Of a stretch of DNA of 64,000 bases, positions 1 through 64,000 are shown one piece after another; the first letter of the stretch is position 1, and every line of letters begins with the position of its first letter. A program made the translations under genes and the position numbers. Source of the DNA: Owenia fusiformis (taxonomy: Eukaryota; Annelida; Polychaeta; Sabellida; Oweniidae); assembly GCA_903813345.2 (NCBI GenBank), contig CAIIXF020000008.1, positions 1,309,341 to 1,373,340 of the forward strand, written 5' to 3'. Under the pieces are notes generated by a model that made no database searches, was not told the origin of the DNA, and saw only the letters and a list, made by a program, of their open reading frames with translations.

Positions 1-216
1 TACTTGTTATAGTTTCCTGTCTATATGTATGCACAGTTGTGGTGACCACTGTAGTTTCATGTTTCTTAGATATATCCAGGCCATTTTCACTTTTGTATCC
101 AGCTCCTAGAGGTTCATCTTTGATACATTGGGTAATATTAAATCCATCATCATCAATTGGTTCTTGTTTTATAACCACATTAACATCACCATTCTCACTA
201 AGTCTAAAATTCTCCA
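1..216 (-). CDS. C2H2 zinc-finger gene, N-terminal part only (cut by window edge)
   Basis: The minus strand from an ATG at 216 stays open to the window edge for 72 codons. It encodes a near copy of the N-terminus of the zinc-finger gene at 3297-4772, starting MENFRLSENGD and including VIKQEP and CIKDEP (psi-K-x-E motifs). DNA similarity to 4554-4772 is very high by eye and continues into the 5' flank to about position 400, so this is a recent segmental duplicate. The fingers would lie outside the window. Upstream homology to the sister gene makes the ATG at 216 the natural start. Whether the rest of the gene is intact cannot be seen here. Confidence 0.75.
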
Positions 217-451
217 TTTTAAAGTGTTTCAATTTTCGTAGTCAATTCTGCAGTGCACCATTATCTACATTTACTGCACCTTTCCTTTGTTTTGTTGTCT
301 TTTATTGTTGTATTTTGTTGTACAGTTCTTTTTCAGCTATTTCCCTTCAACATTCATGTGACTGGAGAATCCTCCTGTAATTACAGAATTGTGAACATTC
401 TTATAATGGATAAGAAAAAGATATAAATGATAATAAGAAAAAATATAAAAG

Positions 452-561
452 ATGGTTTTGAAAATATATCATATCGATGAATGGATATTGATAGCATTAT
501 GAGTGAGCGTAGCGAATGAAACTATCTCTGAGTGGATTAACTGATATTTTTTCAAAACCAT
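452..561. mobile_element. Small foldback (MITE-like) element
   Basis: A ~110-bp segment is bounded by imperfect inverted arms (ATGGTTTTGAAAATATATCA at the left, TGATATTTTTTCAAAACCAT at the right). There is no coding capacity. It sits just upstream of the duplicated 5' flank of the partial zinc-finger gene. Confidence 0.5.
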
Positions 562-731
562 AGGATTATTACATTCAACAGGAAATTAGAAACAGTTTGT
601 CACCAATGAAGCAAATTATTTTAATTAATGGTGTGTCAGTCATTAAGTTCTACAAGAATGAGAATAACATGACGTTCTGATATTTCAAGGTAACTCGTTT
701 GAAAAATAACGGAATATTTGTAGATTATATT

Positions 732-761
732 TGTCATACAATTAATATTAATTGTATGACA
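732..761. repeat. Perfect 30-bp palindrome
   Basis: Two 15-base arms (TGTCATACAATTAAT and its exact complement) abut with no spacer. The origin is unknown; it could be a solo element end or a protein-binding palindrome. Confidence 0.8.
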
Positions 762-1005
762 TATATGAGACCAATGTCAATGCTACCAGGGGAATTTGGC
801 CTTGGACATGCAGGCCTTACTATTTATGCATGTTTTTTCTGTTTTGAAAAATTCTATAAAAAATACTAACTGCAAGAAGATATTCTGGATTTTGTAGCCC
901 TGTGATTGGAGAATGAGTAGGGGCTAATAAGAGATTCTGACAATGGTTTTAGTACATGTTCATCTTTAGAAGCTAGAAAGTTTGGAAAATATAATAAAGA
1001 ATAAA

Positions 1006-1905
1006 GGGTTTGTGTAAAAAACCGGGTGACTGGGTACTTAACGTTCCTAGCAGGGTTAGGATTTTTTTATTTATAATGTTGGATCTGGACGATACATGTA
1101 CGTTATTTTCGACGTCACGTTTTGAGGTTATTTCACATCGTAAGAACGTTTTGACAACGTTAACTTTTAACGTTAAAATAACGTCGGTAATGAACCGATT
1201 TAGTGAGAACACGTTTTGCTGAATATTTAAATAAAGTCAGATCAATACGGTCCATGAACGTCATTATTGACGTCACGTTTTGAGGTTATTTCAAATCGAA
1301 AAAACGTTTCGACAACGTTAAATGTTAACGTTAACAATACGTCGGAAATGAAACAACTTAGTGAGAACACAAAGTTTTTGTCATGTTTTTTTCCACCAAA
1401 AAATATTTTGATATTAAAAGCCTGTTTTGACAACGTTGAATTTTAACGTTTGAGTTACGTCACATATGGACCAACGTAGTAAAAAATCAAACGTTCCTGT
1501 TTGTTATGTTTTCCACACTAACGAACTTTACGGACATGTTACAACAACATTCTTTTTATACCATCAATAGATGTCTCATGTTTACGTTACCTCGATGTGC
1601 AAAGAACGAAAATGTGCAACGTCTTCTTGGAACTTATATGCTACTTATGAGCAATGTCACATGGACGTCACTGTTTGCTGGATCGATTATTTTAAAAAGT
1701 GCTCTGTCTCGTATAGGGTAAAAATATCGAACAGCAGTGCACTCGGTAGGGTAAGTCTGTCAAGTCAATTCGCTACTATATATCGGGGGAAATGTGGAAC
1801 TTTGAAAGTTGGTAACCCTGCTAGGAACGTTAGGTACCCGGTCGACCGGGTACCCGGTTACCTGGTCACCTGGTTACCCGGTCACCTGGTTTTTTACACA
1901 AACCC
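1006..1905. mobile_element. 900-bp non-autonomous DNA transposon, 9-bp target duplication (Mutator-like)
   Basis: The ends are inverted copies: GGGTTTGTGTAAAAAACC at the left and its complement at the right, with further matching sequence (TAACGTTCCTAGCAGGGTT) about 30 bases inside the left end and farther inside the right end. Perfect 9-bp direct repeats AAGAATAAA flank it (997-1005 and 1906-1914), as expected for Mutator-type insertion. Inside there is a direct duplication (about 1108-1215 and 1260-1375), many AACGTT/GACGTC palindromes, a perfect 22-bp palindrome at 1833-1854 and short GGTNACC repeats. Short frames inside resemble nothing known, so the element is non-autonomous. A left-end relative lies at 24553. 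The superfamily call rests on target-duplication length only. Confidence 0.85.
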
Positions 1906-2224
1906 AAGAATAAAGATTGAATATCCTCCTCAACCAAATGAAATATTTATATTTGTAATTTTTATAGACATTTATTTTTTACATGCACATTTTCGATTGA
2001 ATCTATTTTTCCAACATGTCACATGTAAAAGAATCACTTTTTTACTATCAATTCAATCAGTTTATTTCATCATTTTTACAATTAATATACATGTATATAC
2101 TCAGAGGGCGTATGGTGCAACGAAACATAACAAAAATGTGACTCTAATTCAGACTACATGTTAAACTAGAAAAAACAGCAACTCCATGGAGTAGCAAATG
2201 CCACCGAACAAAACATATTTTGAT

Positions 2225-2970
2225 TATAAGCTGCCTTCTTGAAAATTCTTTCTCGAGCAGAGCTTGTTTGTCCCTAGGCATCAACATATAAAATGTAAAC
2301 CATATCTTTCAATTAGCATTTGAGTTATCAAAGATTATATTCCTTTTTTATGAAAAATGGCAGCCATTTTAAAATTCAGCTGCCATTTTGAAAATCTTTT
2401 TCGAACAGAGCTACTGTGTCCCTGGGCATCAGCATATAAAATTTGAGAAAATCCATCCACTGCTATTTGAGTTATCAAAGATATAATTTTTTACGAAAAA
2501 TGGTAGGCATTATAAAATTCAGCTGCCATCTCTTGAAAATTCTTTGTCAAACAGAGGGACTGTGTCTCAAGGCATCACCATATAAAATTTGATCCAAATC
2601 AAAGATTACGTTTTTTATGAAAAATGGTGGCCCTTTTGATATTTAGCAGCCATTTTGAAAATTTCTTCTTCAGTGTAGCTCCTTTGTCCCTAGGCATCAG
2701 CATAAAAAATTTGAACCAAATCCATGAATGAGTATTTGACTTATCAAAGATTACATTTTTGATGAAAAATGTTGTGCATTTTGAATTAAGCGGACATATT
2801 GAAAATTCCTTCTCGAGCAGAGGTCCTACACCCATAAGGCATAAGCCTATAAATTTTTTATCAAATCTGTCTACCAGTATTTTTTCGTCTTGACACACGA
2901 ATGGACGGGCTAAAGGACAAACAGCTTTCCTATATCCCCCTCGAACTTCGTTTGGTGGGATCACAAGGGG
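2225..2970. repeat. Degenerate tandem repeat, five ~140-bp units
   Basis: Five diverged units begin near 2230, 2381, 2523, 2647 and 2791. Each carries the order GCNGCCATTTTGAAAAT, a CAGAG block, GTCCCTAGGCATCA, ATATAAAATTTGA, TTATCAAAGATTA and GAAAAATGG. The last unit runs into a tail (CCTATATCCCCCTCGAACTT) that recurs near 46045-46085 beside other GGCCGCCATTTT repeats. It looks like one dispersed family with tandem monomers. The longest minus-strand frame (2599-2964) crosses these units and is not a gene. Confidence 0.7.
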
Positions 2971-3296
2971 CTTATATTGTAATCATATTTACTAACTTGA
3001 AGATGTACAATATTAGTAATAAAAAACAAAATACATAAATTAAATGGAATATAGATAAGTATAATCATTTTAAGTTTCATAACTATCAACAATTTGCATT
3101 TCAATATAGGAAAGATAAAGTGTTACTATAAGCAAGAGTATTTGGAGAACTACTGTATACCAAAATCAAAGATATTAGTCTGTACATAAGTATTCATCAT
3201 CAGAAGAGATTTCCAAAACAAAACAATTATTACTTAATTCATCATCAACTGTGTTCAATATGTACCGTAAGTTGATTAAAATTCAAACATGCGTAT
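2971..3296. other. Downstream flank of zinc-finger gene A; nothing recognised
   Basis: This is AT-rich sequence between the tandem repeat and the end of the zinc-finger reading frame. I see no coding pattern, RNA gene or clear repeat. Confidence 0.5.
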
Positions 3297-3301
3297 TTAT
3301 T
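3296..3301 (-). terminator. AATAAA poly(A) signal overlapping the stop codon of gene A
   Basis: On the minus strand the reading frame ends CAA TAA ATA, so the hexamer AATAAA contains the stop codon. The paralogue at 7217 has the same arrangement. If used, the mRNA would have almost no 3' untranslated region. Confidence 0.5.
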
Positions 3302-4772
3302 GTTTGTCTTTCATGTGCTTATGTTGTTCATGAGCTTTCAACAATGGCAAGAAGGCATATCCTATTCCACAGAGTCCACATTTGAATGGTTTCCCAAACT
3401 GGCATCTATTCCTTTCATGGTCGCTTCTGCTTCCCGGAGATTTAAAGTATTTATCACAAAATTGACATTTGAAAGGTTTTTCTGATGTATGCTTTCTTTC
3501 ATGACTTGTTAATTTATTTCTATGAATAAACGTTTTTTCACAGAAATTACATTTCATTTGGGGTTTAGGATGGTGTAAATATTTATGTACTTCTAAGGTT
3601 TTTGTTGAGCTGAATTTGATTCCGCAACAATGAAGTGAAGATTCATCACCAGAAACTCTTTCAGTTTTTTCATTAAGTAGGCTGTCATTTTTGTCATCTT
3701 TGCTTTTATCAAGATTAACATCTGTACCATAATTTTCCCGTTGTGGCTCTGCACATTCGAGATTACCATTTTCAACCTTAATGTTGATATCGACTTTCTC
3801 ACCACAATTTGTAATGCCACATTTTTCATTTTCTTCAACTTTGTTTCTTTCAAGATTAGCATACACACTACCATCTGCACTTTTAACATTCTCATCATTA
3901 TTAGTAATATTCACATTCTCTCTAGAATGTTTGCTTTTATAAGATGTCCCAGTGTGCAAGCCTTCATGTACTTTATGATTATGCTTTCTAATAAACTGTT
4001 TATCACAGTACTGACATTTGAAATATTTTTTATCATCCTTGCGGTGTTTTATCATGTGCTGTTTATAATCTGTGAAACTTTTGAAGAAGTCCTCGCAAAC
4101 ATCACATTGATACGAATTATGATTTTGTTTGATTGAGTGACGAATCAGAGCACTTTTGTGAACATAAGATTTGTCACAATCTTGACATTTATGTGGTTTC
4201 TTCACTTGGGGCTTGACCTTATCAGGCGCATTACTATCATTGAGCATCATGTTATTTTTGTCACAATCAGTATTTATTTGTTGATCACTGAGTTTGTCCT
4301 GTTGTTTTTGTGCTACAGCATCAACGCCATCAAGGTCATCATATTCTTCTTTTGCATAGATAGTATCTTCATCTCCTTCTACTTCATCTTCCACCTTGAA
4401 CTCAATTTCATTGGGATCCCAGTGATCATTCATTTCTTCAGTTTCTAGCTTAATAGCAAACTGATTTGTTTGAAGATCTTCCCTTGAGAAATGTTCTCCT
4501 TCTTCACTGTGAACATCATATTCTTCTTTAATAATGGTATTTTCATCATTCTTGATACTTGTTATAGTTTCCTGTCTATATGTATGCGCAGCTGTGGTGA
4601 CCACTGTATTATCATGTTTCTTTGATATATCCAGGCCATTTTCACTTTTGTTTTCAGCTGCTAGAGGTTCATCTTTGATACATTGGGTAATATTAAATCC
4701 ATCATCATCAATTGGTTCTTGTTTTATAACCACATTAATATCACCATTCTCACTAAGTCTAAAATTCTCCAT
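3297..4772 (-). CDS. C2H2 zinc-finger protein A with psi-K-x-E-rich acidic N-terminus
   Basis: This is one open frame of 491 codons from the first ATG (4772); upstream in-frame extension uses only a TTG, so ATG is preferred. Residues 1-190 are acidic and repeat psi-K-x-E motifs (VIKQEP, CIKDEP, IIKEE, AIKLE, EFKVE, later NIKVE), the consensus for SUMO attachment. Fingers lie at about 194-275 (three), then a ~110-residue spacer, a degenerate finger with adjacent cysteines (HCCGIKF, ~381), and three fingers at 405-487. The second of those ends H-x4-C, a C2HC variant. A probable nuclear DNA-binding regulator; its target is unknown. Compared with gene B it has lost the fourth finger, leaving a short HTGTSYKSKHSREN remnant. 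The TAA stop overlaps an AATAAA signal. Confidence 0.9.
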   Translation of the reverse strand: MENFRLSENGDINVVIKQEPIDDDGFNITQCIKDEPLAAENKSENGLDISKKHDNTVVTTAAHTYRQETITSIKNDENTIIKEEYDVHSEEGEHFSREDLQTNQFAIKLETEEMNDHWDPNEIEFKVEDEVEGDEDTIYAKEEYDDLDGVDAVAQKQQDKLSDQQINTDCDKNNMMLNDSNAPDKVKPQVKKPHKCQDCDKSYVHKSALIRHSIKQNHNSYQCDVCEDFFKSFTDYKQHMIKHRKDDKKYFKCQYCDKQFIRKHNHKVHEGLHTGTSYKSKHSRENVNITNNDENVKSADGSVYANLERNKVEENEKCGITNCGEKVDINIKVENGNLECAEPQRENYGTDVNLDKSKDDKNDSLLNEKTERVSGDESSLHCCGIKFSSTKTLEVHKYLHHPKPQMKCNFCEKTFIHRNKLTSHERKHTSEKPFKCQFCDKYFKSPGSRSDHERNRCQFGKPFKCGLCGIGYAFLPLLKAHEQHKHMKDKQ

Positions 4773-6130
4773 TTTAAAGTGTTTCAATTTTCGTAGTCAA
4801 TTCTGCAGCATACCATTATCTACATTTACTGCATTATTCCTTTGTTTTGTTGTCTTTTATTGTTGTATTTTGTTGTAAAGTTCTTTATCAGCTTTCTCCC
4901 TTCAACATTCATATGGCATGGCTGGAGAATCCTGTAATTAGAGAAAAATGAACATTTTTATGCCAAGAAAAATCTAAATGCATCCATGAGTTTCTGTTGT
5001 AGCCAATCACAAAGGTTTGACATAAAACAAAAATATCTGTCAAGGAGAGACTTTTTATTGTAGCTAGCTAATTATATTGTAGGTAAAAATCTGTATACTA
5101 AATAAGTAGACTAGATGCAAAAAATAATCCTGATTCATCATCGTGAAACATTTCAAGTCAATGATATCATGAAATATACATACAAAATTACTTCTAGAAA
5201 TGCTTAAAAAAATTGTTGAAATTGAAATTGTTTTGTGAATTTCTTTCTGTGAAAAAGTGATTTCTAGATCGGGTAATTTCCTAATAGTGTTCATGTTAAA
5301 AATCATTATAATTTAAATATCTGTTGTTCTATTGTAATTGAACAGTTAATAATTTCTCAATGTTTAAATTGTACATATTGTTAAATTCAAAATTTTCTAT
5401 GTACCCCATGCTCTTCTGTCATCTGACCAGAGTTGGGCACTTGGTGGTAAAACTAACTACCTACTCACATCTACTGATGCTAAAATTGTACATGAAATGG
5501 AAACAACTCAAAATTGGGCTTCAGACATACCACAACACACATATTACTGTATTATAAGCATTAATAGCCTCAGAGGTTACTGCCTCAGATACAAGCAACA
5601 TGTGTTAATCGGTATAAACTAGAACCTGTTGAAAATTGAAACTCTTTGCTTTTCACTGCACTAAATAAACGATAAATAGAAAAGAAATTCAAACAAATGT
5701 AAGGAAATGTATATCAGGCCATGAGAAATAGCTGAATTGAACACAAATACAAAAATAAATGTAAATATCGTTGTTTGGGTAATTGAGGAACTTTTAAATG
5801 TTTTAGAACAAACAGAGAATGTCTGGACAAAACTATTATTAATCATTAAAAGGACTCTCTGCAGTCCCTATTCTAAATTAGTTCAAAATGATTTGAATTT
5901 GTAATAATGTCCTTTTCATCCTTACATTAGAATTTTGGTTCAGACCCTCCTCTCGGAAATATCAATGCCTAAAAAAGTTCTACAAATCAGTAAGACAAGT
6001 TCCAAAATTAATTTTACTACTCTTATCTGTTGTAAAAGGCAATTAATTCAGTTTTTCATAAGTAGTTTTTTCAGACTTTGATAATCGATAATCTATAAAT
6101 GATGCAAGTCTATTGATAATGCAAGTTATA
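4773..6130. other. Upstream region of gene A; dispersed unclassified repeat
   Basis: Positions 4773 to about 4950 match 217 to about 400, the shared 5' flank of the duplicated gene. The stretch from about 5170 to 5480 (TACTTCTAGAAATG, GTGATTTCTAGATCGGG, CACTTGGTGG, AACTACCTACTC) recurs in diverged form at 26350-26700, so it belongs to a dispersed family I cannot classify. No coding sequence is supported. Confidence 0.55.
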
Positions 6131-6132
6131 TA

Positions 6133-7095
6133 GGGTGTCAGAAAAATGTACCCAAAAGTATGTCAACAGCACAGATAAACCAATCAATATTTCAGACATT
6201 TTTGCATGGCCATAGAGCCAAAGCATGTAAGTTTTCTCCCCAATTACAGTGTTTTTAGATCAGTCTTGCCTTCTTTAACCCTTTTACACCACATGGCCAA
6301 TTTACCCTTCTCGTCTTCCAATGACAACCTGCACCATTACTGTTACACTGTACATCGCATTTGATGTTTCTGGTGGAATGTTCTGGATTTCTCTTTGGAT
6401 ATTATCCTTAAGTTGTTCTGGCTATAGGTCTCTTTGCTTTGGATTTGCGATGATATGGTCATTCAAATAGCCCCAGATTTAGGGGTGACGATGGCAGAAA
6501 AACCATAGTGAACCAGGTTAATTATCTTCAAATGATACAGAGTTCTACCTTCTGGAGTTACGTAGGCTAGCTCAGAGACCCAATAATATCCAAATGAGAA
6601 CACAATGGTTACTACAAGATGGAACCCCTCCACACACAGCAAGGGACAAACAAGAGTTCCTATGAATGCAGTTTTCTAAACGTCTGATCTCTCTTTATAA
6701 AGACATTGTAGGGCCTCCCTACTCATCAGATTTGACAGCCCTGAACTTCTTTCACTTGGGTTTATTTGAAGGACAATATTTATGCTAATCCCAAGCCATG
6801 AGACCTATAACAACTTCCTGGCCCAGGCCAACATCCAAAGAGAAATCCAGAACACTCCACCCTAACATTCCCAATGTGATGCACAATGTACCAATAACAA
6901 TGAAGGCTGTCATCGAAAGATAAAGGTTACATTGATTATGTGGTGTTAAAAGAGTTGAAGCATCAAAAGTCAAGACTGAATTAAAAACTGCGTAATGGGG
7001 AGAAAACTTACATGCTTTGGCAAGCAAAAAATGTCTGAAAATATTGATTGGTTTATCTGTGCTGTATTTTTGGGTTCATTTTTTGAGATACCCTG
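6133..7095 (+). mobile_element. Decayed Tc1/mariner-family transposon
   Basis: Inverted ends of about 130 bp begin with a CAGGGTATCTCAAAAAATG-type terminus (the left copy has lost its CA) and are flanked by TA. Between them the plus strand carries a broken DDE transposase. WLQDGTPPHTAR, then GPPYSSDL and LNFFHLGLFEGQ, correspond to the family's QDGAPPHTA, PPRSPDL and DFFLWG blocks, followed by a C-terminal region with NIPNVMHNVPITMKAVIER. Several in-frame stops and a shift show it is dead. It lies between two zinc-finger genes on their opposite strand. The family call is firm; the exact subfamily is not. Confidence 0.85.
6590..7000 (+). pseudogene. Mariner-like transposase remnant
   Basis: This is the C-terminal half of a DDE transposase with the conserved QDG-PPHTA block at about 6621-6655, the PPYSSDL block near 6715, and stops interrupting it at about 6664 and 6783. 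The N-terminal DNA-binding half is not recognisable between 6260 and 6590. No active protein could be made. Confidence 0.75.
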
Positions 7096-7215
7096 TATAT
7101 GAATAATCATAAAGTAAAATATTTTATTGAATTGAGATCAGAATCAAAATATTGAATCATTGATCATTAATTAGCGATTTTGAATAGGCAATTAAAATCA
7201 TTCAAACCTTCTCTT

Positions 7216-7221
7216 TTTATT
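7216..7221 (-). terminator. AATAAA poly(A) signal overlapping the stop codon of gene B
   Basis: The minus strand reads CAA TAA AAA at the end of the frame, embedding the stop in AATAAA exactly as in gene A. Confidence 0.5.
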
Positions 7222-8641
7222 GTTTTTCTTTCATGTGCATAAGTTGTCCATGGGCTTTTAACAGTGCATGGTCAGTGTAGCCTTTTCCACAAATTGTACA
7301 TTTGAATGGCTTCCCAATATGACATCTATTCTTTTCATGGCCATATCTATTACCGCTTGTTCTGAAGTATGAATCGCAAAACTGACATTTATAAGGTTTT
7401 TCTCCTGTATGCTTTCTCTCATGATCTTTTAGTAAATGCATTTCAGTAAAGGTCATTTCACAGTACTGGCACTTCAAACTGTGATTTCTTTTTGTGATTT
7501 TTTTATGCAAGCGTTCATGTGCTTCTAAGGTAGTAAATGAGCTAAACTTTATTCCACAGCAGCTAAGTGATTTTTCATTTACAGAGGTGCTTTCTTCTTT
7601 TATGTCAACTTCGTTTGCATCTAGTAGACAGTCTTCAGTTAGGCTATTTTCACTTTGTGACCTGGTACTTTGATCATTGATATTTTCCACATTTCCGTTT
7701 TCAATAGTACTATTAGATTTCTCTCTAATGTGTATTTTTTCATGTCTCTTTAAAGATTGTTTTGTGACATAGGTTTTTTCACAGATGTCACATTTGTGTG
7801 GTTTTCCTGTATGAATGGTTTCATGTTCTTTACAACTCCTCTTTGTTCTGAACAGTCTATCGCAGTACTGGCATTTGAAATATTTCTTCTCATCCTTTGA
7901 GTGTTTAATCATATGCTGTTCGAGTTCTTTGGAATTTCTGAATAATTCCTTACAAACACCACATTGATAAGAATAAGGATTATGAAGTATTAGTAAGTGC
8001 TCATTCAAACCACCTTTTGAGGTATAAGATTTGTCACAGTTTGGACATTGAAATCGCTTTTTTCCAATCGGCCTATCATCAACATTATTTACTTCATTGG
8101 TATCATCACTTGGCGTATTGTTGTCATCACTCAGGATATTGTTGCCATCATACATATGATCATCGATGAGTTCTTCATTCTCTTGTTTCTGTCCATTGGT
8201 ACCAAAGCCATCAAGGTCGTCATGTTCTTCATGTGGAAAGATTGCATTTTCTTCCATACTAAATTCCTGCTTTACATCAAAATTATCATCTCCAGAGATA
8301 GCCTCTGTTTCAAACTCCATTGTATATTTATTTATTTGACAATCTCCACTTGAGAAATCACCTTCCTTGGGTTCATTATTTTCTTCTTTAATAACAATAT
8401 TGTCATCATAGTAGACATTTGTAGCAGTTTCTTGCTTGACATCAATATTATGTAAAGTTGTAGAATTCACATCAAGTTCTGTTGATCTATTCATATTGTT
8501 ATAACTTTGGAATTCAAATCCTTCGGTTTCATATTTGATACATTCAGGAGTATTACTTTCATCGCTGTCTATTGGTTCTTTTTTTATTACAACATTCATA
8601 TTATCACCACTTTCAACAATATGTAGTTCACTTGTCTCCAT
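7217..8641 (-). CDS. C2H2 zinc-finger protein B, paralogue of A
   Basis: A 474-codon frame runs from the ATG at 8641, which aligns with the start of gene A; in-frame sequence upstream has only a GTG before a stop. The N-terminus repeats psi-K-x-E motifs (VIKKEP, CIKYE, DVKQE twice, VIKEE, DIKEE) in an acidic background. Canonical fingers lie at about 197-305 (four), a degenerate CCGIKFSS finger near 362, and three fingers at 388-467, the middle one C2HC. Finger order matches gene A apart from the extra fourth finger, so the pair arose by duplication. It is likely a nuclear transcription regulator of unknown target. The TAA stop again overlaps AATAAA. Confidence 0.9.
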   Translation of the reverse strand: METSELHIVESGDNMNVVIKKEPIDSDESNTPECIKYETEGFEFQSYNNMNRSTELDVNSTTLHNIDVKQETATNVYYDDNIVIKEENNEPKEGDFSSGDCQINKYTMEFETEAISGDDNFDVKQEFSMEENAIFPHEEHDDLDGFGTNGQKQENEELIDDHMYDGNNILSDDNNTPSDDTNEVNNVDDRPIGKKRFQCPNCDKSYTSKGGLNEHLLILHNPYSYQCGVCKELFRNSKELEQHMIKHSKDEKKYFKCQYCDRLFRTKRSCKEHETIHTGKPHKCDICEKTYVTKQSLKRHEKIHIREKSNSTIENGNVENINDQSTRSQSENSLTEDCLLDANEVDIKEESTSVNEKSLSCCGIKFSSFTTLEAHERLHKKITKRNHSLKCQYCEMTFTEMHLLKDHERKHTGEKPYKCQFCDSYFRTSGNRYGHEKNRCHIGKPFKCTICGKGYTDHALLKAHGQLMHMKEKQ

Positions 8642-9601
8642 TTTGAAATGCCCAAATTTTAAAACTTGGTGTTTTGAATTCACCTTAACAATTATTCTTC
8701 TAAGTCAGCTTTACTTGTAGATTCTTGAAATTGTTTGTTTTGTGTTGTATAGATGTTATCTTGGTGCCCGCTATATATGGTTGAATTGTTCTGAAATTAA
8801 AGATAAAAATCACTTGTAACTTTATAGTCAGGAAACTAATATTACAATAAACTTTCGTGTTTGGTTAAGAAGGATAAGTTCAAATATATAAACATCTCTA
8901 AATATGATCAAAATCTGGTTTTTATTTAAGATTATGAATCTGCAATCTTAGCCCTTTATAGGATGATGTGATTAGGTGCCACATGGTGAAAGATCTAGCT
9001 AACTTGAACAGTGGTCATGACTGCCATACTATATGAAGTAGTAATGTCTGATATGAGACAATGAACCATAACATCACATTTATAAATAATGAACTATACA
9101 TAGACTGAATGTTGTATTGTCAAATTATTTTGGGACACCACTCAGTCATCCTGCAGAGTGAAAAATTTGATTAAAGTGAGACATAACTACAACTTTGTGT
9201 ACCAGTGGGAAGAAATGACACTGTTATATATTTTGAACTCTAAAGCAATTAACAAAGGGGTAGCGCCTACACACATCACATATAATGCATATTCAATGCA
9301 ATCTAACTGATCAATTTAAAGAACAAACTAATACACAATATTTATCACAAAACACAAACTACATTTATTTCATCTTATTAAATCTGTTTAGACAAACTAA
9401 TGTCATGATATGATATGGTGAATTTTAGGACAGAAAATGTTATCTATTATTGTCTCCATGCCATCTATTTTTCATGTTGTACCAGTCAGTCTCAAAATAT
9501 CAACAAATCATACATTACACTTTTAAATCACACATTATGAATTTATATACGCTCTAATCTATAAATGGATAGAATGCTGTTTGAAATGAGAAGTTCAAGA
9601 A
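8642..9601. other. Spacer between zinc-finger gene B and pseudogene C
   Basis: Probable promoter and 5' untranslated sequence of gene B followed by plain AT-rich DNA. I see no further coding, RNA gene or bounded element. Confidence 0.5.
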
Positions 9602-10400
9602 TCAAATTAGACATTTTCCTTGGTGTTTCTTTAAGTCACTGAGGGTTGTGTATTTAGTTTCACATTTTACACAGTTGTACCCTGTATGTTCAAACTGATA
9701 ACTCAAAAGACTCATCACAATATTCACATTTAAATGCAGTCTCGGCTATATGCAATCTCTCATGAGCCTTGAGATAGTTGGGAGAAACTTGCTTACTACA
9801 ATATTTACAAATTCCATTCCCATGCATGCTTTCATATATCGAGTGCAATTATGATAGTTATTATGCCTTTTTAAGCCATACTCAGTAGAAAATGATCTGT
9901 CACATTTTCCACATTTAAATGGTTTTTCACCCATGTGAATTCTCTCATGCTCTTTCAAATAATATGGATTGGGAAACATTTTTTACAATATGAACGAATT
10001 AAACCATTTCCAGAGTGAACTTTTTCATGCATTCTTAAGGTTTTCTTCCATTTATATTTCTTTCCACATTTTTTACACTGATTTCCTTCATTTTTAATAG
10101 ACTCATCATAACCAATAACATAGTCATCTTCTTCAATATATTCAGTTTTAATATCTATTTCATTTTCATTGGTATTGTCAACATCATCAGTATCCAAATC
10201 AAAGTTTTGAGAATTAACTTCCAATTCATGATTTTCAGCAGTGTTATTTTCTAGAGGCTCTTTTTTAACATGCATTTTATGACTTCTACATATAAGTATC
10301 CTTATTCATTTTGTTCATTAAGAATATTGTTTGATGTTTCAGGTAGTATGTGTGAATTGTTACAACCCATATATGATTCTTTTATAAGATCCTTATCCAT
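9602..10400 (-). pseudogene. C2H2 zinc-finger gene C, broken by frameshifts
   Basis: The start MDKDLIKESY at 10400 matches the start of gene D (MDKDLVRESY), but its frame stops at about 10302. Homology resumes in another frame at about 10275 (HVKKEP, DIKTEY, then a finger with CKKC). It shifts again near 9975 (NPYYLKEHERIH and a CGKC finger), again near 9840 (GICKYCSKQVSPNYLKAH and a CEYC finger), and again near 9710 before a last finger ending HQGKCLI and a stop at 9602. At least four shifts would need correcting, so this is a pseudogene unless the assembly is poor here. It carries the family's psi-K-x-E motifs and at least five finger remnants. Confidence 0.8.
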
Positions 10401-11922
10401 TTTAAGGTTTCTTCCCAAACAGCCAAACTCCAATTTTCGTACTTATGTGATGATAACTAACTTCATCTGGAAATACAATGTGAAAGGAGATATTAAGAGT
10501 ACTTCTTGAATTACTACTTAACAACGGGATATGGATCTCATTTCAAAATATTTAACACAAATCTAGCTACATGTTAAGTATTATTGAAATGTTCTTGTAC
10601 CATCTCCCTATATACAGGGTCGCCCAAACATCCAACCATCCATTTTTGAAATGATAATTATGAATAATGATGGAATCCTCTTTGTTTTTTGTGTATACAA
10701 GTGTTTTGAATAGAGTAGACTCCTATAACACCATCACTTCAAATTCTAAAGAAAGGCATTTTAAGTCTAGGCATGCTTTTGCATTATGTTTCTTTTAATT
10801 AGGAAGTATGTTGTCTCTTTGCTATCATGTTTCTTCAAATATGCAGATTATTTCTGGATTGCTTTAATGACACAACAAAGCTAACTCGGATTCGATGCAT
10901 GTTTTGAGTGTAATTTTGTCTTAACAGTTGGAATATCAAAAAAAAAACAGTGGAAACCTTTGGTATATCTGAAAAGTGTTCCATTTTGTGAGTGGTTACA
11001 TTTATGGAAGTTCATTTAAGATTAAGTCAGTTGGTCTTAGGACTCTGAGTAGTGTTCCACCAACAGAGGTGATCCACTTCTTCAGGTGTTCCACTTAATA
11101 GGTTTTACCATACTTAAAAATGAATGTTTCATAGTTAGATTTAAACTTGAATGCACTGTTTTGACATTTAAAATCAACGCAGTATATTTGAATCAGGTTT
11201 ACAACATTATTCTATGGGAATCTACTAAAAATATGGGATGTCAAACAAGTAAAAGTCTCAAAGCATAATGGGCAACATTTAAATCAGTCAGAACTAAATA
11301 AACCATACCATCTTATTAAACTAAATTAAAGGAATTAATATCAAAGAATGTCACCACTCAAAAATTTAATTTAAACCTAACAAATGGGATAAATATCTAA
11401 GCATAAGTGTCAAAGGGAAAGGACCAAAAACTGTAAAGAAACCTAGCAAGAAAAGCAAACTCTGGGTGTAAACCTGTCATAAGAAAAATAGACTCTATAC
11501 AAGTATATCCCAAAACCATGATCTAACATGAAAAGAAATAATGTCTAACACCCTTCCCTTCCAATCAAGGACCTGATCATCAAGGGACATTTCATTCATA
11601 CTGAAATCATTACAATACATGTTGTTTGAAGAAAAAATAGAGAAAAATTATAATCAATACTCATGACATCAAGATAGTTGTAGATACTATAAAAAACTAT
11701 TTTTAGCTTATATTTATTGCTTTCTATTTATTTACAATTAATACAACTATGTAAGGTCGAAACTACAGAAAAAACTTGAAAAATACAAAAAATACAATAA
11801 TTTGTTAATTTTTTCTCACAAGTATTGTGTTTTTTTAAAAAGAAATGCTCTTACAAAAGTCTTATCACAGAACTAGGAATTTTATCTTTTTCCGGTATAG
11901 ACTTTTTTTGTGGGATTTAAAG
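10401..11922. other. Intergenic spacer between zinc-finger C and D
   Basis: AT-rich, with no supported gene. TACAGGGTCGCCCAAACATC at about 10613 resembles a mariner-type end, but I find no matching right end or transposase. The rest shows nothing bounded. Confidence 0.45.
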
Positions 11923-13302
11923 TTAGCTGACATTTTTGAAGTGAACTTTTTTCTCATGTCTTGCTACATAACCTTTTTGTGCAAATGACTGATCACAATA
12001 AGAACATATGAACCTAGTTCCACGGTGTTTGTCTTCATGCCTTTTAAGGGCAATCGAGGTTGTGTAAGTTTTATCACACTCTCCACAACTATACGGCCGA
12101 TCCCCTGTGTGAATTCGAACATGCTCTTTAAAATGACTCTTTACTCCAAAACATTTTTCACAATATGGACACTGGAAGCCTTTTCCATTATGAATTTTTT
12201 CATGATTTCTTAAAGTATCTTCACTCTTATATGATTGATCACAATAAGAACATATGAACCTAGTTCCTTTGTGTTTCGCTTCATGCCTCTTAAGGGCAAT
12301 GGGGGTTGTGTAACTTTTTTCACACTCTCCGCAACTGTAAGGCCGATCCCCTGTATGAACCCGTACATGCTCTTTAAAATGGCTCCTGACTCCAAAACAT
12401 TTTGCACAGTATGGACACTCAAAGCCTTTTCCAGTATGAATTTTTTCATGACTTTTCAATGTTTCTTCACTTTTATATGACTGATCACAATAACTACACA
12501 TGAACCTAGTTCCACTATGTTTGCTTTCATGCTTTTTAAGGGCAGACTCAGATGTGTAACTTTTTTCACATTTTCCGCAATTGTAAGGCCGATCCCCTGT
12601 GTGAATTCGTTCATGCTCTTTAAAATGGCTCTTTTCTCCAAAACATTTTTCACAATATGGACACTGGATGCCTTCTCCAGTGTGAATTCTTTCATGCCTT
12701 TTTAAAGTTCCTTTGTTCTTATATTTTTTTTCACAGTACTGGCATTGGAATTTATCAACCTGATTTTCTGTTTCTGAAGTTTCAATGTTATCCAATTCAA
12801 CATTGGTACATGAAGGCCCACCACTACCTTCCCTATTTGAATCATTACCAACTACCATTGTGTCATGATCTAATCCTTCTGGAACTTCACAACCTTCTGT
12901 GTTTTGTTTTTCTTCTATCTCATCATGATCTACAGATTCATAGTCCTCATATTCTTTTTTGATTAATAAACCAGTAAGTTCATTCTCCTCATTATCATAG
13001 TCGAATCTGGAATGAGAGCCCTGGTCAATTTGATCATCATATTCAATTTTAATAGGTGGGTTCATATCATCCATCTCATCATCCTTTTCCATTTCATATT
13101 CAGGTTTTATATGAATATAACTATCAGCGATTTCATCATGATGTTCCTCTTTAACGTTATTCTGGAATTCATCTTCAGTTTTAATGCCACCAAATGTATC
13201 AATTTCCTGAGAATTTAGTTCTTCATTGAGATTATCATTAGATGTCCTTTGTAGTCTATTATTACTCCAAGAATATGATTCTCTTACAAGGTCCTTATCC
13301 AT
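11923..13302 (-). CDS. C2H2 zinc-finger protein D with a repeated three-finger unit
   Basis: A 459-codon frame from the ATG at 13302. The acidic N-terminus (1-180) carries psi-K-x-E motifs GIKTE, NVKEE, HIKPE, PIKIE and LIKKE. Ten fingers at about 185-454 are arranged as three successive triplets plus one. Each triplet has an A finger (YKSE-TL), a B finger (CFGVKSHFKEH) and a C finger (YTTSIALKRH), with an 82-residue, 246-bp period visible in the DNA. The two B and two C fingers of the last triplets share the same helix contact residues (B: V, S, H, E; C: T, I, A, R at -1, 2, 3, 6). The protein may therefore read a repeated 9-bp DNA pattern; that is inference. A probable nuclear regulator and the closest relative of pseudogene C. 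Confidence 0.9.
   Translation of the reverse strand: MDKDLVRESYSWSNNRLQRTSNDNLNEELNSQEIDTFGGIKTEDEFQNNVKEEHHDEIADSYIHIKPEYEMEKDDEMDDMNPPIKIEYDDQIDQGSHSRFDYDNEENELTGLLIKKEYEDYESVDHDEIEEKQNTEGCEVPEGLDHDTMVVGNDSNREGSGGPSCTNVELDNIETSETENQVDKFQCQYCEKKYKNKGTLKRHERIHTGEGIQCPYCEKCFGEKSHFKEHERIHTGDRPYNCGKCEKSYTSESALKKHESKHSGTRFMCSYCDQSYKSEETLKSHEKIHTGKGFECPYCAKCFGVRSHFKEHVRVHTGDRPYSCGECEKSYTTPIALKRHEAKHKGTRFICSYCDQSYKSEDTLRNHEKIHNGKGFQCPYCEKCFGVKSHFKEHVRIHTGDRPYSCGECDKTYTTSIALKRHEDKHRGTRFICSYCDQSFAQKGYVARHEKKVHFKNVS
12000..12740 (-). repeat. 246-bp internal coding repeat (three-finger unit, ~3 copies)
   Basis: Within gene D the DNA repeats every 246 bp. For example, the stretch encoding HEKIH-GKGF recurs at about 12175 and 12421, with strong nucleotide identity between the last two units and a more diverged first unit near 12670. 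This indicates recent in-frame unit duplication. Confidence 0.8.
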
Positions 13303-14461
13303 TTTGAAGAGTCCTCAATCAATCGTCAAAGAATTAATATTTGTATTTTATCATGTGCTGTTATCTGATTTACTTGATCTGGAAATACAGTGAGAGGAAA
13401 TTAGTGCTTGATGCTTAAATGATTTTCTCATTCAATATCAAATATGTATAATGTCAATGAATTTGTATGTAAACAGGTATTATTATGATTATTAATCATC
13501 TTAAATATAATGGCAAAGCTTTTATGCTATTATACCACCATTCATTTCATACCACTACCATTCTTCAAGTAATTCTATGTAATTGTATACGTAAAATCTA
13601 TTTTTTAAATATTTGGTTTGTGTCTGATTTTACTTTTATAACCCATCATATTTTCGTTTGTCAAGTATGCCACCTATGCTTCTCTAGTATGTTTACATTG
13701 AAAATAATCATAGAAAGAAACATTTCACTTTAGGAATATTTGGTTTGAGTATGCTTTAACATTTAGGCTATTCCCATCACAATTTCCTTCGTAAAGTATT
13801 TCACCTTTATTCCTCATTTGGGTTATGTCTTTGCTTTTACATTTATCCCTCCAATGTGCTTTTGTAAGATATTTGTCTCTACATGTGCTATTTGCCACTC
13901 TTCATGTTATTAGCACGTCATCTCATTACTTTTAGCACTTTCACTCAAGAAGTATTGCCTATCATAGGCTTTCAAGACAAACCCCATGTGCCTATCTGTA
14001 TTCACCAAACCAACAATTCACTTGTTCTCAATCATTATTTGTACTCATTATACTAACTTTGTCAAGAAGTCCTCTGTGTTCTTTATTGAAGTTCATAACA
14101 TTCCAAAATCAGCTACATCTCTCTCACAGTCCTACTTCCACAATGGCCTCCTCCCATGATACCCTTCACACAACACATCTCTACTTTAACTCACTCTAAT
14201 TAACCCTAATTAATATCTATGGCTAAATTCTTATTACAAAGTTAGGTACCCAATAAAGTAATAAACAAATAAACTTAAGAAGATACTATAATTAGCATAT
14301 AATAAAAAAAAACATATCATTGACAAACATAGTGTAAGGTTGCTTTTGCAAATTCAACTGCCAGCTGATGATTTGATTGCTATTTTATGGCCAAAGCATT
14401 TAAATATGAATAGTGGTATTTGAATGTGAGGATAAAAATCAACAAGACACACAGTGATAAA
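13303..14461. other. Upstream of gene D; nothing recognised
   Basis: AT-rich DNA with short open frames that show no protein pattern. I looked for N-terminal ribokinase exons (the G-G-K-G-A-N motif region) on the plus strand and did not find them. Confidence 0.4.
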
Positions 14462-15909
14462 TATCGCACTTTGAAGAGCAAACTGGCCACCATGCAATTT
14501 ACCCAGCATGGCCAAAACCTAATCAGACCGTGGCACTAGTCTGCTCTTCCATCTGTAAACATTTCAAGTTGACAAGGTTAGCGGTTTTCCTGCAATTTTG
14601 ATGACAAGAATTTATTTGTAGTCTTGAACTTTGGGAAAATTTAGATAACATTGTTTGTGACCTAATTTGATGACCTTCGACCTTGAAAATTTCACTTTTT
14701 CAGACCTCAGTAGGTCTTTTGTAATTAGCTGACCTAAATTTAAATCCAAAATATCAATTTAGAAAATCAAACTTTTTACCTTTTCAAGGCCACTGAAGGT
14801 CAACGAAAGGTCAAATCTGAAATCTAAGGTCAGATTTGAACTTTTGAGAACTTGTAGATGTTTTTAAAAAAAAAATTTGGTCAATTTGGAGCAAGTTGAA
14901 AAATTCAAAATGGCCACCAAATTGAAAAATTCAAAATGGCCACCATGTAATTCAGCCAGCATAACCGAAACCTAATCAGATCTTGGCAATAGTCTGTTCT
15001 TGCATCTGTAAAAATTTCAAGTTGAACGGATAAGTGGTTTTCCTGGAATTTTGATGACAAGATTTGTTGAAAAATTCAAAATGGCCACCACGTAGTTTAC
15101 CCAGCATGCCCTTAACCTAATCAGATCTTGGCACTAGTCTGCTTTTGCATGTGTAAAAATTTCAAGTTGAACAGGTTAGTGGTTTTCTTGGAATTTTGAT
15201 GACAAGAATTGATTTGTAGTCTCAAACTTTGAGAAACTTGGATAACATCATTTGTGACCTAGTTTAATGACCTTGACTTTCGACCTTGAAAATTTCACTT
15301 TTTCAGACCTCAGTAGGTGTTTTGTAATTAAGCTGACCTAAATTTAAATCCAAAATATCAATTCAGAAAATCAACTTTTTTGACCTTTTCAAGGTCACTG
15401 AAGGTGAATGAAAGGTCAAATCTGAAATCTAAGGTCAGATTTGAACTTCTGAGAACTTGTAGATGTTTTTAAAAAAAAAATTTGGTCAATTTGGAGCAAG
15501 TTGAAAAATTCAAAATGGCCGCCAAATTAAAAAATTCAAAATGGCCACCATGTAATTCAGCCAGCATACCCAAAACCTAATCAGATCTTGGCAATTGTCT
15601 GCTCTTGCATCTGTAAAAATTTCAAGTTGAACGGATAAGTGGTTTTCCTGGAATTTTGATGACAAGATTTGTTGAAAAATTCAAAATGGCCGCCACATAG
15701 TTTACCCAGCATGCCCTTTACCTAATCAGATCTTGGTACTAGTCTGCTCTTGCATCTGTAAAAATTTCAAGTTGAACAGGTAAGCAGTTATCCTGGAAAT
15801 TTGATGACAAGATTTAGTTTATGTACCGCCCGCCCGCACACCCGCACGCCCAAACGCCCGCCCAACAGCACAAGACGACGACAATATAGCACTTTTTCAA
15901 AGTGCGATA
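14462..15909. mobile_element. 1.4-kb repeat with short inverted ends and internal tandem units
   Basis: It starts TATCGCACTTTGAA and ends with the exact complement (15896-15909). Inside, a block of about 600 bp is repeated. AAAATGGCCACCATG, CCTAATCAGATCTTGGCA, TTTCAAGTTGAAC and TTTGATGACAAGA recur near 14490, 14940, 15090, 15540 and 15690. The long form adds AGGTCA-rich sequence (near 14797 and 15395). The right end is GC-rich with CGCCCGCC repeats. There is no coding capacity. It resembles dispersed ATGGCCGCC-type repeats common in some marine invertebrates. No clear target duplication was seen. Confidence 0.65.
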
Positions 15910-16332
15910 AAAATGTTAAAACATCATTAGAAAAGAACATTTAAACATACATACTTCCTGTCTTAATAAGGAGACAACTGCATACACTATACAAAGAAAG
16001 GGCTTCACTGGGTCAAAAAATTAAGATAGTGTAGCTGAACTGATGAATGTTTGATGTTTGGAAATGCACAAAGAAACAGTGTCTAATAAGAACAAGACAT
16101 ATCTTATTGATCCTAAACAAAGCTCTGATTAGGTTAGACAATTACATTTTAAGAGCCTCACCTCCATTGCCCATAACCATCACACCATAAGTCATAAATC
16201 AATTCAAATCCATTGGGCTCTGGACTAACATTTACAATACCTGGCGAGAATGTAGACTAAGCTATCTTTTAAGAAGTTAAATCAAACAACTGCATAGGGT
16301 AATTAGATTCCTTCTATGGCCTATTTATGTCA

Positions 16333-16810
16333 AATACTTCATTTTAGTGTGTGTAGTACTTTATTTCAGTGTGTAATACTGTAATACTTTATTTCAGTAT
16401 GTTTAATACTGTAATACTTTATTTCAGTGTGTCTAATATTTCAGTGTGTATATTTCTTCATTTCAGTGTCAGTTTGTATTTATTACTTCATTTCAGTGTG
16501 CATATTACTTCATTTCAGTGTGTGTACTACTTCATTTCAGTGTGTGTATTACTTCATTTCAGTGTGCATATTACTTCATTTCAGTGTGCATATTACTTCA
16601 TTTCAGTGTGCATATTACTTCATTTCAGTGTACATACTACTTCATTTCAGTGTGTGTATTACTTCATTTCAGTGTGCATATTACTTCATTTCAGTGTGCA
16701 TATTACTTCATTTCAGTGTACATACTACTTCATTTCAGTGTGTGTATTACTTCATTTCAGTGTGCATATTACTTCATTTCAGTGTGCATATTACTTCATT
16801 TCAGTGTGTG
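16333..16810 (+). repeat. 22-bp minisatellite carrying ~20 splice acceptors
   Basis: Units of the type TGCATATTACTTCATTTCAG repeat with a 22-bp period after a more irregular start. About 20 copies of TTTCAG followed by TGTG or TGTA occur. The last TTTCAG (ending 16804) is the acceptor of the ribokinase exon, whose first bases TGTGTGTAGTA match the repeat. The array therefore amplifies an intron-exon boundary. All three plus-strand frames are free of stops through most of it. Confidence 0.9.
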
Positions 16811-18234
16811 TAGTATTGAATCCAGCTCCTGCAGTAAAGAGACTTGATGATGCCATGTATAGCTCCTGTGATATATTCTGCCCCAATGAAACTGAGGTAA
16901 ACATTTTAATTTTGGTATGATTATAATCTAAACTGTCATTTTGTATGAGGATTATGAAATCCACAGTTAATTAAACTTCAAAACTGCATCTCAATAGTAA
17001 ATACTTCTCTCAAATATAAGAAATTACCTAAATCATATTGATTATTTAACTTCCTTTTGCTAAATGATCATTATTCAATTATTTCTGTTGAGGAAGTTCA
17101 ATGTCACCAGTTTTCCATTTGAATTCAGAGTCCAAATCGACTAGAAACCTTCTATTAGATGGTTTAAATGACTGTATGGTGCAATACTTGAATGTGGTGA
17201 GAATGCATTCCATTCCAATATCTAATACCACATTTGTAGATCATCGATTCCAATGTTGTAGGCAGAGATCTTAACAGGTACAAAGGTTGCCAGTATATCA
17301 GATGCTAGTGCTGCAATTAAGGCACTGCAGGGTAAAGGCTGCTCAACAGTTATAATCACTATGGGGTCCCAGGGTGCTGTGTTTGCTGAACCAGGGCAAG
17401 AGGCCAAACATGTAGCTGCTTCCCCAGTCAATGCAGTTGATTCAACGGTGAGTATAGTCTTGCTTCATGTGTACTTTTATATAAATATTCCCAAATGTTT
17501 TCTTTGATGAGATTCCACAATAATTGTTGGTCAGTATGTCTCCATATTGATGACAGATATGATATATGATATGAAATACAGTAAAGCCTACCTTATCATA
17601 ATGCTCATGAAACCAGTAAAAAGTGAGTGTTCACATTTTAAGTTTTTTCTTACATTTCAATTCAAATCAGCTTTATTCAACTATACACAAAAAAACGTTA
17701 CTTTGAATTTTAGACCTACCAGATATTTGAAAATCAAGGATTATGAGGCTCATACTGCACCATTTTTTCTTCAAACCTGTTCCATACAAAGCATAACAAA
17801 AATGCCATATTGTTGGTCCTCTTCACAATCCTTGATTTTCAAATTAAAGTTTTTTCATGTATAGTTGGACAGCATGTAAATAGTATTATTTACAAGGTCT
17901 TACATGACACCCTTGCAAATGATACAGTATTATTTGTCAATCAATGGGGAACTGAGAAAGTTTCAAATTGATAGTTGTTCGGATTAGGAGGTGTTCTGAT
18001 ACAGGTTTTATGTACTAAAACTTCCTATTAACAAATTTGGCTATATTATTTCAGGGTGCTGGTGATGCCTTTGTAGGAGCCCTGGGCTATTACCTGGCAT
18101 GCATGCCACAATTGACTCTAAGTGAGAAGATTCAAAGGTCCTGTACAATTGCAAGCTTTAGTGTAGAGAGACCAGGAACTCAGACTAGCTATAGACCAAA
18201 ACATGAACTCCCAAAAGAGCTTTTCCAAGTTTGA
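16805..18234 (+). CDS. RBKS: Ribokinase, last three coding exons
   Basis: Exons at 16805-16896, 17262-17447 and 18055-18234 join in frame to give the C-terminal half of a PfkB-family ribokinase, which phosphorylates D-ribose with ATP in the cytosol. Visible landmarks are LNPAPAVKRL, FCPNETEAEILTG, VIITMGSQG and VDSTGAGDAFVGAL. GAGD holds the catalytic aspartate and anion hole, and the motif is split by the last intron (DST/GAGD). The C-terminus ends GTQTSYRPKHELPKELF. Donors and acceptors are GT/AG. The N-terminal exons are not in the 16 kb upstream that I could read. They may lie beyond the window, making the zinc-finger cluster intronic, or be lost. The first exon here begins at the last unit of the splice-acceptor array. 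Confidence 0.9.
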
Positions 18235-19033
18235 CATATTTATAAAGTGTCTCAAAAGTAATATGACTGCTGACTCCCTGTATATCTTGCACCAGAGGAA
18301 ACTTTAGACCTAACAGCAACTCAGACCAAGACGTTTACTAATGACTGATTTGAAAAAATGATTTTGGTAAATAAAAATATGAATAAAAATCTATATGTAT
18401 TCCAATAACTTGAGTCCTTGCATTTTATCCAATTAAGTGAAGAATTGTCCAGGATTTCAGTAGAAATGATTCTTCTTACATCAGGATGATTTCATTTGTA
18501 TCTGAAATCACAGCTGAGTAGCATAGTGCAATTGATAGTCTTGACTACTCATGTTTTATTCTGTTCAGAAAACATGAATTATAAAATTCATTTTAATCCC
18601 AAAACATGCTCCCAAATCCCCAAAAATATTGAGTTGGTGCATTAAATAGTGAATGACTGTAACATTTTTATTATTCTTAACTAGGGAATAATCAAGAGAA
18701 AATCAGACATAGAGAGCAGATTTTTATAAAATATGTCATAATTTTGTTTTTATATATCCTACTACTAAAAGTTTCTTTCCTTTAAAGCACAAAGATTTCA
18801 ATTTTACTGACACATATTGATATGTACATACATGTATGTCTCATTTCTCCTCTATGTTAGATTAGATGTTAATCATAATTAGGTTTAACTTGATTAGGTG
18901 GAAATTTACAGAGTGGTCTGGAATAGATGTCCAATCATAAATTATTGCTTTTTTGTCTTTTATAATTTTTTTCAGAGAACAAAAATTATAAAATAGGAAA
19001 GTTCTCTATTTAAATTGATGTAACTACAATAAA
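18235..19033 (+). other. Probable 3' flank of ribokinase; spacer
   Basis: Contains AATAAA-type hexamers near 18370-18385 suitable for ribokinase polyadenylation. Otherwise AT-rich with no supported feature. Confidence 0.4.
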
Positions 19034-19954
19034 CAGGGTGGGTAAAAAATATAACATTTTTGAAAATGCATGGATTTCAATAAATGTTGGCAGGATACAT
19101 GCATAAATCAATTTTACAAATGTTCCAAAGGTAGGATAAAAAAATCTTAAGGAGATACTGAATAATGAAGGTAAACAGATACTAGGGGTCTATATGAAAA
19201 AATACATTTCAGGATGAAATTCAAAGCAACAATTTTTACGATGATAATAGTTATGCCTCATAATACATTTCAAGATTGGCTTTTTATACATCCAGCCTGG
19301 AATCCATCCTGGCTGGTTTCTCTGAGAGAAACGTGTTAGATATGATGTATACACTATTGTAATTTCTGTTTCTGGTAGAAATAAAAGCATTGGGAGTGTA
19401 TTGAGACCGATAAGGGGAGATTAGATGGACTGGTTCAACATCAAGAAAAATGGAACTGGCAGGCGAAAGTCATCCTCCTAAGCAGGTGTCCAGAATCCGT
19501 ACCTCCTTTTTCCCCCCTGCTATAACCAATTTGGAAGCGCCCGAGGATGGGCGAAAGTCTGTACGAAAGTTTTTCTTCATTTTACTTAGTTGTAAGATAC
19601 TTCTAATATAATTCCACGTTTTCTGTCAATTACTTCAAAATATACTGAACACCCTACCTCATGTGTTTTTCTGACAGACTGAAAAATATGTCAAGTTGGT
19701 ACTTTAATTTGAGGCATGACTAATATCAGAGTAAAATTGTTGCCTTGAATATCATTTTGTTATCTTCAAAGAGACCACTAGTGTCTGTTTACCTTTATTA
19801 CTCAAAAACTCCTAGAGATGTATTTATCCCATTTCAGGAACAATTGTAAAATTGATTCCTGCATATCCTGCAAAAATTTTATTGAAATCCATCCATTTAC
19901 AAAAAAGCTACATGTATATCGAAATAAAAAATGAACGTTTTTTGGCCCGCCCTG
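19034..19954. mobile_element. ~920-bp non-autonomous transposon with ~170-bp inverted ends
   Basis: The left end CAGGGTGGG and the right end CCCGCCCTG open imperfect inverted arms. Shared blocks include GGATTTCAATAAA, CAGGATA and AATCAATTTTACAA, followed by GGTAAACAGA. The centre (19190-19790) has only short frames without a recognisable transposase. No unambiguous target duplication was found. Confidence 0.7.
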
Positions 19955-21386
19955 TGGTATTTCAAACTGACCACATTGAGAAAATCTATTTTCATCAAAG
20001 TTAAACCTAAATGGATATTGGCATTACTATACTTACTCAAAGTCCTATTCATATCTGCATTAATTCTTCAGAGAACGTATTTTCTTTGCTTCTTTGTACA
20101 TGACCCACTGGCGAACTGCAAATAGAAAAATTGAAGTTGGAAACACATACAAATTCAGTTTTGAAACAAAAATGAAAATTAATTTGAATCTTTCTATTGT
20201 TTCTGTTTTTAGCCATTACTTTTACCTCTATTGTGGCCAACAATAAAAGAGAGGAGTCACATCAACTTTTACAACTGTATCCCAATTGAGAAATTTGAAC
20301 TTTTCAACAACTTCTAAATGAAATATTTGATGTTATAAAAACAAATATGAACCTTTAGGATCGAAGCTATAGATTTCTAATTTCTCTGCAAGTCTTGGTC
20401 GTTTCAACACTACAGAGTGCCCAGTTCCAGCCAAGCTTTCAAGTTTTACAAGGACATTCCTATAAAACAGAATCGTATTGAACTAATTTAAAGAGTAAAA
20501 CACATTTATTTGTAAGATATTTCCCTGATATCATAGATGAAGCTCCCTTCAAATCTATTGGAAGAGTTAGTAAGTAAGATCATGAATTCCACAAGTGATT
20601 ATAACATTAACATACAAAATGTCACCAAATGCCATTTGTCACAGATGCCAAACGCTGAACGCCAACTACCAAACAGCATCGACAAAAAAGTTGGAGACCA
20701 TAAAAATATGTCACCACTTGTGGTGGGGTCATAAAAACTACAAAATTTATTCATGTGCAATTGTTTATCTACAAAATTTTGTAATTTTCGAAAACTAAGT
20801 GTGCTTTAACTTAGTTGTTATTCACAGATGGTCTAAGCATTTCAAGGTAAATGCAAAGAATAAAAGACCTTACTTGGCTTTTGACCTGGCGAATCTGATG
20901 GATGTCAATAGCATTGTGAAGACTTTGTTGATTAACCAAAGACTATATGATGTCTCAAACTACAGCTCTCCTTTGACCTTGCACACTGGTATTCTGAAAT
21001 ATGAAAATGAATTCTTCAGACAGACCACATACACACATATTGACACTAAATTTCGTAAAGCTAGGACTCCATTTTCTTGGCCCACAGCAGAGAGTGGAGG
21101 TTGGCTTTTCTTTTCAGGACAATTCTACTATCTACTGTTAGGTGGAGGGCATACTGCCATACCTTTCTACATCTCTTCATTGCCAGGTAGATTCTGAATA
21201 GTTCCGTTGATTGGAAGTGATGCTATATTTGTAAGGTTTGAGAAATTAAGAATAATCAATGATTTTAGATGATTGCTGGCAATACTTGATGGAATCTTTT
21301 TAATTTCATTCTTTAAAAAAGTTTTTTATATAAATATTTATATATTAACTTGTTTTGTAAGTTGGCCTCTTAATTCCATTGAGTAC
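19955..21386. other. Intergenic; one dispersed repeat, no supported gene
   Basis: Sequence at 20610-20735 (GTCACAGATGCCAAACGCTG, then TATGTCACCACTTG) resembles 37400-37510 in diverged form. The 132-codon plus-strand frame at 20799-21197 has no family signature I recognise and is not called. Confidence 0.35.
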
Positions 21387-21717
21387 TTTGAATCTAAAAA
21401 ATAAGCAATCAAAGGACCATATTGAAACAGTATAAATAGAAACATTCATGCATGGCCTAACTTTTGTATGTTTTGGTTTGTTTTGTAGTTTGGCTATCAT
21501 ATGTGTAGCCTCTTATATTTTGACGCTTCTCTGCCATGTTATGGGTTATTTTCAGAAAAATTAACAGGGCTGAAACTCCCTAAATTACAAAAGGCCATAG
21601 CTTTGCTGCACATTATACATAACTATCTGAAATATACAAAAGTTAGGACTTGTACAAATGTATCTATTTTTCCATATACTGTTGCAATATGGTCATTTAA
21701 TTTTTAAATTCAAATTA
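21387..21717. repeat. Inverted pair of a dispersed repeat (AAAGTTAGG family)
   Basis: The segment 21636-21717 (AAAGTTAGGACTTGTACAAA, then GTTGCAATATGGTC) is matched in reverse by 21387-21467. Further copies lie at 22996-23083, 27640-27668 (partial, reverse) and 58274-58363. In the last copy, inverted ends (CAGTCTTCCA) bound about 150 bp, suggesting a MITE. Confidence 0.7.
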
Positions 21718-22587
21718 CTCAAAAAAATTTTGAAACAGACTGCAGCACCAACATTATTTTTGATATGTAACACAAGTTCTACTGAAGGCTTCGAAGACCA
21801 GAATTAACATAGAGACTAGAGATGGTCTTTGTACTCAATAAGATTACCTAGAATATAATGAAATGGTCCTTCCCCTTGCTAAAATTGTACAGTCAAAGTA
21901 AATATGAAACAAATATGAAAACGAAGATACAGTAATTACATTTATTATGCACCTTGTCTAGATACTGAAATCTGATTGGTTCTAAGCTGCTGGTAATTTG
22001 GCCATATCTGGCTTTTTTAAAAACTGCCCAATATTTTTTTGAAAATGCCCAATACTATTTTTTGCAACTGACCAAAATTTTTTTCAATGTTTTTGCAACA
22101 TTCCCTACTTAAGAGTTTTATTTCTCAATAACTCGAGTTCTACAAAAAGCTAACATCAGAGACTAATGGAAAATAGAAGAAAAAAGTGTATTTAATAAAT
22201 CACAATTACCTTTATCATTCAAACATTACGCATAATTCTGCAAGAACACCTCAAATAAATGTAAATTAAATCCAGGGACAAGACAATACTATTTTGCGAG
22301 ACCGGAGTCATTCAAGTTTTTAGAAAAATCAAAAGTTATAAAAATGTAAGTACATAGTAGCACACTCAAAAGATTGAATGAGAAGGTGTAAAATATCTTG
22401 GAGAGAAGACTTTCTCAAGGCTAAGTTCTGACAATGCGGGCACCAGAACAGAATTCTTTCGCGGTATTGCAACTACTGCTAATGTGAACTGTGAAACTGC
22501 TCCATCACAGAGGAGAAAAAATGTTAACATTATTTTTTATAAATCAATATCTCATTTATACATTCAGAATTATGTTGAAAACATTTG
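21718..22587. other. Intergenic; nothing recognised
   Basis: AT-rich sequence with no coding pattern and no bounded repeat that I can see. Confidence 0.4.
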
Positions 22588-22732
22588 TTAAGGTGCCATG
22601 ATACTTAACAGGAAATGACAAAACAGGAGGTGACAAAAAATTCTGTTATCTTTGTTCAAAAAATGTCTAAAAATGCAAAAAAAATTTCACTTCCTGTTTT
22701 GTCATTTCCTGTTAAGTATCATGGCACCTTAA
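22588..22732. mobile_element. Near-perfect hairpin MITE ending in TTAA
   Basis: Arms of about 43 bases beginning TTAAGGTGCCATGATACTTA are nearly exact complements across a ~55-bp loop. TTAA at both ends is compatible with piggyBac-type mobilisation, though it may simply be part of the arms. The tight pairing suggests a young insertion. Confidence 0.8.
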
Positions 22733-22995
22733 TATTATCGTCTCATTATAATCATGTCATTAAAAAGTTTTAAAAAAATGGTGAATTTTAGAGTTTGATA
22801 CTTTGGCGCCGTTTTCAATAGCTTTTACTCCTAGTGTTATTGGACTTCAAACAGAAGTGAAGGTGACCCGCAACTAATATATTCATTGCATGGAGTAAGT
22901 TATTTTCTTTGATATAACGAAACATATGAGTTAAAAAATAAATCGTATTTGTATTCTTAGTGTCTTAATGAAAAATAGCATGCTCTGTCACAGCA

Positions 22996-23083
22996 GAAGT
23001 TAGGACATGTATAAATGTTTCTATATTTTTACATATTCTGTTTCAATATGGTCCTTTAGTTCCTTATTTTTTTAGATTCAAAG
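22996..23083 (+). repeat. AAAGTTAGG-family repeat copy
   Basis: Same order of blocks as 21636-21717: GAAGTTAGGACATGTATAAA, a T-rich block, TTTCAATATGGTCCTTTAG and TTAGATTCAAAG. Confidence 0.65.
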
Positions 23084-23296
23084 GAGTTCCAAACATTTAA
23101 AATTTTACTGTAGGGAATCAGAATGGTCATGGTCATGCCATGGTGCAACATGTTACTCACTTCGAGAGCCATGTTAGATTTTGAAACGTATGGCTCTCCA
23201 TCGGAGAAATGGACAGCTGAATAATAGTGACCTTTGAAACATGAATTAAGTTGATCCGCGGCTTACTTTTGTTTTCTAACTGTGTCATACACCATT

Positions 23297-23613
23297 ATCA
23301 TCCCTCCGTGCAAGTATTGGAGCGCTGAAGTACTTCCTATTCGATCAAGACTTGTAATTGTTAGTCAAGTGAATGTTTTCTCTGCCAAATACCTATATGG
23401 CGTTTTCTGCTCAGACATTTTCGTAAATCTCCGGAGGTTGTTTTTTTTAGTCTCAGTCCGAACCTAACTCATTCTCAAAATTCATTTCGTTCGTTGCGTA
23501 TCTCGCTCCTAGGAAACCACCATATAGGAAATGGGTCTCACTCGATGAGCAATTTACAAGTTTTGATCGAAAAGAAGTATTTCAGCGCTCCAATACTTAC
23601 ACGGATTGATGAT
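23297..23613. mobile_element. ~317-bp foldback MITE
   Basis: The arms start ATCATCCCTCCGTGCAAGTA at the left and pair with the right end (TACTTACACGGATTGATGAT). The shared core AGTATTGGAGCGCTGAA and TTCGATCAA lie about 15-50 bases in. No coding capacity. Confidence 0.8.
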
Positions 23614-24271
23614 ACTGTTAGAGACCAAAAGTAACCCCAGATCTCATTACCTATGTTTTAAATGTCATTATTAATCAGCTGTCCAAGTGCGCCGTGGGAA
23701 AGCTATTATATCAAAATCAACATAGCTTTCGAAGGAAGTAAGCCACATGATGATCAGTCCAAATTTGATTTAGCTTTCCTGGATACTTTTTAGTGTTTTT
23801 ATGACTAGTGCAAAGAAATGAAAGAAAGATAATATTAAATCCATGAGATGATCATATGACAAATATATTTAATGTAATACTTACTACACAATAACCATTT
23901 TATGGGAAAAAATATAAAATATTCACATTTGTGAAAGTTATCTACGGACTGAATATTTTCTTAATTGTTTTAATTGAAATAGCCACTGTATCAGTTAGAT
24001 TTAACATATATAAATTACACTTTAATATAAATGATTCAATGTTAGTATAAGTGATTTTTATTATCGATATTTAATAAATAAAAAATAATTCAGTCCTGGA
24101 TTTTTCGTACGGAAATTACCGAAGTTTCAGCGGAAAGTACCGATGTACGTTTTTGCTTTGCCACGTTAGCATTGACAGGAAAATATTATCAACATTACTA
24201 CGTGGATTTATCAATATATTGCACTTCAGTTGAAGATCAACAAACGGGAGAGAATTCCTTAGATATTCAAG

Positions 24272-27200
24272 ATGGATTTGGTCCATTTTCTCTTCCTGAT
24301 ATTCACTATTGGTTTAGTGAGTGTAGATTCTTTGATGTTCCATCTTCCACCAAATCAGAAAAAATGTTTGAAAGAAGAAATTCATAAAGATGTTCTTGTG
24401 ACTGGGGACTATACACTAACAGAGGCACCAGGCCAGAACACAAATCTTCTTGTAAGTATGCTAAATAGTCCAGATTTTAACTATGTATTGTTTTTGATTC
24501 CTTACAAATGTTTCAAACAATAACAATCTGTTGTGATATCGATGAATTGTCAGGGTTTGTGCAAAAAAACAGGTGTCTGGGTAACTAACATTCCTAGCAG
24601 GGTTGGGAATTTTATTTTATGCCCTAAAACGCGCCAAAGAACAATCCAAGCAACCAACCCAACTGACCTCCAACTCAATGTACTTGTCCCGTGCCAGGAC
24701 TGTAAAGTCCTGAGAACATCTCAATCTTTTGCCTGTACGATTACAACATGGGAGAATTTTCTACGCTTCTTACACTGAATATATCTAGCAGGGGTTTCAA
24801 TAAGCACAGGCGGATGGCGAAAACACCTGTTCAAATCTCAATTACGCCTGTTCAAATATGTAGAAATAAAATTCACTGTTACTTACCTTACCCTAAATTA
24901 TTTTAGTGAAATAAGTTTCAGCCTGTTGAAATTGCCAAAAAGCCTGTTGAAAAAATATTTATTGGAACCCCTGTACTTCAATAGATTCCTTGGTATTTTA
25001 GCATTCTTTTCGTGTAGTTGAATCTACAATTATCTGGGTTTGTCAGCAGAACGAAGAAATCTTTTACTTATTTTAACCGTCAAATTCCTCCATTTATTGG
25101 TACTTCCGGGCCAGTCAAACGGAGAATCCCCTTTTAAATCCAACCACCATCTTGAAAAGTGATGGAATCTCTCTCGATGAAAAAGAAAAATGTTCCCGTT
25201 CTGCCGATATACCCAGACAATTATGGATTCAACTACACGAAAAGAATGCTAAAATACCCAAGAATCTATTGAAGTAGGTATCTTAAGTGTAAGGGGCGTA
25301 GATAATTCTCCCAAGTTGTAATTGTACAGACAAAATATTGCGCTTGGTCCAGGACTATAGTCCTGGCATGGGATAACAATGTACCAGCCATCCAACCAAT
25401 CAACCAAGCAATGTACTAATGTACTATCAATAAACCATCAAAACAAACAATCATCGATATCATGTCAATCAGTCAGGCAATAAATCAAGCAACTAACGCC
25501 ATGCATCTTACATTAATTGACAGATAATAAACGGCAATTAACATTTCATACATGTGCGTAATTCTTCCAGATTTGTTTATCTATTAGAAATCACCATTGT
25601 AAAAAAGAACCATAGATATCCCACCTATCACTCAATTGCTATAAATCAAGCAACTAATGTTGTATGTCGTACGACGTACATTGTATTTTAATTGACAGAT
25701 AAAACTTTAAAAGTGCTTAGAATGGTGAAAGTGAAAATAGCTACAAATATTTTTAAAACTTAGTAGATCTAACCTTATAAACGTATCAGTATTAAATCAG
25801 CAAAATTCTTTTTGCTGTGGGGTCCATTGGACTCACTTTTTGATAATGCTAAATAAAGAAAACACTGAAACGGCTAAGCCAAGACGCCTAGACAAACTGG
25901 ATTTGTATTATAATCTTAAGACATCTAAACTCTAAGACATTTTATTTAAGGGCTCTTAGGAGATTTGATCAGCCAGAACTTTTCTACTTAAGGCTCAAAT
26001 TGTCAGAGTCAAAGGTTGAACTTTGCTGTCGAAAATATTGTCAATAGTCGAACTCACAACTTAAAATACTTAGTATTATAGTATTAAAATAATAATTAGT
26101 ATAATAAATGATTAAAATAATTAGTATATATATCTTAGTCTAGGAGTATAACTATTTCATTTATGAACGTATAATAATATGCAGGGTGGTGGTATGTTTA
26201 GGAAATAGTTTGAGAAGCAATTTTGTGAATACAGTAACTCAAGCTAAACGTGTGTATTAATAAATGAAACAATATCCTAGATGCGAGTAGAAATAGTCTT
26301 GATTTACGTCATTAATTCACAATTCAGTGAAACTGATGTCATATTTGGAATCTACATGTAAAACTACTTCTAGAAATGTGGTTTTACAAAGAGTCTATCA
26401 ACTATTAAATTTTTTTTTTGAAAATGTGACTTCTAGGTCGGGGGGATTCCCCATAGACCCCATATTGTAAAACCACAAAAAGTGAAATTTCTTTTCTTGT
26501 GTTGGGCAGATAATATTTTCTCTTACTGGACATATTGTAATTTGTATATCTATCACATACATGAGGGTAATATGAAAAGTGAACCACTAAAACTGATGAA
26601 TATTCAAGGTTAAAGAAATTTTGTAATACCCTGCCATGTTATTTCCCCCGAATCAGCCACCTGGTGGCGAAACTGGTAACTACCTACTCGCATCTGAGTA
26701 ATTAGTATACATTCAAGTAATACCATTTAAGAGATGATCTGTACTGTGTTTCCAGGTGACAGACTCCAAGGGACATACATTGTACCATAAAGACAGTGCT
26801 GAGAAAGGAAAATTTGCTTTCACCACTGAGGAATATGATATGTTTGAAATATGCTTCGAGACAAAGCTTCCACAAGGTATGTAAATATTAAATATCATAA
26901 GAAGTTGGTGTCCACATTGGCTTTCAATAGAAAGCTCATGGTGTCACTGTCTGAAACAAGTTGTTACATATTTGTAATCAATTGCAATGTGTTACTAGGT
27001 TGTTACATATTTGTAATCAATTGCAATGTGTTATTAGGTTGTTACATATTTGTAATCAATTGCAATGTGTTACTAGGTTGTTACATATTTGTAATCAATT
27101 GCAATGTGTTACTAGGTTGTTACATATTTGTAATCAATTGCAATGTGTTATTAGGTTGTTACATATTTGTAATCAATTGCAATGTGTTACTAGGTTGTTA

Positions 27201-30048
27201 CATATTTGTAATCAATTGCAATGTGTTACTAGGTTGTTACATATTTGTAATCAATTGCAATGTGTTACTAGGTTGTGACATCTAATGTCCTGTTAATGTA
27301 CAAACTTGATGCATTTGAAGCAAAATAAATGTATCTTCCTACCAATAAATATATGAGGGTTATTAAATGGGAGGTTTTGGATACAGGGTATATCCTGAGG
27401 GAAATACAATATATACATTTTAGTATGGCTGTATTTCCTGAGGGTTATACCCTGTATTCAAAACCAAGCATTAAATAAATCTAGTATATCCCCGTACGTT
27501 ATTTACCTATAACACCTTTGTTTCCAATGCAACAAGTTTCAAGAGATTTATATTATTATAGACTCATTATCCTTAGTTTTGAACACCCACTAGAAAATAA
27601 TGATTTCAAAGTTTGAATCACTTCTGCACATCAATCAAACCTAAAAAATAAGCAATCAAAGGACCATAGTAAAAACACATTCATAATTTGTTATTAAACT
27701 TCTATATTTCATAGTAATTATTTTTATGTGCAATAAACTAGTGTTGTCGTGATGTGCCATAATTGTACATCGATGCATTGGCAATTTTCAGTAGTAAACA
27801 TCGATGCACATCGCGATGTACATCGAGAAAAAGTCCGAGAAAAGTGCACTGAAATACCGAACGCTAGTGCACTAAAATACCGAACGCTAGTGCACTAAAA
27901 TACCGAACATCCGGTACATCCGGGAACTTCTAGTAACGGTGAAATGAAAGTAAAGTAATTTTTTTAGATTAATGGTTCATTTCGACTAGCTAAAACAGTT
28001 TTAAAGCCAAAGAATATCAGAAAACATTGGAAAATGAAATAAGACATGAGAAAGGTAAGCGATTTGCATCAAAATAAGATAAAAGGGTGATTTTTAGCAA
28101 TTTTTTTTTTAAAAACATCGATGTTTTGTTTCAGACATCGATGCATCGCCAGAATCAGCTTTGGCGATGTATATCGCGATGTATCGATTAATCGCGACAA
28201 CACTACAATAAACCCGTGGCCTCTTATAAGTGGTGCAAGTCGCTGAGAAAACTAGAGTTGACTTGAATATGTCTTTTATTGCTGTTAAAATTATTGATGA
28301 AAATTGCGTGAATTCACTTCAAAAACAGTCTATTGTCCTTTATTTCACACTAAGACTTAGCTTAGATCAAATTGTTGCTGTATTCTTAAAAAACACTGTT
28401 TCTCCTTAATTAGTGCTACACTTGCGTCATATTTTTAATTCCCCCCTGCTAACATCTAAAATTCATTATAAGGCCCGCTATAGCGACTAAAAACGGAATG
28501 TAGCATTGCGATTATGAACCCTGAAGTCAACACAATTATATGAGGCCCTCAATGCGCCTCTATTTTCTGCACCACTACCTGTTATACTGTAGGGAGCCAA
28601 TTTATTTTATTTTGTAAATAAAAAGTCAAAGAAGCATCAAAATACAAGAGGCCACTCATTTTACAAGCCAAACCTCAACTAATCCGAGAAACATTAACAT
28701 TTTGTATTTGAAGCATGAGTGAATCTGTCCATATAAAAATTCCCAAAATATGTATTATATAATCATGAAGTTGCATGTTATGAAATTTGAAAAATACATT
28801 GACTGTGTATATTTCCAGGTATGCAAGGGGCAGCTAGAGAAGTTTTCCTGAATGTAAAACATGGTATTGAAGCAAAAAGCTATGAAGATGTAAGTTTCTT
28901 TAATCAAAATGAGAAAACATTTTTTGAAAAAGGCTCTCGCCGGGCAGGTGGAATTGAACCACTCTGACGCTAGTCAGCTACAGGTTTGAAGCCTGCACCC
29001 CAGACCACTGAGGCTCAGCTCGGCAGCTATAGTAGTCAGTGACAGGGTTTATATAGTATCTTATTTAATTGAATCAAAAAATCGGTGTTTGTTAAATATT
29101 GAGATTATTTTTGTTGCAGGTTTCCTGAAGTTCTTATCCAATATATTTGTTTTATTTAACATCGGTGAAATAGAGCAGTATTTTGTGGATATTTTGCAAT
29201 TTACCTTTTAATTTTTTACTAATTTAAGTTATTTTTATGATAATGAAATGTATATTTTTATGAGCATTTATTGAATTGGTTTCAGCTGTTGTCTTTATAC
29301 TGCTGATGCAGGTTCAAAGTCCAACTGTATTATAGACTGATAAAGATAAATCATTAACATGTGCTAGTCATCTTCAGAAAATCAATAGCATTGTCTGAAT
29401 GTTGCAGACATGTCTTACATTATATTAAATTGCTGTATTTGCTCACTTTTAGATTGCCAAGGCAGAAAAACTTAAGCCACTAGAGGTTGAACTTAGACGT
29501 CTTGAAGATCTATCAGAATCAATTGTAAATGACTTTGCCTACATGAGAGCAAGAGAAGAGGAGATGAGAGATACAAATGGTTTGTACAAATTTTATGGTT
29601 TAAAAAATTATTCCCAAAGTATGTCATTATAGTTTCATTATTAATATTTTATTTAGTAGTATTTGTGTATTCTCAGTTAGACCTATATTCAGTTAAAATC
29701 CTGATTTCATGTATCAATGATATGAACATTGATCCCCATGTTTTTATATAGTGATTCCTATGAACTCATTGGTCGTTAATGCAACCAGTGTAATCAATTT
29801 TTACCACAAACCTTCTATGTCAATTTGATACGTGATGTTTGTCAAATTGAATTGTTTCAGTTTACTGATGTCATTAGAGTTGAATTCTAGTAACTCAAAA
29901 TGTAATAATGTTCTCCTGTGTTTCAGAATCCACACACTCCAGGGTGCTATACTTCAGTGTATTCAGCATGCTGTGCCTTCTCGGTCTAGCCACATGGCAG
30001 GTTCTCTATCTACGTAGGTTCTTCAAATCCAAGAAACTCATTGAGTAA
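24272..30048 (+). CDS. TMED10: TMED10, p24-delta cargo receptor
   Basis: Five exons (24272-24451, 26756-26876, 28819-28889, 29453-29579, 29927-30048) join in frame with GT/AG borders to encode 206 residues; the human protein has 219. TMED10 cycles between ER and Golgi as a type I membrane cargo receptor. Residues 1-21 form a signal peptide ([18 protein letters not shown]). A lumenal GOLD domain follows ([27 protein letters not shown]-like FEICFET), then a coiled coil ([19 protein letters not shown]) and one membrane segment near 172-194. The tail FFKSKKLIE matches vertebrate TMED10 and carries the FF and dilysine coat-binding signals. The ATG at 24272 gives the only frame with a signal peptide. 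Introns hold nested transposons, a minisatellite and an antisense tRNA-Sec. Confidence 0.95.
24553..24625 (+). mobile_element. Left-end fragment related to the 900-bp Mutator-like element
   Basis: GGGTTTGTGCAAAAAAACAG, then CTGGGTAACTAACATTCCTAG and CAGGGTT, match positions 1006-1060 in order. No right end was found nearby. Confidence 0.65.
24680..25384. mobile_element. Foldback element with ~200-bp arms, split by a nested MITE
   Basis: The left arm (about 24680-24787 plus 24974-25070) is the inverted copy of the right arm (about 25190-25384). Matching blocks are GTCCCGTGCCAGGAC, TACAACATGGGAGAATT, CTTCAATAGATTC, TTTTAGCATTCTTTTCGTGT, AGTTGAATC and TCTGGGT. About 120 bp separate the arms. 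The left arm alone holds a 186-bp insertion. It lies in TMED10 intron 1. Confidence 0.85.
24788..24973. mobile_element. 186-bp MITE nested in the foldback arm, TA target duplication
   Basis: Ends CAGGGGTTTCAATAA and TTATTGGAACCCCTG are inverted copies. Comparing with the uninterrupted right arm (CCTACTTCAATAG in complement) shows that the insertion duplicated TA (24786-24787 and 24974-24975). The internal sequence repeats CCTGTTCAAAT and GCCTGTTGAAA in both orientations. Confidence 0.85.
25385..26340. other. TMED10 intron 1 interior
   Basis: AT-rich, with simple CCAACCAATCAACCAAGCA-type repeats near 25390-25500. No gene or bounded element is seen. Confidence 0.4.
26350..26700. repeat. Dispersed repeat shared with 5170-5480
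   Basis: CTACTTCTAGAAATG, GTGACTTCTAGGTCGGG, CACCTGGTGGCGAAACT and AACTACCTACTCGCATCTG occur in the same order as in the earlier copy. Class unknown. Confidence 0.55.
26958..27283 (+). repeat. 39-bp minisatellite, eight copies, in TMED10 intron 2
   Basis: The unit TTGTTACATATTTGTAATCA plus 19 further bases repeats eight times almost perfectly. One position alternates C/T in the order C,T,C,C,T,C,C,C, showing that 117-bp three-unit blocks were duplicated. The period is a multiple of three, so two frames stay open; this is not a gene. Confidence 0.95.
27361..27475. mobile_element. Short foldback element
   Basis: The arms pair TTTTGGATACAGGGTATA with its near complement at 27448-27466, with CCTGAGGG near the loop on each side. 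About 115 bp; non-coding. Confidence 0.65.
27739..28205. mobile_element. 467-bp hAT-type MITE with 8-bp target duplication
   Basis: The ends TAGTGTTGTCG and CGACAACACTA are exact inverted copies, flanked by perfect 8-bp repeats CAATAAAC (27731-27738 and 28206-28213), the hAT signature. Subterminal ACATCGATG and ATCGCGAT motifs recur on both sides. A 24-bp unit (AGTGCACTAAAATACCGAAC) is repeated three times inside. Non-coding; in TMED10 intron 2. Confidence 0.92.
28206..28818. other. TMED10 intron 2, 3' part
   Basis: No gene or bounded element seen; ordinary AT-rich intron up to the TTTCCAG acceptor. Confidence 0.4.
28927..28931 (-). terminator. Pol III T5 terminator of tRNA-Sec
   Basis: The minus strand reads TTTTT seven bases after the discriminator base, the usual RNA polymerase III stop. 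Confidence 0.7.
28938..29024 (-). tRNA. tRNA-Sec (anticodon TCA)
   Basis: The minus strand gives an 87-base selenocysteine tRNA. The D-region CCTCAGTGGTCTGGGG, the anticodon arm CAGGCTTCAAACCTG with TCA, a long variable arm CTGAC-TAGC-GTCAG, and the T arm GTGGTTCAATTCCAC match animal tRNA-Sec closely. It reads UGA recoding sites for selenoproteins. The acceptor pairs 9 bp except A5 facing C and the family's usual U-U. The variable-arm stem differs from human by a compensatory pair change (A-U for U-A), which supports function. An upstream TATA and a downstream T5 run are present. It is antisense inside TMED10 intron 3, only 49 bases past exon 3. Confidence 0.93.
29048..29055 (-). promoter_or_regulatory. 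TATA element of tRNA-Sec
   Basis: TATATAAA on the minus strand lies 24-31 bases before the tRNA 5' end. Animal tRNA-Sec genes are known to use an external TATA and PSE rather than only internal boxes. I could not identify a PSE by eye. Confidence 0.65.
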
Positions 30049-31800
30049 TCGTTAGGCTTATTGAGTATATCATCATCTCATCGAGTAACTCATCTCGTCT
30101 TTTTGGATTCATCATCACTACACAGCATCATCACCATGGCAACAGTATCCTCAAAACTGCAGAAGTTGTATTTCATGACTGATAACATTGATCGGCATGG
30201 CAACAAAACAATGGGTATCCATGGAAATTCTCTTATCACCATGTGACACACATAACAGCCTAACAATGATCTATCTACAGGGATGTTCATCTTTATTTCA
30301 AAAAAAATGTATTGTAAAAATACTTGAGAATGGATTACATTTTTGTATAAGTAAATAGGCCCCTGTGAGATGAGTTTGAATTTTGTCAACAAAATGTTAT
30401 TCATTTTCTCAATTATTCCATGGACATTTGAAAATATTATCTGATGTCATTATCGACAACAATTGACATCACAAGAATTTCAATCCATTCCAGAAAGATT
30501 ACTCTATTCTGGATCCTTCAGTTCTAGTGGGATTTATTATTTTCAAAATTATTTATTTCAATCATGAAACTAAAAAGCTCTGTCAAGGAATCAATGCCCC
30601 GATTCTTTTAAAAGTCCAAGTTGATCGAATAATCCTTGGTTTGGGAAACTCAAGTCTATTCCTTGACACAGCTTTTTAAACACAAAAAATATTGTATCAT
30701 CAGTAAATATGTTTAAAATGTATTATATCTAAATGATATTTTATAAAAAAAAAATAAGAATGGGCTTGTAGTTTAATGCCTGTTACCAAAAATATGTATA
30801 TGTTGATTGAGGGATGTAAATGATTGTTACATTTAAAACCTTTCAATATAAAATGGAATCTACAATGTGCATGAAGATCGTATTTTCAGGTTCTATTTTA
30901 TGTTGAAAGTAACCATGATCAGCTGTGACATGTATGTATTATCAGTATAAAGGAAGGCTAAATGTTGTCAAAAGCTTTTGCATTATCAAAGTTTTATTTT
31001 GCATTTTTGCTCATTGTACATAACTCATGTTTCTGGTATATCTAAGTCTTTTTGCTTTCTATAGTCTGAACTGATCCACTGTTTGATTTTTGCAATCTCT
31101 GCAATTCTAATTATTTCATTTACGATTCTGTATGTTCATTCTCTTCAAGTTCATGATTTTGTTCTTCTGGTATCTGAATGTACGAAGCTACTATTGTAAA
31201 AATGGTGCATTCTTTTGTGTTAAACCCTTTATGTACATCTTGATTGTTACCTCATTTTTATAACGCATATCATTGAATAATAATTTCTAGGTGGTAGGTT
31301 AAAAATGTATGTGGGCAACTTGTGATTTTGAATCAAACATAAGATAACCTGATAATAATGGAGGAATAATTTTGGAAGACAGTCTGCAAAGGTTCTCTTC
31401 TTTTTGCTGAATTTCCACTCCCTTTTAAGTAAAACTACATCAAAATTTATCATATCATCATGTATTCTTGTAAGGCGGTGGTTAATAATATCAGTTCTAC
31501 ATTTTTCCTTAAATTGTAAAAAAAGAATTATGTTGCCAAGTTTCCATGTATTCTTGAAGTATATTTTAACAGACTCAAGGAGGCAATGTGTATCATCTGT
31601 CATTACCATGGTTACTGTAATGTTACAATCCTGTAGGGTAATACCAGATAAATCAGGATTTTGGTATCATAGCAATTTGTATAAATATCACAGGCACTTA
31701 ATATTAGATACCTTCATTACATATAAACATAAACACAGTGTGCCTGCGTTTGTATAAGTTGTAAATATGAATAAATGAAGATTTAAAAATATTAAATGAA
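30049..31800 (+). other. TMED10 3' untranslated region and flank
   Basis: Several candidate AATAAA signals, including one near 31770. A short inverted pair (AAAAGCTCTGTCAAGGAAT near 30572 and its near complement at 30657-30677) lies here. Small frames show no protein pattern. Confidence 0.4.
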
Positions 31801-32517
31801 ATCGTTTGTTGATCTGTTGTAAAACCAGCGGCCTCGAAATTAAAGTAAGATAAGGACCAGCTAAAATATTTAAAATGATGAGACGGAGTATTTAAAGGCC
31901 CACTATACTTAATTTAGAAAAAAATAATCATTGAAACATATTACTCCCACACTCACTCAAATATGACACAAAGCTTGATTTGCCTTAATATTGGACCAAG
32001 AAAAAATAACTCCCATAGAAAACACCATTTGAAGTTCAGAGATCATAAGTAGTGCATGCACATGTTGCAAAGTGCAAATATAAGTAAGTACCTTCTATGT
32101 CACTGACCAACAGTCTCATCAATTAAGGTACACCTAAGAGCCCCATGAAAAGTTAAAGGTGTGTAATTTTCTCATAAAGGGAAGAGGATTGAGTTGTTAG
32201 TGTTTTTGACAGGACTTTCTACATGAAGGCATTAACAGTCATTTACTTAAAACATAAGAAATTAATAACACTGAAATAATATGTCTTGAATATACAGTTA
32301 CTACTTTGCTTTTATTTCTGTCTGTTGCTATGGGAACATTGAATATAGTGGGCGGTATCCAAATATCAACAGCTGTGGAATAACAATTTTAATTAAACTG
32401 CAGAAGGGGTAAACTGTAAAGTAAGAAATGAATAAAATATTGCACTAAAAAATGAAAACATAAAGTATGTCTTTCCACAACTGTTGACTTATACCACTTT
32501 CAATACATTTGTTCATA

Positions 32518-32650
32518 TGGTAAAACCTGTCTAATCTGAATGCCTCTGAGCACTGGCCAAAAGTGTTTTAATAACATGTCAGTCAATGGGAAATTTGGAT
32601 CTGAGAAAAAGTGCTCACATTGAGAGGTGTTCAGATTAGAGAGGTGGTAG
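32518..32650. mobile_element. MITE-like inverted repeat (GGTAAAACCTGTCT family)
   Basis: Left GGTAAAACCTGTCTAATCTG pairs imperfectly with right CAGATTAGAGAGGTGGTAG. A related copy is at 34367-34517. Confidence 0.55.
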
Positions 32651-32895
32651 AATATACAGGATTCACTGCATTTTCTTAATCTAAAGATTGTTTGTCTGGT
32701 ACATTTCAATCTACCACCGCACAACTCATAATAACAATACTGATCATTCAATGACAGCTTTACAGTTGGTTTAGAGGTTTCCACTTGACATTACCCTGTA
32801 AAACATGTCAATGGGCATATGAAGTAGACGAGGCAAATGCTTCTCTAAAATTTACAGAAATACAACTTGGAAATAAAGTACCAGGTGGTAATATA

Positions 32896-33247
32896 CTGTA
32901 AATTGCTTTAATTTGGTGTTATTAATTTGGCGGGTTGGTCAAATTTTGATATTTTGGCTGTTATTTAATTTCGTGGATTGACCTATAAGTATATTATGGA
33001 TATTGGAGGGCTAGCTAGGAAATCATGTGGCCAGGTTACTCCTAGGTGACACAGGGAGGTTTTACCTTCATATATGAGTTAAAATGTAAAAAATGGGGCT
33101 ACAAATAAAATATTGAAAAAATTCTCAATGAGACCTAAGGTTCAGGCGATTTTTTCAAAAAATTGGCGGAGACTTAATTTGGCAGTTTTTATCAATCTCC
33201 CAAAATCAGCCAAATTAAAATGGCTGTCAAATAAAAGCAATTTACAG
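32896..33247. mobile_element. TA-inserting MITE, ATTTGG family, copy 1
   Basis: Ends CTGTAAATTGCTTTAATTTG and a CAATTTACAG right end, flanked by TA. Internal AATTTGGC motifs occur on both arms. The same family is in MEMO1 introns (42631-43342, 43854-44223). Confidence 0.85.
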
Positions 33248-33358
33248 TACCTCATTTGCCTCACCTATTGAATCATGCCTTGCCTAATTTCAGAATCTGG
33301 CTAGGCCCCAGGTTTCTAAAATGAATGCTATGGGAGATACATGTTCCATATTTTTTAC

Positions 33359-33454
33359 TATATGCATGGGCTTTCAACTAGAAGGTCTTATGTTATTACA
33401 CAGAGTTGCATACCCTTCTAATTGAAGCCCATCTAATTGAAAGCCCATGCTATA
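33359..33454. mobile_element. Short foldback element
   Basis: TATATGCATGGGCTTTCAA pairs with TTGAAAGCCCATGCTATA about 80 bases on. Non-coding. Confidence 0.6.
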
Positions 33455-34081
33455 TGTAACACTAATCTGACATTAATCTAAACTAATCTGAAGTACATGT
33501 GCAAATAAGATGCATCCCATTTTGAAAACTATAATTAAATAAATGTTGCATTGGGGTAACCAAGGTTACCACATTATAAACAGTTACAAAAGATTACATT
33601 TCCAAATATTTATGAATTCACATTGATCTGTAGCTATGGTATCATAATTTCCATGGTTACAACAGTGGACTTCTGAATCATCATAGCTAAAAATGGTGCA
33701 GAAATGCACCCAAGGTTAATACTTGTTGCTGTGTTTAATAACATTACAGATCTTCAGTTACAATGTAAGATATCCATACCCCCAAAACATAAGAAACAAG
33801 AGGCCCAAAACGTAAGGTAAATGCTATATTACACCTTGTGTGTCTAAAAGATATATATCATATGGACAAAAATTCATTTCTTGCTTCAACAGCTGGCACA
33901 TAGGTTAAGGTGTAAATAAGATATATGGGCCAAAATGTGAGGTATAAGGAATATATAACTCAAAAAGAGTTGAGAAATTCATGGGCCTCAAAGATCCCCT
34001 TCCATGGAATTACATCGATAACACCATGTCCATACCCCTCCTTACTCTCCAAATGCAGCATATTTCCTAAATCTTATATGA
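33455..34081. other. Spacer downstream of NDUFAF7
   Basis: Convergent 3' region between TMED10 and NDUFAF7; no supported gene or element. Confidence 0.4.
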
Positions 34082-39227
<5,146 letters not shown>

Positions 39228-39465
39228 CCTACATTAGTCAGTTATAATTTCAAGCACTAGACATGTTGTCCACCACCCCAAATCAACCAGATATTACTTT
39301 ATTTTGTAAAATATTAAAATTTTGAAATTTGGCGGAAGTGTTTTGAACTTCAGTGCGCATGCGCTTCTCTTCATTTCCGGAACAATTTTATTTTTCAGAA
39401 ATTTTAAGTTAGGCGCATTCTGTTCCGTTTTGCAACCCCAATCGAAGATCAATATAGGTCTGATT
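39228..39465. promoter_or_regulatory. Bidirectional NDUFAF7/MEMO1 promoter region
   Basis: Only 238 bp separate the two start codons, which point away from each other. The stretch contains TGCGCATGCGCT at 39354-39365, an NRF1-type site, GGCGGAAGTG at 39331-39340 and TTCCGGAA at 39375-39382, both ETS/GABP-type. NRF1 and GABP are known regulators of mitochondrial genes, which fits NDUFAF7. Transcription starts were not measured. Confidence 0.75.
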
Positions 39466-42400
39466 ATGTCTAGATGTCGTCGGGCGAGTCATGCTGGAAG
39501 TTGGTATAGCAGAAATGGTAAAGATTATTCTCGTACCGGTTCAATTGACGAAAGAAATTTCAGAAATAATTTTGTTATTGTTTTTCCTTCATGGAGAGAC
39601 ACTATGCGACATCTATTATTAGAGAGCAAATCAGAATATGTTTATAAGAATGTCCAATAAGCTGTGTATTATTGTTTTTTATCAAACCCAATTCTGTTCT
39701 TATCAAAATGTGATGTATTTATTAGATATCAATTGTGTTATTTGGGAGAACCACCTAGGGATAATTCAATCTTCAAAAGCTCTATTGAGTCTTGAGTAGA
39801 ATCAGTTGAAACTGGAGTCTCTAGAAGGATGATCTTCTGAAGACCATAGAGAGAACCATACACTTAATAATGCAAGTTGAATGGTCACTCGTCCATGTAA
39901 TATTACTTGTGCATGTGTACCATTACAGGGAGTGAGCTGAACCACCAGTTGGGGACGTGGTTGAACAATGTCGCAGATATACATGTACACAGACCTGCAA
40001 GAGCAATAATTGGGCCGTTAGTACAACACTTTTATTTTGACAAAAGAACAACAAAGAATGCACTTGATACAAACTTGTTTCAATAAAACATAATTTGAAA
40101 GAAAAACTGCTGCTAGTGTTAATCTTGAAAGAATCAATATCTTATACAGTTACAATTCCATTCCATTGTACTGTAGTGTCATACTGTTTCATTGCACTGT
40201 CATACAATGAACAGTATGACACTTTAGCAGTACAATGAATCTATTCAGTTTTGGTACTTTGCTTTAAAATTGCCTCAGTTGCCAGATACACCTCAGCTTC
40301 AGAGCTTGTACCTATTGAATCTCACCTCATACTTAATACTTCCATAGTTTGTTTCTTAGAATATATATTCCATGGTATTATGCAAATTTGTTGCTTATGA
40401 CCTTATTTTATGATATTTTTAGACATGCAGGTTATTCCTACTGTGGAGAATGTGGCGGCTATGCTTACAAACAAATAGACCCAACTAAAACGTAAGTAGA
40501 ATACATTCCTGGATAAAATAAGGTTGACGTTAAAACTTTATCCTTGTCTACACTTTGGCATTTATATGCACAGAATAATGGAGTTGCAGTATAAGGAAAT
40601 ATTGAATACAGCATCATAGAATAACAAACCAGTTTGTATGTTATTTCAGAAAGCGTATATTTATCCTGGGACCATCTCACCATATCAGTTTCCAAGGATG
40701 TGCTCTCACTAGCCAGACACAATATGAGACACCACTCTATAACCTTACAATAGACCAACAAAGTGAGTATGAAACACCAGGGTATAACCTTACAATATAG
40801 AAACAAAGTGAGTAGGAGACTCTACTCTATAACCTTACAATGTGTACCAAAAAGTGAGTATGAGACACCAGGGTATAAGCTTACAATATAGAAACAAAGT
40901 GAGTATGAGGCACCACTCTATAACCTTACAATAGACCAACAAAGTGAGTATGAGAAACCCCTCTATAACCTTACAATATACCATCAAAGTGAGTGTGAGA
41001 CCCCACTCTATAACCTTACAATAGACCAACAAAGTGAGTATGAGACACCATGCTATAACCTACATGTATAATAGACTATCAAAGTGAGTCTACTTATGGG
41101 TCCTTCTTATGGGTATAAACACTTGACTTTTGTTTATGTTTAGTTGGGGGGGGGGGCACAGGGATCTTTGCAAGATGATCTAACACAACACTGAAATGCA
41201 GCTATCCAAATACAGCAATATAATCACATCAAGCTGTCAATTTTCCTAACACTGACCAGTGACACTATGATGCAAAATAATACTGTTGATTGTTTCTCTA
41301 TAACATATTCCGACCAAATATTTAAATAAATTTATTTGGCAAACTCAACATGGTGTGCTGGTGCTAGCATTTGTGAGTATAATGCTGACCTAAAGTGAAA
41401 TCATCCAACCGCATCCAGAAATTCATTTATTTTTCCGCCTGTCTCCATTTTCACCTTCAGTATTCAGTCTCAATTATTTTTTCTTGTCATTTGGTATCTC
41501 CCTTTACTTCTACTAAGCTTTGATGCAGTAGCAAGGCTAATGTATCAGTGTATTTGATCGCATTTATTTTTCCATAATGTGTGTATACTTCCATTTCAGT
41601 TTATAGTGAGCTGAACAGCACAGGAGAATTTGAAACGATCAATTTAGATGTGGATGAGGATGAACATAGCGTAGAAATGCAGTTGCCATATATAGCCAAG
41701 GTCATGGAAAGGTCAGTTGCCATATTATATAGCCAAGGTCATGGAAAGGTCTGTTGCCATATTATAAAGCCAAGGTCATGGAAATGTCAGTTGCCATATT
41801 ATATAGCCAAGGTCATGGAAAGGTCAGTTGCCATATTATATAGCCAAGGTCATGGAAAGGTCAGTTGTCATATATAATCAAGGTCATAGAAAGGTCAATT
41901 TTCATATGTAGCCACGGTCATAGAAAGGTCAGTTGCCATATATAGCCAGTCATTGAAATCAAGGAGTGTTCAATTATACCTCTACAAATTAATGTAAATA
42001 TGATGTTTAAGTTATGCATACGCTTTTAGTTTTAGGCTGTGAATTTAGAATAACTCTATACATTGATAGACTGTACATTCCTAGGTTAGATCAGAGACAT
42101 CTTCATTTATAAGTCTCGTTCAATCATTTTTGGAGTCAAACATAAAAACAATTTTGTTTGCAGTCGCCAGGGCCAGTTTACAATAGTTCCTGTGCTGGTT
42201 GGCTCGTTGAACCCTGAGAAAGAAGCCAAATATGGCAGGATTTTCAGTCAGTATTTAGCCGACCCTGAAAACTTCTTTGTGATCTCATCTGACTTCTGCC
42301 ATTGGGGTAAGGTAACATAAATCTGTATGAGGAACACCTTCCATACTGGTCAGCGCACATAAGTGTTATTATAGTGTTCTGTTCCTTGTAGACAGGTGTT

Positions 42401-44738
42401 TCTTAGAGAGGGGGTTCATCAACATATGTGTTTCATATAAAGAGGTGTTCCATCAGCAGATTTTATTGTATTAAATTTTGATTTTTATTTTCAATGACAA
42501 AGTGTTTTGTAATAAATAAATAATAATAAGCAAATGATTGGAGATTTAAGGACTTGTCTCTTATTAATGTGTCACTCTAAATTCTATATAGAATCTATTT
42601 CATGGATTTGAGAGGTGATTAGGCTATATACTGTATTTGTCTTTAATTTGGGGCTACTTAATTTGGAGATTTTGATAGATATTGGCATCTATTTAATTTG
42701 GCAGTTTTTCAAGTATCCCAGATACATGAGATACCCTCCCATCTTACCCAGTTACCCAATTCAAGATACTCAGTGTTGTTAAAGAGAGAATCAGAGATAG
42801 CGAGCAGGCCCAACAAAAAATTGTCTCAATTTTAGAATATTTCTGGCTCATATAATTCCTTGTCATGTCTATTTTCTAAAAATCCCCAAAGTGCACACTT
42901 TATTTCAGGAAAACTAAAGATTTTTTCAATAATGTTTTTTTTTCTATAAGAATGGTTACCATTCTTATTATTTGGGAGATGTTAACATTTTTCACCTATT
43001 TTTGCACTTTGAATCCATAATAACTTCACCAATTTAGAACATATCGTGAATCTTTTGGGAGATATTGTATTTGAGATTGTAAGGAATAGATTGGTAGGTC
43101 AATCATACATATTGCTTGTAATTTTGTCACCCCTATAGATCTGATTCTGCCTTTAATGAACAATTTTTTCAATAATTCTTGTTGTTTCTATTAGTTTAAA
43201 TGGCCCGGCCATCTTGGTAGCTTTCTTTTAACTGGAAGTGCTCTGAATGAAAAACATGTCTATAAATTCCCAGGAATTTTGGCGACAATTTTGTTAATTT
43301 ACCAAATTCGCCAATTTAACGCCAAATTAAAGACAAATACAGTATTTTTCTTTAATTTGGTGAGGATTTTGATTTGGCAAATCAATAAAAATTCCAAGTT
43401 CAAATAGTTGCCAAAATCAGGTTCAGCATGCTGCATGCATATTCAATATTTTTCTGGAGTTGACCTCTTGGAAAAAGCCAAATTAAATCCCCAAAAATTA
43501 AAGATGAATACACTAAAAGTTGAATTCCAAAAGTTGATTTTATCTTTTTTCAGGCCAGAGGTTCCATTACACACCATATGATAAATCTCAAGGTGAAATA
43601 TGGCAGTCCATCGAGCACTTAGATGGCATGGTATGTATGAGGTTACCAGTCTACAATATTTGCAATTTACATACTGACATTGATTTTGATTTGTTTAAGA
43701 GATGTGATATGTTCATCAATAGTCCTCTCGTTGGGAAAATATTGTGAGGGTGATAAGCTTTCATTTGTGAAAGATAACATTCTATTCTGATGTTGCTTGT
43801 TCAGTAGTTTCATGTCATAAAATGATGCATATGATTTTTTGCATTCAGATATACTGTAAATTGCTTTAATTTGGTGCTATTTAATTGGTGAATTGGGCAA
43901 ATTTTGGCTGCTATTTAATTTGGCAGATTGACCATCATCAGTCGTATTACTCACTTCACAGTTTGCCAACGATAACACAATTTAGCTCTCCTGGTATTAT
44001 TTTGTTTTATCTAAACAAGCAGAGACTCTATAGACCTTCTGAAATAGCTTCAAATTGACATTTTATCAATGATTCAATCAAGATTTTCAAGTTTTCATTT
44101 AGCAAATGTTTTTCAAGTAGCACATGGAACAGGCACTCAAGGAAAATTGGGGAAGACTATATGGTGGTTTTATCCGTCAAAACAGCCAAATTAAAACAGC
44201 CGTCAAATTAAAGCAATTAACAGTATTTACACAGGAATTGTATTCAGCACATCATTAAACACATGACTGCTATGCCATCTATTCTCAGGTTATATCCTTA
44301 ATTTCAGGCGATGCAAGCAATAGAATCAATGGACCCTACCCAATTCTCAGAATACCTTAGAAAATACAAGAACACAATATGTGGGCGGCGACCAATTGGC
44401 GTTTTATTAAACGTAAGTAGTCAACCTATTCAGCTGAATAGTGAGTATTTGTACAGTGAAATATATATAATATTCATCTGTGGCATTTAATACAAGTCCA
44501 TTTAAGAACATGGTTTTCTTGAGGTGTTTTAGTTTAACAAATGTAGGTCTAGTACTATCTGTGTGCGTCTCTTCTTGGTAATTTGTTGTTCTTTCCTTTC
44601 CAGGCCATTAGTGCACTTAGACAGCAAAATGGACATAACTTTGAATTAAAGTTTATCAAGTACGCACAGTCCAGCCATTGTAAAACTATGCGTGACTCGT
44701 CCGTTAGTTACGCGTCTGCAGTATTAACTCTCAAGTGA
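39466..44738 (+). CDS. MEMO1: MEMO1, MEMO-family redox/metal-binding protein
   Basis: Nine exons (39466-39517, 39929-40016, 40423-40491, 40650-40762, 41600-41711, 42164-42306, 43554-43630, 44308-44412, 44604-44738) join in frame to 297 residues, the same length as human MEMO1. MEMO1 is a cytosolic effector in receptor-tyrosine-kinase-driven motility and binds copper or iron; its fold resembles extradiol dioxygenases. Signatures are [84 protein letters not shown] and YAQSSHC. The metal-site histidines (HAGY, PSHH, FCHWG) and the cysteine of TICGR are present. Exon 2 uses a GTTAGT donor. The ends of exons 4 and 5 are amplified into tandem splice-donor arrays. Confidence 0.95.
40164..40237 (+). 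ncRNA. Hairpin in MEMO1 intron 2, possible pre-miRNA or MITE
   Basis: A 74-base stem-loop: arms of about 31 bases (CATTGTACTG...GTGTCATACTGTT) pair with few mismatches around a ~10-base loop, with a small internal bulge. The size fits a miRNA precursor, but a short foldback transposon is equally possible. Confidence 0.35.
40718..41090 (+). repeat. 45-bp array copying the end of MEMO1 exon 4 and its splice donor
   Basis: Starting inside exon 4 (TATGAGACACCACTCTATAA), the last 40 coding bases plus the donor GTGAGT repeat about eight times with a 45-bp period. Donor-like A/GTGAG junctions lie after 40762 (the real one), 40807, 40853, 40898, 40943, 40988, 41033 and 41083. The second unit carries an in-frame TAG, so use of a distal donor would truncate the protein. 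Confidence 0.92.
41678..41950 (+). repeat. 37-bp array copying the end of MEMO1 exon 5 and its splice donor
   Basis: The exon 5 end (TTGCCATATATAGCCAAGGT, CATGGAAAG) with its donor GTCAGT is repeated. Junctions lie after 41711 (real), 41748, 41785, 41822, 41859, 41893 and 41927. Units are 37 bp, then 34 bp. The frame from exon 5 stays open to about 41875, so the donor at 41822, three units on, would add 37 residues in frame. Confidence 0.92.
42631..43342. mobile_element. TA-inserting MITE, ATTTGG family, copy 2 (long)
   Basis: CTGTATTTGTCTTTAATTTG and a right end AGACAAATACAG are inverted and flanked by TA. It lies in MEMO1 intron 6. A further degraded copy follows at about 43345-43512. Confidence 0.85.
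43854..44223. mobile_element. TA-inserting MITE, ATTTGG family, copy 3
   Basis: The same end as copy 1 (CTGTAAATTGCTTTAATTTG), with right end AAAGCAATTAACAG and TA on both flanks; MEMO1 intron 7. Confidence 0.88.
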
Positions 44739-45659
44739 CATCTGGAGACTGGAAATAGAACTAAAACCCACTCAAAGACAAACAATGCATGCTGAATTCA
44801 TTTTTGGGAGATTTTGTTATATTTTTGAATGCAGTGTAAAGATAATATCAGAATCTCCCAGGCCTAAGTTGCAAGTTTTAGTTTGACTAGTTTCTTGTTT
44901 AAAACATAAACTAGTAGTGGTAGAGACCTTAGAATGAATTAGTGGTAATAATAACAACTCATGGGCATATTTTTTAAATATGCAATGGACCAGAAAATAA
45001 CTAATGGGCATGTTTGATGATACCATGGACCAGAAAATGATATTCCAGTTAAGAATCTGCGTAGGTTAGACGCGTAAAAGCTAGCCAAGGACAGAAGGGT
45101 AATGTACTTGGGATTTCCAAAGGCTGAGTTTATTTCCCTTGGTGTAAACTCTATCGTACATAACAGATACATTTTATACCAGCTAAGGTTTCTTTTAGTT
45201 GCATTTTCTTCGTTGAACATTTTGAAATGTGTATGAATTACAAAGTAGGCGATAATGTTTATATGTCAAAGAGACCGAGACAAGTACAGAAAATATATTA
45301 TATAATTATTCCCCAGAGACTCATATTCCTGTATGATATTTAACCTCAGTAGATATGGGATACATAGATGTTACACCAAGGGAGGGATTGTATATTGGGT
45401 TTATCCTAAGATTGATATCTTACCGATTGTATATTTTGCCAATTCTTACAACTATGAAGTGATACATGAACAACAAATTCAATTGGGAAAATGAGAGTGA
45501 GAATGATTGTAGGAAGATATTATATCATCCTAAAGGATAATCCAATATACAGCCCTGATCAGGGATGATGTTTTATATGCAATGATCACTATGATATACA
45601 GAATTAAACTTGAGGGCACTATTTGTATTTTCACATGTAACCAATGGAATTATAAACTA
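44739..45659 (+). other. MEMO1 3' flank; nothing recognised
   Basis: AT-rich sequence after the MEMO1 stop. The short minus-strand frames at 44817-45220 show no known domain. Confidence 0.4.
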
Positions 45660-45699
45660 GACAACAGCAATGCCAATTTGTCATCAGAAAGTATAATAT

Positions 45700-46095
45700 G
45701 CTTCTAAGTAGGCACAAAAATTTCAACAAAATCACCCACACTTACATGTAAATGGCCGCCATTTTTCAAAGTGGCCACCTACTAGCCAAAATGTCATAAG
45801 ACAGTGTGTCATGCTTATGAGTATTCACATATCAAATATGAACAAAATCGCTCTTACTTTTTGAGCTATAGTAAGAAAAAAAGGAAAAAACATGTGAAAT
45901 GGTACACATAGCGGCCATTTTTAAAATTGGCCACCTTCTTGCCAAAATGTCATAAGACAGTGTGTCACACTTATGAGTTTCACATATCAAATATGAACAA
46001 AATCGTTCCACTATTCAAGTTATAGTATAAGGACAGACGGACAGAGGTGTTCCCTATATCCCTCTGAACTTGGTTTGATGGGATAACAAGTAACA
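45700..46095. repeat. GGCCGCCATTTT-type dispersed repeat, two ~155-bp units
   Basis: ATAAGACAGTGTGTCA and ACATATCAAATATGAACAAA occur twice about 155 bp apart, each after a GGCCGCCATTTT/GTGGCCACCT block. The tail CCCTATATCCCTCTGAACTT is shared with the repeat ending near 2970. Confidence 0.7.
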
Positions 46096-46417
46096 ACAAT
46101 ATAAACTGCAAAAACCTTTCAGTTTGAATTAGTTTTTTTAATTAGTACTTTTCCACGATATGATATAGGCCTATAGTAAAATTGGCTACAGGAGATCAGT
46201 TTTTGAAATGTTTTTCAAGTACTTTGATAAACTTATATCATAGTGATCAGTGTAAATTGATATTATGGACTTGTACCATTATAAAGGCTATTTTATGAAT
46301 GAAATAGCTATATATAGGGTAGGTGTTTAGCTCAGGGTCATAGAGCCACATACAAGAAGGCAAAATGCATGTGCTGTGAAGTATATATCGGATCAACAGA
46401 TCAATGAGGTATGTCTA

Positions 46418-46623
46418 CAGTGATCTCCCCAGCATTAAAGCAAGTGGGCGCAGCACCCACCTGAGATTTTGAAAATAGGCTTGCACCCACCTGAAAATCC
46501 ATTTGCACCCACTTGAAAATGAGAAAAATCATAAAAAATTGGCATATTTTGACCAATTTTAGTCTGAATTGTGAAAATGAAAATTTTGCACCCACCTGAG
46601 AAAAAATCCTGGGGAGATCACTG
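46418..46623. mobile_element. 206-bp MITE with CAGTGATCTCCCCAG ends
   Basis: Exact 15-bp inverted ends (CAGTGATCTCCCCAG and its complement) enclose GCACCCACCTGA repeats. A possible GTCTA duplication lies on both flanks. Non-coding. Confidence 0.85.
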
Positions 46624-49285
46624 GTCTATGTCTCTAGAGGCATATGGTAATTACTAAAAATTCAAATATTCAATGCATGGCATGAAACTTGTTGATTTTT
46701 ACAATTTATGTATTAATAAGATAATTGTACCTAAAGTACAAAACTAAGGACATTTAGTACATACAATTAGTACATACAATTGTATTGTACATACAATTAA
46801 ATATAAAGCCTGTATCAAGTCTGTATACTATTATAATTATTATTAAACATTTCAGTATTTGTTTTAAGCATGATTTTCCAACTATAACCAGTCTAATAAT
46901 CTCACCTAATAAGGAACATATTTGCTCTGAAGATTTGTAGTTTTTCTTCGTAGAACTCTCAGGATGCCATATAACACTAGATTAATAATATTATATTATA
47001 ATAGTGTATTAAACAAACTTATTAAGTGCATATTTCCAAAATAGTACTTCATAAAATTGTTTATGATAGCTCTTGTACCATGTTCACTGCAATTTAGATG
47101 AAATGTCTATAACCATTAGTTGGAACAAAACTATTAAGAAATACAGTAATAAACTTATATGAGAATACTTAATCAGTTTTGTTGGAATGTTTTTCATTAA
47201 TACTTATATAATTCAATTTTTTTTCTTTCAAATTAAATGAAAGATTACTAGTATTCCATTTTTTAAAATGTATGACATTGTGTAAATGGTGAAATGTATT
47301 AGCCAGAAAATAGGGAAGAACACACAGATAGAGCGTACCTCGTTTTATTGTACCCAGTAATAATCTTATCTGATAATGCATGGAAGTGAAAACCTTTTAA
47401 TCTGATGTCAAATTGACCTTGACATTCCATTTCTAATGTTCAGATGTTCAACATTACCTTGACATGATGCTTTTACATCAAACACAAACTTTGTCCTTTT
47501 TATGACCTCCAAAATAAGGGGACACTGGTGTAGTAAATACATTGACCTTTATTTTTTTATCCAAGATGAACTTATCCTATTCTGTTTAACATGTTTTATC
47601 TAACTCCAAATATGCATTCTCATACATCAGCCTAGAAAGGTAACCTTGACCAAGATATGGGATGTTGACACTGACCTCAGTTGGATAAGCTTATCGACTT
47701 TCCAATGTCATGTTTTGGTTAACTTCTAATTAATTACCTATGATCACGGTATATAAGGGGGTGTAAACTAAAGGTATACTAGTATTTCATTTGTATTTAT
47801 ATATGGGACAAGAGGGACCAGACACATTTGTTACAACTGACAATAGAATGAACATGAAATCTGCACAGGTTTGTAAGTGCTTGGTGCATTCTTTGATTAC
47901 CTTATTCACACATAGTTAGGCAAGGTGTGTCATATTCCAGTCAATCCGAACATAGTATTTCATATAACTGCAGTGCATTATATAATCAATCACGCATTCC
48001 TTATGTGGTGTCAAGGTGAAGATTATAATTGATACATTGAAAATATGCTCTTTTAGTGATTTCGTATCTTTCAGGCATTGATTTATAAAATTATCACTCC
48101 ATGCTTTGTATCTTGTCCAAATTTTGGAAAGTAACACCTCCAAGGAATGGTCATTCCACATTGCACTGAGTTCACGGCTTAAATCCTTAATCCAATCAAA
48201 ATAACTCAAGAATTAATCTTTATTCTACAATTATATTGTTGTATTTCTATTTCTCGAAGCATTATAGTACATGTATTTACATTTTTTTCTTATCATTTTA
48301 AAAAGCCCATGCATCAAATTCTTTAATTATAAGCTTATATTATATTATACTTCTGTAGTAACAGTGGTAATTATACATTTCCCTTACTTATGAATACCAT
48401 AATCTTAAATGTGAAAATAATCCCTTATAATAAAAAAGCTTGATGCAGTCTTTCAAGGTGATCCGAATAATACTATAAATCATGCAACTGGTTTTCTAAT
48501 CGTTTCAATTTGTAAGATCTCCACAGTCAGCCTACCTACATGGACTCTGAAAAAGAAAACATTTTAGCATCACAAAAGCCCATGAGACTATATTATGAAT
48601 TTTAATTTTTGGAATATTATATAACATGAAATTCTCAATATCAATCTATGATGGCATTTAAATGCAGTTTGACAGAATTTGGTAGAAAGGAAATCTTACA
48701 TGTTTTTAGGAGCAGTCTCTTAGATTTCATCCAAGAATCGTTATCTGTTCTTCAAAAAATAAAACTATATGATATGAGAAAATAAACAGATCGTATATTT
48801 CCAGGGGCCCATGATGGTCTTTATCTACAAAATCTCAGCAATGGACGTGATCACCTGAAATAGCAAAACATTCAAAGCAACCGACTTGTCTGCATAATAC
48901 TAATATTTATATGACAATTGTGATGTCTATTGGAATCACCTAGTCGTACTTCAGTCTACAGGCTATGCTTTAGCCTAACTTTTAGATTGTGCATCTTTTT
49001 AGATTTTAGAACCTTTTTAGAAACATTTGTTTCATAGGAGTACAATTCTCAATTGTAAATAATACATAACATGTACCCAAACATTTGTGTTGAATAACAC
49101 AGGCGTTTTAACTCTGAAGTACAACTAAGTACAACTGTACTGTATTCTTTAATAGATACATCTTATATTTCAATCATAAATGTTCGCCTGAAGGAAGCAT
49201 AACTTCGATTTCACATTGTTTGCTGTCTCCATCCTAGAATGCCTCAATGTTGACAATTCACTGATTATGGTTTGAGTTTTTTTTG
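46624..49285. other. Gene-free interval, 46.6-49.3 kb
   Basis: Only AT-rich DNA and simple TACATACAATT repeats near 46755-46800. A 97-codon minus frame at 47916-48209 starts at TTG and shows no recognised domain, so it is not called. Confidence 0.45.
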
Positions 49286-49530
49286 AGTTCCCATAATGCA
49301 TTGTTTTAGCAGACGACATCTTGCAGATATGTACATTTCCCATAATGCACTGTTTTAGCAAATTACATCTTGCAGCACTGTATATTTCCCATAATGCATT
49401 GTTTTAGCAGACGACATCTTGCAGATATGTACATTTCCCATAATGCACTGTTTTAGCAAATTACATCTTGCAGCACTGTATATTTCCCATAATGCATTGT
49501 TTTAGCAGACGACATCTTGCAGGAATGTCC
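49286..49530. repeat. 49-bp tandem array, A-B-A-B-A order
   Basis: Five units of 49 bp, each starting CCCATAATGCA. A units carry TTTTAGCAGACGACATCTTG and B units TTTTAGCAAATTACATCTTG, alternating, so a 98-bp dimer has been duplicated. TACATTTCCCATAATGC in the array resembles the ZNF143/THAP11 binding motif. Confidence 0.92.
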
Positions 49531-49987
49531 ATTACATATGTCTCTGTTCTTTCACTCTCTAATCAGCACATTCATCTAATATCTCGAAGTCACTGCCCAT
49601 ATCCATGCTTATACCACTGCCTGCATCTGGAATTTGGAGTAAAATACTGTTTTAGAATACATTATTGATACTTAAAAATATGATATTGAACTCATAATTA
49701 CCTCCTTATTACTGAAATACATTAACAGTTGCTAATATTTTTGGAGCAAAAATTCATATAAAAAACATTACTAGTAAACTTGATATTATGATGGCAGCAT
49801 AAATAATGCAATTTCAAAAACAAGAATCAAAAAATCATATTCACAATGGTACTTTCAGTTTGTGTATGGAATTTTATGAAAAATGTCAATGATTTAATGA
49901 CAAAAAAGAACAAAATAGCAGTCTATTTTCACAATGGTACTTTGTATATGAAGAGCGTATGCCCCCAATACAAAATCTCCAATGTGT

Positions 49988-52900
49988 TTAGTTACCACTC
50001 AATGTATCATCATTGTCCTTAGTTGGTGCTGTTGTGCCAGGTATTGGAGGCTCTCTGTTCTGAGTGCCTTGGGAACTGCCAGGGAGTGGTGTTGGGTCAC
50101 TGCCAGGGGGCGCTGGCTCATCGCTCGAGGGCATTGGTTGTCTGCCTGGGGGTGCTGGGTTTTCATCAGGTGATGCTGACTTTTCACCAGGGGGTGTAGG
50201 TTCTCGCTCCAGAGGTGAATTTTCTGGGGCAGGTTCCACTGGAGATGGTTTTGACTGCGGCGCAGGCGGCATTGGGATCGAAGCAACTTGAGGTCGTTTT
50301 TGCGCACGAAGAATTGCAGTGGGTGAAGGCGTAGCAATAGATGGAGCTGGACCTGCTGGGAGCTTGATATTTCCTGTGGTTGTATTTTCTGTATTTGATG
50401 GTGGAGCCTGTGGTAAAGGAGCCTGTTCTGGAGTTGGAGCCTGCGGTAAAGGAGCCTGTGGTAAAGGAGCCTGTGTGGGAGGCAGACCTTCTGGCAAAGG
50501 AGCCTGTGTGGGAGGAGTCTGTGGTAAAGGACCCTGCGGCAGAGGAGGAGGACCCTTCGGTTGAGGAGGCTGTTGCTGTTGTGCTTCCATAGCTTTTTTC
50601 TTCATGATTTCCTGGAAAGACTTAGCAGTTACTACAGGCTTCTTCTCACCAACGACTGGAAGAGACTGACCCAGGCCAATCTGCAAGAATGAATTTAAGT
50701 CCTTCTTCGCCTTATCCATGACCTTTTGATGTGTTTGTAGCTGAAACCCTGTGGAAGGTGGTTTGGCTGCTCCTCGCTTCTTGTTGGGTGGTGCTCTAAC
50801 ATTCTCCCAAGTCTTAGATGCAGGTCTTGGAACCAGCTTCACAGGGTTTGTAACAACTGTCTTTCCAGTTAGTTTAATATTAATCTTTGAACTTGCATTA
50901 GCATGACTTGGTGGCGGCTCCACACCATCATCTTCCTCTTCCGGATCATTTGGTAGCACATTAGATTGTTCTGCAGTCTTTTGTCCCTTCAATGTCAGTT
51001 TTATTCCCTTTGGACTACTTTGAGACCCCTTAGAACTGTTCAAATTGTCCTCTTCACCATCTAAATTTGCAATATCTTTATCCCGTTCTTTTTCCTCCTC
51101 AATAAGAAGTTGTCGCTTTCGTTCTGTTTCTTTATTAGCAGCTTCCCGATCTGCTTGTTTTTTCTTATCATCAATCTCCCTCTGCTTCTTGCGCTTTTCT
51201 TCTTCCTCTTTGACCCTCTCTTCCTTCTCACCTTCTTTGCGTCGGTTAGAGGCAGCTTTGTCCAAATTGTAGCGCTTCTCATATAGAGGATTCTCCCGAG
51301 TATATGCCTGAAACATTTGCACAGTTTACAATTACATTTGCAAGTTATCTATAGACATTTCCAATCTTTTAATACCATATATATCATCATATTTATACAC
51401 GTTCTTGTGTTCTCAAAAGTTGTAATGCAAAAGATTAACAATTAAGCTTTAGGTGAAGAGACTAGTTTCTTCCGAAAGACCCTTATATTTGTCATTACCT
51501 CTGCAAATCATATATATTTAACTTTTTATCTATTATCTTGAACATGCGTACCAAAAGGTTAGACCTCATACCATGGAAATTAATTGAAATTCGTGAAATT
51601 AATTTTTTTTTTTTTATTTATTTCTTATTTCCTTCATATAACAATAAATCAAAATACAAATTACTTACAGAGGACACCTAAAATAGGTGTATATACTGCT
51701 TGATAAACATAAATTGAATATAATTATAGCGCAAATAAATAAATAAGTATAAATAAGAGCACATCAATAGTTGTTGGGTAGGAGCAGGGGGAGTGACAGT
51801 AAAAATAAAGTAGAGAATGATAGCATGATGATAATATTAGGACAATAATAATTGAAATGTTAATAAAAACATTACCTGATAGGCATTGAAATGTGCCTCA
51901 GTTTTGAGATGGTACTCTGCACAAACCATGTCCCCACTGAAGACATTGCACAGGTTGCAATAGAAGGCATCGCAACTCTGCATAAACTCTGAACCTAAAA
52001 TATGCATCATGATCTTTATGAATGAGTTATGCAGCTTTTTATTAGACAGAAAACATGGATTATCAGAAGAAAATATGGATTATCAGAAGAAAATATGGAT
52101 TATCAGATACAATGTGAAGAAATGTAAATTGAAATATATCTTCAAACTAGTAATTTTGGCATGGCCAGTGTTGATCTCTTGATATTAAATGCATGATATA
52201 ACTTAAAACTATAGGTATTCTATATGTACAGAAACATGTGCATGTGTCAAAATATCCATACCTCATAACAGCAATCTAGTGGAATAAAACATATTAATTA
52301 CATGTCACTAAAATGGTCTAAAATCCATGAAATATTAGCTTTTTGAAATATTAACATTTTAACTTTGATAAAGGATAAAATATAAAAATATAAAGCTAAT
52401 CTAGGAGTTACACTTGCATAGAGTCAAATATCAAACTAACAAATCCTTGTTTAAAACCTGGTTTAAAATGAAAGACCTTACCCTTTATAGCGCTAACTAA
52501 CACATGCGTCTTTGGGTTCTTTTCAGGAGGAACTTTTAATTCCTTGGGCACCCATGGTTTATTGTACGGGTTAGAACTCTGTCAAAATAAAAATAACGAT
52601 GGTAGAGAATCTGCAACGAGTAAATTAATAAACTGGTTTGAACAATCCAATGAAATATATGATTGCATATACACAAATATGGTTGAAGTATAATTTTCCA
52701 GAGTTTTTAATTAGGCTAGTAATAATATAACTTGAATACCTGTCATCGGATTAGTATAATATTAAAAAGAAGCCATTCATATACGAGGGTTGTCCCAGAA
52801 GTAATGCACTATATGCTCTAAATTTCTGAATGACTGAATGAAAAATATTTTATTGGTACAAGCTAGTGAATATTACATTGGATTGAACAAATTTTTATAT

Positions 52901-55900
52901 TTTGTTTACATATTTTCCTTTGTGCAGGTATAATATTAATATCTTATAATCCATAGTCAACATAGAGTTTATGTTGGACAATATTGATGTAAAAATATTA
53001 CAAGGCAGCTTATACATGTTATATAAAAAATATAATATCATTTAAAATGTTAAATATTTATAGAAATGGTTTTAAAAATACAACAATATTTTACCTGTTA
53101 TCAAAATTCGTATGAAACCATCCAACGATAGAGACAAATTCAGTTTTACTAAATTTCATTTTGGATCTTAATCCTTTTTGATTTAGGTTCAAATCCCAAA
53201 GTAACGGTTTGTAAAAAATCAACATGGCATCATTCAGCTGTTAGATATATGTCAAAACCACATGGATGTTTTAAAATACATAGATGTATGGTATCATAGA
53301 AATGATCATATGTCAGATCTTGCTATGTTCACGGTATCTACTCTCTGACAATGACTGCAGTTCTCAACAGCATGAATTGCAAGGTTTTAATTTATCCAAA
53401 AATGTCCAAAACTGGTACAAATATCAAATTTTTCAATTTCTAAACTGGTTGAAAATCACATTCTTTATTCTTGAGAACAAGGGGTTTATTAACACTGCTT
53501 TGCAAAGTTAAGAACTCCTAAGTCCTTTGATCTCTTACTATGGCATCATTATATCCATGGTTAAAACAACTGATATACAAATTCTTAACTTTACAAAGTT
53601 TCTTGACTCCAAGATAAATATAACAATACATGTCAGGCATCATCAAGCATACATTACTGAACAGTTTAAAACATGTGAGCTAAAAAACTCATTTTATTCA
53701 TGTTTACTTGAAAATGAAGTCTTTTTTTAGGGGTGTAAGTAATGTGATTTGCTACATTTTGAGACAACATTGAAATATTGACCGGTACCTTAATTTGCGG
53801 TTCATATGAAATGTTTTTGCAATAGATCTATTTGTTACTTATACATAATGGATGCCCATAATGTATCGCAAGACAGTATCAGAATGCTAACCATGCCCAA
53901 GTCGGTATTTCTTTACTTAGGGTATCTGATCTTGAATTATTACTGCCAGACTCAATAGAAATCAAGATAAGTAAGAGACCGACTTGGGCAAGGCTATCAG
54001 AATGCCTTTATGTTTGAAAATGAAAAATCGCTTCTCTTCCGCCATTTTGAGATACAGACACAAAGATACAGATTCTTGACAACCACTGAGGTTAATGTAA
54101 TACTTTGTCATGATATGTTCTAAGAGTCAACTAGATTCTCACTTATTGCTTACCGACAAATGCTTTTTACTGGATAAATGTGCAAACAGATCATAAACAT
54201 TGCGGGTTATGACATTGCACAGTCGGCACCAATGATTTCCCGGATCGAAAAAATCGTAACGAATATCCTTGATCCCGCTTTTAGGCTTTTTCGGTTCTTC
54301 CTGTGTAATAAGACAATTTGCATAGCATGGATGAAACAATTAATCAACTATTCATCTAACGCTACATAATCTTTAACATTTAAAATCTGTATAAACTTTC
54401 TCAGAAACTATACTATAGTAATCTAAATATTGTATTTAAAATATATTATTCATGTTTTATCATTCACTATTTTACTAACATTAGGGTACTTATTTGATAA
54501 TAAATGAGCAACCTTACTGGACTGGTTGTTACCTTTTTCTTCTCATCTTTTTTCACAATCGTGATGACCTTCTTCTCTTGTGGTTCATCTTCCACTTCTG
54601 GAGTTTTCTCTTTTGTCTTACTTGAGACTTCATTTGGCCTTGCATCAGGTTTCATCTTATCTTCGGCTTCCTGGCGAAGCATCTTTATCTGACGCTCAAT
54701 CGCATCTTGAAGCTTTGTGTTCTCTACAAGGAGTGGGTCTTTTGCTGCAAATTTCTGTCTTGCTTTTCTCCTCATAATCTCATTTTGTTGTTTCTTCAAT
54801 AGTTCCAACTCCTTCAACAAATTACTTAGTCTCTTTGTTCTGTCTAATCTCTCCTTAACAAGCCTTTCCTTCTCTTCACTAGTGAGCACTTTAGGCTCAG
54901 GTTTTGACTCCTTTTTAGGCATAAGCACAATTCGTTTGGTTTCCTCTGGGCTGTCATTTCGTTCCTTTTTAGCAGGGGGTTTCTCTTTGCTTTCCTGGCG
55001 TTTATGGGACTTCTTGTCACTTGGACTTTCATTGTATTTATCTGTTCTAGATGAATCGTGCCTTGTTCTAGAAGGTGGTGATCTCAACCGATTGTGTGAT
55101 GAAGATCTATCATGTGATCTTGAGAGTTCACGTGATCTGGATCTTGATCTTTTACTTCTTCTTTTATCCTTGGATCTTTCTCGTTCTCTTGAATAGCTTC
55201 TACTCCTGTCTCTTGATCTGCTTCTTCGTTCTCTGGAGTCTGGTCTGTATGGAGTGTTATGTTCCATGACAGGCTCTTCAGTTGGAGTTGTCAGAGATAT
55301 TAAGTTGCCAAAAGGGTTGTTCCCCTGAGGGGGAGGAGGTCCTCCATAACCAGGAGGGTACCCACCATATCCTGGGCCAGGGGGAGGGGGTCCATACCCT
55401 GGTTGTCCCCACTGCTCAGGAGGCATACCCATAGGAGGAGGAGGCCCTCTCGGCATCATATTCACTCTGTGATCCACATCTCCACCACCAAGGCCAAACG
55501 GCCCCAAGGGAGGACCTGGGGGAGGACCATACCCTGGAGGAGGTCCATAGCCTGGTGGGGGACCAAAGCCAGGGGGAGGAGCATATCCTCCAGGTCCTGG
55601 CATTGGATGAGGATAGCCTTGAGGAGGAGGTCCTGGGTGTTGTCGAGGTGACCTTGAGTGCCTAGATCGTTCAGGAGACCTTGATCTTGAATACCTGGAA
55701 CGTTTAGGGGACCTTGACCTTGAATATCTGGATCTGTTCCTAGGTGACAGTGACCTTGACCTGGAACGTGGTCTGCCACCCGATGCAATCCTTCGCTCTG
55801 GTGAGCTTGACCTTGAAGAACTCGAACTTGAGCTTGAACTACTAGAACTGGAACTTGGAGATGGAGATCTCTTTGAAGATGGTGGCTTGTCTCTGGAGCC

Positions 55901-58900
55901 TGGATGGGGCCTTGGAGGGTTGCTCTGTGCACCTTGGGGTCTTGGAGGGTTGCCACCTTGACCCGATGCAGCTTTCAGCCTTTGTTCTTGTAAATAACGT
56001 CTTGCTCTTTCTTCATATGTCAACTCCTTATCTTGTTGCTCTCGAACTTTCCTCCTGGTTTCTTCGATCAAATTATCAACATCCACCTCAGTTACTTCAG
56101 GTTGCTTAGCCGGCCTTGATCTTTGTGTTGTTCTCTGTAACGCTGGACTATTTCTGGGATCATCAAACAATGAATGACGATCCACTTTCAGTCCTCCGCC
56201 TAAGAATGACATGTTTTCTGTTATGCCTAGCTCAGCTGGGTCATCAGTTGGACTCTCTGGTCTGCTTTCTGGTAATGTCTGTCTGTTTTCAGATTGCCGT
56301 TGATGTTGCAGTCTTGTATCCAACTGGTGCTCTGATACTCTAGTGTCCTTAGGTGTGGTGGACTGCTGAATTTTTTGAGCCATTTCAAAATTAAATCCTA
56401 TTGACTTTAGTATTGTTGATATAGTAGGATCATTTGCTGGGTCAAATTCTGGTTCTTTCTGCACTGGGGCTGATGGTGGTAAATGTTGTTGTTGGTGTTG
56501 TTCTCTATTAAACTGAGCAGCCATTTGAGTGTACGGATCAATGTTTTGCTGTTGCTGGTTTCCATATAGGTCAGCATCTACATTTTGTCTTTCAAACCCA
56601 TCTACTGGTGCTCTGTTCATACTATATGGATCATTATAGGGATTTTGTCCAGGTCTCAGTTCTCCTCGTCCATCATCCTTTCTTCGCATTCGATATGATT
56701 GCTCATCATACTGAGTCTGAAGCTGGGCAAGAGCAGAAACTTTTCCTGGTGGAGAAGGGGACCTTCGGGGAGGGGATCTTTTGCGAGGGGGTGACATCTG
56801 AGTGGGGAAATTGCTAGTTGCAGCAGGTAAGGGCAGCTCAGCATCTCCATACAGAAATGCTTCTTCATCTTCAATGTCCATATCTTGTGCCAATGGATCA
56901 ATTACTTTATCAACACCAAATACATTCACTGATGTATTTTCACCTCCTAAACCAGGCAAGTTAAACTCATTACTCTGTCTTTGTCTACTGATTCGATCAA
57001 CTGATTGCTTATCTTGATTTTGTCCCCATGTAGCTTCACCTGGAACATGACTTTTTTTCATGCATGATTTCATGGGTTTCATCTGGTCATTTGCTATAGT
57101 AATTTTAAGTCCCTCTGTTGACAAAGGTACAGATTTCTCTCTGCTGTTTGCATGTTTGGTGAGCTTATGCTCTGACTGTACAGATTCTTTGCCTACTCTA
57201 CTGCTAGTTTTACTTGTTGATCTTTCCCTTTCATCCTTATCTCCTCTGTCATAATAATCATCATTTTTCCTTTTATCATTACTCTCTCGCCTATTATGAC
57301 CATGATCCCGGTCTTGATCCCTGCTTCGTTCGCGATCCTTACTTCGATCACGATCCCTGCTTCGATCACGTTCCTTACTACGATCACGCTCCCTGCTTCG
57401 ATCTCGATCCCTACTTCGATCTCCATCTTTGCTTCTATCTTGATATTTGTCTCGATTTCGATCTCTGTCTCGGTCTTTATTCATTTCTCGATCTTTTTCA
57501 TATTGACTCTTTTCCTTGTAATCCTTACGTCCCCTATCTGCATCTTCTTTTCTATAATCTCGTCGATCATAATCTCTTTTGCTCCTATCAGAACGACTTT
57601 CTTGTCGGCTGCTTGATTTATAATCATCCCTTCTTGAAATGTTCCTCTCTCTATCTCGTTCACTCCTGTAATCACGGTCTTTTTCTTTTGGAATTTCCTT
57701 GCTTGAATAATAGGTGTCACTTTTACTTTTGTCATTACTAGATGTTTTCTTTGTGTCGGATTTGAACATATCATTTCCAACTGTTATTCGTATGGATTCA
57801 TCTGCTTTGTCGTCAACCTGCAACATAAATCATATATTCTAGTTAAAACCCTACAACTATTCTCACATATTTGCATTTTATAACAATGAACTATAAATGA
57901 CTGGTTGATTCATTTTAAATAACAATTTTTAGCAAAGTTGAAGCGAGGGGTTAGGGCCAGGGGTATCTAAAGAGCCAAACAAAGATTCAATCAATATCTC
58001 AGCATTTGTAGATTGGTGTCATTTTCATGAAAGGCAATAGATTCATATAATAGACAGTCCTAGTCCAAGCCCAAATCACAATCTATACTTTCTTCTCTTA
58101 GAAATTCAATAACGAGAACATTTTCCTTTTCCTTTTGTGAATGAATTTCACAAATTTTGCCATACCAAACAGAACATGATCCTAAACCTGTTCCAATATT
58201 ATAAAACTATATCAGGGTTGTGATGACACAGGAACTCAAACAAAAATTGCAATAGTGCAGTCTTCCATACAATACAAAAGTTAGGTCTTGTACATATGAT
58301 TCTATTTTTTTATAAACTGTTGCAATGTGGTCCTTCAATTGCTTATTATTTAAATTCAAAGTTGTCAAAAAAATTGTGTGGAAGACTGTACTGGTTTACT
58401 TAGGTCCAAATCCTTCTCTTTATTCTGGTTTTGAGTGATTGTTACAGCTGCCCTGGTACTTCAATATTTGTAAATCATGTGACACACGCACAGTTGTTAC
58501 AGTATAATTATATGATAATTTCCTTTATGCATACATTTGCAGAATATCAGCTCATATCCCTGCCCTAATCGATTGTTATATATATTTTAATTTAGCTAAG
58601 TGGACTTTCATTTCAAAATGGCCTCCATTTTTCTGCTGAGTGAGCTGTATAAATGGCGGATCCGTTGAGTTTGAGGTTCTTTCCAGTATGAAATTTTGAA
58701 ATATCTTAATTCAGAAAAGCAACGCTTCAACTTTACTAAATATAATTAATATTCTTATAAATATTTATAAGAATTATAAAATAGGAGTTCTAGGTGCGTG
58801 TGACACTTTTTCTAGATTACATATGAAATCATTGAAGTCACGTCTAGCTGTAAGCTAGAGACTCAAGTAAGTACTGGTAGCAAAATCATCAAAACATTCA

Positions 58901-60333
58901 AAAGCTGACTTGCCATACAGTTTTTCAAAATTTGCCATTTTGACCAATCAGATACAGCATTTAGAGCCACACCCACTTTTTGCCAGACTCCAGATTAAGT
59001 TAATGAACTTGGAGAAGAAAGTAAAGATCATGATTTAGGCTTGCCTCATCTTACTTTAGAAGTATGCTACCGGGGTCTGCTGTAATAAAGGTTAATTATC
59101 TACAAAACCATAGATGATTTCACACCTATTTTACTGAACACAGATGGCTCAGCCAGCCCGCTGAGGGAACGTTCAAATATACCGTCTACTGAAGTGGTTT
59201 TCTCCAACTTCCAGCAGGTGCGGTGGAATAAGTAACGGTATTAAAGAAGATAATTGAATGTAACTTGTAACGCGACGCGTGGTGATAATAAGTCCTTCTT
59301 CTTGTTCAATTTGCAGTTAAAGTGGAGAAATTCCAGACCTGGCGCGTACTTTACATGCGCATGGGCATTGGCGCTAAAAGATCACGTGACTATTCATATT
59401 TAGCTAATGTTATTTTGTAGCAAATCTTTAGTTTCGAAAGTCGCGAGATCTTGCGAGACCTAAAATGGCTGCAATCTAAATTCAAAAGTTTAGAATAGAA
59501 CATTGATTTACAACAATAACAGACAGATGAAGGAACAAAATAAGGTAACAACAAATAAATTATGTATTGATTCAAATATAGCGTATTATTACCACCTTGC
59601 CGGGCCAGTTCTAGGGGTTTTAGTGCTAGTTTAGAAGGCATTCATTTTACTATATCGACCTGAGAAATGTGTGACGTCATAGTGGTGGTCCATATGGACC
59701 GGTCTAGAATATATTCCCCGGGAAATCAGATATCGTTCAGTGCGTAAGATTTTCTTGCTATTTCAGCCCTGGTCGTTAACGGTGGTAATAATACTAATAA
59801 CGTCATTTCTGCGAGCAATATAGTGAAATATTGGACCTTGGGCCTTCGGCCCTCGGTCCAATATTTCACTATATTGCCCTTAGAAATGAAGTTATTGTAC
59901 TATTATAAACGCTACTCAGCACAGAGTTTAGTCAAAATGGACTAGATTTTTTCTCTTCAAGAATTTTCAATCCAGCTTCCCAGAGCTGACTTCTGTCAGA
60001 TCGGTAGAGTAATACCTATTCTTGCCTGAAATTTTCTTGCATGGTCATTGACTGAATTTTGAACTGTGGCTAGAGTCTAGTAAGTCCAGACCAAAGACAT
60101 CTTCTCACCTCAGGACCCAAACGCTCTGAAATAGGTCTTTTTCCAGAGTTGCTGGAACCATTGCTTTCAACATCTTGATCCTTTGGTGTACCAGTCCCCA
60201 TATCATTTGAAACAGTAATTCTGAGTCCCTCATCTTCGGGTCTCACGATACCTCCCCGACCTTTCGTAGCACCGGGACCAAGTTTGGAAGATGATTTTAT
60301 AGAGATAGGTTGAAATGAGCTCTTAAAAGACAT
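49988..60333 (-). CDS. ZNF318: ZNF318-like RS-rich nuclear protein with two matrin/U1-type zinc fingers
   Basis: Six minus-strand exons (60109-60333, 54533-57817, 54154-54300, 52482-52578, 51876-51994, 49988-51307) join in frame to 1730 residues; human ZNF318 has about 2,280. Human ZNF318 is a nuclear regulator of splicing and transcription in B cells. The N-terminus has repeated (L/I)(R/K)IT(V/I)-ND motifs. RS/RD-rich tracts follow, then an acidic DMDIEDEEAFLYGD block, a Pro-Gly-Tyr stretch, a second RS domain and a coiled coil near 1090-1150. Finger 1 in exon 3 (YDFFDPGNHWCRLC, HLSSKKH) and finger 2 in exon 5 (FYCNLCNVFSGD, HLKTEAH) match ZNF318. ENPLYEKRYNLD opens the basic coiled, Pro-rich C-terminal exon. 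The symbol is by similarity. Confidence 0.9.
52046..52105. repeat. 22-bp direct repeat, about three copies, upstream of exon 5
   Basis: ATGGATTATCAGAAGAAAAT recurs three times in intron 4 of the ZNF318-like gene, about 50-110 bases before the exon 5 acceptor. In sense orientation it is pyrimidine-rich. Confidence 0.85.
52579..54153. other. ZNF318-like intron 3
   Basis: It contains TACGAGGGTTGTCCCAGAAG at about 52783, which looks like a mariner-type end without a partner. An inverted pair GCCCAAGTCGGT / ACCGACTTGGGC lies at about 53896 and 53982. No gene is seen. Confidence 0.45.
57818..59780. other. ZNF318-like intron 1, most of its length
   Basis: It holds a copy of the AAAGTTAGG repeat bounded by CAGTCTTCCA-type inverted ends (58258-58395). 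TACATGCGCATGGGC near 59350 sits in a locally GC-richer stretch that could be an internal promoter. No further gene is supported. Confidence 0.45.
59791..59900. repeat. Long cruciform-forming inverted repeat with nested hairpin
   Basis: Perfect 23-base arms (59815-59837 and 59855-59877, starting GCAATATAGTGAAATATTGG) flank a 17-base loop that itself folds (GGGCC-TTC-GGCCC). Imperfect arms extend further out (ACGTCATTTC against GAAATGAAGT). Intron 1 of the ZNF318-like gene. Confidence 0.85.
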
Positions 60334-60411
60334 CTTAATAGGGCATTTGGAGCCAAATTTGTAAATAATACAATAATATTGAAAAAAGCATGAAAATTAC
60401 ATTTTTAGAAA

Positions 60412-60424
60412 TACGCATGCGCGG
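60412..60424. promoter_or_regulatory. NRF1-type site upstream of the ZNF318-like gene
   Basis: TACGCATGCGCGG lies about 80 bases before the start codon at 60333, a typical core-promoter spacing. Same core as the MEMO1/NDUFAF7 promoter site. Confidence 0.55.
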
Positions 60425-60715
60425 ACTATCACAATTGTTTACTACATCAATCAGGGAGCGTAAAAGTACAAATCTAAACAACAACGCCTATCACGACATA
60501 AAGTGATACTTTTAATTTGAACGTATCTAAAAATAGGTAAATTGTAATTTTTCGATGATGAATATTTAGCAGATGTTTACGACATACTATCAGAAAAACC
60601 GAACGCACAAACATTAAGTGGCATATGCGTTCGATATTTTACTCTCTATCTCGTGAAAGTGTCGTCGGCAATCTTCGTCACTTTCCGTGATTGGGAAAAT
60701 AAATTCCCAATTTTT

Positions 60716-60826
60716 GGCCCAAATATTGCTAAAATCACTTGAGAAGTGCTCAAAATGTTGAAAAACTGCATGATTTTGAAAGTTTGGCCAGGGGGACCCC
60801 CCCCCCCCCCATCTGGCTACGGACCA
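60716..60826. repeat. GGCCAGGGGG-type dispersed repeat, copy 3
   Basis: TTGGCCCAAATATTGCTAAA, ATCACTTGAGAAGTGCTCAA and TTGGCCAGGGGGACC, followed by a C run and ATCTGGCTACGG, match the copy at 36236. Confidence 0.65.
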
Positions 60827-61186
60827 TTATGATCCAGACACTTCAGTTTCTAAAGTATATGGAAGAATCCCGGGAGAAGATTTCAACTTTTATTTGAAAA
60901 ATGGCGGGAAATCTGAATATTTGAGAAATGAAAAGCTGACAAATTTTTATCCAAAAATTTTCTTTTTCAAAAATGTCTAAGACAACTTTTAAAGTCAATA
61001 GTAAATAAATGAAAAAGTCATATTTACAAACTTTACATGGGGACTTTAATTAAGGTGTGTGGTCCGGATACTGAATTGAAATCACGACGATCATTAAAAA
61101 GACTAAATGCTGAGTCAATAAATTAATTTCGAAAATATAAAAAGACAAAAAACATCTACATTTAAAAAAGCCAAGTGATAAGTTAA

Positions 61187-61828
61187 CCCTAGAAGCCCTA
61201 AGGTAAAAATAGTCACACGAACACCTAAGGGGGGGTCAAAAGGGCACCCCCCTTGTAAAATTTTTATTAGTAGAGCTAGGATGTTCAAACTTTTTCCACA
61301 TATACTTCATTCAATTATCTACAACTTGGTATAAAAGTTTTAACAACTACGATGATGTGAGATTGCGTAATTTTATTCTTAAGACAACACGTATGGTAGA
61401 ATTAGTGCTAGCTTTTTTCTGATTTTGTCTATTGGAGCTGATGATTACATCATAATAAATAAATAACAAATTAGTAAAGCTAGGATGTTCAACTTTTTAC
61501 CAAAATATACTTCATTCAATTATCTACAACTTGGTGTAAAAACTTTGACAGCTATGATGATGAATGATTGTGTAATCTTATTCGAAAGATAACACGTATG
61601 GTAGAAATAGTGCTAGCTTTTTCCGATTTTGTTTATTGCAGCTGATGATTACATCATAATAAATCAGTAACCCTATGTACAATTCTGCTGATTTTTTCAG
61701 AAAACATGTCTTATATCTGTAGCTTCAGCTACTGAAAATTTGAAGACCCTACCAGATGCCAATAAAAAGTAATGGGGAAAAAACTTAACAGGGGGGGTCA
61801 TTTTGACCCCCCCTTAGGGCTTCTAGGG
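61187..61828. mobile_element. 642-bp piggyBac-like non-autonomous element at TTAA
   Basis: The ends CCCTAGAAGCCCTAAGG and its exact complement are flanked by TTAA (61183-61186, 61829-61832). CCCTAGAA ends and TTAA target duplication are the piggyBac signature. Inside, a ~205-bp block beginning GCTAGGATGTTCAA (61275 and 61480) is directly duplicated with TGATGATTACATCATAATAA. GGGGGGGTCA runs occur near both ends. No transposase. Confidence 0.9.
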
Positions 61829-61832
61829 TTAA

Positions 61833-63203
61833 ACATAAAATCAAATACGTTCAGTGAGAAGATACGTTAATAAGTAAAATATCCTAATAACATGAATAAT
61901 GAAGCTGAAGTCAATAGAAGACAAGGTGCAAAGATACTCAAACTGATTAATCATGAGCCCAACTACTATTGGATCGAGCTAGTAGTTGCTAGGGAGGGAA
62001 AGGGGGCAAACATATTATTTCATTAATTCATATCTCTAGGTCCTGGGTTGCGTACGGAATTGGGCCCAGTTTGGAATAGTCATGATGATAGAACTTTATA
62101 TAGTCAAGATGGTTTAGGATAAGTGTGGCATCAATAAGACTTGAGATTAGGCTTTTGTGTTTCCATTCGAGTTTTCTTAGTGCGTGGAAATAACCATATT
62201 TTACATCGTATCACTGAGCTTAATAAATGTAATAAACATCGAACAGTTGAAGAAATGGTTCAATCAATTATATTGAACTGATGGTCACGTGACTAAGAAA
62301 ATCAATTACACCACGATGGTGATACTCCAGACCTATGAGATTGAAACAGTTGAGATGAAATGAAAGCAAGATAGGTGGAAATATTATCAGAGAGTAACTA
62401 CTATCTACATGCATCACTGGTAAGTTATATTTACAATAAGTCTTCCTTTCATCATTCTAGCGCGGTAAGGCAAAGCGTAATTGTGCTATTTTCTAAATAA
62501 TCACTTAATTTCGACTATATATTGTGCCGAGATTGGAAAGGTTGATAGATTCATTAGTTTTAAGTGTAATATTATATTGTTTCTAGCGTGTGTAGCTCTG
62601 TATCTGATGAAATGAAGTAAAAGGAAATCAATTAATTACAAGAAAGAAGAATATAAATAACGAAGAAATGTATCCATTCCTCTTTAAGTTGCACTGGAAA
62701 TAGTTTGATATAAAACTCTAGTTGCACTTGATTTGATTTTACGTCCCGTAAATTCTCCTCGGAAACGAAGCACCACTTAAGATTGGTGGAGATTGTTCAA
62801 GTAGATCATGTAGATAGAGCTGCTAATATTATGAAGGTGGAAAAGAACAAATGCGTTCAACGATTACTAACTTCATTTTACAGGTAGTAAAATTAGTGAA
62901 TATTCGGAAATAGTTGATAGGCGCTCTATATCATTATTGCAAATGAAAAGAAAGGTTGCAATTTCCAGAAGTAAGTGATATTCATTTCAAATTCCTAGAA
63001 TGATGAAACCTTCCAAATAATATTTGGCGAGGCAAAATCTTGGAGGCAAGAACTTCCGGAGGCGAACTAAGAATTTGAAATTATCTTCGAGGCGTTCGCA
63101 TTGAAGACGTTGGGTCAGTCTGTTTCGGTAGCAAGTTCAACCACAGGGTGGAATGACTCCCAATTGATCATATGATCAAATCAGAGGGAAAAGAAGAAAG
63201 TTA
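61833..63203. other. Terminal interval; nothing recognised
   Basis: AT-rich, with no coding pattern I can defend. It might hold an untranslated exon or promoter of a neighbouring gene beyond the window. Confidence 0.35.
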
Positions 63204-63335
63204 TACTTACATACGAAATGAAACCCCTGAATATTAAGGTCATGTTCTACTTACATACGAAATGAAACCCCTGAATATTAAGGTCATGTTCGACTTACAT
63301 ACGAAATGAAACCCCTGAATATTAAGACCATGTCG
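63204..63335. repeat. 44-bp tandem repeat, three copies
   Basis: ACTTACATACGAAATGAAAC and CCCTGAATATTAAGGTCATG repeat three times almost perfectly; the last unit has AAGACCATG. Confidence 0.93.
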
Positions 63336-64000
63336 GTTATTGGCTTAGACGGTACAGTGCCCAATCAACCAACCAGGCATGTGATTTCAATTAAATGTTA
63401 TATTCGGATTGATGAACTCGAGGGAATATGATTACCAGAAAAATCAATTATTTTGTGCGATTCGTGAAGAAATCCGACTTTCTGGCGGTTAAGGAATTGG
63501 ACTTACAGGTCTGATTATTAAAACTCGGTGATCACGATCTAACAAAACCAGAAACACATTCGTATCCCGGATTTGTATATGATTCAGAACTAAACTGGAA
63601 CTCTGCAGATTTCAAATATATTTACAATATTGTACTTTAAACCAGCATGCAGTAATGATCATTTACATGAGTAAAGTTATATTACATTACTAAAGTGTGT
63701 AAATCCCAGGTGAAATCCAGATTGATACTGATATACATATTGTCAGATCTAATTTAGAATGGAGTAAAAACTTGATTTGGGTGAGTACATTATTTCCGAA
63801 TTACACATGGATTCCAGGAAACTTGGATCATCATGCCCCGACACCGTTTAGCAGAAGAGTAACTTGAATTTGAAAATAAACAATGTACTACCTATGTAAT
63901 ATTTTAAAACAAGCAATATATATTGAATATTTGAAAACGAAAAATTGAAAACAAGCAATTTATATCATCGAGATAGCCGCCCCTTTGTCTTTATCCTTCC
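63336..64000. other. Window end; nothing recognised
   Basis: No gene, RNA or bounded repeat seen. Confidence 0.35.

Follow-up and report, generated by a model that had tools for sequence, protein, structure and literature searches.

Tandem repeats that span exon-intron boundaries, termed mirages, have been described in amphioxus in Adh3, in the globin genes BflGb6 and BflGb9 and in other genes (PMC3087553), and also in PGBD5 and, as cited in the same report, in Adh and TnC (PMC3902484). In the sections of these two papers that deal with them, mirages lie at either exon edge, have AG or GT in many of the repeats and differ in length between haplotypes, while splicing is apparently regular. Their units measure 10-72 bp in Adh3 (Canestro et al. 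2002, as cited in PMC3087553) or about 150 bp in the globin genes (PMC3087553), and inside a cluster, though not towards its borders, they are homogenised (PMC3087553, PMC3902484). In human, a minisatellite of IFI6 (6-16) supplies multiple splice donors, according to the title of Turri et al. (1995), and this array disturbs splicing, according to one sentence of a paper citing it. Intron gain through tandem duplication of proto-splice sites has also been discussed (Rogers 1989, as cited in PMC3087553; PMC2891723). Earthworm metallothionein genes have minisatellites in the first intron, and the relevant part of that report does not mention their crossing the edge of an exon (PMC12783039). Among the matches listed in our literature search, which left many journals outside its coverage, no description of boundary-spanning repeats in an annelid was found, and in the literature found the name mirage was used for exon-boundary minisatellites only in amphioxus.

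We analysed a stretch of 64,000 nucleotides from the annelid Owenia fusiformis (contig CAIIXF020000008.1, positions 1,309,341 to 1,373,340; hereafter the window), in which two consecutive exons of a MEMO1-like gene end in tandem arrays. The features of this locus are as follows.

40650..40762, plus strand: MEMO1-like exon 4, ending at the first donor (Pfam Memo over its cut-off; phases join)
40723..41088, plus strand: array 1, eight units, most of them 45 bp long, in which the final 40 coding bases of exon 4 are followed by GTGAG; the exon itself supplies unit 1, and units 2-8 are intronic (TRF and unit splitting)
40763..40768, plus strand: first 5′ splice site of exon 4, GTGAGT, the probable working donor
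40798..40800, plus strand: TAG in frame in unit 2 of array 1, part of the transcript from any of the seven distal donors
41600..41711, plus strand: MEMO1-like exon 5, ending ...LPYIAKVME at the first GTCAGT donor (phase and alignment with human MEMO1)
41680..41941, plus strand: array 2, exon-5 end plus donor, seven units of 34-37 bp and a degenerate eighth towards 41975 (TRF at 41689-41941; units traced into the exon)
42164..42306, plus strand: MEMO1-like exon 6, whose acceptor joins to the exon-5 donor (Pfam Memo; alignment with human MEMO1)

An initial annotation, made from the letters of the sequence, had claimed that the last 40 coding bases and the 5′ splice site of exon 4 are repeated about seven more times in the intron. 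When we cut the array at AAAGTGAGT, eight units of 45, 45, 46, 45, 45, 45, 45 and 50 bp were obtained, in agreement with this claim. In the window, TRF reported the array at 40723-41061 with a period of 45, 7.5 copies and 80% matches, and also gave a period of 90 with 86% matches. The annotated period of 45 bp, or 15 codons, held for TRF and for most of the units, but unit 3 measures 46 bp and unit 8 measures 50 bp, so that beyond unit 3 the frame of the exon is no longer kept. The sequence AAA/GTGAGT was kept in all eight units, as expected from the annotated A/GTGAG at every copy, and 24 of the 51 columns of the unit alignment were invariant, all of AAA and GTGAG among them. The GTs are at 40763, 40808, 40854, 40899, 40944, 40989, 41034 and 41084; the eight junctions had been placed correctly, although the numbers given for them were those of the last exonic bases, one less than the GT. 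Because each unit consists of 40 exon bases and 5 intron bases, the repeat unit spans the exon-intron boundary, and its derivation from the exon end plus donor, also part of the annotation, was supported.

The assignment of exon 4 to MEMO1 proved sound. A profile search of the assembly placed Pfam Memo over its cut-off at exons 4 and 6. When exons 4-6 were joined via the first donors, the resulting 122 residues gave a gap-free, end-to-end alignment with human MEMO1 (173.9 bits, E 1.5e-50); thus the first donor of each exon makes the conserved protein. The distal donors gave different products. Reading on from exon 4, the frame ends at the TAG at 40798, which had been noted in unit 2, and since all seven distal exon-4 donors take in this codon, distal donor use would lead to the truncation foreseen. 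For exon 5, four of the six distal donors shift the frame; over the stretch joined, five of the six run into a stop and one (41823) stays open. Pairing with what we take to be the U1 end sequence was predicted at −6.5 to −6.8 kcal/mol for seven of the eight exon-4 donors and at −5.7 kcal/mol for the last, and at −6.5 to −1.3 kcal/mol for the exon-5 donors.

Array 2, which the initial annotation did not contain, is independent of array 1, with another unit on the next MEMO1 exon. All of its donors are of the GTC type, with GTs at 41712, 41749, 41786, 41823, 41860, 41894 and 41928 (spacings 37, 37, 37, 37, 34 and 34), and the unit could be traced back to about 41680 inside exon 5. The bases after the GT, CAGTTGCC (+3 to +6 = CAGT), are the same as the exon sequence with which the unit starts, which suggests that duplication produced the donor context seen today. 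What is left of the original donor region may be the degenerate unit at the end, and the putative original donor at this far end looks decayed. In the region 41680-41975 of the window, the 37-bp units are flanked by 34-bp ones, namely the exon copy on one side and the final two full copies on the other. The exon 6 donor had no array in the TRF list of the window.

Boundary arrays in the window were not confined to MEMO1. Also beyond the initial annotation, an array at the other type of exon edge was found before a ribokinase-like exon.

16352..16808, plus strand: acceptor-type array with the 22-bp unit TATTACTTCATTTCAG/TGTGCA, 14.9 copies at 16481-16808 and degenerate units upstream (TRF and reading)

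The 22-bp unit ends in TTTCAG, and the array adjoins an exon starting VVLNPAPAVKRLDD...NETE. This 29-aa exon had no Pfam match itself; two stretches after it matched Pfam PfkB (E 3.2e-11 and 2.1e-6). One open frame runs through the array and the exon, at 16357-16917. This brings the boundary arrays to at least three, in a window that was annotated in part. Tandem repeats make up 8.5% of the window, and 8.5% again of the 97,182 bases examined at 30 myosin-exon loci, some of which overlap. In a genome so dense in tandem arrays, chance should place some of them on exon edges time and again; MEMO1 has two cases and the window at least three. On the minus strand of the window, a 44-bp unit with donor-like CGTAT/GTAAGT occurs three times at 63200-63333, ahead of which no clear exon was seen, and a 22-bp intronic array lies at 34884-34964, past the donor of a Methyltransf_28-matching exon.

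Like the amphioxus mirages, the Owenia arrays have units that span the boundary and contain splice signals, and they affect several genes, at either edge of the exon. They differ in belonging to an annelid, in occupying consecutive exons of one gene and, in one array, in having eight invariant donors. Searched for taxon markers, the assembly gave three matches over the cut-off to Eryth_link_C, the family of annelid erythrocruorin linkers, and no match to COX1. As read from the sequence, the Owenia arrays share the structural features of mirages, with splicing judged at the protein level. The MEMO1 minisatellite resembles the IFI6 array in its multiple predicted donor sequences. In IFI6 (6-16), however, the unit is reportedly 12 bp long and in frame, and several repeats are said to be used, whereas the MEMO1 unit is 45 bp long and its second copy brings a stop. 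Intron gain from proto-splice sites likewise involves duplication around splice signals, but the MEMO1 array lengthens an existing intron, and no new one is seen.

For the genome-wide frequency of such arrays, we searched the 498-Mb assembly for three copies of AGGTRAGT with gaps of 17-47 bases, using the reversed motif as a control. There were 998 triples of AGGTRAGT and 490 of the reversed motif, while single copies of AGGTRAGT were rarer than those of its reverse (33,163 versus 47,644), which gives a 2.9-fold excess of triples per site, in match counts that are swollen by long arrays. Triples of CAGGTAAGT numbered 140, versus 51 for the control. Two more control 8-mers gave 379 and 31 triples, from which, for want of single counts, no per-site rate follows. 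Counted as clusters, the first 12.0 Mb of C1 held 6 donor arrays, whereas the control motif gave 10 over all 62.2 Mb of C1 (p 0.014 by Poisson and 0.033 by a two-count test), a small sample. By hand calculation, an acceptor-like motif, TTTWCAGG, showed no excess per site over its control (triples 467 versus 333, singles 83,358 versus 59,547, ratio 1.0).

We read the 5′ edges of 16 donor arrays, 6 on C1 and 10 among the 100 of 140 CAGGTAAGT matches listed; as they were chosen by a strict donor consensus, this sample favours true donors. By eye and without a blind control, 14 of the 16 edges (L004-L008 and L040-L048) start at, or can be traced to, an exon end that looks coding, and in the other two, L009 and L049, no clear exon was seen at the start of the array. 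The array of L046 begins inside the intron, and its exon origin was judged, again by eye, from a decayed resemblance. Fifteen peptides in by-eye frames (L009 omitted) were scanned and five were over the Pfam cut-off (Muted, Rieske_4, NIF, Il2rg and B56); L043 had a kringle match below the cut-off (E 6.6e-6), and weak matches were seen to Methyltransf_11 (0.0039), DUF4845 (0.045) and Tetraspanin (0.058). The short exons of L045 and L048 had no Pfam match. Under a blind rule, which took the longest open stretch ending at the motif and a Pfam threshold of E≤0.01, 5 of 16 donor edges matched versus 0 of 10 control edges, a comparison weakened by the 2 donor and 6 control peptides that were shorter than 20 aa and too short to scan (5 of 14 versus 0 of 4 among those scanned). 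The open stretches were longer at donor than at control edges (Mann-Whitney p 0.005). One of these arrays, L007 (C1:5411300-5413700), has a 33-bp donor unit that is in frame and free of stops in the stretch shown, so that the protein could gain 11-residue repeats (VSPNAHSFDTE) if a later donor were used.

These results suggest that exon-boundary minisatellites are common in an annelid genome too, beyond the phylum of amphioxus. A further reading, which we put forward tentatively and consider rather doubtful, is that minisatellites preferentially start to grow, or preferentially survive, at splice donors, with about 250 strict-consensus ladders in the genome (extrapolated from 6 arrays in 12 Mb), more with looser donors, and with mirages widespread in animals. 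It builds on the per-site excess of donor triples and the lack of one for the acceptor-like motif. If it is true, mirages keep rewriting exon edges and feed intron growth or gain, and are no oddity of amphioxus.

We compared the conservation of the donor with that of the rest of the unit. In array 1, the 9 donor columns had no mismatches while the other columns had a mean of 0.110 per site; the donor window was the best of 45 windows (p about 0.0015 by column placement). The ranks of the donor window in the eight arrays tested were 1 of 45 (array 1), 15 of 37 (array 2), 7 of 54, 32 of 52, 9 of 25, 29 of 33, 19 of 38 and 8 of 29. Thus in seven of the eight the donor columns were not the best-conserved part of the unit; six of the eight had been picked by a donor motif and are biased to conserved donors. 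The absence of mismatches in array 1 hints at a constraint on its copies. As only array 1 stands out among the eight, we dropped general selection on donor copies as an account, and we read the data as an absence of such selection; array 1 would then be either a matter of luck or an exception that we do not explain.

Array 1 is very probably a minisatellite born across the exon-intron boundary, of the mirage kind and nearly neutral. A short tandem duplication that took in the exon-4 end (40 coding bases) and the first intron bases would have come first. Slippage or unequal exchange would then have expanded it to eight units, a step reflected in the unequal copies and in the 90-bp higher-order repeat. 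The spliceosome would take the first donor, leaving mRNA and protein unchanged and the extra units as intron, a step for which the support at the protein level is strong. Boundary arrays can be nearly neutral, or tolerated, because a duplication of the boundary leaves one intact exon end and donor on the exon side. In favour of near-neutrality are the gapless MEMO1 product of 122 aa, the independent array on exon 5, the tandem-repeat cover of 8.5%, the excess of donor triples, the coding-looking array edges with the Pfam matches under the blind rule, and the amphioxus mirages, which are built alike and reportedly splice regularly. Against it are the conservation of the array 1 donors, the eight near-equal donors, which might compete, the 30 myosin exons, none with an array of at least three copies across its donor, and the ties between minisatellites and splicing reported for C. 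elegans (PMC4039745, by its title) and for the human 6-16 array. On balance, the MEMO1 array is probably neutral and ordinary for MEMO1 itself; of the two roles that the initial annotation had offered for it, tolerated noise fits best.

The other role, a length-dependent splicing switch, would make the array a device of regulated unproductive splicing, in which distal donors are sometimes used, the transcripts with the TAG at 40798 are degraded and the length of the array tunes MEMO1 output. The stop lies in frame for all seven distal exon-4 donors, their predicted pairing with U1 is nearly equal and the donor is the best-conserved window of array 1, all as this account would have it, and in C. 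elegans intronic minisatellites have been tied to splicing decisions, according to the title of one report (PMC4039745). However, similar arrays occur at the next MEMO1 exon and in unrelated genes with varied coding consequences, L007 reading through without a stop in the stretch shown; of the distal exon-5 donors, four of six shift the frame, and with 41823 no stop is met in the joined stretch; amphioxus mirages reportedly leave splicing undisturbed; and the donor columns were not the best window in seven of the eight arrays. We consider the account very improbable, and the switch was dropped as the best explanation because of the arrays in unrelated genes and their varied coding consequences.

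The conserved donors of array 1 might instead reflect selected redundancy, with the extra sites backing up a moderate first site, AAA/GTGAGT. The lack of donor mismatches over the eight units would agree with this, but a backup donor of exon 4 leads to a truncated product and hence does not rescue function, and the donors of array 2 vary (one at −1.3 kcal/mol, with the donor window 15th of 37), which makes redundancy hardly credible. An artefact of assembly, for which one could cite that a single assembly lies behind the array, is the most improbable of the accounts weighed here: the units differ from one another, the arrays extend over only 366 bp (array 1) and about 262 bp (array 2), array 1 has a single matching locus in the 498-Mb assembly, and similar arrays are found at many places.

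Whether two arrays in one gene are special was also considered, post hoc and with exons counted by eye, and the case is weak. The probability of at least two arrays among 8 donors is 0.010, 0.027, 0.057 or 0.14 if 2, 3.3, 5 or 8.5% of donors, respectively, are in arrays. Among 30 of the 92 myosin exon matches listed, several of whose loci overlap, none had an array of at least three copies across the donor, and two arrays in one MEMO1 gene exceed the prediction from this small sample. At L029, a 17-bp repeat of 2.2 copies crosses the end of the myosin exon, and at the myosin locus L016 an array begins about 24 bp inside the intron.

The boundary arrays described here show a possible route of exon-edge and intron change. 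In addition, a conserved gene with a ladder of near-identical donors amounts to a natural experiment on spliceosomal choice among equal sites that differ in distance.

A few other loci were seen along the way. Acceptor-type arrays occur at C3:2522786, with units reading GESGLGKSTLINS as the exon start, from the letters, and at C4:6144195, with units reading VETIGDAY or VETICDAY; we take the former to be a P-loop, septin-like sequence and the latter to be guanylate-cyclase-like. At C9:37986009-37994334, 12 myosin-head matches lie in a row on one strand, all at profile positions of about 18-84, and may represent a set of alternative exons belonging to a single myosin gene.
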